Positions 1 to 64,000 of a stretch of 64,000 nucleotides of DNA are shown here, piece by piece. Position 1 is the first letter of the stretch, and each line of letters starts with the position of its first letter. The translations under genes and the position numbers were made by a program. The stretch lies in the NCBI RefSeq assembly GCF_021731785.1, contig NZ_JAKFWS010000012.1:1-64000 (forward strand), given 5' to 3'. The stretch is from Methylocystis sp. (GTDB lineage Bacteria; Pseudomonadota; Alphaproteobacteria; Rhizobiales; Beijerinckiaceae). Below the pieces are notes generated by a model. That model was not told the origin of the DNA. It saw only the letters and a program-made list of their open reading frames with translations, and ran no database searches.

Positions 1-177
1 GAACTCAACCCGGTCGAGAACCTCTGGCAGTTCATGCGCGACAACTGGCTCTCCAATCGCGTGTTCAAATCATACGACGACATCGTCGACCATTGCTGCG
101 ACGCCTGGAACAAACTCATCGAACAACCCTGGCGCATCATGTCCATCGGTTTGCGCGACTGGGCGCATCGGTTCTGA
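1..177 (+). CDS. IS630-family transposase, C-terminal fragment (partial at window edge)
   Basis: The reading frame open at base 1 encodes 58 residues and ends at a TGA. It begins with ELNPVENLW, the block around the final acidic residue (E) of the IS630/Tc1 DDE catalytic triad, and continues into the usual C-terminal helical tail ending in RDWAHRF. The first two catalytic Asp residues would lie left of the window. The fragment shows no frameshift. Whether the full copy is intact cannot be seen, and I do not recognise the terminal inverted repeat in the bases that follow. Confidence 0.75.
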   Translation, partial: ELNPVENLWQFMRDNWLSNRVFKSYDDIVDHCCDAWNKLIEQPWRIMSIGLRDWAHRF

Positions 178-329
178 TCAGCACAGGTTGGTATTAGATG
201 TAATTGCAGTCGAACAGGCGCCAAGTCGAGTGGCGGCGATGCATTCAGCTGGCCGTCGAATGCCGTCTACGGCAGTTATTGGGCGGTCAGCCGGGTCGTA
301 AGACCAAAGGAGCCGTTGCCTGGCATCGC

Positions 330-2822
330 CTATTTTGCATGCGCCAGACTCAGCAGATCGAAGTGGCGGTTGACGCCGGCGTGGATGAGGTTGCCGTTAA
401 ACCGCGTCGAAGTCGTCGCGCCGGTGGCATAAAAGCCGTTCGGCTGGACAGCGAAGGTGGAGGCCTGAGCGGCGCCTAGATCGTAACGCAGATAATCGAC
501 TTTGATGCTCCAGTCGGGCGTAAACATCCATTCAGCGCCGCCGCCCGCCGTCCAGCCGATAAGACTGTCCTGATAGACCGGATTGACCTGCGTCTGGTTG
601 GTTCCGCCAATGCGGCGGGTAAGGATCGCGGCATTGGAAGTGACTCCGCCATAGGCCATGCCGCCAGTGCCATAGACGGCGAGCGTCGGCGTGACGAGAT
701 AGCCCAACCGGCCGCGGATCGTTCCGAGATAGTTGAGCGTCGCGGTACGCTGCGTATAGGTGGCGAAACTATTGCCCCCGGCTGAGCTGAGCGAAGCCTT
801 CCATTTGGTGTCGGTGTTGCCCGAAACGCCATGAAGATCAGCCTCGACGCCAGTCAGGATGCTGTCGACGAATTTCCAATTGGCGCCGCTCTGGAAGCCG
901 CCGATGAAGCCGGCGAGATGGTTGGTTTGGTCGATTGGCGTCGCGCTGAGGGCGATGTCCGGACTCGCTACGGCTGCGCCGAAAGGCCAAGGCTGCACGA
1001 TCGACTGCGGACTCGACCAGGCAGAACCGCCGTTGAGGCCGATGTAAACATCCGACCAGCTCGGCGGCGGCGGAGGCGGTCCTTCAGGCTTGAACAGAGC
1101 GAGAAAATCCGCGCCCGGCGGTTTGGCGATGGGGTTGCCGTCGCCAAAGGCGTTGGCCGAGACTTCGAGATAGAAGAAGTCGGTCGGGCGAGCGTTCAGG
1201 CCGTTCGTCGTTGTGGTCTGTCCGGGAAAGGATTGCGGGAAGAAAGGCTGCAACGCGACCGGCGGCGCGAAGCTCGATGTAAACGACCCCGGCCAGAAAC
1301 GCGCATAGCTCGCGGTGAGATTGATGAACGCATTCAGTTTATAACGGATTCGGAGATCATATTCCGTGCCTATGAACGTGCCTCTGTTGCCGAGCGGCGC
1401 AAACAGATTGGCGCGGTCCCAGGCGGCGGCGGCGCTCGCCAGCCAATAGGCGCTGAAGGCGGTGTCGATCTGAAGATTCTTGAATGGCGAGAATTCGAGA
1501 CGCGCCTTCGCCGCCTTTATGTTGTGCCACGCTATGTAGTCATTGCGGGAGAACGGCTGATTGAAGCCGTAGAAAATGTCGAACGTCTGATTGACGCTGT
1601 CGAAGGGGCTCTTGTTGCCGGTCCCGTAGATGTAATCGGCGCTGATGCGCGGCTTCCAGGAATGGTCCGAGAAGGTGTAGCCGAGCTCGACCGAATAGGC
1701 GATGGCGTCATGCTGGACCGTCGTCTGAATGGCGTTTTGAACGGTCCCTAAGGCGCGAAATTCGCCCGTCTCGCCCATCTGCTTATTGACGTCGGCGTCG
1801 TAGTCAAAGTCTCCGAGCACTCCATAGACGCGCAACCCCGGCGCGTAGGTGTTTCTGTGGAGCCTCAACGCGTTCGACGTGTTGAGGAGATCAGCATATT
1901 GCTTGCGGCCCAGGAAATAGGGCTGGATCGTCGCGAACTCCGACCAGCGGCGTATGCTGAACACCGTGCCATATATCCAGTTTCCCCATTCGGGCCGATC
2001 GAACTCGTAAGGATAGCGCACCACCGGCCGCATCAAGAAGCTGTCGATATCCCAGTCGTTGTCCTTCTTGCCCAACCTGAGGCGAAAGCCTTCAAAGTTA
2101 TTTGTCGTGTTGCGGAACTCGTTGTTCGCGATCAGACGCCTGTCGAGCAACTCCAAATGAAAGCGTCCAGCGCGAATGCTAAGTGGCCGATCGTTGCCGA
2201 GATCATCCTTGCCAAGCGCGTCCTTGAAATAGAGTTCTGCGAACGCCTGAATGAGATCGGTCTGATTGATTTCCTGGCCCTGATATCCATAGATGCTGTT
2301 GTAGGCGCGTGAGTCCTGAAATTCGATCACGAAACGTAACGGATCGAGGATGTTCTGCACGCCAAGATAAGCCCGCGTGCGCGACAGCCATAGCGAATTG
2401 GGAAAATACTTGCGCTGAGAGCTTGGCGGATTGGTCGTCGTGCTCGTCCACGGCCGGTAATCGTCCTTGCGGTATTCGAAGCGCACGCGCGAATCGAGGC
2501 CAACGTTCAACCAGTCGACGCCTTCGAATTCCTTGTAGGTTTTGGCGAGATTGCGCACATAGGGCGGAATATCCGGCTGCGGCTCCAAACGATAGCCGCG
2601 CGTCGGCACGTAATAGCTCTTCTTCTCTGCTGGGGCGGCAGGCGCCGCCGCCGAACCTGTCGCCTTCTTGCCAATGGTCTTCGTTTTCACCGAGTTTTTT
2701 TCCGGCGCGTCAGCTTTTCCGGCCGACGCCTGGGCCGCCTCTTCGGCAAAGGACACATGCGGCGCGAGGGCAAGAACCATCGCCGCCACTGCAGTGCTCA
2801 GTCTTAAATCCCGCTTTGACAT
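330..2822 (-). CDS. Outer membrane protein: alginate-export-like barrel fused to an Omp25/RopB-like barrel
   Basis: The chosen ATG at 2822 gives 830 residues with a clear signal peptide (about residues 1-26, cleavage after SFA). An upstream in-frame ATG at 2936 would put 38 polar residues ahead of it and lies inside a palindrome, so I reject it. Residues 27-85 are a Lys/Ala/Pro-rich linker. About 90-560 resembles the alginate-export (AlgE-like) beta-barrel family, with alternating aromatic strands (VRFEYRKDDYRPW near the start). A proline run (582-587) leads into SWSDVYIGLNGG, the typical beginning of the Omp25/RopB-type 8-strand barrel, which runs to GVNRHF at 816-821 and is followed by nine extra residues. 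This suggests two barrels in one polypeptide. The exported or imported substrate is unknown. The gene appears monocistronic, downstream of tam. Family calls come from motif recognition, not a search. Confidence 0.7.
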   Translation of the reverse strand: MSKRDLRLSTAVAAMVLALAPHVSFAEEAAQASAGKADAPEKNSVKTKTIGKKATGSAAAPAAPAEKKSYYVPTRGYRLEPQPDIPPYVRNLAKTYKEFEGVDWLNVGLDSRVRFEYRKDDYRPWTSTTTNPPSSQRKYFPNSLWLSRTRAYLGVQNILDPLRFVIEFQDSRAYNSIYGYQGQEINQTDLIQAFAELYFKDALGKDDLGNDRPLSIRAGRFHLELLDRRLIANNEFRNTTNNFEGFRLRLGKKDNDWDIDSFLMRPVVRYPYEFDRPEWGNWIYGTVFSIRRWSEFATIQPYFLGRKQYADLLNTSNALRLHRNTYAPGLRVYGVLGDFDYDADVNKQMGETGEFRALGTVQNAIQTTVQHDAIAYSVELGYTFSDHSWKPRISADYIYGTGNKSPFDSVNQTFDIFYGFNQPFSRNDYIAWHNIKAAKARLEFSPFKNLQIDTAFSAYWLASAAAAWDRANLFAPLGNRGTFIGTEYDLRIRYKLNAFINLTASYARFWPGSFTSSFAPPVALQPFFPQSFPGQTTTTNGLNARPTDFFYLEVSANAFGDGNPIAKPPGADFLALFKPEGPPPPPPSWSDVYIGLNGGSAWSSPQSIVQPWPFGAAVASPDIALSATPIDQTNHLAGFIGGFQSGANWKFVDSILTGVEADLHGVSGNTDTKWKASLSSAGGNSFATYTQRTATLNYLGTIRGRLGYLVTPTLAVYGTGGMAYGGVTSNAAILTRRIGGTNQTQVNPVYQDSLIGWTAGGGAEWMFTPDWSIKVDYLRYDLGAAQASTFAVQPNGFYATGATTSTRFNGNLIHAGVNRHFDLLSLAHAK

Positions 2823-2913
2823 CCCAGCTCTCGACCTGTGGTCGCGGAGGAGTTCCCTCTGCGAATTGTTTCCGCCTGTGCCGCAAGTGTCAGTCAATCG
2901 AAAACTCGGATTT

Positions 2914-2936
2914 TTGTCTATAGATTTTATATACAA
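2914..2936. promoter_or_regulatory. Near-perfect 23-bp palindrome upstream of the two-barrel porin gene
   Basis: The arms TTGTCTATA (2914-2922) and TATATACAA (2928-2936) are complementary at 8 of 9 positions with a 5-base spacer. The site lies 92-114 bases upstream of the porin ATG in an AT-rich patch of otherwise GC-rich DNA, so it fits an operator or operator-promoter overlap. The TTGT...ACAA outer ends resemble sites of dimeric helix-turn-helix repressors such as GntR-type proteins. The regulator is not identified. Confidence 0.45.
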
Positions 2937-3029
2937 ACCCCTAAATCGAGCGGAACCGTTGCGGCAATGTCACACTTTTCGCCTAACTGGCGCGACGCAA
3001 CTTGCATGCCCGCAAGCGCCGTCTCGATC

Positions 3030-3842
3030 TTATTTCTGCAGGGCGAAGAAAAGACGCGGGTATCGCAAAAGCACTTTGCCGTCCGGTTGACGCGGATAGG
3101 CCTGCGCGAGCCTCTCTCTGTAGCGCGCGAGAAATTCGGCGCGCTCATTTTCATCGAGCAGATCTAGAAACGGGCGAAGGCCAGATCCTTCGAACCATTC
3201 GACGACGCCTTCAGGACCATCGAGGGGGTGAACATAGACCGTCTGCCAAATATCGATCGTGCTGCAGAGCGGCGCGAACAGATTGTAATATTCCTCAAGC
3301 GGACCGAGCACCATGATCGACTTCGCGATGGGCAGCAGACGCGGCGCCCATGGACCGTCCGCCGCGACCATGCGCATGGCCGCGTGTGAAAGCTCATGCG
3401 TATTGTTGGGCATTTGGACGGCGAGACGCCCGCCTGGCCGCAAGTAGCTCAAGAGCCTCGTCATCAACCCGCGATGGTCGGGCAGGAAATGCAGCGCCGC
3501 ATTGGCGAAGATGAGATCAGCCGGCTCCGAAGGCCGCCAATGCGCAATATCCGCTTTGATAAACGTCGCCGTCGGCGTGCAAGCGCGAGCGACCGACAGC
3601 ATATTGTCGGACTTGTCGATCCCGACGATATCGGCGTCGGTAAAGCTCATCGCGAGAAGCCGGGTGCTGTTTCCCGGACCGCACCCGAGATCGAAAACGA
3701 GTTGCGTGTCGCAATAAGGCACGCGCGCGAGCAGGTCGCGGGCGGCGCGCGTACGCTCCGCCTCGAATTTCAGATAGAGCGCCGAATTCCAGTCGTTCGT
3801 CGCGCCTCGTTCATCGATGCTGTCAGCAAGTGCGGGACTCAA
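3030..3842 (-). CDS. tam: Trans-aconitate 2-methyltransferase
   Basis: The 270-residue protein is a class I SAM-dependent methyltransferase. The SAM-binding motif I is seen as [10 protein letters not shown] (about residues 50-59), an acidic residue follows in VGIDKS, and motif IV is [12 protein letters not shown]. The [11 protein letters not shown] stretch and the C-terminal half ([19 protein letters not shown], then [11 protein letters not shown]) match the Tam subfamily closely, and the length is near the family norm (about 250-260). It methylates trans-aconitate, a spontaneous isomerisation product that inhibits aconitase, in the cytosol. The start overlaps the end of cysA by 4 bases, so it is probably cotranscribed with the sulfate transporter operon. 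The functional link to sulfur uptake would be only through SAM. Confidence 0.85.
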
Positions 3843-5065
3843 ATGCCGTCTCCGGCGTCGACATATGCGTCCTTCTCGTCCGCCGGAAATATGCGCGCCT
3901 TCGACAGGTTCAGCGGAACACGGTCGCCAAGCGCCGCGCCGCGTTCGAGCGGCGAGTCGATTTCAAGCGTTTGATCATAGCCATCGATCGCGATGGTGGC
4001 GCGCACGCCGGCAGGGGTGCGCCTCAGGCTTTCGACTCGGCCTTCGAGTTCGCCGTTTCCTTCCGATGCGACGGCGATGTCGGCGGGCCGGAAGAAGACT
4101 TTCGCGGGACCGCTGCGCAGCCCATGCGTATCGATATGCAATTCCCGCCCGCCGAATTTGACATGACCGTCGGCGATGGTGACCGGCTGCGCGACCGCTT
4201 CGCCCACAAACGAGATGACGAAAGGCGAGGCTGGCCGATCATAGAGTTCGCCCGGCGTGCCGATCTGTTCGATGCGGCCTTCATTGAGCACGACGACGCG
4301 ATCCGCGAGCTCCATCGCCTCATCCTGATCATGCGTGACGAAAACCGTCGTCAATCCGGTCTGCTTATGAATGTCGCGCAGCCAGCGGCGCAAATCCTTG
4401 CGGACGCGCGCGTCAAGCGCGCCGAATGGCTCATCGAGCAGCAACACGCGCGGCTCGATCGCCAGCGCGCGCGCAAGCGCCACGCGTTGGCGCTGGCCGC
4501 CGGAGAGTTGCGCCGGATAACGGCCGCCAAGACCGTCGAGCTGCACGAATTGCAAAAGTTCCGCGACGCGCGCCTTGATGGCGGCTCGAGACGGACGCGT
4601 GCGCCTGGGACGAACTCTTAGACCGTAGCCGATATTGTCGGCGACGGTCATGTGCTTGAAGAGCGCATAGTTCTGAAAGACCATGCCGACATGGCGGTCC
4701 TGCACGGGGAGATTAGTCGCATTCTCGCCGTCAAACAGTACGCGCCCGCGATCGGGAGAATTGAGGCCGGCAATCACCCGCAGCAGCGTCGTCTTGCCCG
4801 ATCCCGAAGGCCCAAGCAGCGCGACGAGTTCGCCCGACTGAATGTCGAGGCTGACGTCGCGTAACGCCGGAAAGGCGCCGAAATCCTGCTCGACTCCCTC
4901 GATGCGAATAGAAGCGCCGCGCTTACGCGTTTTAGTGGCGTCGTACGCGTCCGGAGAGTTCGTCAGCGTGACGCCATTCGAGGAAGGTCTTGAGCCCGAG
5001 TGTGACGAGCGCCAAGCCTGCAAGCAGAACCGCGAGAGCGAAAGCGGCGACATTATTGTATTCAT
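3839..5065 (-). CDS. cysA: Sulfate/thiosulfate ABC transporter, ATP-binding protein
   Basis: The ABC ATPase powers the CysTW permease. Walker A is GPSGSGKT, the Q-loop follows (MVFQNYALF), the signature is LSGGQRQR, Walker B is [12 protein letters not shown] and the H-loop is FVTHD. A C-terminal TOBE-like region follows, as in CysA/CysA-type importers. The recognisable protein starts only at about residue 53 ([12 protein letters not shown], base 4909). No ATG, GTG or TTG lies between the end of cysW and that point. The nearest in-frame ATGs (5065 and 5053) would make a roughly 130-base overlap with cysW and a non-conserved N-terminal extension. The ATG at 5065 has a distant GGAG and is given here, but a rare start codon (for example ATT or CTG) near 4909-4970 is possible. 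It is the last cys gene of the operon. Confidence 0.9.
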
Positions 5066-5819
5066 TGTAGAGTATCTCCACCTGAAGCGGAATTGTATTG
5101 GTCAGACCGCGTATATGGCCGGATACGACGGAAACGGCGCCGAACTCGCCCATGGCGCGGGCGTTGCAGAGCAACACCCCGTAGAGCAGTCCCCATTTGA
5201 TGTTGGGCAGAGTTACGGTGAGAAAAGTCTTGAAGCCGGAAGCGCCGAGCGTGAGCGCCGCTTCCTCTTCCACCGTCCCCTGCTCTTGCATCAGCGGAAT
5301 AAGTTCGCGCGCAACGAAAGGAAAGGTGACGAAGATCGTCGCCAGAACGATGCCGGGCACGGCGAAGATAATTCGCACGCCATGTTCGGCGAGCCATGGG
5401 CCGAAGAAACCCTGACCGCCGAACACGAGCACATAGACGAGGCCGGCTACGACGGGCGACACGGAAAAAGGCAGATCAATGAGCGTGATGAGAACGCTTT
5501 TGCCGGGAAAGGAAAACTTCGCGATCGACCAGGACGCCGCGAGGCCGAACGCAAGATTGGCCGGCACGGCGAGCGCCGCGACAAGAAGGGTCAAACGGAT
5601 CGCGGCGCGCGCATCGGGATCGTCGAACGCCGCAAGAAAGGGTCCGATCCCTTTGCTGAAGGCTTCAACGAAGACGATTGCAAGCGGCGCCAAAAGGAAA
5701 ATGGCGAGAAACAGCACCGCGGTGGCAATGAGCGCACAGCGCGCGAGCGGCGAGTCTTGGGTGACGGGCCGATGTTTGGCGCGGTGATCAGCGGCGAGGG
5801 GCATTGCAATCTCAGACAT
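4932..5819 (-). CDS. cysW: Sulfate/thiosulfate ABC transporter permease CysW
   Basis: This integral membrane permease half of the sulfate importer pairs with CysT. I chose the ATG at 5819 ([11 protein letters not shown]), which overlaps the cysT stop by 8 bases, giving 295 residues. An upstream in-frame ATG at 5936 lies deep in cysT and is a shadow. About six hydrophobic segments are visible, beginning with [20 protein letters not shown] near residue 30. The cytoplasmic EAA-type loop is [19 protein letters not shown]. CysW-typical features include [12 protein letters not shown] near the C terminus. Order and overlaps show tight translational coupling within cysP-T-W-A. Confidence 0.92.
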
Positions 5820-6675
5820 GGCCAAATCTCTTGCGGCTCCACGCCTGGACCAGATTGATGAGGAGCAGCGCCGCGAAGGAAATCGCCAGCATGATCGTCG
5901 CGATGCCCGTCGCGCCGGCGACATCATATTGTTCAAGCTTCACGACGATGAGCAGCGGCGCTATCTCGGACACATAAGCGATATTGCCGGCAATGAAGAT
6001 CACCGAGCCATATTCGCCAATGGATCTGGCGAAAGCGAGCGCGAAGCCTGTCAACAACGCTGGCGCCAGGGGCGGCAGCATCACGCGGATCACCGTTTGC
6101 AGCCGGGCTGCGCCCAAAGTGGCGGAGGCTTCCTCCAACTCCACTTCGAGTTCCGAAATAATCGGCTGCACGGTGCGCACGACGAAGGGCAGACCGATAA
6201 AGATGAGCGCGACCAGAATGCCCCAGCGGGTGAACGCGATCTTGATGTCGTAGTCGGCAAGCGGCGCGCCGAACCAGCCATTCGGCGAATAAAGCGCAGC
6301 GAGTGAAATGCCGGCGACGGCCGTCGGCAGCGCGAAGGGCAGATCGACGAATGCGTCGAGCAGTCGACGGCCTATGAAATCGTATCGGGTGAGCACCCAG
6401 GCGACGATAAGGCCAAAGAACAGATCGACGACCGCCGCCGCGAACGAAATGAAAAAGGTCGTGCGCAACGCTGCGGCGACGCGCGGCTCCGAGGCGATCG
6501 CATAAAGGCCGGAAAATCCTAGTCCCGATGACCACCAGATGAGCGTGGCGAGCGGAAAGAGAACGATCAGGCCGAGATAGATCAGCGTGTAGCCGAATGT
6601 CAGACCGAAGCCTGGAATGACGCTCGGCGCCGTGAAGCGCCGAGCGTTTTTGCCAACAAGGCTCGGGGAGGTCAC
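5812..6675 (-). CDS. cysT: Sulfate/thiosulfate ABC transporter permease CysT (CysU)
   Basis: The 287-residue membrane protein is the first permease subunit of the sulfate importer. It shows about six transmembrane segments (first: [22 protein letters not shown]), the [15 protein letters not shown] block characteristic of CysT, and the EAA-loop [25 protein letters not shown] that docks on CysA. The ATG at 6675 overlaps the stop of the binding-protein gene by 4 bases (ATGA), and its own stop overlaps cysW. Length and order are standard for the family. Confidence 0.93.
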
Positions 6676-7715
6676 CTTGTCAGCTCTTGTTTCTGAATCT
6701 CATCGAAAATGCCGCCGTCAGCGAAATGCTTCTTTTGCGCCGCCGCCCAGCCGCCGAAACTTTTATCCACGGTGATGAAATCGATCTTGGCGAATTTTTT
6801 TACGTCTTCTTTCGCCGCATATTCCGGATGAACAGGACGATAGAAATTGCGCGCGATGATCGCCTGCGCCGGCGGAGAATAAAGGAAGTCGAGATAGGCT
6901 TCCGCGAGCTGCCTGTTGCCCTTGGCGTCGGCGTTGGCGTCGACGACGGCGACCGGCGGCTCGGCCAGAATCGATTGCGGCGGCGTGACGATCTCGAACT
7001 TGTCAGCGCCAAATTCCTTGAGCGCAAGGAACGCTTCATTCTCCCATGCGAGCAGCACATCGCCGATGCCGCGTTGTGCGAAGGTGATCGTCGAGCCTCG
7101 CGCGCCCGTATCCATCACCGGCGCGTTCCTGTAGATCGCTTTGACGAAATCTCTGGTCTTCGCTTCGTCGCCGCCGAATTTTTTCAGCCCATAACCCCAG
7201 GCCGCGAGATAATTCCAACGCGCGCCGCCGGACGTCTTCGGGTTGGGCGTGATCACGGCGACGCCGGGCTTCGCCAGATCGTCCCAATCCTTGATGGCCT
7301 TTGGATTGCCCTTGCGGACGAGAAACACGATCGTCGACGTGTAGGGCGACGAATTATTGGGTCGGCGCTTCCGCCAATCAACGGGGATTTTGCCGCTCTT
7401 GCTGGCGATCGCGTCAATGTCGGCGGCGAGCGCCAGCGTCACGACATCGGCGTCGAGCCCCTCGATCACCGCGCGCGCCTGTGCGCCGGACCCGCCATGC
7501 GAAGCCAGGATTTCGATCGTTTGACCGGTCTTGGCTTTCCAATCGGCTGCAAAGGCGGGATTGATCGCCTTATAGAGTTCGCGCGTGGGGTCATAAGAGA
7601 CGTTCAGGAACGTCTGACCCGCTTGAGAATTCGCGCTCGCCAATACTGCGAGCGCGAGCAAGCCCACAAAAATCCCCAAGCCAACGCCTTTTTCCAAACG
7701 CCCACCCACGCTCAT
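6672..7715 (-). CDS. Periplasmic sulfate-binding protein
   Basis: This is the sulfate/thiosulfate-binding lipid-free periplasmic protein (Sbp/CysP family), 347 residues. The ATG at 7715 ([10 protein letters not shown]) is preferred over 7727 because a strong GGAGG lies 5-9 bases upstream of it. A signal peptide spans about residues 1-32 (ending NSQAG). Family hallmarks are [28 protein letters not shown], and [11 protein letters not shown], which contribute sulfate contacts in known structures. It is the first gene of the cysP-T-W-A-tam run and delivers sulfate to CysTW. I cannot distinguish Sbp from CysP by sequence alone, so no symbol is given. Confidence 0.92.
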
Positions 7716-7731
7716 GCCAGCCTCCATTAGT

Positions 7732-7755
7732 CTATAAAAACGATAGCATGACTAT
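7732..7755. promoter_or_regulatory. Candidate operator of the sulfate transporter operon
   Basis: On the plus strand the sequence CTAT-N7-ATAG (7732-7746) is followed by a shared ATAG-N5-CTAT (7743-7755), so three alternating half-sites are stacked 17-40 bases before the sulfate-binding protein ATG. CTAT-N7-ATAG satisfies the T-N11-A rule of LysR-type regulators, the family of CysB. On the minus strand a promoter-like TTGCCA followed by TATCGT overlaps the site. The regulator is inferred, not seen. Confidence 0.35.
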
Positions 7756-7913
7756 AATAATTGGCAAGCCGGAAAAAACGCCTTTTTCTCGCTTCGTCCA
7801 AATTAGCGGTGGGTCGGAATATTCGAGCGCAACGTGGGTTGCGCATACCAGCGCAGGACTGCGCCGCCCCATGTCATCCCGGCGCCAAGCAAAATTGCGC
7901 CGTCGGCGGCGCC

Positions 7914-8720
7914 TCAGTGCAGCGTCGTGAATCCTTGCTCCGCGAAAATCGCCCTAGCCTCATCGCTTTGCAGAAAGGCAAGAAATTTTTCCGGCGCGTC
8001 GCCCCTGGCGCTTGCGGTCAGCGCCGCTGGATAGACGATCGGCGGATGCGAGAACTCCGGAAAACTCGCCACAATCTTCACCTTGGGCTCGGATCTGGCG
8101 TCGGTGAGATAGACAATTCCAAGTGGCGCTTCTTCGCGCGCGACAAACATCAGCGCGGAGCGAACATTGTCGGTGAAGGCGAAATGCGGCTCCGCGACAC
8201 TCCAGAGACCGAGCTTGTCGAGTGCGGCCTTAGCGTATTTACCGACTGGAACCGAGGCGATATTCCCCGTTGCAATTTTGCCCGATCCGATCGCCGCCGC
8301 AAACGCATCTTTTGTAAGCGCCACTTTTTCCAATTTTGACGTGCCGGGCGCGATCAGCACGAGCGCGTTGCCAAGAAGATTGAAGCGCGTTTTCGACTGG
8401 ATGAGATTTTTTTCCGCGAGATAGTCTACCGAGGCGGCATCGGCGGAGAGAAATATCTCAGCTGGCGCTCCCGCCTCAATCTGCTTCGCGAGCGCCATCG
8501 AACTGGCGTAGCTGATCGTCGCGTCGACCCCAGTCTTGCTCTTATAGGCGGCGGCCGCGGCATCGAGCGCGTTCTTGAGGCTGGCCGCGGCGAATACCGT
8601 AATCGATGAAGATGCGGTCCCCTCGCCCGCAGGGGTCGATGTCTTTGGAGCTTCCGCGCCGACCCCAGTCGCGAACATCACAATCGAAAAGGCGATGATG
8701 CAACTGCGGCGGTCGATCAT
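7914..8720 (-). CDS. modA: Molybdate-binding periplasmic protein without adjacent permease genes
   Basis: The 268-residue protein has a signal peptide (about 1-22, ending GVGA) and ModA motifs: ITVFAAASLKNALDAAA, then SYASSMALAKQIEAGAPAEIFLSAD (read in two parts), and VYLTDA near residue 200, all typical of the molybdate/tungstate-binding fold. Usually modA heads modABC. Here the next gene downstream on the same strand is the sulfate-binding protein about 200 bases away, and no modB or modC is in view. ModA may therefore use a remote ModBC, or, as a speculation, the adjacent CysTWA. An AAGGAA upstream of the ATG serves as ribosome binding site. Confidence 0.88.
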   Translation of the reverse strand: MIDRRSCIIAFSIVMFATGVGAEAPKTSTPAGEGTASSSITVFAAASLKNALDAAAAAYKSKTGVDATISYASSMALAKQIEAGAPAEIFLSADAASVDYLAEKNLIQSKTRFNLLGNALVLIAPGTSKLEKVALTKDAFAAAIGSGKIATGNIASVPVGKYAKAALDKLGLWSVAEPHFAFTDNVRSALMFVAREEAPLGIVYLTDARSEPKVKIVASFPEFSHPPIVYPAALTASARGDAPEKFLAFLQSDEARAIFAEQGFTTLH

Positions 8721-9092
8721 GAGAATGTTCCTTCGAGCCCAACGCCGAGAACGGCGATCGCCAGGCTAAAATTGAGTGTTTCGTCGTATATTTCGTCTAC
8801 CGATCGAAGTCATGCGGAAAATTTATGCGTCGAGCTCTCATTGGCGGCATAAGACCGTCGCTTCGACGAACTGTGCTAGTTTTCGAATGGGTTCGAAAAT
8901 TAAAGACGGCGGTCGGGAGAAGACGCCTTCAGACTTCGTGCAAGCCGAATGCCGTTCAGCCGCATTCCGTTGTCAATATTAATGCGGTCAGCTGCTGCCA
9001 GCGCCAGACACCGGGTGGCTTATGACGGCTGCGGGCGGGAGTCGCCTGCGCGGCGTTCGCGTTGGCGCCTATCGAATGGGCGTCAAATCATC
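8721..9092. other. Intergenic region, no gene seen
   Basis: This stretch lies between modA and the BcsS-like gene, both on the minus strand, so it should hold the modA promoter and the end of the upstream transcript. I see no convincing coding frame, ModE-type operator or strong terminator hairpin. Short AT-rich segments occur near 8780-8830 and 8880-8905. Confidence 0.4.
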
Positions 9093-9983
9093 TCAAAATC
9101 GTACGCTTGTCTCAAGAATCGTATAGCCTCCCTTACCGCCATACTCATCACGGACATAGCCGCCTGCAAGGCTCGCATAGAACGGTCCGATCTCCATGAG
9201 CGTGACATGCGCGCCAAACATTGGCTGAAGTTCGCCCTTATAAGTATTCAGCGCCGCATGCGGTCCAAAGAATAATTTTCCTTTCAACCAAACCAGGAGG
9301 GAGTCGTTGAACGGAAATACAACGCCCGGCTTTACTTCAAAATACCCCCATCCAAATGCGGTCGTATAGACGGCCGACGCGAAAAGCATCAGTTGATCAT
9401 TCGGCGCCGCCCTTAACTCCAGACTTCCCAAAACGCCAAACTCGGTTCCCGCAAGATCGCTAATAGATTCTGGCGGAATGCGTAGCGCCGCATTCGACAT
9501 ATTGGCGCCGAGGTAACCTTCAGTGGTCATGCCCACCCCGAGAAATCCGCTCACCTCCCAATTCTTGTCGATCAGAGCGTAGCCGATCTGTGCGCCGACA
9601 AAACCATCGGACCCGTAGTATTTGCCTACCGTGCCGAGATGGGGAAGCGCTATGTCGTCCACCTCCATCGCGCTAGCGATGACATTCTCTGCGTCGCTCC
9701 CCTTCACATCAGCGGCATAGCCCCCGAATCCGCCGGTTGCTCGAAGACGCCACCCGGACGCTTCAAGCGAAGATTCGATTGCAGCCGTTGCTGTGAACCA
9801 CTGGTACCATGATCTTCGGGTCGTGCCCCACGACCAAGAGTCGAACTCAATGCTCGGTGGTCGCTTCAGTGGCTGGGCGATCGCATGTGTCGGAGTTTCC
9901 TGCTCGGCCAGGTTCGAAACATTCACCGCGTTCGGCGAGGTCAATAGTGAACAGATTGCTGCAACGCCGCTCGCGCAATTCAT
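9093..9983 (-). CDS. Cellulose biosynthesis BcsS-like outer membrane protein
   Basis: The 296-residue protein has a weak N-terminal export signal and then a beta-rich, glycine/aromatic-alternating body. The early block DGWRLRATGG-like segment (SGWRLRATGGFGGYA), the central GAQIGYALIDKNWEVSGFLGV and the terminal SVRF suggest the BcsS family of small barrels linked to cellulose synthesis in alphaproteobacteria. The ATG at 9983 has GGGAG about 8 bases upstream. No bcsA, bcsB or other cellulose gene is nearby, so the role is inferred only from resemblance. It could be another outer membrane barrel of unknown function. Confidence 0.55.
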   Translation of the reverse strand: MNCASGVAAICSLLTSPNAVNVSNLAEQETPTHAIAQPLKRPPSIEFDSWSWGTTRRSWYQWFTATAAIESSLEASGWRLRATGGFGGYAADVKGSDAENVIASAMEVDDIALPHLGTVGKYYGSDGFVGAQIGYALIDKNWEVSGFLGVGMTTEGYLGANMSNAALRIPPESISDLAGTEFGVLGSLELRAAPNDQLMLFASAVYTTAFGWGYFEVKPGVVFPFNDSLLVWLKGKLFFGPHAALNTYKGELQPMFGAHVTLMEIGPFYASLAGGYVRDEYGGKGGYTILETSVRF

Positions 9984-10182
9984 CCTCAGGCTCCCGGGGG
10001 CTTACGCTCAGCGTAGCCTCGATCCGTGGATTTTCCGGGCAAATTCAGGAAAAGAGCGACATTTTCAGTTCAAGTGCTTTTTTGGCCACAGGTATGCGCC
10101 AGCCGCTCACCGGACGAGTCTGCGAAAGCCGGCGCTGCGAGAAGGCGCGGCGACGGCGCGGCGCGTTCGTAGACGCCCCGCC

Positions 10183-11418
10183 CTACGCCGTCGCGCGCAG
10201 CTGCGCCACCCGCACCGGCACGGGCGGATGCGAAAAATAGAAGGTCGCGTAAAGCGGGTCGGGCGTCAGCGTCGCCAGGTTGTCGCGCGTGAGCCGCGTC
10301 AGCGCCGAGATCATCGGCTCCTTGCCGACGAGATCGCGCGCGAAGGCGTCGGCTTCGAATTCCGCCCGCCGCGAGCGCCAGGCGAGCAAGGGCGACAGGA
10401 TATGCGAGATCGGCTCGCGCGCCAGCAACAGCGCCACGAGGACAATCCCCGGATCATTCGGCAAACCGAACCAGCCGGCGAAGACGTCGGAGCCGAACGC
10501 CTGCCACAGCACAGCGAAACCAAGGAAGGCGATCGCCGCCGCTTGTAACAGCATCTGCCGCACATGGCCGAATTTGAAGTGGCCGAGTTCATGAGCGAGG
10601 ATCGACTCGATCTCGTCGGGAGAATGTCTTGCAAGCAGCGTGTCGAAGAAGACAATGCGCTTGGCTTTGCCGAAACCGCTGAAATAAGCGTTGCCATGGG
10701 TGGAGCGCGTCGAGGCGTCCATCACATAGAGCCCCTTCGATTCGAAGCCGCATTTGGCGAGGAGCGCCTCCATGCGCCGCTTCATCGCGCCCTCTTCGAG
10801 CGGCGTGAATGTATTGAAGAGCGGCGCAATGACCGTCGGATAGATCACGGCCATCGCGATCGCGATGGCGATGAAGGCGACATAAGCCAAGAGCCACCAT
10901 GTGTCCGGCGCGGCGCGCAGCAGCCAGAACATCCCGAAGAGCAAAGGCGCTGAAACGGCGATTTCCAATGCGCCGGTCTTCGCCTGATCAATGAGAAACT
11001 TTTGCGGCGTCAGGCGATTGAAGCCGAACCGCGCCTCGAGCCAAAAGGCCCGCGCGGCGGCGAAGGGCATATCGATCAACCCGGCGATCACGCCGAAGAG
11101 GAGAACGAACAGAACGCTGCGCACGAGGCCCGGTTCGACCATGGCGACGACCGCCGCATAGAGCGGCGCGAGCCCCAGCGTCAGCCACAAAACTGAAATC
11201 GCGGCGTCGAAAATCGTTTCGACGATAGAAAACTCGGTTTTCGCGATCGTATATTCGGCGGCGCGACGATGATCGTCGAGAGTCACCTCGCCCGCGAAAT
11301 CCGGCGGCACCCGATCGCGATTGGCCTCAACCGTCGCCATCTGTCGCAGGCGTAAATAAACGCCAAGGCCGGCCGAGGCGGCGATCGCCAGACATATCAC
11401 GACGCCCATTGCGCTCAT
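10183..11418 (-). CDS. M48 family membrane zinc metalloprotease (Ste24/CAAX protease-like)
   Basis: The 411-residue integral membrane protease carries the HELGHFKFGH zinc motif (HExxH) near residue 280, and a downstream acidic ligand region EFEADAFARDL (third zinc ligand E). The N-terminal part has several hydrophobic helices, and the FGFNRLTPQKFLID and STRSTHGNAYFSGFGKAKRI blocks are typical of Ste24p-type CAAX proteases. I chose the ATG at 11418, which has GGAG 7 bases upstream, over an upstream ATG at 11592 that adds 58 unlikely residues. In bacteria these proteases act in membrane protein quality control; the substrate here is unknown. Confidence 0.88.
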   Translation of the reverse strand: MSAMGVVICLAIAASAGLGVYLRLRQMATVEANRDRVPPDFAGEVTLDDHRRAAEYTIAKTEFSIVETIFDAAISVLWLTLGLAPLYAAVVAMVEPGLVRSVLFVLLFGVIAGLIDMPFAAARAFWLEARFGFNRLTPQKFLIDQAKTGALEIAVSAPLLFGMFWLLRAAPDTWWLLAYVAFIAIAIAMAVIYPTVIAPLFNTFTPLEEGAMKRRMEALLAKCGFESKGLYVMDASTRSTHGNAYFSGFGKAKRIVFFDTLLARHSPDEIESILAHELGHFKFGHVRQMLLQAAAIAFLGFAVLWQAFGSDVFAGWFGLPNDPGIVLVALLLAREPISHILSPLLAWRSRRAEFEADAFARDLVGKEPMISALTRLTRDNLATLTPDPLYATFYFSHPPVPVRVAQLRATA

Positions 11419-11605
11419 TCTGCGCTCCTGCCAATTCTCCGTGGCAATATAGGAGGTCGCGTCATAGTTTGCGAGAACTGCGTCGAACGCGATCGTGATA
11501 TCGAGAACTGGTTCATCTGTCGGGCGTCTGTATTTTGGTGATGACGCCTGTGACGCTTGAATCTGGAAAACGCCCGCCGACCGGCGCCGCAATACGGAGT
11601 CGCCA

Positions 11606-12007
11606 GTGAGATTGGCTTTTTTGATAGGCGCTGTCGCCGCCGCTCAAGGCGCGGCGGGCGTTGCTCTCGCCGCGGCATCGGCGCATCTCGACGCGAGTCC
11701 TTTTCTCGCGACGGCCAGCCAGTTTCTCATGATCCACGCCGCCGCCGGCGTCGGCCTCGCCGCGCTTGCGCGGACGACGCCGCGACAGGAAGCGAACTGG
11801 CTCGCCGCAATCGTCCTGGCGCTTCAGGCTGGGGTGACGCTTTTCGCCGGAGACCTGGCGGCGCGCGTCTTCTTGACGACGAAACTTTTCTCTCTCGCCG
11901 CGCCGATCGGCGGCGGACTGACGATCCTGAGCTGGTGCGCCCTGGCAGTCTGGGCGGCGTTCGCCATGTTGCGCGCTAATTCGCCACAAACGCCGCGCGA
12001 AAGCTAG
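11606..12007 (+). CDS. DUF423 family membrane protein
   Basis: The 133-residue protein starts with GTG at 11606, preceded by GGAG. It has four hydrophobic segments. The motifs AAASAHLD near the N terminus, a central QFLMIHAAAGVGLAAL and the C-terminal APIGGGLTILSWCALA match the DUF423 (YgdD-like) family of small inner membrane proteins of unknown function. It is followed after 32 bases by a response regulator gene on the same strand, a possible but unproven pair. Confidence 0.75.
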   Translation: MRLAFLIGAVAAAQGAAGVALAAASAHLDASPFLATASQFLMIHAAAGVGLAALARTTPRQEANWLAAIVLALQAGVTLFAGDLAARVFLTTKLFSLAAPIGGGLTILSWCALAVWAAFAMLRANSPQTPRES

Positions 12008-12039
12008 ACAACTGCGGGAAACCGCCCCACCATTCACGT

Positions 12040-12477
12040 ATGTCGGTTTCGAGTTCCGACCTTTCATCCTCGGCTGCTCCGAGCGATGACTCCCAGCGCG
12101 CGGGCGATCCTTTGCTCGGGCGACGGCTGCTCATTGTCGAAGACGATCCCTATATCGCGCTGGCGCTTGAAGAGACGCTTTCCGAATTCGGCTTAATTAT
12201 TGCGGGGATGGCGCGCAGCGTCGAGGAGGCGGTGCGGCTGTCGCGCGAGGACGGCGTCGAACTCGCCTTGCTCGACGTCAATATCGGCCACGAAAAGATC
12301 GATCCCGTCGCCGACGCGCTCGCCGCCCGCGGCTGCCCTTTCATTTTCACCACAGGGTGCGGGCGCGCGGGACTGCCGGAGGCGCACCTTGAGCACGCCA
12401 TGGTCGAAAAGCCGTTTTATGTCGAGGAGATCCTGTCTGCGCTGCGCAACGAGATGGCGCGCGCTCAACAGCGCTAG
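12040..12477 (+). CDS. Single-domain response regulator
   Basis: The 145-residue protein consists of a CheY-like receiver domain after about 28 residues of Ser/Ala-rich leader. The acidic pocket is in LLIVEDDPYIA, the phospho-acceptor Asp in LALLDVNIG, the conserved Thr/Ser switch in FIFTTG and the Lys in VEKPF. There is no output domain, so it must act by protein contact or in a phosphorelay. No histidine kinase gene is adjacent. It lies between a DUF423 gene and an AsmA-like gene. The ATG at 12040 has only a weak ribosome binding site. Confidence 0.85.
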   Translation: MSVSSSDLSSSAAPSDDSQRAGDPLLGRRLLIVEDDPYIALALEETLSEFGLIIAGMARSVEEAVRLSREDGVELALLDVNIGHEKIDPVADALAARGCPFIFTTGCGRAGLPEAHLEHAMVEKPFYVEEILSALRNEMARAQQR

Positions 12478-12555
12478 ACTCGGCTTTCGCCACTTTATCG
12501 CCCCCGTTGACCGCGACAAGTAAAGTCCCAGAGACCAGCTTCGGGAGCACGGGGC

Positions 12556-14469
12556 TTGCCGCCGTCCGCCTTAACCAACAAGCTCGCGCCAGCCATCAAG
12601 GCGCGCCGCCCGTCCGCCGCTGCGCGGCGCCTGCTCGCAACGGCTGTGGCGGCGGTCGCAACCTTCGCGGCGATCGCCGCCGCAATCGCGCCCTGGCTGT
12701 TCTCGCCAGCAGCGCTTATGGACGCCGTCGGCGATCAACTCCAAGGCTCTTCGGGCCTCTACGTCGCGGCGCGCGGCAAAACGAGCTTCTCGCTTTTTCC
12801 ACGCCCAAGCATCGCCGTCGAAGGCGTCGCCTTCGCCGACCGCAATGGCGCGCTCATCATCGAGTCGAGCGAGCTTCGCGGCGACGTCGACGTTCTGCCC
12901 TTGTTGGCGGGACGGCTGAAGGTCGCGGCGGTACAGCTTGTCCGGCCCCACGCGCGCGTCGATTTCGACAAAACGCCGGACGGCGCGCCCGGCGCGGCCG
13001 CCCGAGCGGCCGCCGCAAAGCCGGCGACGCTCGAAGCGGCGGCGGCGGATAATGTGCGATTTGGAACTGTGTCGATCGTCGACGGCGACGCGCGGGTCTC
13101 CTATCGCGGCCGGTTCTACGCGCTGGAGAAAATCAACGCGAAATTTGAATGGCGCCGCATTGGCGAGGCGGCGGCGCTGACGGGGGCGTTCGATTTTAAC
13201 GGCGAACGACTCGAGGCCTTGCTGTGGGTCGCGCGTCCGGGCGCGTTGCTGCGCGGTGAGGAGTCCGTCGTCACGTCGCGGCTCGACGGCCAGACCTTTC
13301 AGTTCGAGGCGCAGGGCGTCGGTCAGCTCGGCGCCAACGCCCGCTTCGCAGGCCGTGTCGCGGCCGCGGCGGCCTCGGCGCGGCGCGCGCTGGCGCTGTT
13401 CGACGTTGCAATCCCCCTGCCCGGCCCCTTCAGCGATGCACAATTTTCCGCGCAGGCGACGCTCGCGCCGCGAGAGGCGCACTTCAAAGGCGCACGTCTA
13501 TTTGTCGATGGAAATGTATTTCGAGGCGATCTCGACCTTCAGAAAGAGGATGGCCGGCCAACGCTCGCAGCTGCGCTTCAAAGCGAATTCCTCTCCTTGC
13601 GGCCGTTTCTTTCCGAGGCGCCTCCGCTTGTCGACGCGAACGGACAGTGGACCAGGCAACCCTTCGGTCTCCCCGACTTCTCCGGCGTCGACGTAGATCT
13701 GCATCTCGCCGTCGGCCACGCGCGGCTCGGCCGGCTGAAAATCAACGACGCGTCGATCACGGCGACTCTGCGCGACGGCGCGGCGGAGTTCTCGATCGAC
13801 CAGGCTCAAGCCTATCGCGGCGCCTTTAAGCTCCGGGCGTCCGTCGCGCCAGGGCCCGACGGGCTGGTGTTCCGCGCCAATGCGCAAACGACGGCGGTCG
13901 AGGCGGGCCCGCTGCTTTGGGATGCTTACGGCAAACCATTGCTGGCCGGCTCCCTCAATGCGACTTTCACGCTGGATGGGACCGGCGACCGGATGTCTGC
14001 GCTTATGCAAAGTCTGAACGGGCGCGCCAGCGTGGCGCTCGTCGACGGCGAGATTTCCGGCGTCGATCTGGAGAAGGCGCTGCAGGGTTTGGAAAAACGC
14101 CCATTGTCGAGCGCCGTCGACATCCGCTCCGGACGTTCGATCGTCGACGCCGCCAGCGCCTCGATAAAATTCGAGAACGGCGTCGCCAATATTTCTGAGG
14201 GAAGCGTGCGGGGACGAGGCTTCTCAGTGGCGTTCAGCGGATCGGCGCCGCTGCCAGAACGCGCGCTCGCGATCAAGGCCGTTGCGAGCGAAGCCGACAA
14301 TGCCGGCAAAATCAGCGATTGGGCTCCCAGCATCGCCTTCGAGGTGGCCGGTCCCTGGGACGAATTGGCGTTGAAACTGGATACGCAGGCCTTTATTCGC
14401 CGATCGAACGCCGCCGCTCCGCTGCTGCCGCGTCCGGAGGCGTCGCCCCAGGCGCCGGCGGCGAGATGA
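12556..14469 (+). CDS. AsmA-like envelope protein
   Basis: The 637-residue protein uses a TTG start at 12556 with GGGAGCACGGGG upstream. A signal-anchor helix lies at about residues 24-50. The N-terminal AsmA domain contains FSLFPRPSIAVEGVAFAD and LLAGRLKVAAVQLVRPHARVDF (in two parts), and the C-terminal AsmA_2-like region contains LNGRASVALVDGEISGVDL and the FSGSAPLPERAL segment. AsmA-family proteins are bridge-like envelope proteins anchored in the inner membrane and proposed to move phospholipid toward the outer membrane. It has no obvious operon partner. A later ATG at 12718 would remove the anchor and is unlikely. Confidence 0.8.
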   Translation: MPPSALTNKLAPAIKARRPSAAARRLLATAVAAVATFAAIAAAIAPWLFSPAALMDAVGDQLQGSSGLYVAARGKTSFSLFPRPSIAVEGVAFADRNGALIIESSELRGDVDVLPLLAGRLKVAAVQLVRPHARVDFDKTPDGAPGAAARAAAAKPATLEAAAADNVRFGTVSIVDGDARVSYRGRFYALEKINAKFEWRRIGEAAALTGAFDFNGERLEALLWVARPGALLRGEESVVTSRLDGQTFQFEAQGVGQLGANARFAGRVAAAAASARRALALFDVAIPLPGPFSDAQFSAQATLAPREAHFKGARLFVDGNVFRGDLDLQKEDGRPTLAAALQSEFLSLRPFLSEAPPLVDANGQWTRQPFGLPDFSGVDVDLHLAVGHARLGRLKINDASITATLRDGAAEFSIDQAQAYRGAFKLRASVAPGPDGLVFRANAQTTAVEAGPLLWDAYGKPLLAGSLNATFTLDGTGDRMSALMQSLNGRASVALVDGEISGVDLEKALQGLEKRPLSSAVDIRSGRSIVDAASASIKFENGVANISEGSVRGRGFSVAFSGSAPLPERALAIKAVASEADNAGKISDWAPSIAFEVAGPWDELALKLDTQAFIRRSNAAAPLLPRPEASPQAPAAR

Positions 14470-14478
14470 TGCGGGAAG

Positions 14479-14772
14479 TCAGACGTCCTCGAATTGCGTT
14501 TCGCGCAGCAGCCTTGTGAGCTCGTCGGGAATGTCGAGGTATCGGAAGCGGCGAAGCTCAAAACCCACTTCGACGACGCCCCAGGGAGGCGCATAGGTCC
14601 GCCAGGGCGAAACTTCCGCAAGAATCACGACATGACCGCCGTCGATGCCGCGGGCGATGCGCGCAACCGTGTAAATGGCGCCGCGGGCCAAGCCCTCGCA
14701 ACGACCATAGGGGCCGGCAGTCGCGTCTAGGCAAATCACCTCGGCGCCGGGAGGCGTTTCAGGACTAATCAT
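14479..14772 (-). CDS. Small conserved-looking hypothetical protein
   Basis: I take the ATG at 14772 (MISPETPPGAEVICLDA), which has GAGG 8 bases upstream, giving 97 residues; the longer frame start at 14817 lacks a site. The protein is beta-rich with VICLDA, a GxY turn (AGPYGRCEGLARGAIYTV) and a C-terminal helix ELTRLLRE. It resembles small proteins with an SH3-like beta fold often seen near phage or housekeeping genes, but I do not recognise a named family. It is convergent with the AsmA-like gene (9 bases apart). Confidence 0.55.
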   Translation of the reverse strand: MISPETPPGAEVICLDATAGPYGRCEGLARGAIYTVARIARGIDGGHVVILAEVSPWRTYAPPWGVVEVGFELRRFRYLDIPDELTRLLRETQFEDV

Positions 14773-14870
14773 TTGGCGACCTCGTTCTGCAGCGCGATGA
14801 ACGCGCGCTCCTATCAATTATGGAGCGCGCGTCGGCGGGCGAAAGAGCCCGGCGCGCCGCTTAGCGGTCA

Positions 14871-15074
14871 CTAGAACTTTAGAAAGCCCAAAAAGCCTCT
14901 CTTCAGCTTCTTGCGGTCGAGCGCGCCGAGTTCGTCATAGACGCGGCGCGCGGCGGCCCGCATTTCCATGAGCTTGTCGTCAGAGACGTCGAAATCAAGA
15001 ACGGCGGATTTCAACTCGCGGCGCGCCTGATCCAGCCGCGTCTGCGCATCCGCGATCAACAAATTCAGCTTCAT
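14871..15074 (-). CDS. Small helical hypothetical protein
   Basis: The ATG at 15074 (MKLNLLIADAQTRLDQ) is supported by GGAGAG 5-10 bases upstream and gives 67 residues. The protein is almost entirely helical and charged, with heptad-like spacing (RLDQARRELKSAVLDF) and a basic C-terminal tail KKLKRGFLGFLKF that could touch membrane or nucleic acid. No family is recognised. The longer frame upward to 15257 reads through the tRNA-Cys gene and is not real. Confidence 0.55.
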   Translation of the reverse strand: MKLNLLIADAQTRLDQARRELKSAVLDFDVSDDKLMEMRAAARRVYDELGALDRKKLKRGFLGFLKF

Positions 15075-15226
15075 TACGCTCTCCGATGGCGATGTCGCCC
15101 TAACTATAACGCAACTGCGAAGAAAACCGACCCAAATGAACCCCCGCTCGGGCCGTGCAGCTCGTTTCTCTTGCGCTATCATTAAGCCTGCGCGCCGCAA
15201 CGCCGCCAACCGATTTGGAAAACGCG

Positions 15227-15297
15227 AGGCCTCGGAGGGAATCGAACCCCCGTACAAGGATTTGCAGTCCTCTGCGTAGCCACTCCGCCACGAGGCC
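15227..15297 (-). tRNA. tRNA-Cys (anticodon GCA)
   Basis: Reading the minus strand from 15297, a 7-bp acceptor stem GGCCTCG/CGAGGCC closes the molecule. The anticodon loop is CTGCAAA (GCA), the T-loop is GGTTCGATTCC, and the D-arm is GGCGGAGTGGCTACGCA. Length is 71 bases with discriminator T and no encoded CCA. All four arms pair. Confidence 0.95.
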
Positions 15298-15379
15298 GTT
15301 TCGCGGCGTGCGCCGCGTCGGCTCGCTCATACAGGACGGCGCCAAGGCGAGCAAGCCAGGCGAACGCCTACACGTGCGC

Positions 15380-15865
15380 TCAATACGGACGGCCGTCCTT
15401 GTGAGAGAAAATCCAGCGGCCGTCGGGGCCAAGCGCCGCGACGAGGTCGTCATCAGGATAGCTCGCCTCGTCGCCTGCCGAGCGGTCGCCGATTTCAAGA
15501 TAGACCACGTCGCGATCGGTCCGGTTCATAAGACAATGCGCGGCGCCCCGAGCCGGGAAGCCTGCGCACATGCCGGCGCGCAGGACGATCTCGTCGTCAT
15601 CGCGCAGCAGCGTCGGCTCTCCATCGAGGATAAAGACGAATTCATCCTGCCGACTATGGCGATGCTTCAGCGCCGACCGCGCGCCGGGGGCAAGCCGCGT
15701 CAGATTGACGCCGAAATTGTTCAAGCCGAAGACGTCGCCCAAAGGCCGCTTTTCGCGCCCGCCCATCCGCGAGGCGAACGGTTCAGGATAGCTCGACGCC
15801 TTGGCGCGCGGGGCGACGGCCGCCGCCTCGACGGCCGCCGGTTGAAGCTCGCGAGGTTTTTCCAT
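15380..15865 (-). CDS. Cupin-domain protein
   Basis: The ATG at 15865 (MEKPRELQP) with AAGGGAAG upstream gives 161 residues; the longer frame start at 16045 lies inside divergent topA. The single cupin domain has the metal-binding first motif as KHRHSRQDEFVFILDGE and the second as GFPARGAAHCLMN, with FGLNNFGVNLTRLAPGARSA ahead. The C-terminal DLVAALGPDGRWIFSHKDG is shared with cupins annotated as probable sugar or transcript-linked proteins. The enzymatic role, if any, is unknown. It is divergent from topA with a 109-base shared promoter region. Confidence 0.8.
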   Translation of the reverse strand: MEKPRELQPAAVEAAAVAPRAKASSYPEPFASRMGGREKRPLGDVFGLNNFGVNLTRLAPGARSALKHRHSRQDEFVFILDGEPTLLRDDDEIVLRAGMCAGFPARGAAHCLMNRTDRDVVYLEIGDRSAGDEASYPDDDLVAALGPDGRWIFSHKDGRPY

Positions 15866-15974
15866 GACGCAGCTTCCCTTAAGCTCCCGGGCTGGCCAAT
15901 TTGACAGGGGGCGCCCATTTTGACCATCTTCCGCCGCTCGCGCCGAGCCGGCGCACCCTTGGAATAATCTCGAA

Positions 15975-18878
15975 ATGAATGTCGTTATCGTCGAATCGGC
16001 GGCCAAAGCGCAGACGATCAACAAGTATTTGGGCAGTAATTTCAATGTGTTGGCCTGTTACGGCCATGTTCGCGACCTGCCCGCCAAGGACGGCTCGGTC
16101 GATCCTGACCAAGATTTTTCCATGGTCTGGGAGATGGACGCCAAGGGCGCAAAGCGCGTCGCGGCCATCGCCGACGCAGTGAAGGGGGCCGACAAGGTCA
16201 TCCTCGCCACCGACCCGGACCGCGAGGGCGAGGCCATCTCCTGGCATTTGCTCGACATTTTGAACAAGAAAAAGGTCCTCAAGGACAAGAAGATCGAGCG
16301 CGTCGTCTTCAACGCGGTCACCAAGGACGCGATCCGGGAGGCGATGGCGCATCCGCGCCAGATCGACCAGGCGCTGGTCGACGCCTATCTGGCCCGCCGG
16401 GCGCTCGACTATCTCGTCGGTTTCACCCTGTCGCCGGTGCTGTGGCGCAAGCTTCCGGGCGCGCGTTCGGCCGGACGCGTGCAGTCGGTGGCGCTGCGCC
16501 TCGTCTGCGACCGCGAGCTCGAAATCGAGAAATTCGTCCCGCGCGAATATTGGTCGCTCGTCGCCCATTTGAAGACCAAGGCCGGCGAACCTTTCACGGC
16601 GCGACTGGTCGGCGCCGACGGCAGGAAAATCCAGCGCCTCGACATCGGCGCAGGCGCGGAGGCCGAAGACTTCAAAAAGGCGCTCGACGCTGCGGCCTTC
16701 ACGGTCCGCTCGGTCGAGGCGAAACCGGTCAAGCGCCACCCCTACGCCCCCTTCACCACCTCGACGCTGCAGCAGGAGGCGTCGCGCAAGCTCGGCCTGG
16801 CGCCGGCGATCACCATGCGCATCGCCCAACGGCTGTATGAGGGAGTCGATATCGGCGGCGAGACCGCCGGCCTCATTACTTATATGCGAACCGACGGCGT
16901 CGACATGGCGCCCGAGGCCATCGCAAGCGTGCGCGGCGTCATCGGGCGGGAATACGGCGACCGCTTCGTTCCCGATGTTCCGCGCAAATATACGACGAAG
17001 GCCAAGAATGCGCAGGAAGCGCATGAAGCGATCCGGCCTACTGACGCCTCCCGCTTGCCGAAGCAGGTGGCGAAATATCTCGAGCCCGAGCAGGCAAGGC
17101 TCTACGAACTGATCTGGACGCGCACCATCGCGAGCCAGATGGAGTCGGCCGAACTCGAACGCACCACGGTCGAGATCGACGCCAAGGCCGGCGCGCGGGC
17201 GCTGGAGCTGCGCGCGACCGGTCAGGTCGTCCGCTTTCCGGGATTCCTCGAGCTTTATCAGGAAGGCCGCGACGATGCGGAGGACGAGGACGGCGGCCGC
17301 CTGCCGGCGATGGCGCAGGGCGAACCATGCGCCCGCGAAAAAATCGACGCGACCCAGCACTTTACCGAGCCGCCGCCGCGCTTCACCGAAGCGACGCTGG
17401 TCAAGCGCATGGAGGAACTCGGCATCGGTCGCCCCTCGACCTACGCCTCGACGCTCGCCGTGCTGCGCGACCGCGACTATGTCCGGCTCGACAAGAAGCG
17501 GCTCGTCCCCGAGGACAAGGGACGTCTTGTCGTCGCCTTTCTCGAAAGCTTCTTCTCGCGCTACGTCGAATTCGACTTCACCGCCGACCTCGAAGAAAAG
17601 CTCGACCTCGTCTCGAATAATGAGATCGACTGGAAAGAGGTGCTGCGCGACTTCTGGCGCGACTTCTCCATCGCCGTCGACGGCACCAAGGATTTGCGCG
17701 TCAGCGAGGTGCTCGACAGTCTCAATGAGCTTTTAGGGCCGCACGTCTTCCCGCCGAAGGAGGATGGCGGCGACCCGCGGCTCTGCCCCGCCTGCAACAG
17801 CGGCCAGCTCTCGCTGAAGATTGGCAAGTTCGGCGCCTTCGTCGGCTGCTCGAACTATCCCGAATGCCGTTATACGCGAACGCTGTCGCCGCCGACGGGC
17901 GACGCCGTCGACGCCGCGCGGCCGGGCGTTAAGGTTCTTGGCGTCAACCCGGAGACCGGCGCGGAGGTCACGCTGCGCGACGGGCGCTTTGGCGCCTATG
18001 TGCAGGAAGGCGAGCAGGAAGAAGGCGGCGAAAAGCCCAAGCGCGGCTCGCTGCCCAAGTCGATCAAGCCGGACGATCTCACGCTGCAGCAAGCGCTGGC
18101 GCTGCTAGCCTTGCCGCGCGAAGTCGCCAAGCATCCAACGAGCGGCGAGCCGATCATCGCCGGCATCGGCCGCTTCGGTCCCTATGTGCAGCACGGCAAG
18201 ACATACGCCAATATCGGCCGCGACGACGACGTGCTGACGATCGGCGCCAATCGCGCCATCGACCTTATCGTACAGAAGGAGTCGGGCGGCGGCGGTTCGC
18301 GCTTCTCGCGCGGTCCGGCGGAGCCAGCGCGCGCGCTGGGCGATCATCCCGAGGGCGGCGCGGTGAGCGTCAAGGCCGGCCGTTTCGGTCCTTACGTGAA
18401 CTGGGGCAAGGTCAACGCGACGATACCGAAGGGAACCGATCCAGCGTCGTTGACGCTGGAGCAAGCGCTGGAGCTGCTCGCGGCAAAGGCTGCGGGCGGC
18501 GGCGCGGCTGGCGGCCGCGTGCTCGGCGACCATCCCGAAGGCGGCAAGATCACGGTGCGAGCCGGCCGCTTCGGCCCATACGTCAATTGGGGCAAGATCA
18601 ACGCGACGCTGGCCAAGGGCGCTTCTGCCGAAGACGTGACTCTCGAAGAAGCTCTCCGCCTGATCGAAGCCAAGGGCGGCACGCCAAAGAAAGCCGCCAA
18701 AAAGGCGCCGGCCAAGAAAACGCCGGTTAAAGCGAAGAAGACAATCGAAGACAGCGACGAGGCCCCCTTCGACGATTCTCGGCCAGTGAGACAGATCGTG
18801 AAGGCGACCGCAAAGAAGGCTGCGGCGAAAAAACCGCCCGCAAAAAAGCCTTCGACGAAGAAGCTCGCGGCGAAATAG
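15975..18878 (+). CDS. topA: DNA topoisomerase I
   Basis: The 967-residue type IA topoisomerase relaxes negative supercoils. The Toprim domain has Glu8 (VIVESAAKA) and the acidic triad DPDRE at 80-84. The catalytic Tyr is residue 303 in GLITYMRTDGVDM. A four-cysteine zinc finger begins at residue 604 (CPAC...CSNYPEC). It is followed by several topoisomerase C-terminal repeats with the recurring GRFGPYVNWGK block (three close copies), as in alphaproteobacterial enzymes. The last about 70 residues are a Lys/Ala/Pro-rich basic tail that probably binds DNA. It is complete, with no sign of disruption. Confidence 0.97.
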   Translation: MNVVIVESAAKAQTINKYLGSNFNVLACYGHVRDLPAKDGSVDPDQDFSMVWEMDAKGAKRVAAIADAVKGADKVILATDPDREGEAISWHLLDILNKKKVLKDKKIERVVFNAVTKDAIREAMAHPRQIDQALVDAYLARRALDYLVGFTLSPVLWRKLPGARSAGRVQSVALRLVCDRELEIEKFVPREYWSLVAHLKTKAGEPFTARLVGADGRKIQRLDIGAGAEAEDFKKALDAAAFTVRSVEAKPVKRHPYAPFTTSTLQQEASRKLGLAPAITMRIAQRLYEGVDIGGETAGLITYMRTDGVDMAPEAIASVRGVIGREYGDRFVPDVPRKYTTKAKNAQEAHEAIRPTDASRLPKQVAKYLEPEQARLYELIWTRTIASQMESAELERTTVEIDAKAGARALELRATGQVVRFPGFLELYQEGRDDAEDEDGGRLPAMAQGEPCAREKIDATQHFTEPPPRFTEATLVKRMEELGIGRPSTYASTLAVLRDRDYVRLDKKRLVPEDKGRLVVAFLESFFSRYVEFDFTADLEEKLDLVSNNEIDWKEVLRDFWRDFSIAVDGTKDLRVSEVLDSLNELLGPHVFPPKEDGGDPRLCPACNSGQLSLKIGKFGAFVGCSNYPECRYTRTLSPPTGDAVDAARPGVKVLGVNPETGAEVTLRDGRFGAYVQEGEQEEGGEKPKRGSLPKSIKPDDLTLQQALALLALPREVAKHPTSGEPIIAGIGRFGPYVQHGKTYANIGRDDDVLTIGANRAIDLIVQKESGGGGSRFSRGPAEPARALGDHPEGGAVSVKAGRFGPYVNWGKVNATIPKGTDPASLTLEQALELLAAKAAGGGAAGGRVLGDHPEGGKITVRAGRFGPYVNWGKINATLAKGASAEDVTLEEALRLIEAKGGTPKKAAKKAPAKKTPVKAKKTIEDSDEAPFDDSRPVRQIVKATAKKAAAKKPPAKKPSTKKLAAK

Positions 18879-18958
18879 GAAGTGGTTGGCGCGACGTTTC
18901 GATTTCGGCGCCGGCAACCTATATGTGTGACAACGAGTCCGGTCGAACTGCCGCACGC

Positions 18959-19066
18959 CATTCCCGACGCGCGTTTCGCGCGCGATCGGGAATCCAGAGT
19001 CACGACGAAAACCTTGAATGTTCGCTCTGGATTCCCGGTCGCACCTTTGGTTTGCCTGGAATGACG
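18959..19066. repeat. Palindromic intergenic repeat after topA
   Basis: Between topA and rnr lies a roughly 108-base segment built of inverted arms. ATTCCCGA...CGCGCG pairs with CGCGCG...ATCGGGAAT around a TTT loop near 18975, and AATCCAGAG (18990-18998) pairs with CTCTGGATT (19025-19033). The ends CATTCC and GGAATG also match. Elements of this style occur in many copies in Hyphomicrobiales genomes. It could also act as a transcription-end structure. Confidence 0.6.
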
Positions 19067-19137
19067 TTTGTGCAAACCACTCGACAGGGCTCCCTATGAT
19101 GTGGGCGGCATAGCCCCGCATTTTTTCAACCCCCTTT

Positions 19138-21429
19138 TTGAGCGAGTCCTTGGCGAAGAAGAACGAAAAAATTAAAGGCGCGCCTTCCCGCGAAGACATC
19201 CTCGCCTTCATCTCCCGCGAAACCGAGGCGAGCGGCCCGCGCGCGATCGGCCTTCGCGAAATCGCCCGCGCCTTCGGGGTCGCCGGCGATGACCGTATCG
19301 CCATCAAGCGCCTGCTCGCTGAGCTCGCGGAAGAGGGCGTTCTGGAAAAGCGTGGCCGGCGCGTGACCCGCAAGGGCGCGCTGCCGCCGGTGGCGCTTGT
19401 CGACATTGTCGCGCGCGACCGCGACGGCGAGATGATCGCCGCGCCGGTCGAATGGGACGAAGACGAACTTGGGCCGGCGCCGCGCATTCGCGTCCACGCG
19501 CCGCGCCGCGCCCGGCCGGGCGAGCCGTTGGCGGGCCTCGGCGACCGCGCGCTGGTGCGCGCCGAACCTGATCGCGACGCCGGACCGAATGAGCCGCCCT
19601 ATGTCGGGCGCGTCGTCAAACTTCTGTCGCGCCAGCGCCATCGCGTGCTTGGCGTGCTGCATATCGAGGCGAACGGCGCCGGCCGCATCCAGCCGGTCGA
19701 CAAGAAGCAGGCGGGGCGCGAACTCGCCGTCGCGGCGGCGGACATTGGCGAAGGCAAGCACGGCGACCTCGTCTCGGTCGATCTCGTCGGCAAGACGCGC
19801 TTTGGCGCGCCGCGCGCCCGCGTATGCGAAACGCTGGGGTCGGTGACGGGCGAGAAGGCGGTGAGCCTCATCGCGTTACGTGCGCATGACATCCCCGACG
19901 TATTTCGCGCGGAAGCGACGGCGGAGGCCGAGTGCGCGCAGCCCGCATCGCTGCACGCGCGCGAAGACTGGCGCGACCTGCCGCTCATCACCATCGATCC
20001 GCCCGACGCCAAGGATCACGACGACGCCGTTCACGCCGCGCCTGACGACGCGCCCGACAATAACGGCGGATTCGTTCTTACGGTCGCCATCGCCGACGTT
20101 GCGCATTATGTGACGCCGCGCTCGGCGCTCGACCGCGACGCTTTGGAGCGCGGCAATTCGGTCTATTTCCCCGACCGCGTCGTGCCGATGCTACCCGAGC
20201 GCATCTCCAACGACCTTTGCTCGTTACGGCCTAACGAGGATCGGCCGGCGCTTGCTGTCCGCATGCGCGTCACCAGCAAGGGCAGGAAGATCGACCATAG
20301 TTTTCATCGCGTGATGATGCGCTCGCACGCCAAGCTCGCCTATGCGCAGGCGCAGGACGCGATCGAGGGCCGCACGGATGACACCACGAGGCCGCTGCTT
20401 AACCCGGTGCTCAAGCCGCTTTACGCCGCGCATGAGGCGCTTCGGCACGCGCGCAATTTGCGCGCGCCGCTCGATCTCGATCTACCCGAGCGCAAAATCC
20501 TGTTGAAGACAGACGGCTCGTTCGATCGCGTCATCCTTCCGCCGCGGCTCGAAGCGCATCGACTGATCGAAGAATTCATGATCCTCGCCAATGTCGCGGC
20601 GGCCGAAACCTTGGAGCAGCATCGCCAGCAGCTGATCTATCGCGCTCATGACGAACCTTCGCGCGAAAAGGTCTCGGCGCTTTCGGAATTTCTAGCGACG
20701 ATCGGCGTCAAGCTCGCCAAGGGCCAAACGCTGCGCCCCGCGCATTTCAATGTGATCCTGGATCGCGTGAAGGGAATGGAGCACGAGAACATCGTCAACG
20801 AAATCATTCTGCGCACCCAGGCGCAGGCCGAATATACCCATGAGAATTACGGCCACTTCGGCCTCAATCTTCGCCGCTACGCGCATTTCACCTCGCCCAT
20901 TCGCCGTTACGCCGATCTCATCGTGCACCGCGCGCTCATTCGCGCGCTGAAGCTCGGCGAAGGCGCCTTGCCCGAGATGCCGGTTGGCGAACTTGCGGAG
21001 ATAGCCGCCCGCATCTCGGCCGCCGAGCGGCGCGCGATGGCGGCCGAGCGTGAAACGGTCGATCGGCTCATCGCGCATCATCTCGCCGACCAGATCGGCG
21101 CGCGCTTTCAGGCGCGCATTTCCGGCGTCACCAGATCCGGTCTGTTCGTGCGTCTCGCCGAGACAGGCGCCGACGGCTTCGTGCCGGCGGCGACCTTGGG
21201 CCGCGAATATTACGCCTATGACGAAGCGGCGCACGCGCTCACCTCGCGCTCCGGCGTCAGCTACCGACTCGCCGATGTCATCGAGGTGCGGCTCATCGAG
21301 GCGGCGCCGATCGCCGGCGCTTTGCGTTTCGAAGTCGTGAGCGGCGGCGAACGCCGCGCGCCGCCGCCGCGGGCGGTCGCAAGAACGAAGGATCGACGCC
21401 CGCCGATACACGCGAAGAAGAAGCGATAG
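19138..21429 (+). CDS. rnr: Ribonuclease R
   Basis: The 763-residue 3'-to-5' exoribonuclease has an N-terminal helix-turn-helix-like region, cold-shock domains, the RNB catalytic domain with the signature ITIDPPDAKDHDDAVHA (metal-binding Asp residues; about residues 282-298), and a C-terminal S1 domain (ARFQARISGVTRSGLFVRL). The tail ends in a basic KKKR run. The frame opens with TTG at 19138; a second TTG at 19150 (MAKKNEKIKG) is an equally good start because neither has a strong ribosome binding site. It degrades structured RNA and participates in tmRNA-linked and rRNA quality control. Confidence 0.95.
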   Translation: MSESLAKKNEKIKGAPSREDILAFISRETEASGPRAIGLREIARAFGVAGDDRIAIKRLLAELAEEGVLEKRGRRVTRKGALPPVALVDIVARDRDGEMIAAPVEWDEDELGPAPRIRVHAPRRARPGEPLAGLGDRALVRAEPDRDAGPNEPPYVGRVVKLLSRQRHRVLGVLHIEANGAGRIQPVDKKQAGRELAVAAADIGEGKHGDLVSVDLVGKTRFGAPRARVCETLGSVTGEKAVSLIALRAHDIPDVFRAEATAEAECAQPASLHAREDWRDLPLITIDPPDAKDHDDAVHAAPDDAPDNNGGFVLTVAIADVAHYVTPRSALDRDALERGNSVYFPDRVVPMLPERISNDLCSLRPNEDRPALAVRMRVTSKGRKIDHSFHRVMMRSHAKLAYAQAQDAIEGRTDDTTRPLLNPVLKPLYAAHEALRHARNLRAPLDLDLPERKILLKTDGSFDRVILPPRLEAHRLIEEFMILANVAAAETLEQHRQQLIYRAHDEPSREKVSALSEFLATIGVKLAKGQTLRPAHFNVILDRVKGMEHENIVNEIILRTQAQAEYTHENYGHFGLNLRRYAHFTSPIRRYADLIVHRALIRALKLGEGALPEMPVGELAEIAARISAAERRAMAAERETVDRLIAHHLADQIGARFQARISGVTRSGLFVRLAETGADGFVPAATLGREYYAYDEAAHALTSRSGVSYRLADVIEVRLIEAAPIAGALRFEVVSGGERRAPPPRAVARTKDRRPPIHAKKKR

Positions 21430-21438
21430 CGCGGCGTC

Positions 21439-22428
21439 TCATGCTCCTTTCGCGCAGATGTAGACCTGTCGGCGCCTGCCCCAGCACTCGCCCGTGCGAT
21501 AGACCTTGCCGAGGCTGCGGCCGCCAAGGCTCGCCGTCCACGTCCGTCCGCGTTCGAGCGTCAGAACCAGGGCGTCGTCTCCGGCGTTGAGCGTGAATTT
21601 GGAGCGCCCGGATTGGCGGAGCATGCAGCCGCGTTCGAACAGAATCTGTCCGTCGACCTTGACGAAGCATTTTCCACGGCGGGCGTCGTTCGCGGGCTCG
21701 TCCTCGCGCTGGCTTTGGCGCGCCACAGCCTGCGCCGCAGGCGCCTCGTCGTCCGGCTCCGCCAGCGCCGCCATATCAACGGGCGGCGCGTCGTCAAAGG
21801 CGGTTTTCGGCCGAGTCTGATCGAGCGGCGAAACTGCGCGATGCGCCGGCGCGGCGGCGGGAAGCTCCGTTCTCGTCGGCGGCGGCAGCGGCTCGGGCAA
21901 GGGTTGCGCCGCGGATTCCGCCTCCCGGAGCCGCTCTCGCAGATTGTTAGCATCGGACGTCGGCGGCGTGGGAGGCGCAATTGAATCCGGCGAGGCGCCG
22001 ACCAAGGGCGCCGAGGACGGCCCGGCGTCGGCGGTTTGCGCGGCCTCGTTCAGGGGCGCAGGCGTCGCTTGCTCGATCCGTGCGGGCGTCGTTGGGGTTT
22101 CAACCTGACGCAGCGTCGCGCCATCGGCGCGGTGCGCAGGCGCGCCTCTCAAGGTGAGAATCGCGACCAATCCGCCGCCCCCAATCAGGACGACCGCCAC
22201 GACGATATAGAACCAGACCGGCGCTCTGAATGGCGCGGCCCCCAAGGCGCGCCAACCGCCAGCGATAGCGCTTGAATAATCTCTTATCCATCCGCTCGCC
22301 TGCGCGTTGCGGAACGGCCGCTCCAGGCCTTCCAACTCGTTGAGCAGGCGTCGTTTTTCTTGGCGTATCCGTCTTTCGAAGTTCTCCAACTCGGCGACTT
22401 TGCGTCGCTTTTCGAGTGTTACGCTCAT
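21439..22428 (-). CDS. Single-pass membrane protein of unknown function with Cys-containing C-terminal domain
   Basis: I chose the ATG at 22428 (MSVTLEKRRKVAEL), which has TGGAG 8 bases upstream, giving 329 residues. Residues 5-37 form a charged coiled-coil-like helix, 70-93 a membrane helix (VWFYIVVAVVLIGGGGLVAI), and 94-250 a Pro/Ala-rich, disordered-looking stretch. A compact C-terminal domain (about 255-329) has four cysteines in CFVKVDG, ERGCML, GECWG and YICAKG, so two disulfides are possible in the periplasm. I do not recognise a named family. It converges with rnr, 9 bases apart. Confidence 0.65.
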   Translation of the reverse strand: MSVTLEKRRKVAELENFERRIRQEKRRLLNELEGLERPFRNAQASGWIRDYSSAIAGGWRALGAAPFRAPVWFYIVVAVVLIGGGGLVAILTLRGAPAHRADGATLRQVETPTTPARIEQATPAPLNEAAQTADAGPSSAPLVGASPDSIAPPTPPTSDANNLRERLREAESAAQPLPEPLPPPTRTELPAAAPAHRAVSPLDQTRPKTAFDDAPPVDMAALAEPDDEAPAAQAVARQSQREDEPANDARRGKCFVKVDGQILFERGCMLRQSGRSKFTLNAGDDALVLTLERGRTWTASLGGRSLGKVYRTGECWGRRRQVYICAKGA

Positions 22429-22774
22429 ACTGCTGACTCCAGGCGCGTTCGCGTGAAGATTAAAGAGGACTTTCTTCACGTCGATACATGCCGGCCCCGC
22501 GCTCATCGACGCGCGAGCATCGGCTTCTTACGAGATATTTCTCCCAGCCCGAGTATTGCCGCGGCCCCACGCCGCTCCTCTTCGAGATTAACCAACAGAA
22601 TTATGGCTGATCTTTGCCATTCCGCTTGACGACGCTCGAATCGCCCCGGATCGGGCTGCCGCCCCGGGCGCCGCCTTGACATCGCTTTCGCCGCACGTAT
22701 GTTGCCCGCCAATTCGCTCCCGGCGCGCTCAGCGGCCGGGAAGATTTTTTGTCTCGAAACGACTGGAATTAGCG
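22429..22774. other. Intergenic region between unknown membrane gene and rpmG
   Basis: Holds the divergent promoters of the membrane protein gene (minus) and rpmG (plus). The rpmG promoter at 22676-22703 is clear. No convincing additional coding frame is seen. Confidence 0.5.
22676..22703 (+). promoter_or_regulatory. Sigma70-type promoter of rpmG
   Basis: A perfect -35 hexamer TTGACA (22676-22681) is separated by 16 bases from TATGTT (22698-22703). Transcription would start near 22710, about 65 bases ahead of the rpmG ATG. Confidence 0.6.
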
Positions 22775-22942
22775 ATGGCCAAGTCCGCCATGATCAAGAT
22801 CAAGCTCCTGTCCACGGCGGATACGGGCTATTTCTACGTGACCAAGAAAAACGCGCGCACCAAGACGGAAAAACTCGTCTTCAAAAAATACGATCCTGTC
22901 GCGCGCAAGCACGTGGAATTCAAGGAAACGAAGATCAAGTAA
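22775..22942 (+). CDS. rpmG: 50S ribosomal protein L33
   Basis: The 55-residue protein starts [19 protein letters not shown] and continues with [19 protein letters not shown], a textbook L33 sequence. It sits in the large ribosomal subunit near the E site. It is the form without zinc-binding CxxC pairs (no Cys residues at all), so zinc is not required. The short start at 22775 replaces a longer open frame reaching back to 22676 through the promoter. Confidence 0.97.
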
Positions 22943-23399
22943 ACCGGCGCAGAATAGGCGCGCGCGCCGCCGAGGCTTTCGTCACAATGCTGGTCTAGCC
23001 GTTAGGAGCGTCGCCGTAGGCGCGCTTCCGATAATTTTTGGCTGGAGGAGCAACCGCTTTGGGCAAGGCGGCCGACTGACGATGGCTTCAAGGAGGCCAC
23101 TCCAACCACCGCCAGTCGGCCAACCCCACGGACCCAGGAGATGCGGCGGACCTGAGCACTCCGCAGGGTATTCAAAGTTGTGCCGAATACGCATCAAACG
23201 CTTACGCACGCCATGGGTCTTCTTTCAGGCCCTTCGACGCCGCCAGACGCGCAACTCATTTGGCGCAGTCACGTTACTCCGGCTGCACAAAAATGCAACT
23301 ATCTGATATGAAATTTCACAGACGGAGAGTTGTGAAGCGTCTGCGCATTAGCGTAACGAACAATAACGCGCCGCAATGAGCGCCGCGCCGGAGGAGTAG
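22943..23399. other. Intergenic region with nested hairpin
   Basis: No convincing coding frame is seen between rpmG and the lipoprotein gene. A nested hairpin occupies 23070-23121 (see separate entry). The last 100 bases are AT-richer and probably carry the lipoprotein promoter. Confidence 0.45.
23070..23121. ncRNA. Candidate structured RNA element (nested hairpin)
   Basis: A perfect 9-bp outer stem, GGCCGACTG (23070-23078) with CAGTCGGCC (23113-23121), encloses a 34-base loop that itself contains GGAG-GCCA-CTCC. It is not followed by a T-run, so it is not a simple terminator. It could be a small RNA, a 5' leader structure for the lipoprotein gene, or part of a repeat. Only the pairing is observed. 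Confidence 0.25.
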
Positions 23400-23813
23400 A
23401 TGGCATCTGGATTACGCTTTGTTCTCGGCCTTGTGGCTGGCCTCTCAGTCGCCTTGACGCTTTCCGCTTGCGGCGAGCATATGCCCGGCGACGCCACGGG
23501 CGCGAAGGTCTTGCGCAATCTTCTCGAAAAGAACGGCGTTGATGCCAAACTCGTCTCCTTCAAGAAGGTGCAGGGCCGCGAGGTCAAGCGCGAAAATATC
23601 GACGCATATGAATTGATGTACGAGGCTGAAATTCAGTTTCCCGAGGGCTTCGAAGCGAAGTGCGCCGATGAGCGGGCGCGGGGAAAATGTGCGTTTCTCG
23701 GCCTCGACGACGACCGGACCTTCGCCAAGAGCGAAGTGCACACCAGCGAGGGCACGTTGCATTTCGTGAAGAGCGAAAAGGGCTGGATGGCCGAGGATAG
23801 CAACGCCTACTGA
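23400..23813 (+). CDS. Predicted lipoprotein of unknown function
   Basis: The 137-residue protein has a lipoprotein signal: hydrophobic residues 6-20 and lipobox LSAC with Cys24. The ATG at 23400 follows a strong GGAGGAG. The mature part is a small alpha/beta domain (VLRNLLEKNGVDAKLVSF, MYEAEIQFPEGFEA) with two cysteines in CADERARGKC that may form a disulfide, and a terminal WMAEDSNAY. I recognise no named family. It ends 7 bases before kdsB, so the two may be cotranscribed. Confidence 0.75.
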   Translation: MASGLRFVLGLVAGLSVALTLSACGEHMPGDATGAKVLRNLLEKNGVDAKLVSFKKVQGREVKRENIDAYELMYEAEIQFPEGFEAKCADERARGKCAFLGLDDDRTFAKSEVHTSEGTLHFVKSEKGWMAEDSNAY

Positions 23814-23820
23814 CGCCGCC

Positions 23821-24567
23821 TTGCAGGCGCTCGCGCCGATCGTCGTCATTCCGGCGCGTCTGGGGTCGACGCGTCTACCCGGCAAGGCGCTCGCCGAAAT
23901 CGACGGCCGGCCCATCGTCATTCATGTCTGGGAGCGCGCCTGCGCGGCAGCGGTCGGGCCTGTCGTGGTGGCGACCGACGCGCCGGAAATCGCGCGCGTT
24001 GTTGAGGCCGCCAGCGGACAGGCGGCGCTCACGCGCGGCTCGCATGCCTGCGGCAGCGACCGCGTCGGCGAGGCGCTGCGGACTCTTGATCCACAAGGCC
24101 GCCATCGCGCCGTGGTTAATCTTCAGGGCGACCAGCCCTTCGTTCCCGACGGCGCGCTTGCGGCGGCGCTCGCGCTTCTCGACGACCCTTGCGTCGACAT
24201 CGGCACGCTGGCCTGCCCGGCGAGACTGGACGAAGCCGACGATCCGAACGCCGTGAAGCTCGTCGCAGCGTCGCTCACGCCCAATCGGCTGCGCGCGCTT
24301 TATTTCACCAGAGCGGCCGCGCCGTATGGCGAAGGGCCGCGCTTGAAGCACGTTGGCGTTTACGCCTTTCGCCGCACGGCGCTGGAGCGCTTCGTCTCGC
24401 TGCCGCCCTCCCCGCTGGAATTGCGCGAGCGCCTCGAGCAGTTGCGCGCGCTCGAAGCCGGCATGCGCATCGACGCCGCGCTGCTGGACAAAGCCGCCCC
24501 ATCGGTGGATACGGAACGCGATTTGACCGCGCTGCGCGCCGCTGCGCGCGAACAGGACGCAAAGTGA
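23821..24567 (+). CDS. kdsB: 3-deoxy-manno-octulosonate cytidylyltransferase
   Basis: The 248-residue enzyme activates Kdo with CTP to CMP-Kdo for lipopolysaccharide core synthesis. It shows the nucleotide-binding N terminus IVVIPARLGSTRLPGKAL, the ACGSDRVGEAL block, NLQGDQPF with the catalytic-site Asp, and HVGVYAFRR near the C terminus. The start is TTG at 23821; no ATG or GTG lies earlier before the conserved motif. It overlaps pheA by 4 bases (GTGA), indicating translational coupling. Confidence 0.93.
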   Translation: MQALAPIVVIPARLGSTRLPGKALAEIDGRPIVIHVWERACAAAVGPVVVATDAPEIARVVEAASGQAALTRGSHACGSDRVGEALRTLDPQGRHRAVVNLQGDQPFVPDGALAAALALLDDPCVDIGTLACPARLDEADDPNAVKLVAASLTPNRLRALYFTRAAAPYGEGPRLKHVGVYAFRRTALERFVSLPPSPLELRERLEQLRALEAGMRIDAALLDKAAPSVDTERDLTALRAAAREQDAK

Positions 24568-25427
24568 CGCAATATATCGCCTATCAGGGAGAGCCCGGCG
24601 CGAATTCCGACCTCGTTTGCCGCAAGGCCTATCCGCATCTGACGCCGCTCCCTTGCGCGAGCTTCGAGGACGCCTTCGCGTCGGTGACCGAGGGACGCGC
24701 CGCGCTCGGCATGATCCCGATCGAAAATTCGATCGCCGGACGTGTGGCCGACATACATCATTTCCTGCCGCATTCCGGGCTGCATATCGTCGGCGAGCAC
24801 TTTCTTCCGATCCATTTCCATCTGATGGCGCCTAAAGGCGCGACGCGGCAGGGCCTCAGAAGCGTCTACAGCCATGTCCATGCGCTCGGCCAATGCCGGC
24901 GCGCCATCCGCCAGTTCGGCCTCGAGGCGCATACCGCCGGCGACACCGCCGGCGCCGCGCGCGAAGTCGCTGAGTGGGGAGATCCGACCAAGGCGGCGAT
25001 CGCGCCACAGCTCGCCGCCGAGATTTACGATCTTGACGTGCTAGCCGAGAATATCGAGGATGAGGCGCACAATACGACGCGCTTCATCGTGCTGTCGAAG
25101 ACAAAGGATTGGGCGGCGCCGAACGCCGGCCCGACCATCACCACCTTCATCTTTCGCGTGCGCAACGTGCCGGCGGCTCTCTACAAGGCGCTCGGCGGCT
25201 TCGCCACGAACGGCGTCAACATGACGAAGCTGGAAAGCTACATGGTCGACGGGGAATTCGCCGCGACGCGCTTTCTCGCCGACTCCGACGGACATCCCGA
25301 ACAGCCGGCGATGGCGCGCGCGCTCGAAGAATTGCAGTTCTTCTCCAAGGAAGTGGAGATTCTCGGCGTCTATCCTGCGAGCGATTTCCGCATCACCAAT
25401 ATCCGCGCCTTCGCCTATGGGGATTGA
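24564..25427 (+). CDS. pheA: Prephenate dehydratase
   Basis: The 287-residue enzyme converts prephenate to phenylpyruvate in phenylalanine synthesis. It starts with GTG at 24564, overlapping the kdsB stop. The dehydratase domain has IAYQGEPGANSD, the PIENSIAGRV block, and NTTRFIVL with the catalytic Thr. A C-terminal ACT domain (about 195-280) includes FATNGVNMTKLESYMV, the phenylalanine-sensing segment, so feedback inhibition is expected. No chorismate mutase domain is fused. Confidence 0.93.
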   Translation: MTQYIAYQGEPGANSDLVCRKAYPHLTPLPCASFEDAFASVTEGRAALGMIPIENSIAGRVADIHHFLPHSGLHIVGEHFLPIHFHLMAPKGATRQGLRSVYSHVHALGQCRRAIRQFGLEAHTAGDTAGAAREVAEWGDPTKAAIAPQLAAEIYDLDVLAENIEDEAHNTTRFIVLSKTKDWAAPNAGPTITTFIFRVRNVPAALYKALGGFATNGVNMTKLESYMVDGEFAATRFLADSDGHPEQPAMARALEELQFFSKEVEILGVYPASDFRITNIRAFAYGD

Positions 25428-25596
25428 CAGGCAGTAAAGGCAATTGCTTTCCTTGCCGGCCTTCTTCAGCGGGAATGGCAGCGTCGCCGCCCCGGCGACG
25501 ATCCGTTCGCGCCATGAGCGGCGTCCTTGAGACGCAAGCCTCCATCGGAACGGCCAAAACGATCGTCAAGGAGCAAGCGCTCGAAGGGAATACCCC

Positions 25597-26031
25597 ATGG
25601 CCGTCGCCTATGATCCCAACAACATCTTCGGCAAGATTCTGCGCGGCGAAATCCCCGCGCACAAAGTTTATGAGGACGATGTCACGCTCGCCTTTATGGA
25701 CATCATGCCGCGGGCCGAAGGCCATGTGCTGGTGATTCCCAAGGAGGGCGCCCGCGGATTGCTCGACGTCTCGCCGGAAACGCTGGGCGAACTGATGAAG
25801 CGGGTCCAGCATGTCGCGAAAGCCATCGAAAAGGCTTTCGACGCCGACGGTCTAACCCTGCATCAGTTCAATGAAAGCGCCGGCGGTCAGGTGATCTATC
25901 ACCTTCATTTCCACCTGCTGCCGCGCTGGGACGGCGTCGCCTTGCGGCCGCCTGGCACGATGGCCGACGACGCGAAGCTCGCGGAACAGGCGGAGAAGAT
26001 CCGAGCGGCGATGGAGCCTTTCGCGGCGTAA
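25597..26031 (+). CDS. HIT family nucleotide-binding protein
   Basis: The 144-residue protein is a histidine-triad hydrolase. The triad is HLHFHLL within VIYHLHFHLLPRW. The N-terminal FGKILRGEIPAHKVYEDD and VLVIPKEGARGLLDV segments match bacterial HinT/YcfF-type proteins, which hydrolyse purine nucleoside phosphoramidates. The length is standard. The ATG at 25597 follows about 170 bases after pheA, with a purine-rich GGGAAT upstream. Confidence 0.92.
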   Translation: MAVAYDPNNIFGKILRGEIPAHKVYEDDVTLAFMDIMPRAEGHVLVIPKEGARGLLDVSPETLGELMKRVQHVAKAIEKAFDADGLTLHQFNESAGGQVIYHLHFHLLPRWDGVALRPPGTMADDAKLAEQAEKIRAAMEPFAA

Positions 26032-26057
26032 GCCTGCTCAGGCTCGACGGCGAAGAC

Positions 26058-27584
26058 CTATTCCTCGCCGACCTTCGCCGGCTTCAACGCCACCGGACGC
26101 AGCAAAAACGAAGGCACGTGATCGCCGAGTCCGACGACGGGCGGCCCTTCGTCCTCGTACCGACGCGGCTGGCGCTCGCGGCGCTCGGCGGCCGGCGCCG
26201 CACAGGCTGGAGATCGGAAGCGTTCCGCTTCCGGCTTCGGGCGGCCTCCGCGCGGCCGGCCGATGCTGACGGGCGCTTCGCGCTCGGCGGCCGCTGGTCT
26301 GCGGATCGGCGCTTCACGCTCTGAGGCCTCTGGTCTGCGGATCGGCGCTTCGCGCTCGACGGCCGGCCTGCGGCCGCGATCCCGACGCTGCCCGCGATCG
26401 GGGCGCTCGCCGCCGCGGCGTTCCTGCGGTCGGATCGTCTCCATCGGCGGCGGCAGAGCGTCGAAGCCCGGCCCCTCCCAGTCGATCGCCTTGCCGATCA
26501 GGCTCTGAATCTGGTCGATATATTTCATATCGCCCTCAGTGACGAGCGTCATGGCCACGCCCGACCGGCCGGCGCGGCCGGTGCGGCCGATCCGATGCAC
26601 ATAATCTTCGCTGTGCGTCGGGACGTCGAAGTTGAACACATGACTTACGTCAGGAATATCGAGACCGCGGGCCGCCACATCCGAACACACGATGAGCGAC
26701 ACATCGCCGTTCTTGAACGCGTCGAGCGACGCCATGCGCGCCAGCTGATCCATGTCGCCGTGCAGCGCGCCGGCGGAAAAGCCGTGCTTGACGAGGGACC
26801 GGTGGAGGATCGCTACGTCACGTTTGCGGTTGCAGAAAATGATCGCGTTCTTGAAGTTTTCAGCGCTGCGGATGAGATTACGCAACGTCTCGCGCTTGTC
26901 GGCATGGCCGCGCGAGGCGATGAGAATCTGCCTGATCGTGATCGCCGTCGTCGCAGCGCGCGACACCTCGCAGCGGATCGGATTGTGCAGGAAAGCTTCG
27001 GTCAGCCGCGTGATTTCCGGCGGCATCGTCGCAGAAAAGAAAAGCGTCTGGCGCGTGAACGGCACCAGCTTGCAGACGCGCTCGATGTCGGGAATGAAAC
27101 CCATGTCGAGCATACGGTCCGCCTCGTCGATGACGAGAATTTCAATTCCGGTGAGCAGCAGTTTGCCGCGATCGAAAAAATCGAGCAGGCGGCCCGGCGT
27201 CGCGATCAGCACGTCGGCCCCGCGCATAATCTTGGCTTCCTGATCGCCAAAGGCGACGCCGCCGATCAGCAGCGCAACATTCAGCCGATGATTCTTGCCA
27301 TATTTGGCGAAGCTTTCCTCAACTTGCGCGGCCAGTTCGCGCGTCGGCTCCAGAATGAGCGTTCGCGGCATCCTCGCGCGGGCGCGCCCGCTTTCCAGAC
27401 GGCTCAGCATCGGCAGGGTAAATGCGGCGGTCTTGCCGGTTCCTGTTTGGGCGATGCCGAGAATGTCGCGCCCCTGCAAGGCGGGTGGAATGGCCTGCGC
27501 CTGAATTGGCGTTGGGGTCGTATAGCCGGATGTTTGGACGGCTTGGAGAACCTTTTGGGAAAGGCCCAGTTCCTCGAATGTCAT
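26058..27584 (-). CDS. DEAD-box ATP-dependent RNA helicase
   Basis: The ATG at 27584 (MTFEELGLSQKVL) has AGGA 8 bases upstream and gives 508 residues. All core motifs are present: Q motif (TPTPIQAQAIP), Walker A AQTGTGKT, DEADRMLDMGF, SATMPPEIT, and HRIGRTGRAG. The C-terminal 110 residues are Arg/Glu/Pro-rich with near-tandem copies of REAPIRRP (three) and a final REAPVSIGRP, a low-complexity RNA-binding tail typical of RhlE-like helicases. It probably remodels RNA structures or ribosome precursors. A long leader (over 300 bases) precedes it. Confidence 0.93.
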   Translation of the reverse strand: MTFEELGLSQKVLQAVQTSGYTTPTPIQAQAIPPALQGRDILGIAQTGTGKTAAFTLPMLSRLESGRARARMPRTLILEPTRELAAQVEESFAKYGKNHRLNVALLIGGVAFGDQEAKIMRGADVLIATPGRLLDFFDRGKLLLTGIEILVIDEADRMLDMGFIPDIERVCKLVPFTRQTLFFSATMPPEITRLTEAFLHNPIRCEVSRAATTAITIRQILIASRGHADKRETLRNLIRSAENFKNAIIFCNRKRDVAILHRSLVKHGFSAGALHGDMDQLARMASLDAFKNGDVSLIVCSDVAARGLDIPDVSHVFNFDVPTHSEDYVHRIGRTGRAGRSGVAMTLVTEGDMKYIDQIQSLIGKAIDWEGPGFDALPPPMETIRPQERRGGERPDRGQRRDRGRRPAVEREAPIRRPEASEREAPIRRPAAAEREAPVSIGRPRGGRPKPEAERFRSPACAAPAAERRERQPRRYEDEGPPVVGLGDHVPSFLLRPVALKPAKVGEE

Positions 27585-27932
27585 CAATTTTCCTGAGTAC
27601 GGCTCACGTATGCGGATAGTCCGCTTGCGCGCCAGCCGCAAAAAGCGCGCGCGAATATTGAGAGAAAGGTCGCCGCCGCTGCGACGGCTATCCGGCCCGC
27701 CGACAGTCCGCCGCCAAGAAGCGCGGGCGATAGCCACGGGAATGCTTTAAGGGCAATCGCCGGATTGTCAATGAATATATGTGCGAATCCGCCGACGCCC
27801 ACTAGATCGCGCTGCATATTTGCGGAATCGCGCAAAGGGGATCACGGTAGTGATCTCAAAGCATAGAGCGCGCTTTAGGCGAAAAAGCGAGTCGTGCTTC
27901 GCGCCCGCGCTCTAATGTTCGTCCGGCAATAG
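27585..27932. other. Intergenic leader region with palindromes
   Basis: No convincing gene. It contains GATCAC-GGTA-GTGATC (27840-27855) and a wider inverted repeat AGAGCGCG (from about 27866) with CGCGCTCT (about 27906-27913). These lie between the helicase start and the end of the next minus-strand gene, so they could be the terminator of that gene or helicase control sites. Confidence 0.4.
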
Positions 27933-28280
27933 CTACCGGTCGGCAGCTTCGCCGCAAGGCGTCAGAGTCGGGCGCCCTTTCGTCCTGTCTGGTATCGATC
28001 CTGTCGTCAGATAGTCCACGTCGGCGCCGCTCCGCTCGCTGGGCGCCGGCGCCTCGCTTTGCGGCGCCGATCCGGCGGAACCGCGCAGATCTGCTTCAGC
28101 GCCTCGGGAAAAGCGGGCCGGAGCCGGGGCGCCGGGTGGCTCGAAAAGGCTCGAGAGCAATTTTGCGCCAAGCACGCTGCACAAACAAGCGGCGACCGAC
28201 AGCGCCGCGAGACTCCATGTGCCCGTCGGCAGTCCGGCGCGGTGTCGGCTTGAACGGCTGTGCTCGTCGATTGGACGCAC
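27933..28280 (-). CDS. Hypothetical single-pass membrane or secreted protein
   Basis: A GTG at 28280 gives 115 residues. A hydrophobic segment at about residues 22-46 (WSLAALSVAACLCSVLGAKL) would anchor the protein, followed by a Pro/Ala-rich stretch and the sequence DYLTTGSIPDRTKG; TTGSI-type motifs recur in small envelope proteins of Hyphomicrobiales. Other frames here are longer but more Arg/Pro-rich and look like shadows. The ribosome binding site is weak (CAGG). Moderately likely to be real. Confidence 0.4.
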   Translation of the reverse strand: MRPIDEHSRSSRHRAGLPTGTWSLAALSVAACLCSVLGAKLLSSLFEPPGAPAPARFSRGAEADLRGSAGSAPQSEAPAPSERSGADVDYLTTGSIPDRTKGRPTLTPCGEAADR

Positions 28281-28524
28281 GAATGAGCCTGAGGGTTAGC
28301 GGTAGCGACGCTATTCCCGCGAGGGTAAATTTTTGGTTGACGGCCTGTTCGGGCCAGGAATGGGACGGCGGCTCGTCGCGCAGCCCCTTGCAAAGCCGCG
28401 GCGAAAGCTCAAAACTATTATGTGCTTGATTTCCCTCCCCATGGAAGTGGCCCGGATTCTGCGAGGCGACACCTAAAAGAACCACTGTGCCGACCTACAT
28501 GGAAAGGACCGAAAGGGTAAGGAC

Positions 28525-28914
28525 GTGGCGGCGGAGGATTTAGCTCATTTTTTGGCGAAGGTTCGGCGCGCGCCTCGTGCGGCGAGGGAGCCGCGCAAGG
28601 GGGGCGACGTTGGTCCCGGCGCTGGCACCGCGCTTGTCACCCGAACGCGCCCCCACACGCGCAAGCCCAATATGTATCGGGTGCTGCTGTTGAACGACGA
28701 TTACACGACGCAGGAGTTCGTGGTGATGGTGCTGCGCAAATATTTCAATAAATCGCTGGAGGAGGCCACGCGCATCATGCTCCACGTTCACAATCACGGC
28801 GTCGGCGAGTGCGGCGTCTACACTTACGAGGTCGCGGAGACCAAAGTCACCCAGGTCATGGATTTTGCAAGGAAGCATCAGCATCCTCTGCAATGCATCA
28901 TGGAAAAGAAATAG
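28525..28914 (+). CDS. clpS: ATP-dependent Clp protease adaptor ClpS
   Basis: The 129-residue protein hands N-degron substrates to ClpA. The ClpS core begins at about residue 50 ([21 protein letters not shown]), contains the AT-rich helix region [18 protein letters not shown] and ends with [10 protein letters not shown], all strongly conserved. The GTG at 28525 has AAGG close upstream. The first 45 residues are basic and disordered, a longer N-terminal tail than in enterics. It is 9 bases upstream of clpA, the classic clpS-clpA operon. Confidence 0.95.
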
Positions 28915-28923
28915 GACGAGCGC

Positions 28924-31362
28924 ATGCCGACCTTCTCGCGCAATCTGAAGCAGACTCTGGACCGCGCGCTCGCCTCAGCTCGTGAGCGTCACCATGAATA
29001 TGCGACGCTCGAACACCTTCTGCTGAGCCTCGTGGAGGATGTCGACGCGTCGGCCGTGCTGCGGGCATGCTCCGTCGATCTCGACCTGCTGACCAAGAAT
29101 CTGCGCGACTATATCGATCGCGAGCTCGACAATCTCGTCAACGAAGACGCCGACGAATGCAAGCCGACCGCGGGCTTCCAGCGGGTCGTTCAACGGGCGA
29201 TCATCAGCGTCCAATCGTCCGGCCGCGAAGACGTGAGCGGCGCCAATGTTCTCGTTGCGCTGTTCGCCGAGCGCGAAAGCCACGCCGTCTATTTCCTGCA
29301 GGAGCAGGACATGACGCGCTACGACGCCGTGAATTTCATCAGTCACGGCATCGCCAAGCGCCCGGGCCTTTCGGACGCGAGCCGCGCCCCCCGCGGGGTC
29401 GAGGACGACGGCGAGCGCAGCGACGGCCGCGAGGGCCGTGACAGCGAGAGCCGCAAGAAGGAAGGCGCGCTCGAAGCCTATTGCGTCAACCTCAACAAAA
29501 AGGCGCGCGACGGCCGCATCGACCCGCTGATCGGCCGCGAGTCGGAAGTGCTGCGCACGATTCAGGTTCTCTGCCGCCGGCAGAAGAACAATCCCCTGCT
29601 CGTCGGCGACCCCGGCGTCGGCAAGACCGCGATCGCCGAAGGCCTCGCCCGCAAGATCGTCTCGAACGAGGTGCCGGAGGTTCTCGCCGGGGCGACGGTG
29701 TTCGCGCTCGACATGGGCGCGCTGCTCGCCGGGACGCGCTATCGTGGCGATTTCGAAGAGCGTTTAAAGCAGGTCGTGAAGGAAATCGAGAATCACAAGA
29801 ACGCGATTCTCTTCATCGACGAGATTCATACCGTGATTGGCGCCGGCGCCACCTCCGGCGGGGCGATGGACGCCTCGAATCTTCTGAAGCCGGCATTGGC
29901 GCAGGGCGTTTTGCGCTGCATCGGCTCGACCACATACAAGGAATACCGGCAGTATTTTGAAAAGGATCGCGCCCTCGTCCGCCGCTTCCAGAAGATCGAC
30001 GTGAACGAGCCCTCGATCCCCGACGCTATCGAAATCATCAAGGGGCTGAAGCCCTATTTCGAGGAGTTTCACAAGATCCGCTACACCAGCGACGCGCTGA
30101 AGGCGGCGGTGGAGCTCTCGGCCCGCTACATTCATGACCGCAAGCTCCCCGACAAGGCGATCGACGTGATCGACGAAACCGGCGCGGCGCAGATGCTCCT
30201 CGCCGAGAACAAGCGCAAAAAGACGATCGGGCTGAAGGAGATCGAAACGACGATCGCGACGATGGCGCGCGTGCCGCCAAAGACGGTCTCCAAGGACGAC
30301 GCCGAAGTTCTCGCGCATCTCGACGAGACGCTGCGGCGCGTCGTCTATGGTCAGGACAAGGCCATCTCCGCGCTCACATCGGCGATCAAGCTGGCGCGGG
30401 CCGGCCTGCGCGATCAGGAGAAGCCGATCGGCTGCTACCTCTTCTCCGGGCCGACCGGCGTTGGCAAGACGGAAGCCGCACGCCAGCTCGCGACCTCGCT
30501 CGGCATCGAACTGGTTCGCTTCGACATGTCGGAATATATGGAGCGCCATACGGTGAGCCGGCTGATCGGCGCGCCTCCTGGCTATGTCGGCTTCGATCAG
30601 GGCGGCCTGCTGACTGACGCGATCGACCAGCATCCGCATTGCGTGCTGCTGCTCGACGAAATCGAGAAGGCGCATCCCGATCTCTACAACATCCTGCTGC
30701 AGGTGATGGATCACGGGAAGCTGACCGACCACAACGGCAAGACCATCGACTTCCGCAACGTCATTCTCATCATGACGACGAACGCCGGCGCGCAGGACCT
30801 TGCGCGCACGCCGATCGGCTTCACGCGCACGCGCCGCGATCTTGACGACAGCGAGGCGATCAACCGCCTTTTCGCGCCGGAGTTCCGCAACCGCCTGGAC
30901 GCCATCGTGCCCTTCGGCCATCTGCCGGTCGATGTCATCAAGCGCGTCGTCGACAAATTCATCATGCAGCTTGAGGCGCAACTCGCCGACCGCAATGTCA
31001 CGATCGAACTCACCGACGAAACGCGCGACTGGCTGGTCGAACACGGCTATGACGAAGCCATGGGCGCGCGGCCGATGTCGCGGGTCATTCACCAGCACAT
31101 CAAGACGCCGCTCGCCGATGAGGTGCTGTTCGGACGCCTTAAGAACGGCGGCGCGGTGCGCGTCGTCGTCGTTGGCGACGACAGCGGGACGAAATCGCTC
31201 GGCTTCGTCTTCCCGGAAGGACCGGTGCTGCCGCGGCCTGAGCGCGACATTCTCGAAGCCGGCAAGAAACGCGCCGCTGAGGAGGCCGGAGCCGGCGACG
31301 ACGCTGCGCTTCGCGGTTCCGATGCGGAACGCGACGAACGCCCCGCGCCGTTGAAGGGCTGA
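28924..31362 (+). CDS. clpA: ATP-dependent Clp protease ATP-binding subunit ClpA
   Basis: The 812-residue double AAA+ unfoldase feeds proteins to ClpP. The N-domain (1-140) receives ClpS. The first ATPase module has GDPGVGKT and [12 protein letters not shown], the second GPTGVGKTE and [11 protein letters not shown]. The sensor segment [15 protein letters not shown] (the ClpP-binding IGF loop lies here) is present. Between N-domain and D1 is an acidic/Arg-rich linker (about 160-182). The last 60 residues are a charged, poorly conserved tail. It is complete. Confidence 0.96.
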
Positions 31363-31390
31363 CGTCTTTAGCGTTGGCCGTGAAACGCTT

Positions 31391-34300
31391 CTAAAGCGAA
31401 CGCGCCTTCTTGCGTTTTGCGGGCTCTTCGGCCGCTGGCGGTCTTCTCGCCATCGCTTCGGCGAGATAGCGGCCGGTGTGGCTGCGTTTCTCCTTGACGA
31501 TCTCCGACGGCGGCCCCGCAGCGACGATTTCGCCGCCGCCATCGCCGCCTTCCGGACCCATATCGATGATCCAGTCGGCGGTCTTGATGACTTCGAGATT
31601 GTGCTCGATCACCACGACAGTGTTGCCCTGTTCGACCAGCTCATGCAGAACTTCGAGGAGCTTGGCGACGTCGTGGAAATGCAGGCCTGTGGTGGGTTCG
31701 TCGAGAATATAAAGCGTGCGGCCGGTCGAGCGGCGCGAAAGCTCCTTGGAAAGCTTCACACGCTGCGCCTCGCCGCCCGAGAGCGTCGTCGCTTGCTGGC
31801 CGACATGAATGTAGTCGAGGCCGACGCGTTTTAGAGTCTCCATCTTGTCGCGGATCGACGGTACCGCCTTGAACAGATTCGCCGCCTCTTCGACCGTCAT
31901 GTCCAGCACGTCGGCGATGGATTTTTCGCGATATTTCACCTCCAGCGTCTCGCGATCGTAGCGCTTGCCCTTGCAGACGTCGCAAGTGACGTAGACGTCG
32001 GGGAGAAAATGCATCTCGATCTTGATGACGCCGTCGCCCTGGCAGGCTTCGCAGCGGCCGCCCTTGACGTTGAAGGAGAAGCGCCCCGGCGCATAGCCGC
32101 GCGCTTTCGCCTCGGGCAATCCGGCGAACCATTCGCGAATAGGCGTGAAGGCGCCCGTATAGGTCGCAGGATTGGAGCGCGGCGTGCGTCCGATCGGCGA
32201 CTGGTCGATGTCGATGATCTTGTCGATCTGCTCCAGCCCTTCGAGACGATCGAAAGGCGCCGGGTGCTCATGCGCCCCGGAGAGCCGTCGGGCCACGGCC
32301 TTGTAGAGCGTTTCGATGATGAGCGTCGACTTGCCGCCGCCAGAGACGCCGGTGACGCAGGTGAAAAGGCCGAGCGGCACTTCCGCGGTCACGTTCTTAA
32401 GATTGTTGCCCGTCGCGCCAAAGAGCTTGAGCCAGCGGCCGGGCGTCGGCTTGCGCAATTTATGGCGCAGGATCACCTGCATCTCGCCGGTTAGATATTT
32501 GCCGGTGAGCGAGGCGGGATTTTCCATGATCTCCTGCGGCGTCCCCTGCGCGACGATTCTGCCGCCGTGAATGCCGGCGCCGGGGCCGACGTCGACGACA
32601 TAATCAGCCGCGAGGATCGCGTCCTCGTCATGTTCGACGACGATTACGCTGTTGCCGAGATTGCGCAGCCGGCGCAGCGTGTCTAGCAACCGGTCGTTGT
32701 CGCGCTGATGCAGGCCGATCGAGGGTTCGTCGAGCACATAGAGCACGCCGGTCAGCCCCGAGCCGATCTGGGAGGCGAGACGGATGCGCTGGCTTTCGCC
32801 CCCCGAAAGCGAACCTGAGTTGCGCGACAGCGTCAGATAATCGAGACCGACATCGACGAGGAAGGTCAGCCGGTCGCGAATTTCCTTCAAGATGCGGAAG
32901 GCGATCTCGTTGCGCTTCTTGTCGAGCGCGCCCGGCAGCGCGCGAAACCAGTCGAGCGCGGCGCGCACGGAAAGCTCCGAGACTTCGCCGATATGTTTGC
33001 CGGCGATCTTCACCGCGAGCGCTTCTGGCTTTAGACGAAAGCCTTCGCACGCAAGACAGGGCGTCGCCGACATATAACGGCCGATCTCCTCGCGCGCCCA
33101 TTCGCTGTCGGTTTCGAGATAGCGCCGTTCGAGATTGATGACGACGCCTTCGAAGGGCTTCTTCACGTCATAGGCGCGAAAGCCGTCGTCATAGGAGAAG
33201 CGCACCTCCTCGTCGCCAGACCCGTAAAGTATGACGTTGCGCGCCTTGTCGGAAAGCGCTTCGAAAGGCGTGTCGAGACGAAATTTATAGTGCTTGGCCA
33301 GCGCCTCCAGCGTTTGCTGATAATAGGGCGACGTCGATTTCGCCCAGGGCGCGATCGCGCCTTTGCGCAAGGTCAGCTTCGGATTCGGAACGACGAGATC
33401 GGCGTCGACCTTCTGCTCATGGCCGATGCCGCCGCAGACCGGACAGGCGCCGAACGGGTTGTTAAAGGAAAAGAGCCGCGGCTCGATCTCAGGGATGGTG
33501 AAGCCCGACACCGGACAGGCGAATTTGGAGGAAAATAAAATGTGATCGGGCGCGTAATGCGTCGAGACGTTCGCGACGGCAGTCGGCTGATCGGCAATCG
33601 GCAGTCGGCCGGCATTCCCCGACTGCCCACTGCCGACTGCCGACGGTCGATCAGCGAACTCGACCACCGCGAGGCCGCCCGACAATTCCAGCGCGGTCTC
33701 GAAACTATCGGCGAGGCGCGCCGAAATGTCCTTGCGCACGACGATGCGGTCGACGACCACGTCAATGTCGTGCTTCAATTTCTTGTCGAGCGCCGGCGCG
33801 TCGACGATCTCGTAATAGGCGCCGTCGATCTTGAGACGCTGGAAGCCCTTCCTCGTGTATTCGGCGATCTCTTTTTTGTATTCGCCTTTGCGGCCGCGCA
33901 CGACCGGCGCCAGCAGATAAAGCCGCGAGCCTTCCGGAAGCGTCAGCACGCGATCGACCATTTGCGAAACGGTCTGGCTCTCGATCGGCAGGCCGGTCGT
34001 CGGCGAGTAGGGCACGCCGACGCGCGCCCAGAGCAGACGCATATAGTCGTGAATTTCCGTCACCGTACCGACGGTCGAGCGCGGATTTTTCGAAGTGGTC
34101 TTCTGTTCGATCGAGATCGCCGGCGAAAGCCCGTCGATCTGATCGACGTCGGGCTTCTGCATCATCTCCAAAAACTGGCGGGCATAAGCCGAGAGCGACT
34201 CGACATAGCGGCGCTGGCCTTCAGCGTAGATGGTGTCGAAGGCGAGCGACGATTTGCCCGAACCCGACAGGCCCGTAAACACCACAAGCTTGTCGCGCGG

Positions 34301-34420
34301 GATCGTCAGATCGACGTTCTTGAGATTATGTTCGCGCGCGCCGCGGATGGAGATGGTTGGGGTGTCGGATGAGAACGCCTTCTCCACCACAGCGGCGGAT
34401 TTTCTGTTGCTGCTCGCCAT
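31391..34420 (-). CDS. uvrA: Excinuclease ABC subunit A, with an in-frame palindromic repeat insertion
   Basis: The 1009-residue damage-recognition ATPase of nucleotide excision repair has two ABC modules: Walker [10 protein letters not shown] near residue 45 and GVSGGGKST in the second half, with two signature blocks ([18 protein letters not shown]). Two zinc modules are visible (CPVSGF...CPVCGG and CEACQGDGV...CDVCKGKRY). It is about 40-60 residues longer than usual. Part of the excess is residues 260-281 ([16 protein letters not shown] area), which derive from a nested inverted repeat in the DNA. The insertion sits in a linker between VVEFADRPS and the [14 protein letters not shown] block, which is variable in the family, so function is probably kept. 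It is separated from ssb by dctA. Confidence 0.95.
33577..33642. repeat. Nested palindromic repeat inside uvrA
   Basis: The outer arms CGGCAGTCGG (33577-33586) and CCGACTGCCG (33633-33642) are perfect 10-bp complements. An inner pair GGCAGTCGG (33600-33608) with CCGACTGCC (33619-33627) repeats the same sequence. The unit is 66 bases (22 codons), so it keeps the uvrA frame, and it contains no stop. It behaves like a small mobile palindromic element in a coding sequence. Confidence 0.75.
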
Positions 34421-34545
34421 GTCGTGAGAACTTGCATGATCGGCGCCGGAGCCGGTCGCCCGCCCCTTCCTGCCATGGACCGCTCCGCAAATCCACCGGG
34501 CGCGGCCGGTTGCCGGATCGCCCGGCTCGGCCTATCAGCGGAGGC

Positions 34546-35859
34546 ATGACAACGCGGCCCCCTATGCAGGCGAAAAAGCCCTTCTACCGCCACCTCTATG
34601 TCCAGGTGCTTGCGGCGATTGCGCTTGGGGCTCTCTTCGGCTGGCTTGCGCCGCACGCAGCCGCGCAGGACTGGGTGAAGGCGCTCGGCGACGGCTTCGT
34701 CAAGCTGATCAAAATGGCGATCGCGCCGATCATTTTCTGCACCGTCGTCTCCGGCGTCGCCCATATCGAAGACGCGCGCAAAGTCGGCCGCGTCGGCCTC
34801 AAGGCGCTCGTCTATTTCGAGGTCGTCTCGACCTTCGCCCTCGCGCTTGGCTTGCTGATTGGCAATCTTTCGCAGGTCGGCGCTGGTTTCGCCGGCAAGC
34901 CCGACCCTTCGGCAATCGCCAAATATACCGCGCTCGCCGAAAAGCGCGGCGGCGTCGATTTTCTGCTCGACATCATTCCTGACAGCGCGCTCGGCGCCTT
35001 TGCCAAAGGCGACATTCTGCAGGTTCTGCTGTTCTCGCTGCTGTTTGGCTTCGCGCTGCTGGCGCTCGGCGAGCGCGGCCGCGCGCTGCGCGTCATCATC
35101 GACGATCTCGGCCACGCCATGTTCGGCGTCATCGCCATCGTGATGAAGGCGGCGCCGATCGGCGCCTTCGGCGCCATGGCCTATACGGTGGCGAAATACG
35201 GCTCGACCGCGCTTTTGTCGCTCGCCGGACTGGTCGGCCTGTTCTATCTCACGGCCGCGCTTTTCATTGTCCTTGTGCTCGGTTTCATCGCGCGCGCGGC
35301 CGGCTTCAACATTTTCCGCCTCATCGCCTATCTGCGCGACGAACTGCTCATCGTGCTCGGCACGTCGTCCTCGGAAAGCGCCCTGCCCGCGCTTATGGAA
35401 AAGCTGCAGCGGCTCGGCTGTTCGAAATCGGTCGTCGGACTCGTCGTGCCGACCGGCTATTCCTTCAATCTCGACGGCACCAACATCTATATGACGTTGA
35501 CGACGCTGTTCATCGCCCGCGCCATGGGCGTCGAGCTTGACGCGACGCATCAGGCGACGATCCTCATCGTAGCCATGCTCACCTCCAAGGGCGCGAGCGG
35601 CGTTTCCGGCGCCGGCTTCATCACTTTGGCGGCGACATTGACGGCGGTCGATCCGCAGCTGGCGCCGGGCATGTCGCTGGTGCTCGGCGTCGATAAATTC
35701 ATGAGCGAGTGCCGGGCGCTGACCAATTTCATCGGCAATGGCGTCGCCGCGATCGTCGTCGCCCATTGGGAGGGCGAACTCGACCGCACGCGCCTCTCCG
35801 CCGGCCTCGCCCGCCGCTTCGATCCGAGCGATCTGGAGACGGCCGTGGCGACGGATTGA
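34546..35859 (+). CDS. dctA: C4-dicarboxylate (succinate/fumarate/malate) transporter
   Basis: The 437-residue DAACS-family symporter imports C4-dicarboxylates with Na+ or H+. I take the ATG at 34546, with GGAGG 5 bases upstream; a longer frame upstream overlaps the uvrA start. About eight membrane segments and two re-entrant loops are visible. The signature [17 protein letters not shown] and [15 protein letters not shown] are in the transport core, with [11 protein letters not shown] and RALTNFIGN following. It lies between uvrA and ssb, which are usually neighbours, and has no DctBD two-component genes nearby. Confidence 0.93.
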
Positions 35860-35865
35860 CGCCGC

Positions 35866-35905
35866 TTGCGGCGGACGCGGGCGGGTGCTAGAACAAAAAA
35901 AGAAC
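35866..35905 (+). promoter_or_regulatory. ssb promoter with overlapping LexA (SOS) box
   Basis: GAAC-AAAAAAA-GAAC (35891-35905) is an exact match to the alphaproteobacterial LexA site GAACN7GAAC. It overlaps the -10-like TAGAAC (35889-35894), which is 17 bases from TTGCGG (35866-35871). The site is about 105 bases upstream of the ssb ATG. LexA bound here should block transcription until DNA damage. Confidence 0.8.
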
Positions 35906-36009
35906 ACTGGCGCCGCGAAGGCGCATCATCTGTGGACAAGGCGCGCCGGCGCGCCAGACGGCCGGCCTTTGCACTAGAGTGCCACGCGTTTCATTGAGTG
36001 GAGAGCGAC

Positions 36010-36519
36010 ATGGCGGGCAGCGTCAACAAAGTGATCCTGATCGGCAATCTCGGCCGCGATCCCGAGGTGCGCACCCTGCCGTCGGGCGATCGCGTCGTCT
36101 CATTTTCGGTGGCGACGACCGAGTCCTGGCGCGACAAGAACACCGGCGAACGCAAGGACCGCACCGAGTGGCATAATATATCGATCTTCAACGAGAATCT
36201 GGGCAAGATCGCCGAGCAATACTGCCGCAAGGGCTCGAAAATCTATCTCGAAGGCCAGTTGCAGACCCGCGAATACACCGACAAGGACGGCAATCAGCGC
36301 AAGGCGACCGACGTCGTGCTGCAGCGTTTTCGCGGCGAGCTGACGTTGCTCGACAGCAAGGGCGGCGGCCGTGGCGAAGGCGATTATGAAGGCGGCGGCT
36401 ATGGCCAGAACGGCGGCTCGTTCGGCCGCTCCTCGCCGATGGAGCGCGGGCCGGGCGAGCGGCGTCCCGCCCCTGCCGGCAAGCTCTCCGATCAGCTCGA
36501 CGACGACATCCCGTTCTGA
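36010..36519 (+). CDS. ssb: Single-stranded DNA-binding protein
   Basis: The 169-residue protein starts at the ATG at 36010 (MAGSVNKVILIGNLGRDPEV), with GGAGAG just upstream; the frame also opens at 35998 with GTG but lacks a site. The OB-fold covers residues 1-110 (VSFSVATTESWRDKNTG, WHNISIFNENLGKIAEQY). A Gly-rich linker (120-145) leads to the acidic tip DQLDDDIPF, which recruits repair and replication partners. It is probably SOS-regulated (LexA box upstream). It converges with lpxB, 5 bases apart. Confidence 0.96.
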   Translation: MAGSVNKVILIGNLGRDPEVRTLPSGDRVVSFSVATTESWRDKNTGERKDRTEWHNISIFNENLGKIAEQYCRKGSKIYLEGQLQTREYTDKDGNQRKATDVVLQRFRGELTLLDSKGGGRGEGDYEGGGYGQNGGSFGRSSPMERGPGERRPAPAGKLSDQLDDDIPF

Positions 36520-36524
36520 TCGCC

Positions 36525-37673
36525 CTACGCTCGACCGCGCGACGCATATTCAAGGACGATATCCGCCGCCCGGGCGCTCGGCACCCGGCCTGCCTCGAGC
36601 AGGCGCGCGCGCACGCGGTTGAAAGCGGCGAGCTGAGCGTCGCGGGCGGCGCTCTCTCCGAGCAGCGGCCTTAGCGCTTCGGCGAGGGCGCGCGGCGTCG
36701 CCTGATCCTGCAGGAATTCCGGCGTGACATTCTCGCCGCTAATGAGATTGGGCAGCACGATCGAGTCTACATTGACGAGAAAGCGCAGCAGCGATTCAGC
36801 GCGCGAGACCCGATAGGCGACCGCCATCGGAACCGCGGCGAGCGCGAGCTCCAGCGTCGCGACGCCGGACGTGACGAGCGCGGCGCGCGCCTTACGAAAG
36901 GCGGCGAATTTTTCCGCCTGGCCAATGAGACGCGGCGTCATCGGCCAGCCCTGCAGTTCGCGGCGCAAAGCCTGCTCCATAGAGGGCGCGACCGGAATAA
37001 CCACTTCGAAATCAGCGCGTTCGCGCAGGAGAAGTTCAAGCGTCTCGCCGTAAATCGGCGTCATGCGCCGCACTTCGGCGAGGCGCGACCCTGGAAGCAC
37101 GAGCAGTGATCGCGCACGGCCGCGATCGTGAGGATGCGGCCCCAGTTCATCGAGTCGTTCGACGAGCGGATGGCCGACATAGACGCATCTCGGTCCGCCA
37201 AGCCGCGCATGCGCGCGCGGCTCGAATGGCAGCAACGCCAACACGCAATCGACGTAGTGGCGCATCGCGCGCGCGCGACCCGGCCGCCACGCCCAAACGG
37301 TCGGGCTGACATAATTGACGATCGGCAATTTGGGCTGGGCGGCGCGGACGCGACGCGCGACGCGATGGGTGAAATCCGGCGCGTCGATAATGACGAGACA
37401 ATCGGGCGCCTGATCGGCGACCGCGCGCGCCGTCTGTTCGATACGCCGCACAAGGCGCGCCAATCGCGCCAACACCGGAACGAGGCCCATCACAGCGATG
37501 TCTTCAAGCGGAAACAGCGAAGCGAGTCCCTCGCGCGCCATCGCCTCGCCGCCGACGCCGGTGAAAGCGATGTCGCGGCGCGCGGCGCGCAGGGCGCGCA
37601 TCAAAGCGGCGCCGAGCTGATCGCCGGAGGCTTCGCCGGCGACAAGAAAGATGCGCGGCGCCGTCATGATCAT
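36525..37673 (-). CDS. lpxB: Lipid-A-disaccharide synthase
   Basis: The 382-residue GT-B glycosyltransferase joins UDP-diacylglucosamine and lipid X to form the lipid A disaccharide. It begins ATG-ATC-ATG directly after the lpxA stop (MIMTAPRIFLVAGEASGDQLG). The VAGEASGDQ block, NYVSPTVWAWRPGRA and VLPGSRLAEVRR are family signatures. Length is standard. It is the last gene of the long minus-strand envelope cluster. The usual lpxI gene between lpxA and lpxB is absent, so the UDP-2,3-diacylglucosamine hydrolase step must be encoded elsewhere. Confidence 0.95.
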   Translation of the reverse strand: MIMTAPRIFLVAGEASGDQLGAALMRALRAARRDIAFTGVGGEAMAREGLASLFPLEDIAVMGLVPVLARLARLVRRIEQTARAVADQAPDCLVIIDAPDFTHRVARRVRAAQPKLPIVNYVSPTVWAWRPGRARAMRHYVDCVLALLPFEPRAHARLGGPRCVYVGHPLVERLDELGPHPHDRGRARSLLVLPGSRLAEVRRMTPIYGETLELLLRERADFEVVIPVAPSMEQALRRELQGWPMTPRLIGQAEKFAAFRKARAALVTSGVATLELALAAVPMAVAYRVSRAESLLRFLVNVDSIVLPNLISGENVTPEFLQDQATPRALAEALRPLLGESAARDAQLAAFNRVRARLLEAGRVPSARAADIVLEYASRGRA

Positions 37674-38465
37674 TCAGCGCGCGGGGGGGGCGCACAGCGG
37701 GCGCGTCGACGGGGCGCGCAGGAATTCGACGATCGCCGCAACGTCTGCGTCGCCGTCGCATTCCTGCGACAAAATTTCGATGCGTTCGCTCAGCACCCGC
37801 GCATCCGTTCGCGCAAACAGCAGGCGATAGGCGCGGCGCAGCCGTTCAATGCGCGACGCGGCGAAGCCGCGCCGCTTCAGGCCGACAAGATTGAGCCCGA
37901 AAAGATGGGCGCTATCGCCCGAAGCGAGCGCGAAGGGAATCACGTCGCCTTCGACTCCCGAAAGCCCGCCGACAAAGGCCTGCGCGCCGATTCGCACATT
38001 CTGATGCACCGCCGCCGCGCCGCCGATCATCGCGCAATTCCCGATCTCGACATGGCCGCCGAGCAGAACCTGATTGGACAATATCACGTCGTCGCCGAGC
38101 CGGCAGTCATGGGCGACATGCGAAGCGGCGAGACATATGCAGCGCGCGCCGATGCATGTCCCCTCCCCCGCGCCGGCGTTGATCGTCACGCCCTCTCGAA
38201 TGACGCAATCGTCGCCGATCGTCAGCCCGCCCTCCGCCAGCGCAGCCTTGATGTCCTGCGAGGGCAGTCCGATGGCGGCGAAGGGGTAGATCTTGGCGCG
38301 CGCGCCGATACGCGTGCGTCCGCTGACGACGACATGGGAATGGAGCCTCGCGCCGTCGCCGATCTCGACGAAGGCGCCGATATGGCAGAAGGGTCCGATG
38401 ACGACGCCGGCGCCGAGACGCGCGCCGTCTTCAACGACGCTGGACGGATGAACCGACGCGGTCAT
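37674..38465 (-). CDS. lpxA: UDP-N-acetylglucosamine acyltransferase LpxA
   Basis: The 263-residue acyltransferase starts lipid A synthesis by moving a hydroxyacyl chain to UDP-GlcNAc. It is a left-handed beta-helix protein with hexapeptide repeats (IGPFCHIGAFVEIGDGARL and similar) and a catalytic His in CLAASHVAHDCRLGDD. The C-terminal helical region (LNLVGLKRRGFA) fits LpxA rather than LpxD. It starts 23 bases after fabZ on the same strand and its stop is immediately followed by the lpxB ATG. Length matches the family. Confidence 0.95.
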   Translation of the reverse strand: MTASVHPSSVVEDGARLGAGVVIGPFCHIGAFVEIGDGARLHSHVVVSGRTRIGARAKIYPFAAIGLPSQDIKAALAEGGLTIGDDCVIREGVTINAGAGEGTCIGARCICLAASHVAHDCRLGDDVILSNQVLLGGHVEIGNCAMIGGAAAVHQNVRIGAQAFVGGLSGVEGDVIPFALASGDSAHLFGLNLVGLKRRGFAASRIERLRRAYRLLFARTDARVLSERIEILSQECDGDADVAAIVEFLRAPSTRPLCAPPAR

Positions 38466-38487
38466 TGTCGCATCCGGCGCGGCGATC

Positions 38488-38952
38488 CTACGCGCCCATC
38501 ATGACGCTGATCTGCGCCTCGCAGACCAGCGCGCCGTCGACCATCGCCCTCCCCGCATACCACCAGATGTTGCGCTTCTGCGCTGTCTTCGTCATGTGGA
38601 ATTCGACGCGGTCGCCGGGCGTCACGGGCTTGCGAAACTTCGCATTGTCGATCGTGACGAAATAGACGAGACGCGACCGGTCCACGCCCTTCGTCGCGCG
38701 GATGGCGATCACGCCGGCGGTCTGCGCCATCGCCTCGATGAGTAGAACGCCGGGCATGATCGGCCGCTCGGGAAAGTGCCCCTGAAACTGCGGTTCATTG
38801 ACGGTGACGTTCTTCACGCCGACGCAGGATTCATCGCCGCGGATGTCGAAGATGCGATCGACGAGCAGGAACGGATAGCGATGCGGCAACTGACTCATGA
38901 TCTGCAAAATGTCGGCGCTTTCGAGAGTCGCGCCGGCCGCGGCCTCGACCAT
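38488..38952 (-). CDS. fabZ: 3-hydroxyacyl-ACP dehydratase FabZ
   Basis: The 154-residue hot-dog-fold dehydratase of fatty acid elongation starts at the ATG at 38952 with an excellent AAAGGAGG upstream. Conserved segments are [13 protein letters not shown] with the catalytic His, [26 protein letters not shown] (seen in two parts; catalytic Glu in LLIEAMAQ) and [10 protein letters not shown]. Its position between lpxD and lpxA is conserved in proteobacteria and couples fatty acid and lipid A synthesis from the shared hydroxyacyl-ACP pool. Confidence 0.96.
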
Positions 38953-39007
38953 GGTTTCCTCCTTTCGAAGCAGGGCTAGCGCCATGCTCGTTTTTGCTCG
39001 GCGTGTC

Positions 39008-40075
39008 TTACGTCGGCTTGTCCTTGCGCGCGAGTCGGTCGAGCAGCGCCGCGCCGCGCAGGAACCGCCGCAACGGGCGCGCCGGCGCGCCGCCGACCCT
39101 TTGTCCGGCCGGCACGTCGCGCATCACCCCGGATTTGGCTGCGACTGCAGCGCCTTCGCCGATCGTAAGGTGGCCAGCGACGGCCGACTGCCCGCCAAGC
39201 GCGACGAAATCGCCAATCTCGCAGGAGCCGGCGATTCCTGACTGGGCGACGATGGCGCAAAACCGGCCGATCACCACGTTGTGGCCAATCTGCACGAGAT
39301 TGTCGATCTTTGTCCCTTCGCCGATGATCGTATCGCGCGAGGCGCCGCGATCAATCGTCGCATTGGCGCCGATCTCGACATCGTCCTGCACGATCACGCG
39401 ACCGATTTGCGGAGTCTTCAGATAGCCCTGCCGCGTCGGGACGAAGCCGAAACCGTCCTGTCCCAGCCGCGCCCCCGGATGAATCACGACACGGTCGCCG
39501 ATCAGCGCATGAGTGAGGCTCGCATGCGCGCCGATTGAACAGTCGCGCCCGACGCGCACATTGGGGCCGATGACCGCCTGCGGGCCGATGATCGTTCCGG
39601 CGCCGATCTCGGCGCCAGGCCCGATCACCGCGCCGGGATCGACGATGACGCCGGGCTCCAGCCGAGCCCGCGGATCGACCACGGCGCCGGGAGAAACGCC
39701 GCTCGATTGGAAGAGCGATGCGGGCCGGAGCGCCTCGGGAAAAAGATGCGCCGTCGCCAGCGTCATGGCGTGCTGAGGATCGTCGACGACGAGCGCGGCG
39801 ACGGACGCTGGAAGCCGGGCGAGGTCGCGCTCGCGCAGGAAGCACGCGGTCGCGCGGCACGCGGAGAGCGCCTTGCGATAGCGCGGATTGTCGTAGAAGC
39901 ACAGATCGCCCGGCCGGCTCCAGTCGAGCGGCGCCACGCCAATGATGAGGGCGGACGCAAGGTCGCCGGAAACGGACTCCCGACCAGAACCGTCGCGGAT
40001 TTCGGCGCGGGCGATTCTCGCGATTTCGCTCAAGGGCGCCGGACGCGCTAGAGGAAAGAAGGCCGGCGCGCTCAC
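39008..40075 (-). CDS. lpxD: UDP-3-O-(hydroxyacyl)glucosamine N-acyltransferase LpxD
   Basis: The 355-residue third enzyme of lipid A synthesis starts with GTG at 40075. The N-terminal uridine-binding domain (1-105) has [13 protein letters not shown]. The left-handed beta-helix follows with hexapeptide repeats ([20 protein letters not shown] and more), including [13 protein letters not shown] and [10 protein letters not shown] with the catalytic His in NLVQIGHNV. The C terminus ends in a helical extension ([19 protein letters not shown]). It is 82 bases downstream of bamA. Confidence 0.95.
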
Positions 40076-40157
40076 AGTGCGATGTCCCCAGCCGAAGCGC
40101 TCGCCAGGGACTCAGCCGTTCGCCGGGCGCGGTTCGCCCGGCGACCTTCGCCGATCA

Positions 40158-42488
40158 TCAGAAGTTGGTGCCGCCGCTGAAGCGGAAGTTCTGGGTGATG
40201 TCGCCATAGACTTTCGAGGTCACGACCGCATAGTCGAAGCGGATTGGCCCCATCGGCGAATTCCACAGCACCGAGGCGCCGACCGAAGAACGCAGGCCGA
40301 ACTTGTTCGAGATCGGCGTCAGGCAGCTGCCTTGACCGAAGGCGGCCATCGCAGTGTAGGCGGCGATACATGTGCCAAGCTGACCCGGCATATAGATCGG
40401 TATCGTGGGCAAATTGTTGGCGTAATTCGTCTGGCCACGGAAATTCCACAGCGAACCCGCGTCGGCGAAGAGCGCCCCCCTCAATCCCAAATCCTTTGGC
40501 AGGCCCCAGATCGGGAACTGAACTTCGAGCGAACCGCCGATATAGTTTGAGCCGCCGAGAGAATTGCCTCGGTTGTTGCTGAAGCTCGTCAAGATATTCG
40601 AATCGCGCGGACCGATGCCGCCGGGCGCGAAGCCGCGAACCAGGCTCGGGCCGAGATTGAAATTGTCCTGAATGCGCGCCTTGTAGCTCCCGAAGGTCGA
40701 CAGATCGCCGCCCTGCAGACGGGCGATGCCGACCACGTCGTCGAGATAGGGCATCTCGCGGAAGTAACGGATGTCGCCGCTCGTGCGAATATATCGCGCG
40801 CCGCCGCCGAGACCGGCCGCGTCCTGATTGAGCGTCGCCAGCCAGCCGTTGTGGGGATTCTTGAAGTTGTCGATCGTGCTGTAGTTCAGCGCATAGCCGA
40901 CAAGCGATGTGACCAGCGTCCCCTGTGATCCTTTGATCCCGAGCGAGGCTTCGCCATTCGACTGACAGTTTAGGAAGAGGCTCGGCTCCGGGTAGAACGG
41001 GCTGAACCCAGGCGTGTAGCCCAGAACCGGCACCAAACAGTCGTTGTAGGGGCGATTCTTGTCGTTCGGGATCGAAATGGTCGTCTGATAGACCGAATAG
41101 TGCGGCGAGAAGCTGAGCTCGTCGGTGATCGGTATGCCGAGGCGCACCGTGCCGCCGATCGAGGTCGAGCTGTAGATCGAGTAGTTATAGGCGTCCTGCC
41201 GACGCGCGAAGACGTCAAACCCTGCGGCGATGCGCTGGTCCAGGAAATAGGGTTCGGTGAAGCTGAACGTCACGCCGCGGGCGATCTGGCCCGCCTGCAC
41301 CGAAAGGCGCACCGCCTGGCCGCGCCCCATAAAGTTGCTTTCCGACACCGACACTTCAGAGACAAAGCCCTGGTTCGTCGAATAGCCGCCAGAGACGCCA
41401 AAGTTGCCGGTCGGCTGATCTTCAACGTCAACGTTCAGGATCACGCGATCGGGCGCGGAGCCCGGCTCATTGGTGACCCTCACCTTCTTGAAATAGCCCA
41501 GTCCGTTCAGACGGCGCTCGGCGCGATCGATCAGCACGCGGTTGTACGCGTCGCCTTCACCGATATCGAATTCGCGTCGAATGACATAATCGCGCGTGCG
41601 CGTGTTGCCGCGGATGTTGATGCGCTCGATGTAAACGCGCGGCCCTTCCTCGAGCAGGAACTGAATCGCAACCGTTTGATCCGCCGGATTGCGCGTTCCG
41701 CGCGGACGCGCCTGGGTGAAGGCGTAGCCCTTCTTGGCGATTTCGCGCGTCAAGGCTTCGACGGTCTTCTCGACTGCGTCGCCGTTGTAAATGTCGCCCG
41801 GCGCAAGGCGCAACAAATCGTTCAACGCCGCCCCGTCCACGTCGGGCAGATGCGACTCGACGCTCACCGAGGACACGCGATACTGCGGCCCTTCGTTAAC
41901 GGTAATGGTGATGATGTAGCCGCCCCCCGTCGGATCGAACTGGACGTCGGAGCTGATCACGCGGAAATCGGCGTAACCGTTCTTGAGATAGAACCGGCGA
42001 ATGAGTTCCAAGTCCGCAGCGATTCGATCCGGATCGTAAACGTCGCTCGTCTTAAGGAACGACAGAAAGTTCATCTCCGTCGTCTCCATCATCCCGACGA
42101 GACGACGTGTCGAATAGACTTCATTGCCGATGAACCGGATTTCCTTAACGCCGGTCTTGTCACCTTCGACAACGGTGAAAACCAGGTCAACCCGTCCGTT
42201 CGGCAGATCGACCGTGCGATAGCTCACCTTCGCCGCGGCGCGGCCTGACCTGCGATAGACTTCCATCAATCGCGCGACGTCGGTCTCGGCGAGCTGCGGA
42301 TTGAACGGCGTACGGGCGCGCGAGCGCACCTGCTCCTGCAAGGTATCGGTCTTGACCTTGCTGTTGCCCTCAAATGCGATGCGATTGATGTCCGGCGCGG
42401 CGAAAGCCGGAACGCTAAAGGCCAATATGGCGGCGGCGACGACCGCGAACAGGAACGAAGATTTCCAAATGCCGCTGATTGAGCGCAT
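40158..42488 (-). CDS. bamA: Outer membrane protein assembly factor BamA
   Basis: The 776-residue protein inserts beta-barrels into the outer membrane. The ATG at 42488 (MRSISGIWKS) starts a good signal peptide (residues 1-30, ending PAFA), with GAGGAC upstream. Five POTRA domains follow (first: INRIAFEGNSKVKTDTL), then the 16-strand barrel with VRGFAPGGIGPRD carrying the conserved VRGF/Y loop and a terminal FRFSGGTNF ending in Phe. The barrel has a Cys pair in the NDCLVPVLGY...FLNC region, unusual but plausible as a surface disulfide. The 299-base gap before rseP contains no gene. Confidence 0.95.
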   Translation of the reverse strand: MRSISGIWKSSFLFAVVAAAILAFSVPAFAAPDINRIAFEGNSKVKTDTLQEQVRSRARTPFNPQLAETDVARLMEVYRRSGRAAAKVSYRTVDLPNGRVDLVFTVVEGDKTGVKEIRFIGNEVYSTRRLVGMMETTEMNFLSFLKTSDVYDPDRIAADLELIRRFYLKNGYADFRVISSDVQFDPTGGGYIITITVNEGPQYRVSSVSVESHLPDVDGAALNDLLRLAPGDIYNGDAVEKTVEALTREIAKKGYAFTQARPRGTRNPADQTVAIQFLLEEGPRVYIERINIRGNTRTRDYVIRREFDIGEGDAYNRVLIDRAERRLNGLGYFKKVRVTNEPGSAPDRVILNVDVEDQPTGNFGVSGGYSTNQGFVSEVSVSESNFMGRGQAVRLSVQAGQIARGVTFSFTEPYFLDQRIAAGFDVFARRQDAYNYSIYSSTSIGGTVRLGIPITDELSFSPHYSVYQTTISIPNDKNRPYNDCLVPVLGYTPGFSPFYPEPSLFLNCQSNGEASLGIKGSQGTLVTSLVGYALNYSTIDNFKNPHNGWLATLNQDAAGLGGGARYIRTSGDIRYFREMPYLDDVVGIARLQGGDLSTFGSYKARIQDNFNLGPSLVRGFAPGGIGPRDSNILTSFSNNRGNSLGGSNYIGGSLEVQFPIWGLPKDLGLRGALFADAGSLWNFRGQTNYANNLPTIPIYMPGQLGTCIAAYTAMAAFGQGSCLTPISNKFGLRSSVGASVLWNSPMGPIRFDYAVVTSKVYGDITQNFRFSGGTNF

Positions 42489-42787
42489 GTAATGCAGGTC
42501 CTCGTCGCAACGTCGCCGCCCGGGCCGCGGCGCGAACTTCATGTATGAGCGTCGACGATGGGCGCTTCGCCGACGTTGAGCGATTCCTTCTACAAGGTTT
42601 ACCCAACCCTGCAAATGCAGAATAAATCTTGTTTCGGCAATTTGTCGAAGGCGTGACGTTAAAGCCACGATTCATGGTCAGCACATGGTTAAGGCTGGCG
42701 GCGTAAACGCGATCATGTCGAAATTGAGTCTCAAGTCGCGCGCTTCCGCGGCGTTGAGACGACGCATCAGCGGCAAGCGCTTGCCCG

Positions 42788-43942
42788 TCAGGAGCCGGAA
42801 CCGGCGAGCTTGTGAATCAGACGCGCGATGTCGTTGTATGTCGAAAAGATCATCAGCGCGCCAACCATCGCGAGACCCACACGAAACGCCATTTCCTGCG
42901 CGCGCTCGTTGAGCGCGCGGCCGCGCGCCGCCTCGATCGCAAAGAACAGCAAATGTCCGCCGTCAAGCAGCGGCACAGGCATAAGATTGAGCAGGCCAAT
43001 CGAGACTGAAAGAATCGCGACGAGGCTCAGCAGCGGCGCCATGCCGACCTTGGAGGCCGCCTGCGCCATCTGCCCCGAGACTTGCGCGATGCCAATCGGC
43101 CCGGAAAGCTGATCGGCGCTTTCCCGACCGGTGACGAGTCCGCCGATGTAACTTCCCGTCCGGCGCACCACCGTCCAGGTTTCCTGCACGCCCATGGCCA
43201 GCGCTTCGACGGGTCCGTAACGCTCCCGGCGGATGTCGGCGTCGGCCTTCGAAGCCTGTATGCCGAGCATGCCGATGCGAACCTTGCCGATCGCGCTTTC
43301 GACTTCCCGCAGCGCGGGAACGGCGGGAAGCGTCAGCTCCTGATCGCCGCGTTGGATGACGAAGACGAGCCGCTTGTCGGCCGAACCCGAAACGATTTCC
43401 TGCAGCTTCGAAAACGAATCGATCGGCGCGCCATCGACGCTGAGCACGAGATCGCCGGGCATGAAGCCCGCCGCGGCCCCGGCGCCTCCTTGGGTCAGCG
43501 AACCAACGCGCGGCGCATACACCGTGCGTCCGTAAACGCCGAAGAGAATGGCGAAAATCGCGATCGCCAGAACAAAATTCGCAAACGGCCCCGCGAAGAC
43601 GATGGCGGCGCGCTTCCAGACCGACTGCGCGGCGAAGGTGACTTTGCGCTCGGCCTCCGGCATCGCGCGCACGGCGTCAGGGTCCGGCGCGCTCGCGGCG
43701 TTGGCGTCGCCATGGAAGGTGACATAGCCGCCGAGCGGAATGCCCGCGATGCGCCAGCGCGTGCCAAGACGGTCTACCCGGGACCAAAGCTCTGGCCCGA
43801 AACCGATTGAGAAGGCGTCGACTCTCACGCCGCACCAGCGGCCGACGATAAAGTGCCCGAACTCGTGCACGAACACGACCAACGTGAGGACGAGCACAAA
43901 CGGAATAAGGTAGAAGGCGAAGGTCGTCAGAAGGTCTAGCAA
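42788..43942 (-). CDS. rseP: RIP metalloprotease RseP (site-2 protease)
   Basis: The 384-residue intramembrane zinc protease has the active-site HEFGH at residues 26-30, a central PDZ domain (about 125-195; VGSLTQGGAGAAAGFMPGD) and the third-ligand motif NLMPVPLLDGGHL near 315-327. Four membrane helices frame these. It cleaves membrane-bound anti-sigma factors or signal peptide remnants in the envelope-stress response. It sits between dxr and bamA as in other alphaproteobacteria. Confidence 0.95.
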   Translation of the reverse strand: MLDLLTTFAFYLIPFVLVLTLVVFVHEFGHFIVGRWCGVRVDAFSIGFGPELWSRVDRLGTRWRIAGIPLGGYVTFHGDANAASAPDPDAVRAMPEAERKVTFAAQSVWKRAAIVFAGPFANFVLAIAIFAILFGVYGRTVYAPRVGSLTQGGAGAAAGFMPGDLVLSVDGAPIDSFSKLQEIVSGSADKRLVFVIQRGDQELTLPAVPALREVESAIGKVRIGMLGIQASKADADIRRERYGPVEALAMGVQETWTVVRRTGSYIGGLVTGRESADQLSGPIGIAQVSGQMAQAASKVGMAPLLSLVAILSVSIGLLNLMPVPLLDGGHLLFFAIEAARGRALNERAQEMAFRVGLAMVGALMIFSTYNDIARLIHKLAGSGS

Positions 43943-43997
43943 AGCGCTGTCTCACCGTTCTCGCTTGCGCCAAGCTCGCCGGCGGCGCACGCCATGA

Positions 43998-45248
43998 TCA
44001 TTGAATCGTCAGCATGCCCGATGTGGCATGTCCGGCCAAGGCCGATCGCGATCTCTCTCTGACAATATGGTCCACGGCGAGGGCGTCCTCAACGCTTTCG
44101 GGGGCATTTGCGGTTCCATCGCGCAGGGCCGCCTCGCAGGCTTCGGCCACGTGGCGAGCGATCCCATCGAAGGAAATGCGCCGGTCAAGGAAAGCCTCCA
44201 CGGCGATTTCATTGGCGGCGTTAAGCACGGTCGGCAGACCGCCGCCGGCGCGCAAGGCGTCGAGCGCCAGTCCGAGCGCCGGAAAGCGATCGAAATCAGG
44301 CGCTTCAAAGGTCAGAGTGGCGATTTTCGCCAGATCCAGGCGCGGCGTCGGGGTCGTCAGCCGGTCGGGGTAGCCGAGACAATGGGCGATCGGCGTGCGC
44401 ATGTCGGGCACGGCCATCCCCGCCGTCACCGAGCCGTCGGAAAAGGCGACGAGGCCATGCACGATCGACTGCGGATGAACGACGACGTCGAGCTTTTCGG
44501 CCGGCACGCCAAACAGATGATGGGCTTCGATCAATTCGAGCCCCTTGTTCATCATGCCGGCGGAATCGACGGTGATTTTCGGGCCCATCGCCCAATTCGG
44601 GTGATTGAGAGCCTCTTCGACGCTCGCCTGCGAGATGCGCTCCTTGCTCCAGGTGCGGAACGGGCCGCCGGAGGCGGTGACGATCATGCGCTCGATGCGG
44701 GAGCGATCCTCGCCGCCGAGCGCCTGGAAAATGGCGTTGTGCTCGCTGTCCATGGGGAGCAGCCGAACCCCCGCCGCGGCGACGGCGCGCATGAAGGGCA
44801 CGCCGGCGCAGACCAGGCATTCCTTGTTGGCGAGCGCCACGTCGCGGCCCGCGGCGAGCGCGGCGTAGGTCGGCTCTACGCCGGCCGCGCCGACGATGGC
44901 GGAGACGACGAGATCGGCGTCGCGCAGCGCCGCCTCGATGACCGCCTCGCGTCCGGCGGCGACTTGGATGTTGGTCCCGGCGAGCGCCGCCTTGAGCGCG
45001 CCATAGGCGCTCTCGTCGCGGATCGCGGCGAATTCGGCCTTGACCGCGCGGGCGACGCGCGCGAGCGCCTCGACGTCGCGTCCGCCCGCCACAGCCGAAA
45101 CCGAAAACCCTTCCGGATCGCGCTCAAGCAGATCAACCGTCGAACGGCCGATCGAACCTGTCGCGCCCAACAGAACGATGCGACGCGGCGCGCGCATCCG
45201 CGGCTTGGCCGCGTCGCGAGCCTGAATCTGTCCATTTCCTGAAGCCAT
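43998..45248 (-). CDS. dxr: 1-deoxy-D-xylulose 5-phosphate reductoisomerase
   Basis: The 416-residue enzyme makes 2-C-methyl-D-erythritol 4-phosphate in the non-mevalonate isoprenoid pathway. The ATG at 45248 has GGCGGAG just upstream; the longer frame to 45617 is shadow within cdsA. The NADPH-binding N terminus is IVLLGATGSIGRSTVDLL. Metal/substrate motifs are LLPMDSEHNAIFQAL, ASGGPFRTW, PNWAMGPKITVDSAGMMNKG (read as PNWAMGPKI and VDSAGMMNKG) and VHPQSIVHG. It starts 10 bases after the cdsA stop, so it is likely cotranscribed. Confidence 0.96.
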   Translation of the reverse strand: MASGNGQIQARDAAKPRMRAPRRIVLLGATGSIGRSTVDLLERDPEGFSVSAVAGGRDVEALARVARAVKAEFAAIRDESAYGALKAALAGTNIQVAAGREAVIEAALRDADLVVSAIVGAAGVEPTYAALAAGRDVALANKECLVCAGVPFMRAVAAAGVRLLPMDSEHNAIFQALGGEDRSRIERMIVTASGGPFRTWSKERISQASVEEALNHPNWAMGPKITVDSAGMMNKGLELIEAHHLFGVPAEKLDVVVHPQSIVHGLVAFSDGSVTAGMAVPDMRTPIAHCLGYPDRLTTPTPRLDLAKIATLTFEAPDFDRFPALGLALDALRAGGGLPTVLNAANEIAVEAFLDRRISFDGIARHVAEACEAALRDGTANAPESVEDALAVDHIVRERSRSALAGHATSGMLTIQ

Positions 45249-45258
45249 CCGCTCCGCC

Positions 45259-46143
45259 TTACCAGAAGAAGAGACCCGCGGCCACCGACGGCCCGCCCCG
45301 CAGCAAGCCCACCGCCGCTGCGAAAGCGCTGGCGAAGATGAAGCCGTCGAGCCGATCCATAACCCCGCCATGGCCCGGGATGAGCCGGCTCGAGTCCTTG
45401 ACGCCGAAGCGGCGCTTGACCGAGGATTCGAACAGATCGCCGACTTGCGAAAAGGCGGAGGCGGCGAGGCCCAGCAAGAAGACTTGCCAGTTCGCAAATT
45501 GCGGACCACCGCCGAAATAGGCGGCGCCAAGGCCAAGCAAAGCGCCGGAAACCACGCCCGTGATCGTGCCGGACCAGGTCTTTCCCGCCGATACGCGGGG
45601 CCAGAGCTTTGGTCCACCGATCAGCCTGCCGCCGAAATAGGCAAAAATATCGGTGCCCCAGACGGTGGCGAACAGGAAGGCGATGGCGAGCGCGCCGACC
45701 TCGGGCGATTCGCGCAACAGGCAAACGGCGAAGGCGGGCGCGCTGGCGTAGACGACGCCCGTCGCCGCCCAAAGCCGCCTGTCGGCGCCTGCGAGGGCTG
45801 CACTCGCAAGGGCGAGGAGCGCGATCGCCAGAGCCGCGGCGCCCGGCATGGCGACGCGCCCAAAGGCCGCGGCGGCCGCGACCGCCACGCCGCCGACCGC
45901 CATTCGAGCGGCGCGGCCCTCGCCGCCGATGAGGTTTTGCCATTCCCAGCTGACGGCGAAAGAGGCGGCAAGCCAGAACAGGGCGAAGGCGTCGCCGCCG
46001 ACATAGAGCGTTCCAAGCGCCGCGACGACCATCGCCACGGCTGACGCCACGCGCGGTCCGAGATCGGCAAAGCCGCCCGCCGGCGCGCGAAGCAGCGACG
46101 CCTTGGCATGGCTGCCGGCGCGCTCCCTGCGATCCGCGGTCAT
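45259..46143 (-). CDS. cdsA: Phosphatidate cytidylyltransferase
   Basis: The 294-residue integral membrane enzyme makes CDP-diacylglycerol for all phospholipids. Hydrophobic segments cover most of residues 28-200. The CTP-transferase signature runs through [21 protein letters not shown] (seen as two parts) and the C-terminal [21 protein letters not shown] and [15 protein letters not shown]. The ATG at 46143 overlaps the uppS stop by 4 bases (ATGA). An Arg/Ala-rich 25-residue N terminus precedes the first helix. Confidence 0.95.
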
Positions 46144-46919
46144 GAAGCGGTCTTGGCGCTGCGCGCCGCCGCCTCAAGCCCGCCAAACCGGCGATCCCGA
46201 TGGGCGTATTCGGCGATCGCCGCCGAGAGCGCCGCTTCGTCGAAATCCGGCCAGAGAATCGGCAGGAAGACGAATTCGCTGTAGGCGGCCTGCCATAGCA
46301 GGAAGTTTGATAGCCGCTGTTCGCCCGAGGTGCGGATGATCAAGTCCGGATCGGGAATGTCGGCGGTGTCGAGCCGCCGCGCGATTGCTTCGGCGTCGAT
46401 CTCCTCGGGCGCGAGCCGTCCTTGCGCCACCATTTCGGCCAGCGCGCGCGCGGCCGCCGCGATTTCCTGCCGCGAGCCGTAATTGAAAGCGACCACCAGA
46501 GTGAGCCCGGTGTTCGCCTGTGTCACCTGCTCGGCCTCGCGCAGCAGATCGGAAATGTCTGGCGCGAGATCGGCGCGCGCGCCGATGACGCGCACGCGGA
46601 CATTGCTGGCGTGCAATTCGGCAAGATCGTTGCGGATGAAGCGATGCAGCAGCGTCAGCAGGCTTTCCACTTCCTCGCGCGGGCGCGACCAGTTTTCCGC
46701 CGAAAACGAATAGACCGTCAGATAACCGATTTTGAGCTTGATCGCCGCCCGCACCGCGCGGCGCAAAGCCTCGACGCCGCGTCGATGCCCTTCGAATCGC
46801 GGCAACCCCCGTTGCGCCGCCCAGCGGCCATTGCCGTCCATGATCAGCGCGACATGACGCGGCGCCGCGCACCCGCGCTGCGCGTTCGTTTCCGCCTCCA
46901 GAATGTCGCTTTCAGTCAT
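46140..46919 (-). CDS. uppS: Isoprenyl transferase (undecaprenyl diphosphate synthase)
   Basis: The 259-residue cis-prenyltransferase extends farnesyl diphosphate with isopentenyl diphosphate to make the lipid carrier for peptidoglycan and O-antigen. The catalytic Asp lies in [13 protein letters not shown]. Other family blocks are [23 protein letters not shown] and [19 protein letters not shown]. It is followed in frame-overlap by cdsA and preceded by frr about 45 bases upstream. Confidence 0.96.
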
Positions 46920-46964
46920 ACTCGGGTTCCAAACGGCCGCCTGCGCGCGACGGCCTGCAGCGTC

Positions 46965-47525
46965 CTAGACCTGCATGATTTCCTTTTCCTTGGCGGCGAG
47001 CGCGGCGTCGATCTCCTTCACCGTCTCATCCGTGGCCTTCTGTACGTCTTGTTCGTGGCGCTTCTCATCGTCCTCGGGAATCGCGTGATCCTTGAGCAAC
47101 TTCTTGAGAATGTCGAGGCCGTCGCGGCGCACGTGGCGCACGGCGACCCGCGCCTCCTCGGCGTATTTATGCGCCACTTTGACGAGTTCCTTGCGACGCT
47201 GCTCGTTCAGCTCCGGCATGCGTATGCGCAGAATCTGCCCTTCCACCGTGGGCTGAAGACCCAGGTTCGCCTCGCGAATCGCCTTGTCGACGGCGATGAC
47301 CAAGGCCTTATCCCAAACCTGCACTGAAAGGAGGCGCGGCTCGGGCACGCTGACGGTGGCCACCTGATTGAGCGGCGAAACCTGCCCGTAAGCGTCGACA
47401 TGAACCGGATCGAGCAGGCTCGCCGACGCGCGTCCGGTGCGCAGTCCGCCGAATTCGTGCTTGAGCGTCGCGAGCGCGCCCTGCATGCGGCGCTTCAATT
47501 CCGCGAGGTCAAAAGTTTCCGCCAT
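46965..47525 (-). CDS. frr: Ribosome recycling factor
   Basis: The 186-residue tRNA-shaped protein splits post-termination ribosomes with EF-G. The conserved core [21 protein letters not shown] and [20 protein letters not shown] segments (each within the coiled arms) and the C-terminal [17 protein letters not shown] are typical. The length matches E. coli RRF (185). It is downstream of pyrH by about 160 bases, with uppS following. Confidence 0.97.
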
Positions 47526-47687
47526 TTTGCATAACCTGTCTTGATAATAGCCGCCGCCGTCACCGCGGCGCGGCTCTGATGCTTTCGAATTTGGCGTGGC
47601 GAAAGCCGCGCACGCCGCCGGCTTCGCCAGTCGGGCTCTGCGGCGCGACGATTTATGGCACGATTTCCGCTCACGTGCGAAAGTGTC

Positions 47688-48416
47688 TCACGGCGCGACG
47701 AGCGTGGCGCGACCCCTGCCGGACAGCGCTGCGTCGATCGCTCCGGCCTCGGCGATCGAAAAGACGAGAATCGGAATTCTGTTCTCGCGCGCGAGCGCGA
47801 AGGCCGCCGTATCCATCACTGCCAGATTTTTGCCGATCGCCTCGTCATGGCTCAAGCGGTCATACCGCTGTGCGCTCGGATCGCGCTTGGGGTCGGCGGT
47901 GTAGACCCCGTCGACCTGAGTGGCCTTGAGCACGGCGTCGGCGGAGAGTTCGGCGGCGCGAAGCACCGCCCCGGTGTCGGTGGTGAAGAACGGATTGCCG
48001 GTGCCGCCCGCCGCGATGACGACGCGGCCCTTGGCGAGATGATGCAGCGCGGCGCGGCGCGAGAAGGATTCGCAGACCGACGGCATCGTCACGGCGGAGA
48101 GGCAGCGGGCTTGACGGCCCTGCCCTTCGACCGCCTGCTCGAGCGCCAACCCGTTCATCACGGTGGCCAGCATGCCGATCGAATCGGCCCGGGCGCGCTC
48201 GATGCCGGTGTCGGCGCCCTTGATGCCGCGAAAGAAATTGCCGCCGCCGACGACGACGGCGATCTCATGCCCCGCCGCCGCGGCGGTCGCGAGATCGGCG
48301 GCGATGCGGGCGAGCGTGACGGCGTCGAGCCCATGCGGGGCGCCGCCCTGCAGCGCCTCGCCCGACAGCTTGACGATCACGCGCTTCCATCTTCGCGTCG
48401 ACGTTGGGTCGGACAT
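47688..48416 (-). CDS. pyrH: UMP kinase
   Basis: The 242-residue bacterial UMP kinase makes UDP and is regulated by GTP and UTP. The start MSDPTSTRRWKRVIVKLSGEAL (ATG at 48416) is preferred over upstream in-frame ATGs, because it matches the family's length (E. coli 241). The amino-acid-kinase motifs are VKLSGEAL, VVVGGGNFFRG, AGGTGNPFFTTD and VDGVYTADPK. It lies downstream of an inserted SDR gene and upstream of frr. Confidence 0.95.
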   Translation of the reverse strand: MSDPTSTRRWKRVIVKLSGEALQGGAPHGLDAVTLARIAADLATAAAAGHEIAVVVGGGNFFRGIKGADTGIERARADSIGMLATVMNGLALEQAVEGQGRQARCLSAVTMPSVCESFSRRAALHHLAKGRVVIAAGGTGNPFFTTDTGAVLRAAELSADAVLKATQVDGVYTADPKRDPSAQRYDRLSHDEAIGKNLAVMDTAAFALARENRIPILVFSIAEAGAIDAALSGRGRATLVAP

Positions 48417-48582
48417 GAGGCGTATCTCGCTGGCTGAGGCGGGGCGCATCTTCATACGGAGGCCGCGCGACGCCGGCAAGTGAGGGGCGACCCCCGCTTT
48501 GAAGGCGGCCGCCGCCGAGCCGGCGCGAGCCGCCAATGCAGAAATGCGTCGACCTGCTACTGAGCCATCAAGAGCTGGTTTG

Positions 48583-49572
48583 TCACGGGCCCACCTCTCC
48601 GCCCGTCGCGCCGAACACCTGGCCCGTCGTGAAGCTGGCTTCGCTTGAGGCGAGCAGAACGTAAAGCGGCGCGATTTCCGCCGGCTGTCCCGGGCGGCCG
48701 AGCGGCGTGTCGGCGCCAAATTCGGCGAGGTGATCGGGAAACTGTCCGCCGCTTGGCTGCAACGCCGTCCAGAACGGGCCGGGCGCGACGGCGTTGACCC
48801 TTATGCCTTTCTCGGCAAGCTGCTTCGCCAGACATCGGCTGAAATTGAGAATGGCTGCCTTGGTCGCCGAATAGTCCAAAAGATGCTGAGAGGGATCGAA
48901 AGCGACGATCGAACTTGTGTTGATGATCGCGGAGCCCGGCTGCAGATGCGGCAGCGCAGCTTTCGTGATCCAGAACAGCGCGTAGAGATTGGTGCGGAAC
49001 GTCCAGTCGAGATCTTCGGTCGTGATGTCGAGGATCGATTTGCGCGCATGCTGACGCGCGGCGTTGTTGACGAGAATGTCCAAACCGCCGAGATCTTGCG
49101 CCGCGTCGTCGACAAGCTTGCGGCAAAATCCTTCGTCGCGAATACCGCCGGGAAGCGCAACCGCATTGACGTCGGCTTCGCCCATCAGGTCCATGACCTC
49201 CTGCGCGTCCACTTCCTCTTCTGGCAGATAATTGATCGCAACGTCGGCGCCCTCGCGCGCGAAGGCGATCGCCGCAGCGCGGCCGATGCCGCTGTCGCCG
49301 CCGGTGATCAGCGCCTTGCGGCCAAGCAAACGGCCGGAGCCGCGATAGCTTTGCTCGCCATGATCCGGGCGCGGCGTCATGCTCCCAGCCAGCCCCGGCC
49401 ACGGCTGCGTCTGTTTCTCAAAGGGAGGTTTTGGATAGAGATCGCGAGGGTCGCGCAGTTCCCGCGCGGACGGCGCATCGTCAAAGCCGAACACGGAGGT
49501 GGCGGTTTCGATCGCGCTTTGTGCGCGCGGTCCGCGAATCGTTTGGTCTGCGGCGGTTTTCTTGGCGCGCAT
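48583..49572 (-). CDS. SDR family oxidoreductase (YghA/general stress type)
   Basis: The 329-residue short-chain dehydrogenase starts at the ATG at 49572 with GGAG 7 bases upstream. The glycine-rich cofactor motif is [15 protein letters not shown] near residue 87, NNAA follows, and the catalytic Ser and Tyr-xxx-Lys are in INTSS and YSATKAA. The first 80 residues ([16 protein letters not shown] and [13 protein letters not shown]) match the extended-N-terminus SDRs related to YghA/YhdF, often stress induced. It lies between tsf and pyrH, which are adjacent in most alphaproteobacteria, so it may be an acquired insertion. Confidence 0.9.
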
Positions 49573-49778
49573 CTGATGCTCCCTCTGCTCGATCTTCGCC
49601 ATGCAGGCGAAGATCAATGTCAGGAGCTAAACGCCGCGCGCCCGCGATTGTTTCGCGGGCGCGCGACAACCAAAAGCATCGCCAACAGCTGTTGCATCCT
49701 CTTCACGCACGTGGCCCGAAGGAGGATGAGGCGAAGGTCGCGGCGTTGCAGAGGGAATAACGGCCGGAAGTTTCAGCC

Positions 49779-49862
49779 GTCATGGCCGGGCTTGTCCCGG
49801 CCATCCACGCGGCGCCGTTGCGTAGACCCGGCGTGGATGCCCGGCACAAGGCCGGGCATGAC
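49779..49862. repeat. 84-bp palindromic intergenic repeat
   Basis: GTCATGGCCGGGC (49779 on) and the closing GCCGGGCATGAC (to 49862) form long inverted ends, with CATCCACGC/GCGTGGATG arms inside. This GTCATGGCCGGG...GGCATGAC style repeat is abundant in Hyphomicrobiales intergenic DNA. It sits between the SDR gene start and the tsf terminator. Confidence 0.7.
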
Positions 49863-49883
49863 GCGGAGAGGTTTCGCGGAAAC

Positions 49884-49912
49884 AAAAAAAGGCCGGGGTA
49901 AACGCCCCGGCC
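49884..49912 (-). terminator. Rho-independent terminator of tsf
   Basis: On the minus strand GGCCGGGG (arms at 49891-49898 and 49905-49912) pairs perfectly across a 6-base loop and is followed by seven T residues (49884-49890). It lies 37 bases after the tsf stop, so rpsB-tsf end here and the SDR-pyrH part has its own promoter or reads through. Confidence 0.9.
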
Positions 49913-49948
49913 CTCACTAACCTTTTCACCACAAGCGGAGGGAATGAC

Positions 49949-50875
49949 TCACCCCTTCGCAGCCGCCGCCACTTCGGCGGCGAAGTCGCTCGTCTGCTTC
50001 TCGATGCCTTCGCCGAGCGCGTAGCGCTCGAAGCCCTTGATGGCGATCGGGGCGCCGGCCTTGCCTTCGATCTCCTTGACCGCCTGCGCGACGGTTTTGT
50101 TGTTGTGGTCCGGATGGTTCGAGACCTGATCGAGCATGCAGACCTCCTTGGCGTAGGTCTTCAACCCCGAGTCGATGATCTTCTGCAGCACGTTCTCCGG
50201 CTTGCCGGCGTTCTTCTCGGCAAGCAGCCTCTTCTCGCGCTCGACCGTCGCCGGATCGAGGCCGGAGGCGTCGAGCGCCAGCGGATTGGCCGAGGCGACA
50301 TGCATCGCGAGCTGGCGCGCGAGCGTCGCCAGCACCTCCTTGTCGCCTGTCGATTCGAGCGCGACGATCACCGCGATCTTGCCCTCGCCGTCGACCACCT
50401 GCGCATGGACATAGCGGCCGACGACGCCTTCAGCGACGCTGACCGCCGCAGCGCGGCGCAACGTCAGGTTCTCGCCGATGCTCGCAATCGCGTTGGTGAC
50501 CGCTTCGCTCACCGTGCCGCCGCCGGGATAGGCTTGCGCGCCGAGCGCCTCGACGTCGGTCTTGCCGCTTTTCAGCGCGACTTCGGCGATGTTCTTCACC
50601 AGCGTCTGGAAGTCGGCGTTGCGGGCGACGAAGTCCGTCTCTGAATTCACCTCGACGACAACGCCCTGCTTATCTCCCGTCAGCGCCGCGACAAGCCCCT
50701 CGGCGGCGACACGATCGGCCTTCTTCGCGGCCTTGGAGAGGCCCTTCTTGCGCAGCCAGTCGACCGCCGCTTCGAAATCGCCCTCGGTCTGGGTGAGCGC
50801 CGACTTGCAATCCATCATGCCCGCGCCGGTGCTCTCGCGCAGTTCCTTGACAAGGGCGGCGGTGATCGTAGCCAT
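49949..50875 (-). CDS. tsf: Translation elongation factor Ts
   Basis: The 308-residue guanine-nucleotide exchange factor recycles EF-Tu. The ATG at 50875 ([21 protein letters not shown]) is standard; a longer frame to 50920 is not needed. N-terminal TDFVAR-type motif is present ([14 protein letters not shown]), as are the [11 protein letters not shown] and coiled-coil segments. The length is typical of alphaproteobacteria (about 307). It follows rpsB by 89 bases and is ended by a strong terminator. Confidence 0.97.
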
Positions 50876-50964
50876 GGTCGAAATTCCTTCTCGAGGAGTC
50901 ATGCGACGACGCCGGCCCATTGGACCGGCGCGCGCCTCTTAAGCATTGGACTTGACGAACCAAA

Positions 50965-52032
50965 TTATGCGGCGAGCAGCGCCTTCGCCTGATCGACCCA
51001 GCCGTCGCGCGCGATGCGGCCGTTCAGCTTCAATTCGGCGTCGAGCTTTTCCACATTCGCCGGCGTCATCGCGGCGAGCTGCCAATAGTGATAGACGCCG
51101 GCGTCGTTCAGTTTCTTGACAAGCTGCGGACCGACGCCGTGCAGCTTGGCGAGATCGTCCGGCGCGCCGCGCGGCGCGGAAAGCAGTTCGAAGGCTTCGA
51201 CAGGCGTCTCCGCATCGGCGCCGGCGGCCTCAGCGGCGATTTCCTCGGCCGTACGCAAGTCTTCGCGGATTACCGGGCCGGCCTCGAGAGCCGGCTCGAG
51301 CGCAGGAGCCTCCTCGGCGCCAAGGTCGACTCCCATCGCGCCGTGGCTGCGCGAAATGCCGTCGATCGCGGCGCGCGCGACGAGATCGCAATAGAGCGCG
51401 ATGGCGCGGCCGGCGTCGTCATTGCCCGGGATCGGATGGGTGACGCCGTCCGGATCGCAATTGGTGTCGAGCACCGCGACCACGGGAATCTTGAGGCGGT
51501 TCGCCTCCTTGATCGCGAGCTGCTCCTTATTCGTGTCGACCACGAAGATCAGGTCCGGGGTGCCGCCCATATCCTTGATGCCGCCGAGCGCCTTTTCGAG
51601 CTTGTCGCGCTCGCGGGTCAGCAGCAGCCGTTCCTTCTTGGTGATGCCCGAAGCGCCAGCCGAAAGCTGCTCGTCGAGTTTGCGCAGGCGGTTGATCGAA
51701 CCGGAAATCGTCTTCCAATTGGTCAGTGTGCCGCCCAGCCAGCGGGAGTTGATGTAATATTGCGCGCTACGCTTGGCGGCCTCGGCGATCTGCTCCTGCG
51801 CCTGGCGCTTGGTGCCGACGAACAGCACCCGGCCGCCCTTGGCGACGGTGTCAGAAACCGTCTTCAGCGCCTGATGCAGCAGCGGCACCGTCTGCGCGAG
51901 ATCGATGATGTGGATGTTATTGCGGGCGCCGAAAATAAATGGCGCCATCTTCGGGTTCCAGCGGTGCGACTGATGGCCGAAATGGGCGCCAGCCTCCAGC
52001 AGGCTGCGCATGGTGAAATCGGGAAGAGCCAT
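50965..52032 (-). CDS. rpsB: 30S ribosomal protein S2 with C-terminal HhH-like extension
   Basis: The 355-residue protein contains the S2 core (1-235) with [21 protein letters not shown] (read as [15 protein letters not shown] and PFIFG), [16 protein letters not shown] and [19 protein letters not shown] charged linker (240-290) and a C-terminal helix-hairpin-helix-like module ([22 protein letters not shown], residues about 293-355) follow. E. coli S2 has 241 residues; the extra domain is a feature of several Hyphomicrobiales S2 proteins and may help bind rRNA or S1. The start is at 52032; the promoter is at 52143-52171. Confidence 0.97.
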
Positions 52033-52384
52033 TATCGTTTCTCCGGTTGAGCCTCGGCGAAAGATGGATGAGGCCGGAAGCCGGCCACCGGAGCGACGTC
52101 TTGAGGCAGACGCCGCGTAACTCTCGCCTGTGGAATGGCGCGCTTATAGGGTATGCGCCTACGTCGGGCAAGGGCTCTAGCCGAAGCGGCGCGAAGAGAG
52201 GCGAGGGGGCTTAATTTTTTGCAAAGTCCGCGACCAGTTGTCGCATGTTAATACACTGAATCATAATGAACATGTCGATTTTTCGGTCGGCGCTTGAGTC
52301 GCATTGCCATCCGCCTGGAAACACGCTAGGCTCCCCCTCGATGCGGCAAGCATTCACGTAAAATCAAGAACAGGGGGAAAACGC
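52033..52384. other. Divergent promoter region of rpsB and a small membrane protein gene
   Basis: Holds the rpsB promoter (52143-52171, minus strand) and a leader of about 100 bases before the rpsB ATG. A more AT-rich part (52210-52290) precedes the plus-strand small gene. No additional gene is seen. Confidence 0.5.
52143..52171 (-). promoter_or_regulatory. Sigma70-type promoter of rpsB
   Basis: On the minus strand TTGCCC (52171-52166) and TATAAG (52148-52143) are separated by exactly 17 bases. Transcription would begin near 52136, giving an rpsB leader of about 100 bases, long enough for S2 autoregulatory structure. Confidence 0.6.
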
Positions 52385-52576
52385 ATGGCCGTTAACGTTC
52401 ACAGCTCTGGCGATGTCGGCAAGATGCTGCTTTGGATCGCCGCCTTCGTCGCGTTCGTTATCGTCGCTCTGACCTGGGTTCCGGACTGGATTTCTCCCGA
52501 AGGAACCAACGGCACGGGCAACCGCGGCGGCATACAAGGCGAGGGCGTTGGCTCTACCGCCCGCATGATCCAGTAA
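52385..52576 (+). CDS. Tiny single-pass membrane protein of unknown function
   Basis: An ATG at 52385 with AGGGGGAAAACGC upstream encodes 63 residues. Residues 13-33 (KMLLWIAAFVAFVIVALTWV) are a membrane helix, followed by WISPEGTNGTGNRGG, a glycine-rich tail. No family is recognised. A hairpin just after the stop may end its transcript. Codon use and the strong ribosome binding site argue it is real. Confidence 0.5.
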   Translation: MAVNVHSSGDVGKMLLWIAAFVAFVIVALTWVPDWISPEGTNGTGNRGGIQGEGVGSTARMIQ

Positions 52577-52599
52577 CAAATACCCCTGCCGAATGACTT

Positions 52600-52631
52600 G
52601 CCGGGCGCGCGAGCTCCCGGCCCTTGTCTTT
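52600..52631 (+). terminator. Weak possible terminator of the small membrane gene
   Basis: GCCGGG (52600-52605) pairs with CCCGGC (52616-52621) around a 10-base GC-rich loop, followed by CCTTGTCTTTT. The stem is short, so the call is tentative. Confidence 0.3.
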
Positions 52632-52839
52632 TGGCGGGCGATCGGCCGGTTACCGCGCAGATCATTTTGGAGCCGACGTTCTCGACCTGATCGAGCGTCG
52701 GCTTCCGCTTTTTTTGCGCTGCTCGAGCTTTCCGCCGAAGCCAGACGCCGGTTCGTCATGGAAAATGCGTCGATTCAAAAATATGGCGCATTCCTGCATC
52801 GATGATTCATGAATGCGCTCTGGGATCCGGAGCCATAAA

Positions 52840-53246
52840 TTGCTCTCATCGACTCCGGTGAAGGCGCACCGCTCGGCCAGCGGCGGCAAAGGGGGGGAGA
52901 AGAAAAATCAGGCCGTCGGCCGGTCGCGCGGCGGGCGCACGACCAAAATCCATGCGCTGACCGATACCCAATGTCGCCCGCTCGCCTGCATGCTTACTGG
53001 CGGCCAAGTCGCCCACAGCACAGTAGGCGCAGAGCTTAGGGCGGCGTCATGCCCAACATCCCGCCCAAGACCAATCGCAAATGGAAGAACTGTCTCTCGC
53101 CTTTCCTCTACCGGAATTGCAACGCGATCGAACGCATGTTCTGCCGCCTGAAGGGCTTCAGACGCGTGGCGACGCGCTATGACCGCAACGCCACGAACTT
53201 CCTCGCCGCCGTTTGCATCGCTGCAACCGTCAGCTATTGGTTATGA
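52840..53246 (+). pseudogene. Decayed IS5-family transposase
   Basis: Two frame-shifted blocks match the C-terminal half of an IS5-group transposase. The first (from about 52840) has VKAHRSASGGKGG and SRGGRTTKIHALTD; the second (from about 53049) has MPNIPPKTNRKWKNC, NAIERMFCRLK with the final catalytic Glu, and ends ATVSYWL. Between them about 30 residues (the second-Asp region) are missing and the frame changes. The N-terminal part with the first catalytic Asp is absent. The element is inactive. Confidence 0.85.
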
Positions 53247-53254
53247 GGTGCGCC

Positions 53255-53605
53255 CTAGGGCAGGATTTCCAGCGACTGGATCCAGACATAGCGGCCCGCG
53301 AGGCCGACATCGACTTCGCCCACCAGACGGACGCGCGTTTCCGGCGTGACCGCTCGACCGGCGAAGACAGGCGAGCTGATCTCGACGCGGATGTCTCCCG
53401 TTGCGTCGCGGAAGAGGAAATAGTCCGATCGTTGATGTGAGACGATGTTCCCCTTCAGTGTGACATAGCTGCCGGGGCGGGCTCGCGAAACCGCAGCGAC
53501 GGCGCTTGGCCGGCTGCTGGTTGCGGCAGAGGGACCGGTAAACTGGGCCATGGCCGCCGTCACGGGAACCGAAGACAGAATCAACGCGACCATCACATGT
53601 TTCAT
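53255..53605 (-). CDS. NirD/YgiW/YdeI-type OB-fold stress protein
   Basis: The 116-residue periplasmic protein starts at the ATG at 53605 (MKHVMVALILSSVP) with GGGAG upstream. A signal peptide covers about residues 1-22 (ending AMAQ). The OB-fold follows with SYVTLKGNIVSHQRSDYFLF, RDATGDIRVEI and VRLVGEVDV, matching the bOB domain of YgiW/YdeI. Homologs are periplasmic proteins tied to oxidative, acid or peptide stress and may bind small ligands. It lies next to the IS5 remnant, with no operon partner. Confidence 0.8.
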   Translation of the reverse strand: MKHVMVALILSSVPVTAAMAQFTGPSAATSSRPSAVAAVSRARPGSYVTLKGNIVSHQRSDYFLFRDATGDIRVEISSPVFAGRAVTPETRVRLVGEVDVGLAGRYVWIQSLEILP

Positions 53606-53734
53606 GTTGAAATCTCCCATGCTGCTGCGGCTTGCTTCACGACGACGATTGAAGCAACACGCAGGCTGCCGCAAGCATGTAGAAGGTGGCGCGCCTCGCC
53701 GCCATCGCCCTCTGGCTGTGAATGAGTCTGGACC

Positions 53735-54694
53735 CTAGCGCGCCTTGCCCCAGACTTGCGTCAACCAATTTCGATATTGCGGCGCTTGGGTCAACCAAAC
53801 CCAAAATTGCGGCAGCCGAATATTTTGCATCGCCGGTCCGGCTTCGACCAAGACAACGCCGAGCAGGATCAGCCCGCCGCCGAGGATCGCGGCCTCCGTC
53901 AGACGCTCGGACAAAAGGACGACGGCCGATAGGGCTGCGAAAACGCTCTCCAATGACATGATCAGCGCGGCTTCAGCCGCAGGCGTATATTTGAGCGCGA
54001 CGAGCTGAAGGGTGAACGCGATCCCCCCGGAGCAAAGCCCCGCATAGAGGATCGACGGCAGCGCCGAGATCAGGCCCGCTTGCGAAAAAGGCTCGAGACC
54101 AAGCCCAGCGACCATTCCGAGAACGCCGACGACGCCGAATTGCGCGAAGGCCAGAAAATACGGCCGATCGGCGCGACCGAGAAAGGTTGGCAGAAGACTG
54201 ATCCCGGCCGCCCAGGCGACATCCGCGATCAACACCAGGCCGTCGCCCGACGTCCAGCTCCCAAACTGGGCGCCGTCCGTCAGGAGCCAGGCGCCGGCGA
54301 CGGATACAAAGCCGGCCGCGAGAACGACGCGCCGCGGTCTGACGCCAGTTTGCACAAAAACGAACAGCGGAACGAGGATCACATAGAGCGCGGTGAGAAA
54401 TCCGCCGTTGGTGGCGGTCGTCGTGGCGAGCCCCACTTGCTGCAAAGCGGCGGCGACGAAAACGCACAAGCCGATCAGCCCGGCGAGCAGCAATTCGCTT
54501 CTGTTCAGCCGAAACCCGCTGTGACGGCGCTCATAGAGCGCCAACGGCGCGAGCGCGACGCACGACAAGAGAAATCGGACGCCGACGAATGTGACCGGCC
54601 CCATAAGCGCGCCGGCGTTCTTTTAAGCGATGAAGGCCGTCCCCCAAATCAGAGCGGCCAGCACAAGCAGCAAATCAGCGCGAATGCGGCTCAA
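53735..54694 (-). pseudogene. EamA/DMT-family transporter interrupted by an in-frame stop
   Basis: The gene would start with TTG at 54694, overlapping the stop of the fatty acid hydroxylase gene by 4 bases (TTGA), and read SRIRADLLLVLAALIWGTAFIA before a TAA at 54623-54625. Reading through gives KNAGALMGPVTFVGVRFLLS and the rest in the same frame with no further break. Family members have Gln at this place (AFIAQK), so a single CAA-to-TAA change explains it. The rest (from an ATG at 54604) is a 289-residue protein with about nine of ten membrane segments of a drug/metabolite transporter. Restart at 54604 would lose the first helix. Confidence 0.75.
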
Positions 54695-55734
54695 AATATG
54701 CCTGTGCTCTTCGGCCTCTGACGGCGCTGCTCCATTCGCTCGATCCCTGCTCGCCATGCATCGGCGAGCGCGCGCCAGAGCGCGAGGGCCGCTCTCACAA
54801 TCGGGGTTGCCAACAATCCGAACGCCGAATGCGGGTCCGCGCCCTCTTCCTCGACGCCGTATTTCAGGCGCGGATTGGTTTTTGAAGGCATCTCGAGAGA
54901 GCCGTACATCCAATCCCAAACGGCGAGGACGCTGCCGAAGTTTCGATTAAAATGCTCGGGATGCGTCGAGTGATGGATCTGGTGATGCGCGGGACTGAGG
55001 ACGATGTGTCCCAGCAGTCCCCGAAAGGGAATCCAGAACTGCGAATGCTGAAGATGTCCGATCGTCCAAAGGAAGAAAAGGAAGAGAATGTTCTTCCCGT
55101 CCACCGTGAACGATTCCGTGGTTCGCCCAAAAAGCCAGGCCAATGCGCCCGCCGCCGAGCCGATGAATATCGCGAGCATGTAGCCAAAAAATATGTTGTC
55201 GATCGGATGATTGCGAAAGTTCGTCACCGGCGTCAGCGCCTCCGCCGTGTGGTGCACCTTGTGAAACTCCCACAAGAACGGGATGCGATGCTTGAGCCAG
55301 TGATCGACCCAATAGCCGATCTCATAGGCCAGAAACAGCACGACGGTAGAAAAGACTTTTATCGACAGATCGCAGCAGGCGACCGGCGCGGTCGCGCCGA
55401 ATGAACTGTGCAGCGCAGCGCTCACCACCGTCGCGACGGCGTTCGAGGATATGACAAGAGCGCCCACCACGACCGGCATGAAAACGACGCTCAGCACGAA
55501 GAGTTTGACGTCAGCGGCAAACGACGCGGTGAGCAGGATTTTCCTGCTGAAGATCGCGCGGGCGATGGCGCGTAGATTGACGCGTCCTCGGCGGATCTTG
55601 CGCTGATAGGCCAACGCGCAAACGGCGATGACAAACGTCGTCGCCAGGGAATAGACCGAAAAGATCGATCCCGCCGAAAACAATTCGTTGGATATTCTCG
55701 CAACGGAAAAGCGGAGCGCGTCGTAAACGTCCAT
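54691..55734 (-). CDS. Fatty acid hydroxylase / sterol desaturase family membrane protein
   Basis: The 347-residue membrane di-iron protein has about six hydrophobic segments and the expected histidine clusters: DHWLKH, EFHKVHH, and PAHHQIHHS, plus NHPID between. This clustering defines the fatty acid hydroxylase superfamily (C-4/C-5 sterol desaturases, carotenoid hydroxylases, sphingolipid hydroxylases). The sequence cannot tell which substrate is used. It is cotranscribed and translationally coupled with the broken EamA gene downstream. Confidence 0.88.
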   Translation of the reverse strand: MDVYDALRFSVARISNELFSAGSIFSVYSLATTFVIAVCALAYQRKIRRGRVNLRAIARAIFSRKILLTASFAADVKLFVLSVVFMPVVVGALVISSNAVATVVSAALHSSFGATAPVACCDLSIKVFSTVVLFLAYEIGYWVDHWLKHRIPFLWEFHKVHHTAEALTPVTNFRNHPIDNIFFGYMLAIFIGSAAGALAWLFGRTTESFTVDGKNILFLFFLWTIGHLQHSQFWIPFRGLLGHIVLSPAHHQIHHSTHPEHFNRNFGSVLAVWDWMYGSLEMPSKTNPRLKYGVEEEGADPHSAFGLLATPIVRAALALWRALADAWRAGIERMEQRRQRPKSTGIF

Positions 55735-55930
55735 CGAGCCTTCTGGTCCAGATGATTTTGACAGTCCGGCCGGGACTGACGCGCGCCGAAAGACCCGTTT
55801 CCTTCGAGCGCTTGCGTCGCGGGCGCAGGTTCCAGCTGCTCATCCTACCGCCTGAGACGCGAAGCGTATTCGCTACGCGAGCCGGCGCCAAGAGCGATAG
55901 GCCATCAGCCTTCATGGCTTGCGTTCGAGG

Positions 55931-56560
55931 TTAGAATTCGATCCCCTCCTGCGCTTTGACGCCAGCGCCGAAATGGTGCTTGACCAGGGTCATCTCGGTG
56001 ACGAGATCGGCCGCGGCGATCAGTTCCGGCTTGGCGTTGCGTCCGGTCACGACAACGTTGAGGTCCGCGCGCCGCGCGGCGAGCGCGCCAAGCACCTCCT
56101 CGAGCGGCAAATGCTCGTAGCGAAGCGAAATATTCAATTCGTCGAGCACGAGCAAACGAATCTCAGGGTCATCCATCAGTTCGCGCGCCTTGTCCCAGGC
56201 GCGGCGCGCCGCAGCTTCGTCGCGGGCGCGGTCCTGGGTCTCCCAGGTGAAACCCTCGCCGAGCGTATGCCAGGAAACTCGACCGAACTCTTGGCGGAGC
56301 TTTTCGAGCATATTGCGCTCGCCGCTGCGCCACTGGCCCTTGCCGAATTGAACGACGCCGATTTTCCAGCCATGGCCGAGAGCGCGCAGCGCGAGGCCGA
56401 AGGCCGCGGTCGACTTGCCTTTGCCAGCGCCGGTGTGGACCATCAGCAGGCCTTTGCGCGAGATGGTCTTGCCGGCGACCTCGGCGTCCTGGACGGCCTT
56501 GCGCTTCTCCATTTTGAGACGATGGCGGCGCGCCTCGTCGTCTTCGTTCATCTCGGTCAT
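55931..56560 (-). CDS. cobO: Cob(I)yrinic acid a,c-diamide adenosyltransferase
   Basis: The 209-residue enzyme adenosylates the corrin cobalt (CobO/BtuR/CobA type). The ATG at 56560 has GGAGCGGCA just upstream. The P-loop is VHTGAGKGKSTAAFG (residues 41-55), followed by VVQFGKGQW, TWETQDRARD and LLVLDELNISLRY. The length and motifs are standard. It lies divergently beside the riboswitch-led cob operon, so its promoter region and the repeat at 56599-56777 adjoin. Confidence 0.95.
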   Translation of the reverse strand: MTEMNEDDEARRHRLKMEKRKAVQDAEVAGKTISRKGLLMVHTGAGKGKSTAAFGLALRALGHGWKIGVVQFGKGQWRSGERNMLEKLRQEFGRVSWHTLGEGFTWETQDRARDEAAARRAWDKARELMDDPEIRLLVLDELNISLRYEHLPLEEVLGALAARRADLNVVVTGRNAKPELIAAADLVTEMTLVKHHFGAGVKAQEGIEF

Positions 56561-56598
56561 TGCCGCTCCACGCGCTCTCCACCATCAAGCAATGGATT

Positions 56599-56777
56599 TC
56601 CTCATCCTGAGGAGCCCCCCCGTAAGTCGGGTTTACCCGACTTACGCATAAGACATCGATCTCGGACAGGCCCGAGATCGAAGGCGGCGTTCGAAGGACG
56701 AGGAAATCCTCGCCGAAACCATTCCTCCCCTCGCGCTTCGAGACGCCTGCTACGCAGGCTCCTCAGCATGAGGGGAG
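56599..56777. repeat. Hairpin-string repeat between cobO and the cobalamin riboswitch
   Basis: A row of perfect hairpins is framed by CTCATCCTGAGGAG at one end and CTCCTCAGCATGAGG at the other. They are CGTAAGTCGGGT/ACCCGACTTACG (56621-56646), CGATCTCGG/CCGAGATCG (56657-56680), CGAGGA/TCCTCG (56699-56712) and GCCTGC/GCAGGC (56745-56759). The design closely resembles the hairpin string inside cobN. Confidence 0.75.
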
Positions 56778-56802
56778 GCGCGTTGCTCGCCTCCACCTGG
56801 GT

Positions 56803-56831
56803 TTGACGGAAGCATGAGCCGCGCATATGAC
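56803..56831 (+). promoter_or_regulatory. Promoter of the cobalamin operon
   Basis: TTGACG (56803-56808) and TATGAC (56826-56831) are 17 bases apart. The predicted start near 56838 falls exactly at the first base of the riboswitch. Confidence 0.7.
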
Positions 56832-56838
56832 TAGTCGG

Positions 56839-57006
56839 GACGGTCCTTCGCAAGAAGTGAAAAGGGAACGCGGCGCGGGCCTTAGGTCCGATATCCGCGG
56901 CTGCCCCCGCAACTGTAGCCGGCAAGGTCCGCGCCATCGGCCACTGAGCATGACGCTTGGGAAGGCGGCGCGGTCCGACGACCCGGGAGCCAGGAGACCT
57001 GCCGTC
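56839..57006 (+). promoter_or_regulatory. Cobalamin (B12) riboswitch
   Basis: All landmark segments of the cobalamin class occur in order: AAAAGGGAACGCGG, the GCTGCCCCCGCAACTGTAG core, CCACTG, TGGGAAGG, and the B12-box GAGCCAGGAGACCTGCC. Closing arms GACGG (56839-56843) and CCGTC (57002-57006) pair. It lies 67 bases ahead of cbtB, with no strong terminator in between, so control is likely translational. It should repress the operon when adenosylcobalamin is plentiful. Confidence 0.95.
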
Positions 57007-57073
57007 ATAGGGCGATCGTCGCCGATCGTCGCGTTAATCGCATCGCCGCCGGTGGGGCGGCAGGGAGACCGAT

Positions 57074-57259
57074 ATGACCGCCAACTCATCCGTTAATTCC
57101 ACCGCCCTCGCCTCTTCGAGACTCGAGGCGCTGCGCGCCGCCGCCATTGCGCTCGTTCTCGGCTTTGGCCTCGTCTGGCTTGCGGGCTTTGCTTATCCCG
57201 AAAGCGTCCACGACGCGTCGCATGATACGCGCCACGCGCTCTCTTTTCCCTGCCACTAG
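57074..57259 (+). CDS. cbtB: Cobalt transporter subunit CbtB
   Basis: The 61-residue protein has one membrane helix (about 22-42, AAAIALVLGFGLVWLAGFAY) and the histidine-rich C terminus SVHDASHDTRHALSFPCH, the hallmark of CbtB, where His and Cys may bind cobalt. It is directly downstream of the cobalamin riboswitch and 12 bases before cbtA. CbtAB are predicted cobalt importers known from riboswitch context. Confidence 0.9.
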   Translation: MTANSSVNSTALASSRLEALRAAAIALVLGFGLVWLAGFAYPESVHDASHDTRHALSFPCH

Positions 57260-57271
57260 GCCACAACGCGC

Positions 57272-57934
57272 TTGATCGCGCGCGTATTGATGACCGGCGT
57301 CATCGCCGGACTTGTCGCCGGGCTTGCAGTCGCGGCCTTGCAGCACGTCACCACGACCCCGCTCATCCTCGCCGCCGAGGTCTATGAAACGGCGCAGCAT
57401 GCGCACGACGGCGCCGAGGCGAGCGCCGCTTTGTCCGGCTTGAGCCGCACGGCGGCGACGAGCGTCGCGACTGTCGCCTTCTCGATCGGCTATGCGCTCA
57501 TCCTGCTCGCCGCGATGCTTCTGTCGGGCGACGCCATCGCGCCGCGCCGCGCCGCGCTTTGGGGCGCCTGCGCCTTCGCCGCGACCGGACTTGCGACGAG
57601 TCTCGGCCTCGCGCCGCAGCTTCCCGGCATGGCGGAAACCGATCTCGCCGCGCGTCAAATCTGGTGGCTCGCGACGGCGCTTGCGACCGGCGCCGGACTG
57701 TTTGCTCTACTACGGCTCGACTCAGCGGCGGCAAAGATCGTCGGCGTCGCGCTGATCATCCTGCCGCAGTTCTTCGCGCCGCAGCCCGCTACGCCCGAGA
57801 GCACGGCGCCCGCCGAACTTGCCGCGCGCTTCGCGGCCTCTTCGCTCGCGGTGCAAGCGGTCAGCTGGGCGCTTGCGGGCGCGCTTGTCGGACTCGTCTG
57901 GCGACTGCTGTCGCGGGAACGGGAGGTCTCGTGA
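57272..57934 (+). CDS. cbtA: Cobalt transporter subunit CbtA
   Basis: The 220-residue membrane protein starts with TTG at 57272. It begins MIARVLMTGVIAGLVAGL and has about five or six hydrophobic segments, with the EVYETAQHAHDG stretch after helix 1 resembling the histidine-bearing CbtA loop. It overlaps cobW by 4 bases (GTGA). It is thought to form the cobalt channel together with CbtB. Confidence 0.88.
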   Translation: MIARVLMTGVIAGLVAGLAVAALQHVTTTPLILAAEVYETAQHAHDGAEASAALSGLSRTAATSVATVAFSIGYALILLAAMLLSGDAIAPRRAALWGACAFAATGLATSLGLAPQLPGMAETDLAARQIWWLATALATGAGLFALLRLDSAAAKIVGVALIILPQFFAPQPATPESTAPAELAARFAASSLAVQAVSWALAGALVGLVWRLLSREREVS

Positions 57935-58965
57935 GCGGCGCCAAAATTCCTGCAACGATCGTCACCGGCTTTCTCGGCGCGGGTAAGACCACGCTCATTC
58001 GTCATGTGCTCGAAAACGCCAAGGACCGGCGTCTCGCGCTCGTCATTAATGAATTCGGCGACGTCGGCGTCGACGGCGAAATTCTGCGCGCCTGCCGAAT
58101 CGACAACTGCCCCGAAGAGAACATCGTCGAACTCGCCAATGGTTGCCTGTGTTGCACCGTCGCCGACGATTTCGTGCCGGCGATCGAGGCGCTGCTGGCG
58201 CATGAGAAGCGTCCCGACCACATCATCATCGAAACCTCCGGGCTCGCGTTGCCGAAGCCGCTGGTCAAGGCGTTCGACTGGCCGGCGATCCGCTCCAAGC
58301 TCACGGTCGACGGCGTCATCGCCGTCATCGACGGCAAGGCCGTGGCGGAAGGACGTTTCGCCGATGATCTCGATGCGATCGCCCGGGAACGCGAAGAGAC
58401 GCAAACGATTGATCACGACAATCCGCTCGAAGAAGTATTCGAAGATCAGCTCGCCTGCGCCGATCTCGTCATCCTCAACAAGACCGATCTGCTCGACGCC
58501 GCGGAAGAACGCGACGTTGCCAATCGTCTGGCGCGGGGCGCGCGGCAAGGCGCGAAGGTCGTGCGCGCCTCTGGAGGGCGGGTTGATCCGCTGGTGCTGC
58601 TCGGCCTTTCCGCAGCGGCGGAGGATGATCTGGCGAACCGTCCGTCGCATCATGACGTCGACGCGGAACATGACCATGACGACTTCGACAGCTTCGTCGT
58701 GTCGCTTTCGGCCATCAATGATCCGGCGGCGCTCGTTGCGAGACTCGCCGAAGCGGCGCGCGCCCATGACGTGCTGCGCATCAAGGGATTCGTCGAAGTC
58801 GTCGGCAAGCCGATGCGCCTGCTCGTGCAAGGCGTCGGGGCGCGCGTCGAGCATCATTTCGATCGCGCCTGGAAGCCCGACGAACGTCGCATGAGCCGTA
58901 TCGTGATTATCGGCGAAAAGGGCCTCAATCGCGACGCCGTCATCGCGACGCTGGCGCTGCCGTGA
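57931..58965 (+). CDS. cobW: Cobalamin biosynthesis GTPase CobW
   Basis: The 344-residue COG0523 GTPase starts with GTG at 57931. The P-loop is GFLGAGKTT near residues 11-19, the metal-binding CxCC is GCLCC within ELANGCLCCTV, and NKTD gives the guanine specificity. A histidine/Asp cluster HHDVDAEHDHDDFD (about residues 232-245) is typical of a metal-loaded linker. CobW is proposed to deliver cobalt to the CobNST chelatase, which fits the next gene, cobN. Confidence 0.95.
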   Translation: MSGAKIPATIVTGFLGAGKTTLIRHVLENAKDRRLALVINEFGDVGVDGEILRACRIDNCPEENIVELANGCLCCTVADDFVPAIEALLAHEKRPDHIIIETSGLALPKPLVKAFDWPAIRSKLTVDGVIAVIDGKAVAEGRFADDLDAIAREREETQTIDHDNPLEEVFEDQLACADLVILNKTDLLDAAEERDVANRLARGARQGAKVVRASGGRVDPLVLLGLSAAAEDDLANRPSHHDVDAEHDHDDFDSFVVSLSAINDPAALVARLAEAARAHDVLRIKGFVEVVGKPMRLLVQGVGARVEHHFDRAWKPDERRMSRIVIIGEKGLNRDAVIATLALP

Positions 58966-58971
58966 GGCGCC

Positions 58972-61900
58972 ATGCATCTTCTCCCGCGCGATCTCCACAG
59001 TCTCGACGACGCCGGCGCGGCAGTCGACCTTGGGCAATCTCCCGCCGAAATCGTATTTCTGTCCTTTTCGGATTCCGAGCTGCGCCTGCTGGCGCGGCTC
59101 TATGAGCAACGGTCCGCGATACTTCCAAGCCTGCGCTGCGCGTCGCTGGCGCAGTTGAAGCACCCCTATTCCGTCGATCTTTATCTCGACACTGTCGCGC
59201 GACATGCGCGGCTGATCGTCGTGCGGCTGCTCGGCGGCAAGGACTATTGGGCGTATGGCGTCGAGCAACTGGAGGCGCTCGCGCGCGCGAAGAAAATCGC
59301 GCTCGCGATCACACCCGGCGACGCTCATGACGACGCGCGCCTGCAGCACGCTTCAACGCTCGATAACGCGACGCTCAATCGGATCTGGCGGTTCTTTCAG
59401 GATGGCGGTCCCGACAATCTTCGTTCCTTCCTCGGCCATGCCGCGACTCTCGCCGGCCATCCAGCGCAGTGGCGCGAGAGCGTTCCCGTGGCCAACGCCG
59501 GGCGATTCGCCGCCGCCTGCCGCGCCGACGGCGCGTTGCGGACGACGATCGTCTTCTATCGTGCGATGTTCCTCGCGGATGACGCCGCGCCGATCGTCGC
59601 GCTCGCCGACGCGCTGGCCGAGCGCGGATTTGCGGTCGAGACGATTTATGTGGCGAGCCTGAAAGAGGCCGAGAGCGAAGCCTTTGTGTCACGCGCGCTC
59701 GAGACCTTCGCGCCCGACGTCATCCTCAACGCCACCGCCTTTTCGGCGCGTCGCGACAAGGGAAGCGTGCTCGATCTTGCAGATGCGCCGGTGCTGCAGG
59801 TCGCTCTCGCGACCTCTTCGCGCGAAGCTTGGGAAGCTTCGACGCGTGGAGCGAACGGCGCCGATCTCGCGATGAATGTCGTCTTGCCGGAAGTCGACGG
59901 ACGCATCTTCACACGCGCGATTTCCTTCAAGGAGGAAGCGCCGCTGCGTCTTGCGGCGGAGTTCAGCGAAACGCGCCATGCGCCGGAGCGTTCGCGCATC
60001 GACTTCGTCGCAGAGCTCGCGTCGAACTGGGCGCGGTTGCGGCGCAAGCCCAATCAGGAAAAAAACCTCGCGCTCATTCTCTCCGACTATCCGGCGCGGC
60101 GCGGCCGCGGCGGCTACGCCATTGGCCTCGACGCGGAGGCGAGCGTGCAGGAGATCGTCTCGGCGCTAAGCGAGGCCGGGTATGACGTTGGCAATGATGC
60201 CGACAACGCGCTCCCCTCTCCCGAACTGAAGTCGGCTCTTGCCGACTTCAGCATGAATTGCGCAAACCGGGAACACCCGGTTTGCGTCGGGAGAGAGTGG
60301 CCTTGCGACGCAAGGTCGAGTGAGGGCCCTCATCCGTCGTCGCTCTGCGACGACTCCTTCTCCCGCCAGCGGGAGAAGGAGCGCGCGTCATCTTTGTTGC
60401 GATGCCTTGAAGATCAGAAGTTCGTCGTCAATTTTTCGCTCGACGACTATCTGGCGTTGCTCTCAACCCTTCCCACCGACTTCATCATAAGCGTCAGCGA
60501 CGCATGGGGCGCGCCGCAGGATGACCCCGCCGTCGTCGACCGAGCCTTGCGCTTCTCCTGCGTTGAAGCCGGCAAGCTCGTCGTCGCTCTGCAGCCCGAT
60601 CGGGGCGCGCGCACTGAGCGCTACGAGTCCTATCACGACGTGCAGCGGCCGCCGCGTCATGCCTATGTGGCCTTTTATCTCTGGCTGCGACATGTGCGAA
60701 AGATCGACGCGCTCATTCATCTCGGCGCGCATGGCACGCTCGAATGGCTTCCCGGCAAGTCGGTCATGCTGTCCGAGGCCTGCGCGCCGGAAGCGGTGCT
60801 CGGTCCGACGCCGCTCATCTATCCGTTCATCGTCAATGATCCCGGCGAAGCCGCGCAGGCGAAGCGCCGCGCCTGCGCGGTGACGATCGGCCATCTGACC
60901 CCGCCGCTTGTTAACGCCGAACTCTTCGACGCGGCGGCAAAGATCGAAACTCTGCTCGACGAATATGCGACCGCGAGCGCGCTCGACGCGCGTCGCGCGC
61001 GACTCATCGCCGGCGCCATCATCGACGAAGCCGAGCGCAGCGGGCTTGCATCAGAATGCGGCGTCTCGCGCGAGATGGAGATTGCCGAAACCTTGACGCG
61101 ACTCGACGCCTGGATGTGCGATCTTAAGGAGATGCGCATCGGCGACGGACTGCATGTCTTCGGCCGCGCTCAAGAAATTTCAAACGCCGATCCCACGCGC
61201 GACGCCTGCGCGCGCGCCGAACGCGAGGCGCTTATCGCCGCGCTTGCAGGCCGCTTCATTGAGCCCGGGCCGGCCGGCGCGCCGTCGCGCGGGCGCGCCG
61301 ACGTCCTGCCGACGGGCCGCAATCTCTATTGCATCGATCCACGCCATGCGCCGACGCAGACCGCCTATGACATCGGCCGCCGCGCCGCCGCCGAGATAAT
61401 GACGCGCCATGCGCAGCAGCATGGCGAATTCCCGCGCCACATTATGCTCGACCTGTGGGGCAGCGCAACGATCCGCACCGGCGGTGAGGATTTCGCACAA
61501 GCGCTTGCGCTCCTCGGCGTCGCGCCGCGCTGGGACGACGCCAGCGCGCGGGTCATCGGCTTTGAAATTCTGCCGCAGGCGCGACTCGACTTTCCGCGCG
61601 TCGACGTAACCCTGCAAATCTCGGGGCTGTTCCGCGACATGTTCGGAAATCTTGTCGCGCTTTTCGACGACGCCGTGCGCGCCGTCGCGGCGCTCGATGA
61701 AGACTCTGGCTTCAATCCACTGAAGGCGGCAGACGATCTGCGCCGCGTCTTCGGCGCCGCTGACGGAACTTACGGCCTTGGCGTGAGCGATCGCGTGCTG
61801 CGCGGCGAATGGTCGGACCGCGACGATCTGGGGCGCGCGTATCTTTCCGCCGCGAGTCACGCCTATGATCGCGCCGGCGAGAGCCAAGAGGCTGTCGCGG

Positions 61901-62460
61901 CGTTCAGCGCGCGCGTCGCCGCAGCCGATGCGCATGTCCATGTTCAGGACATGGCGGAGGTCGATGTTCTGATCGGACCTGCCTTCGCCGATTACGAGGG
62001 CGGCTTCGCCGCCGCCAACGCCCTGCTCGGCGGCGACGCCGATCTCCTGCACCTCGATTCGACGCGACCCGAGCGGTTGCGAGTGCGCGCGCTTAAAGAT
62101 GATATCGCGCGGGTTCTGCGCATGCGCCTCGCCAATCCGCGATGGTTGCAGGGCCAGATGCGGCACGGCCACCGCGGCGCCGGCGAGATTGCAGAGTCGA
62201 TCGACAATCTCTATGCCTTCGCCGCGACAAGCGGCCTCATCAGCGAGGCGCAATTCGACCTCGCTTTTGACGCCACCTTGGGCGATGATGCCACACGCGA
62301 TTTTCTTGCCGCAGAGAATCCCCGCGCGCTGGAGGCGGTGGCGCGCGCTTTTAGCGAGGCGCTCGCGCGCGGCTTATGGAAGACGCAGCGCAACAGCGTG
62401 CGCGACGCCTTAAGCGATATTGAGCGCCAAGAGGGAGGGCGTCTTGCAGACAGGGCCTGA
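58972..62460 (+). CDS. cobN: Cobaltochelatase subunit CobN, with in-frame hairpin-rich insertion
   Basis: The 1162-residue large subunit of the aerobic ATP-dependent cobaltochelatase inserts Co2+ into hydrogenobyrinic acid a,c-diamide. It shows CobN motifs LSDYPARRGRGGYAIGLD, IHLGAHGTLEWLPGKS, VNDPGEAAQAKRRACAVTIGH (in two parts) and the C-terminal MRHGHRGAGEIAESIDNLY. Residues about 419-470 (from ALPSPELKS to EKERAS) are unlike CobN, have many Ser, Arg and Cys residues and are encoded by five consecutive perfect hairpins at 60227-60381. The flanking CobN sequence is continuous on both sides, so the insertion is in frame and tolerated. CobS and CobT are not in the window. Confidence 0.92.
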   Translation: MHLLPRDLHSLDDAGAAVDLGQSPAEIVFLSFSDSELRLLARLYEQRSAILPSLRCASLAQLKHPYSVDLYLDTVARHARLIVVRLLGGKDYWAYGVEQLEALARAKKIALAITPGDAHDDARLQHASTLDNATLNRIWRFFQDGGPDNLRSFLGHAATLAGHPAQWRESVPVANAGRFAAACRADGALRTTIVFYRAMFLADDAAPIVALADALAERGFAVETIYVASLKEAESEAFVSRALETFAPDVILNATAFSARRDKGSVLDLADAPVLQVALATSSREAWEASTRGANGADLAMNVVLPEVDGRIFTRAISFKEEAPLRLAAEFSETRHAPERSRIDFVAELASNWARLRRKPNQEKNLALILSDYPARRGRGGYAIGLDAEASVQEIVSALSEAGYDVGNDADNALPSPELKSALADFSMNCANREHPVCVGREWPCDARSSEGPHPSSLCDDSFSRQREKERASSLLRCLEDQKFVVNFSLDDYLALLSTLPTDFIISVSDAWGAPQDDPAVVDRALRFSCVEAGKLVVALQPDRGARTERYESYHDVQRPPRHAYVAFYLWLRHVRKIDALIHLGAHGTLEWLPGKSVMLSEACAPEAVLGPTPLIYPFIVNDPGEAAQAKRRACAVTIGHLTPPLVNAELFDAAAKIETLLDEYATASALDARRARLIAGAIIDEAERSGLASECGVSREMEIAETLTRLDAWMCDLKEMRIGDGLHVFGRAQEISNADPTRDACARAEREALIAALAGRFIEPGPAGAPSRGRADVLPTGRNLYCIDPRHAPTQTAYDIGRRAAAEIMTRHAQQHGEFPRHIMLDLWGSATIRTGGEDFAQALALLGVAPRWDDASARVIGFEILPQARLDFPRVDVTLQISGLFRDMFGNLVALFDDAVRAVAALDEDSGFNPLKAADDLRRVFGAADGTYGLGVSDRVLRGEWSDRDDLGRAYLSAASHAYDRAGESQEAVAAFSARVAAADAHVHVQDMAEVDVLIGPAFADYEGGFAAANALLGGDADLLHLDSTRPERLRVRALKDDIARVLRMRLANPRWLQGQMRHGHRGAGEIAESIDNLYAFAATSGLISEAQFDLAFDATLGDDATRDFLAAENPRALEAVARAFSEALARGLWKTQRNSVRDALSDIERQEGGRLADRA
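60227..60381. repeat. String of five perfect hairpins inside cobN
   Basis: The hairpins, in order, are TGAAGTCGGC/GCCGACTTCA (60227-60250), CGCAAACCGGG/CCCGGTTTGCG (60261-60286), CCTTGCG/CGCAAGG (60301-60315), GTCGTCGC/GCGACGAC (60336-60354) and CTCCTTCTCCCGC/GCGGGAGAAGGAG (60354-60381). Loops are 1-4 bases. There is no stop in the cobN frame. The last hairpin resembles the CTTCTCCCGC...GCGGGAGAAG repeats common between genes in Hyphomicrobiales. Confidence 0.9.
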
Positions 62461-63724
62461 AATCAAAGGCTGGTGTCCAGGCGCCTTTGCGCCGATGCCG
62501 AGCGGCGACGGCCTGCTGATCCGCGCCAAGGCGGTCGGCTCTCGCCTGACCGAGGCGCAGGCGCGCGAGATCGCATGCATCGCGGATAGCTGCGGCAACG
62601 GCCTTATCGACCTTTCGCAGCGCGCGCAACTGCAGCTACGCGGGATCAGCGAGTCGACGATCGCCCAAGCTCTGCAAAGGCTCGATGCGATCGGCATGCT
62701 CGCGCCGAATGTCGATGCGGAACGCGTCACGAATGTCATTGCGTCGCCGCTCGCCGGACTGGCGCCCGGCGCTTTCGACGCCAACGCCATGGCGGCGGAA
62801 CTCGCCATCGAGCTGCAGCGAGACGCGACGCTGCGCGCGCTGCCGCCGAAATTTTTGTTCCTGCTCGATGATGGCGGCCCACTGTCGCTCGCCGAGGTCG
62901 AAGCCGACATCCGCATCGAAGCGGCTGCGAAGCGAGGGATCGCGATCCGTATCGCCGGCGTCCCCGATCGCGCCGTGTTCGTCGCCGCCAGCGGAACGCT
63001 CGACGCTGCGCTGCGTTTGGCGCGCGCCTTCGTGGAGCTGCGCGACCATCATGCAAGTAGCTTCAGGCGCGTCCGCACGCTGGTCGAGGCGCTCGGGGCC
63101 GACGCGCTGCCCCGCTCGGCCGGACTCGTGATGCGCGACTGCAAGGAAGCGCGCGCGCCTGCGCGATGGGCGCATGTTTTTGGCGCGCAACGCTGCGGCG
63201 CCGTCGCTTTCGCCGGCGTCGGCGCGCCTTTCGGCCGCTGGCGCGCAGACGAACTCGCGGCGGTCGCCGATCTTGCGGCGAGCGAGGGAACAGGCGAACT
63301 GCGCCTCACGCCATGGCGCGCCTTGCTGATCGTCACACGCAATGAAGCCGCAGCGCGACGCATCGTCTCGCGCGCAGACGACCATGACCTCATCACCTCG
63401 GCTGACGACCAGCGCCTCGCGGTCATCGCCTGTCCCGGCGCGCCGGAATGTCCCCAGGCGGTCGCCGAAACCCGCGCGCATGTCATGGATCTGGCGCCGC
63501 TTGCGCAAAAGATCGTCGGCGCTGACGGCGTCGGCCTGCATCTTTCCGGCTGCGCCAAAGGCTGCGCCCGGCAGAGCGCCTCGCCTGTCACGCTGCTTGC
63601 CAGCGCAGAGGGTTTCGATCTCATCGAAAATGGCGGCGCCGACTGCGCGCCGCGTTTCCGATCGCTCTCGTTCGAAGCCGTGATGCGCGAACTTTCCGTA
63701 CGCGCAGCCAGAAGGCCGCAATGA
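62444..63724 (+). CDS. cobG: Precorrin-3B synthase CobG
   Basis: The 426-residue monooxygenase makes precorrin-3B and marks the aerobic B12 route. The TTG at 62444 (MQTGPEIKGWCPGAF) has GAGGGAGGG upstream and overlaps the end of cobN; an upstream TTG at 62420 is less likely. It is a sulfite/nitrite-reductase-like protein: GWCPGAFAPMPSGDGL and RAQLQLRG at the front, then the Fe-S/siroheme cysteines CPGAPECPQ and SGCAKGCARQ near the C terminus (about residues 330-380). The next gene, cobH, overlaps by 4 bases. Confidence 0.93.
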   Translation: MQTGPEIKGWCPGAFAPMPSGDGLLIRAKAVGSRLTEAQAREIACIADSCGNGLIDLSQRAQLQLRGISESTIAQALQRLDAIGMLAPNVDAERVTNVIASPLAGLAPGAFDANAMAAELAIELQRDATLRALPPKFLFLLDDGGPLSLAEVEADIRIEAAAKRGIAIRIAGVPDRAVFVAASGTLDAALRLARAFVELRDHHASSFRRVRTLVEALGADALPRSAGLVMRDCKEARAPARWAHVFGAQRCGAVAFAGVGAPFGRWRADELAAVADLAASEGTGELRLTPWRALLIVTRNEAAARRIVSRADDHDLITSADDQRLAVIACPGAPECPQAVAETRAHVMDLAPLAQKIVGADGVGLHLSGCAKGCARQSASPVTLLASAEGFDLIENGGADCAPRFRSLSFEAVMRELSVRAARRPQ

Positions 63725-64000
63725 ACGCTCGTTTCGACTACATCCACGAGGGCGCACAGATTTATGCGCGCTCTTTTGCGACGATTCGCGCCGAGTCGAA
63801 TCTGTCGCGATTCACGCCCGAGCAGGAAATGATCGCCGTGCGCATGATCCACGCCTGCGGCATGGTGGAGCTTGCCGACGACATCGAGTTCTCGCCCGAT
63901 TTCGTGGCGGCGGCGCGCGACGCGCTGCGGAACGGCGCGCCTATTTTGTGCGACTCCAACATGGTCGCGCACGGCGTGACGCGTTCGCGCCTGCCCGCGG
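63721..64000 (+). CDS. cobH: Precorrin-8X methylmutase CobH (partial, runs off the window)
   Basis: The first 93 residues begin MNARFDYIHEGAQIYARSFA, with ATG overlapping the cobG stop (ATGA). The conserved RMIHACGMVELADDI contains the active-site His that protonates the corrin during methyl migration from C-11 to C-12. PILCDSNMVAHGVTRSRLP follows. The C-terminal half is beyond the window. It confirms the order cobN-cobG-cobH. Confidence 0.93.
   Translation, partial: MNARFDYIHEGAQIYARSFATIRAESNLSRFTPEQEMIAVRMIHACGMVELADDIEFSPDFVAAARDALRNGAPILCDSNMVAHGVTRSRLPA

Follow-up and report, generated by a model that had tools for sequence, protein, structure and literature searches.

Two nested palindromic repeats in frame within the linker of a Methylocystis CobN

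The string of hairpins inside the cobN gene of a Methylocystis genome consists of two dispersed palindromic repeats, one lying within the other. Very probably they are non-autonomous and are tolerated as a linker of the enzyme that is translated and disordered. Element A would have come to lie in the flexible CobN linker, and later, in the lineage of the window (the whole 64-kb stretch of DNA that was analyzed), the small palindrome N would have lodged in A's first hairpin loop. As neither step would have shifted the frame or introduced a stop, the repeats would be translated, adding about 59 probably disordered and presumably harmless residues. Dispersed palindromes would land in genes too, and those copies that keep the frame, lack stops and lie in disordered linkers would survive. 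The CobN linker would be a safe harbor of this kind, in which different repeat families arrive, supplant one another and are lost among related species, and IleS and CobB would have such harbor sites as well.

A hairpin string within cobN

The window lies in contig 3 of the 4.2-Mb source assembly (G000). Its cobN contains five perfect inverted repeats in frame at 60226-60381, with arms of 7-13 and loops of 1-4 bases. The first-pass annotation had described this string, assigned it residues 419-470 and read the frame as open throughout, and each of these statements agrees with our analysis (ORF 58972-62460, 1162 aa, open). The features of the region are as follows.

58972-62460, + strand: cobN, cobaltochelatase large subunit, 1162 aa (Pfam PF02514, E 1.1e-270)
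60196-60387, + strand: CobN linker, residues 409-472, repeat-bearing and predicted disordered (AlphaFold, linker lengths)
60214-60379, + strand: palindromic element A, about 106 bp once N is discounted; 60214-60223 is its 5' piece and 60288-60379 its 3' piece
60224-60287, + strand: palindromic element N (61-64 bp), nested in A's first hairpin loop; absent from loci L010 and L011
60216-60295, + strand: outer stem, A's first palindrome as opened by N; arms 60216-60224 and 60287-60295, around hairpins 1 and 2
60226-60251, + strand: hairpin 1 (in N), arm 11, loop 4
60261-60286, + strand: hairpin 2 (in N), arm 11, loop 4
60301-60315, + strand: hairpin 3 (in A), arm 7, loop 1
60336-60354, + strand: hairpin 4 (in A), arm 8, loop 3
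60354-60381, + strand: hairpin 5 (end of A), arm 13, loop 2

Base 60354 is common to hairpins 4 and 5. Counting non-overlapping hairpins with arms of at least 7 and loops of 1-6 bases, the window holds 72, compared with a mean of 52.8 in 20 first-order resamples; the cobN cluster comprises four of them (five with the shared base) in 156 bases, and the resamples reached at most three in 160. A stepped scan of the window also found one other cluster of three, near 49881. The folding energy of the hairpin stretch as RNA is -119 kcal/mol (z -9.6), which none of 200 shuffles equaled. Because multi-megabase contigs of relatives carry inserts in the same linker, namely L011 in genome G018 (type A), L013 in G006, a contig of M. 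rosea SV97 (type B with N), and L016 in G023 (type B), the hairpin string is not a quirk of one assembly alone. Elsewhere in the window, at 49779-49862, a repeat of dispersed type lies near the other densest hairpin cluster (~49881) and encodes the peptide VMAGLVPAIHA..VDARHKAGHD on one strand and a similar peptide on the other.

On the host ORF, Pfam found only the CobN model. The solved CobN in PDB entry 9uk9 (E 6e-258) aligns to residues 1-409 and 487-751 of the window's protein, with a gap between, and has only 27 residues in place of the 409-487 gap. An AlphaFold model (33 sequences, mean pLDDT 81.8) gives pLDDT below 50 over 409-472, a segment predicted to be disordered, and predicts both sides well. 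Measured in 29 of 30 Methylocystis loci (the remaining one, L022 of G017, is broken), the linker spans 132 aa in the window, 102-130 aa in 13 other loci and 70-81 aa in 15. More broadly, across 92 distinct CobN rows the YAIGLD..WG stretch is 70-75 aa long in 48 and 66-83 aa in 63, 84-99 aa in 2, at least 100 aa in 22 and truncated in 5. An in-frame insertion thus lies within a conserved protein gene whose ORF stays open and which has insert-free orthologues. The earlier view that the inserted residues look unlike CobN and their flanks like it was sound, in that 9uk9 aligns with the flanks and the linker is short or unrelated in relatives; residues 419-470 are not common to all close relatives. 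The string is probably translated, as had been proposed, with the frame kept and the segment predicted to be disordered.

Two nested, dispersed elements

Uninterrupted copies of A, about 106 bp long, are found in L010, an orthologous locus, and in L011, where each combines the palindrome CCCTCTCCCG/CGGGAGAGGG with a pair of inner hairpins and, as its terminal part, the hairpin CTTCTCCCGC/GCGGGAGAAG. By BLAST, positions 15-106 of A correspond to 60288-60379 with 94.6% identity; hairpin 5 differs from that of L010 in one base pair, both of whose bases are altered (A-T to T-A). N brings two hairpins of its own, for a net gain of 60 bases in the window. The proposal of a hairpin-string element in cobN therefore needs amending: the segment is dispersed, keeps the frame and is missing or replaced by a different one in relatives, but it is two nested elements rather than one, and the linker around them carries repeats in numerous species.

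The 231 bases around the hairpins have 25 matches at 16 places in the source genome, itself included, where palindrome match counts include both strands of one place. Across the genus, copies of N occur in 20 of 39 Methylocystis genomes, type-A peptides in 27 and type-B peptides in 30 of the same 39. Complementary flanks with a stem of at least 7 surround 28 of the 30 N copies read (shuffled flank letters: mean 2.1, maximum 7), which identifies N as a palindrome of other palindromes' loops. Being both palindromic and dispersed, the cobN segment would belong with the protein-coding palindromic repeats, the kind founded on RPEs.

These repeats have presumably moved to their present places. Y1/RAYT transposases number 0 in the source genome, and 8 of the 39 genomes of the genus have matches above the cut-off, so that RAYT was rejected as the mover. 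No target-site duplication was recognized by eye at the element edges.

Turnover of inserts at the CobN linker

The 14 enlarged Methylocystis loci have no single insert in common. By eye, inserts were assigned to types A, A2, B, C and D (and, in the same manner, to the IleS and CobB families), distributed as follows.

L009-L011: type A
L012-L014 and L016-L019: type B (CCCCACCTCCCCC... type); L012 and L013 also carry N at another place
L015: type C beside an apparently collapsed B
L020 and L021: type A2; L021 plus a piece of C
L028: a piece of C
L033 (short, 81 aa): a decayed piece of C
L023 (short): remains of B
L143 (a named Methylocystis MAG): type D, an additional one

A cobN tree, which has 34 rows and was built with the linker excluded and L022 (G017, broken cobN) left out, requires at least 10 changes of insert type, 6 empty/filled changes and 3 changes of N. 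Types A and B interleave on this tree, with L011 (A) as sister to L013 (B with N), and A as a single clade is rejected (p-AU 2e-5, for a group named after the tree had been seen). For these reasons, the sequences suggest that exchange of linker alleles between species is likely, besides new insertion; since recombination may have moved alleles, the type changes need not all be fresh insertions. Between L012 and L016, over CobN 400-510, the insert is 97% identical, the nearest flanks are 60-81% identical, and the genes are otherwise 83-93% alike.

Taken further, the linker could be a recombination hot spot at which a few alleles (A, B, C) spread between species, the repeats providing homology and seldom inserting. 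This is possible but on balance unlikely as the main account. The interleaving of A and B, the sister position of L011 and L013, and the likeness of the L012 and L016 inserts relative to their nearest flanks are all what such spreading would produce, but the high-identity tract of the latter pair stops at the insert edges, and A2, C (in two clades), D and the inserts of other genera sit on separate branches, requiring separate arrivals.

Repeated arrival of dispersed palindromes in a tolerant linker, the reading that we prefer, would extend beyond the genus. The CobN of Siculibacillus has a 308-aa linker whose DNA has 129 matches in its own genome, and the Pinisolibacter CobN insert has 13 (both counts including itself); both inserts lie in the same linker, after (not before) its small conserved helix. 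Further CobN inserts, repeat-like in appearance, occur in Alsobacter, a Phyllobacteriaceae MAG and Rhodopila. In G017 cobN (L147), an insert of another length causes a frameshift, and the ORF stops at a TGA just beyond; this break is either an insertion failure or a sequence error.

Inserts in other genes

Matches to the B peptide revealed in-frame inserts in three further proteins, LigD, IleS and CobB. The LigD insert lies between LigD_N and the ligase domain, and that of CobB between CbiA and GATase_3, in the same arrangement of B and N as in the CobN of L012. Among the best 30 loci from 39 genomes, IleS carries 72-120 aa at one site in 24 and 50-67 aa in six, with at least five families distinguished by eye; among the best 30 for CobB, 90-118 aa are present in 16 and 67-76 aa in 14. 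Enlarged proteins are over-represented in both counts, because the queries were themselves insert-bearing and only the best-scoring 30 loci were taken; at least four IleS frames outside the best 30 are only 1002-1008 aa long. Beside the IleS insert site, tandem duplications (DKSIASGFIAMDK) are present in L251, L255, L261, L262, L270 and L272.

Within the source genome, four genes contain such inserts: cobN, ileS, a DNA methylase gene and cobB, the insert of the last being a putative dispersed repeat. Its ileS (L254, G000:C6:44288-47368) has an insert, also in frame, from a different repeat family, with 35 genome matches at about 20 places including itself, many of half-element length or on both strands. 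In the C-5 cytosine DNA methylase ORF (L245:2-1009, G000:C22), residues 113-141 are encoded by an in-frame palindromic repeat of type C. Copies from 18 regions of this genome, comprising 23 repeat stretches, were examined for lying in genes; a single stretch, that of the methylase, belongs in frame to an ORF that is open. The caller of in-gene frames was rough, recognizing five of six known controls (the cobN copy served as a control; IleS L212 was missed), and the in-gene count is therefore a lower bound. The first-pass annotation had drawn attention to copies across the genome and their place in reading frames: the copies are there (the 25 matches at 16 places), and this rough caller set only the methylase beside the cobN control.

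In-gene candidates from peptide matches comprised 20 loci, with the ORFs of 10 scanned by Pfam and L218 and nine others outside the scan; L211 was used only as a LigD orthologue. Three candidates (L214, L216 and L228) were rejected, having no Pfam match and ORFs that look antisense or spurious. Three more (L215, L221 and L223) were rejected as in-gene inserts because the repeat lies upstream of the domains, maybe in an untranslated 5' extension.

Relation to known palindromic repeats

Translated palindromes were reportedly called a unique feature of Rickettsia in the title of a 2002 work by Ogata. Mosaic repeats of related bacteria include RIME. These are Rhizobium-specific intergenic mosaic elements, so named in the title of a work cited in PMC2873474; they are intergenic by name, and are likened to the present repeats by description, not by sequence.

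The available parts of three reports describe RPEs as palindromes of ~100-150 bp in several families, dispersed and also lying in frame in genes for conserved proteins with the ORF intact (PMC10969869, PMC2229807, PMC4316617). Wolbachia palindromic elements appear to be of a comparable kind, to judge by the title of a cited work. Like RPEs, the Methylocystis repeats are palindromic, dispersed, of several families and in frame without breaking the ORF, a likeness of description and not of RPE sequence. They differ in belonging to a free-living methanotroph, with 63% GC in the window, in the turnover of families at the same site, in nesting and in having units of ~61-130 bp.

In the accessible portion of PMC3733652, REPs are palindromes 20-40 bp long that carry either a GTAG or a CGTC tag, those with GTAG being linked to RAYT transposases; they are mostly intergenic, and in many bacteria some lie in frame in conserved genes, including those for tRNA synthetases, DNA ligase and recB, the recB site being about the same in two Xanthomonas species. 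Compared with GTAG/CGTC REPs, the present units are longer and Y1/RAYT is absent from the source genome, a distinction made on length and transposase and not on the tag. Where RPEs had been named as the known case, translated palindromes indeed have that precedent, but it is not the sole one, as the same portion of PMC3733652 documents intragenic REPs too. MITEs such as ERIC, as far as the available text of two reports goes, are non-autonomous repeats whose ORFs form in-frame fusions with genes (PMC2229807, PMC10969869); N, by comparison, sits between complementary host flanks, and terminal inverted repeats with target duplication do not feature in the data presented here.

Translated palindromes (RPEs) and intragenic REPs are thus the same kind of thing and already known. 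What is new is the genus, the nesting of one element in another, and the way in which several families are captured and turned over, time and again, at the same sites of CobN, IleS and CobB; we found no published work on CobN, IleS or Methylocystis palindromes beyond that on REPs, RPEs and MITEs, which is no proof of absence. In a methanotroph genus, translated palindromes appear as a recurring process at fixed sites of conserved enzymes. Empty, filled, nested and decayed states coexist in the genus, and therefore the route from repeat to protein segment, the retention of hairpin versus peptide, and the rate of insert turnover are testable. For annotation, there is a warning that repeat-derived residues say little about enzyme function.

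Constraint on residues and hairpin arms

Four orthologous insert sets, all small and of shared ancestry, were compared: CobN-B (7 rows), IleS-B (9), CobB-J (8) and IleS-E (4). Their insert pN/pS values are 0.91, 0.80, 1.06 and 0.67, respectively, against 0.08-0.37 in the flanks (~100 codons on each side), which suggests that the residues are under little or no constraint in these related sets. Synonymous divergence is lower in the inserts (0.04-0.13) than in the flanks (0.23-0.35), contrary to what simple neutral drift predicts. Diversity at paired versus unpaired positions is 0.043 versus 0.268 in CobN-B, 0.057 versus 0.184 in IleS-B, 0.035 versus 0.101 in CobB-J and 0.006 versus 0.091 in IleS-E, with pairing structures derived from the same alignments and hence biased toward conserved columns. 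Strong conservation of the translated hairpin arms is what simple drift leaves unexplained; it may result from selection on the fold, conversion between copies or recombination.

Pair-keeping double changes number 4 cells in IleS-B, 2 in CobN-B and 0 in both CobB-J and IleS-E, and broken pairs outnumber them throughout (7, 4, 7 and 1 cells, respectively). In type A, both bases have changed at two pairs of one hairpin when L010 is compared with L011, and at a single pair when it is compared with L009. Away from these sets, 37 pairs of loci with shared flanks were identified, and 32 were kept after five were set aside (four in IleS or LigD, one the same place twice). The element is at least as alike as both flanks in 24 of the 32 and less so in 8 (pairs found by similarity, not all proven intergenic); at other loci as well, therefore, the palindrome tends to be conserved at the nucleic-acid level.

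Exaptation could account for conserved arms if the hairpins were kept for a role in mRNA (or DNA), for example slowing the ribosome where two domains meet and so giving the upstream part of CobN, CobB, LigD or IleS time to fold, a proposal that we consider improbable. Position speaks for it, with inserts between Pfam domains in LigD and CobB and in the predicted disordered linker in CobN, and so do the paired positions, ~3-15 times less diverse than the unpaired ones across the four sets. Likewise, the diversity of unpaired positions in CobN-B (0.27) is close to that of synonymous sites in the flanks (0.26-0.31), so that CobN type B is not simply young. However, double changes fall short of broken pairs in every set, the insert is missing from many species, and, because orthologous copies elsewhere are as conserved as both flanks or more in most pairs, the conservation seems to be the element's rather than the genes'. 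It is likewise improbable that the CobN, IleS, CobB and LigD linkers are docking sites for many palindromic families, at which selection keeps the hairpin fold, not the peptide, at the domain boundary.

Open frames and RNA removal

Out of six frames, A has 4 free of stops, A2 4, B 1, C 3 and N 4, no more than resampled sequences have, so chance suffices for an open frame. The suggestion that a hairpin element had been selected to lack stops is consequently not supported, and the sequence analyses give no sign of the other route proposed with it, excision from RNA. Excision, or a translational bypass, such that the peptide is never made, is very improbable. The strong, self-contained fold would suit it, but the frame is open, and 29 of 30 Methylocystis CobN loci, with several insert families, read through; such frame-keeping counts against RNA mending, since mended RNA would not need it. 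Furthermore, the G017 insert of other length leads to a frameshift with a TGA just beyond, and nothing in Rfam reached the gathering level for 60000-60600 (best E 0.02; two matches below gathering were taken as chance).

Least credible of all is an ordinary functional CobN loop encoded by palindromes through coincidence: insert-free CobN does have a linker of varying length, but close relatives carry unrelated residues or a short linker, pN/pS is 0.91 for inserts of type B (no other CobN insert type had sufficient orthologues), and the DNA of the segment is dispersed in the genome.

Apart from the linker, CobN has a second site, at residues ~165-187, with inserts that look repeat-like by eye in L028, L031, L145, L149, L161, L192 and L206, from several genera.
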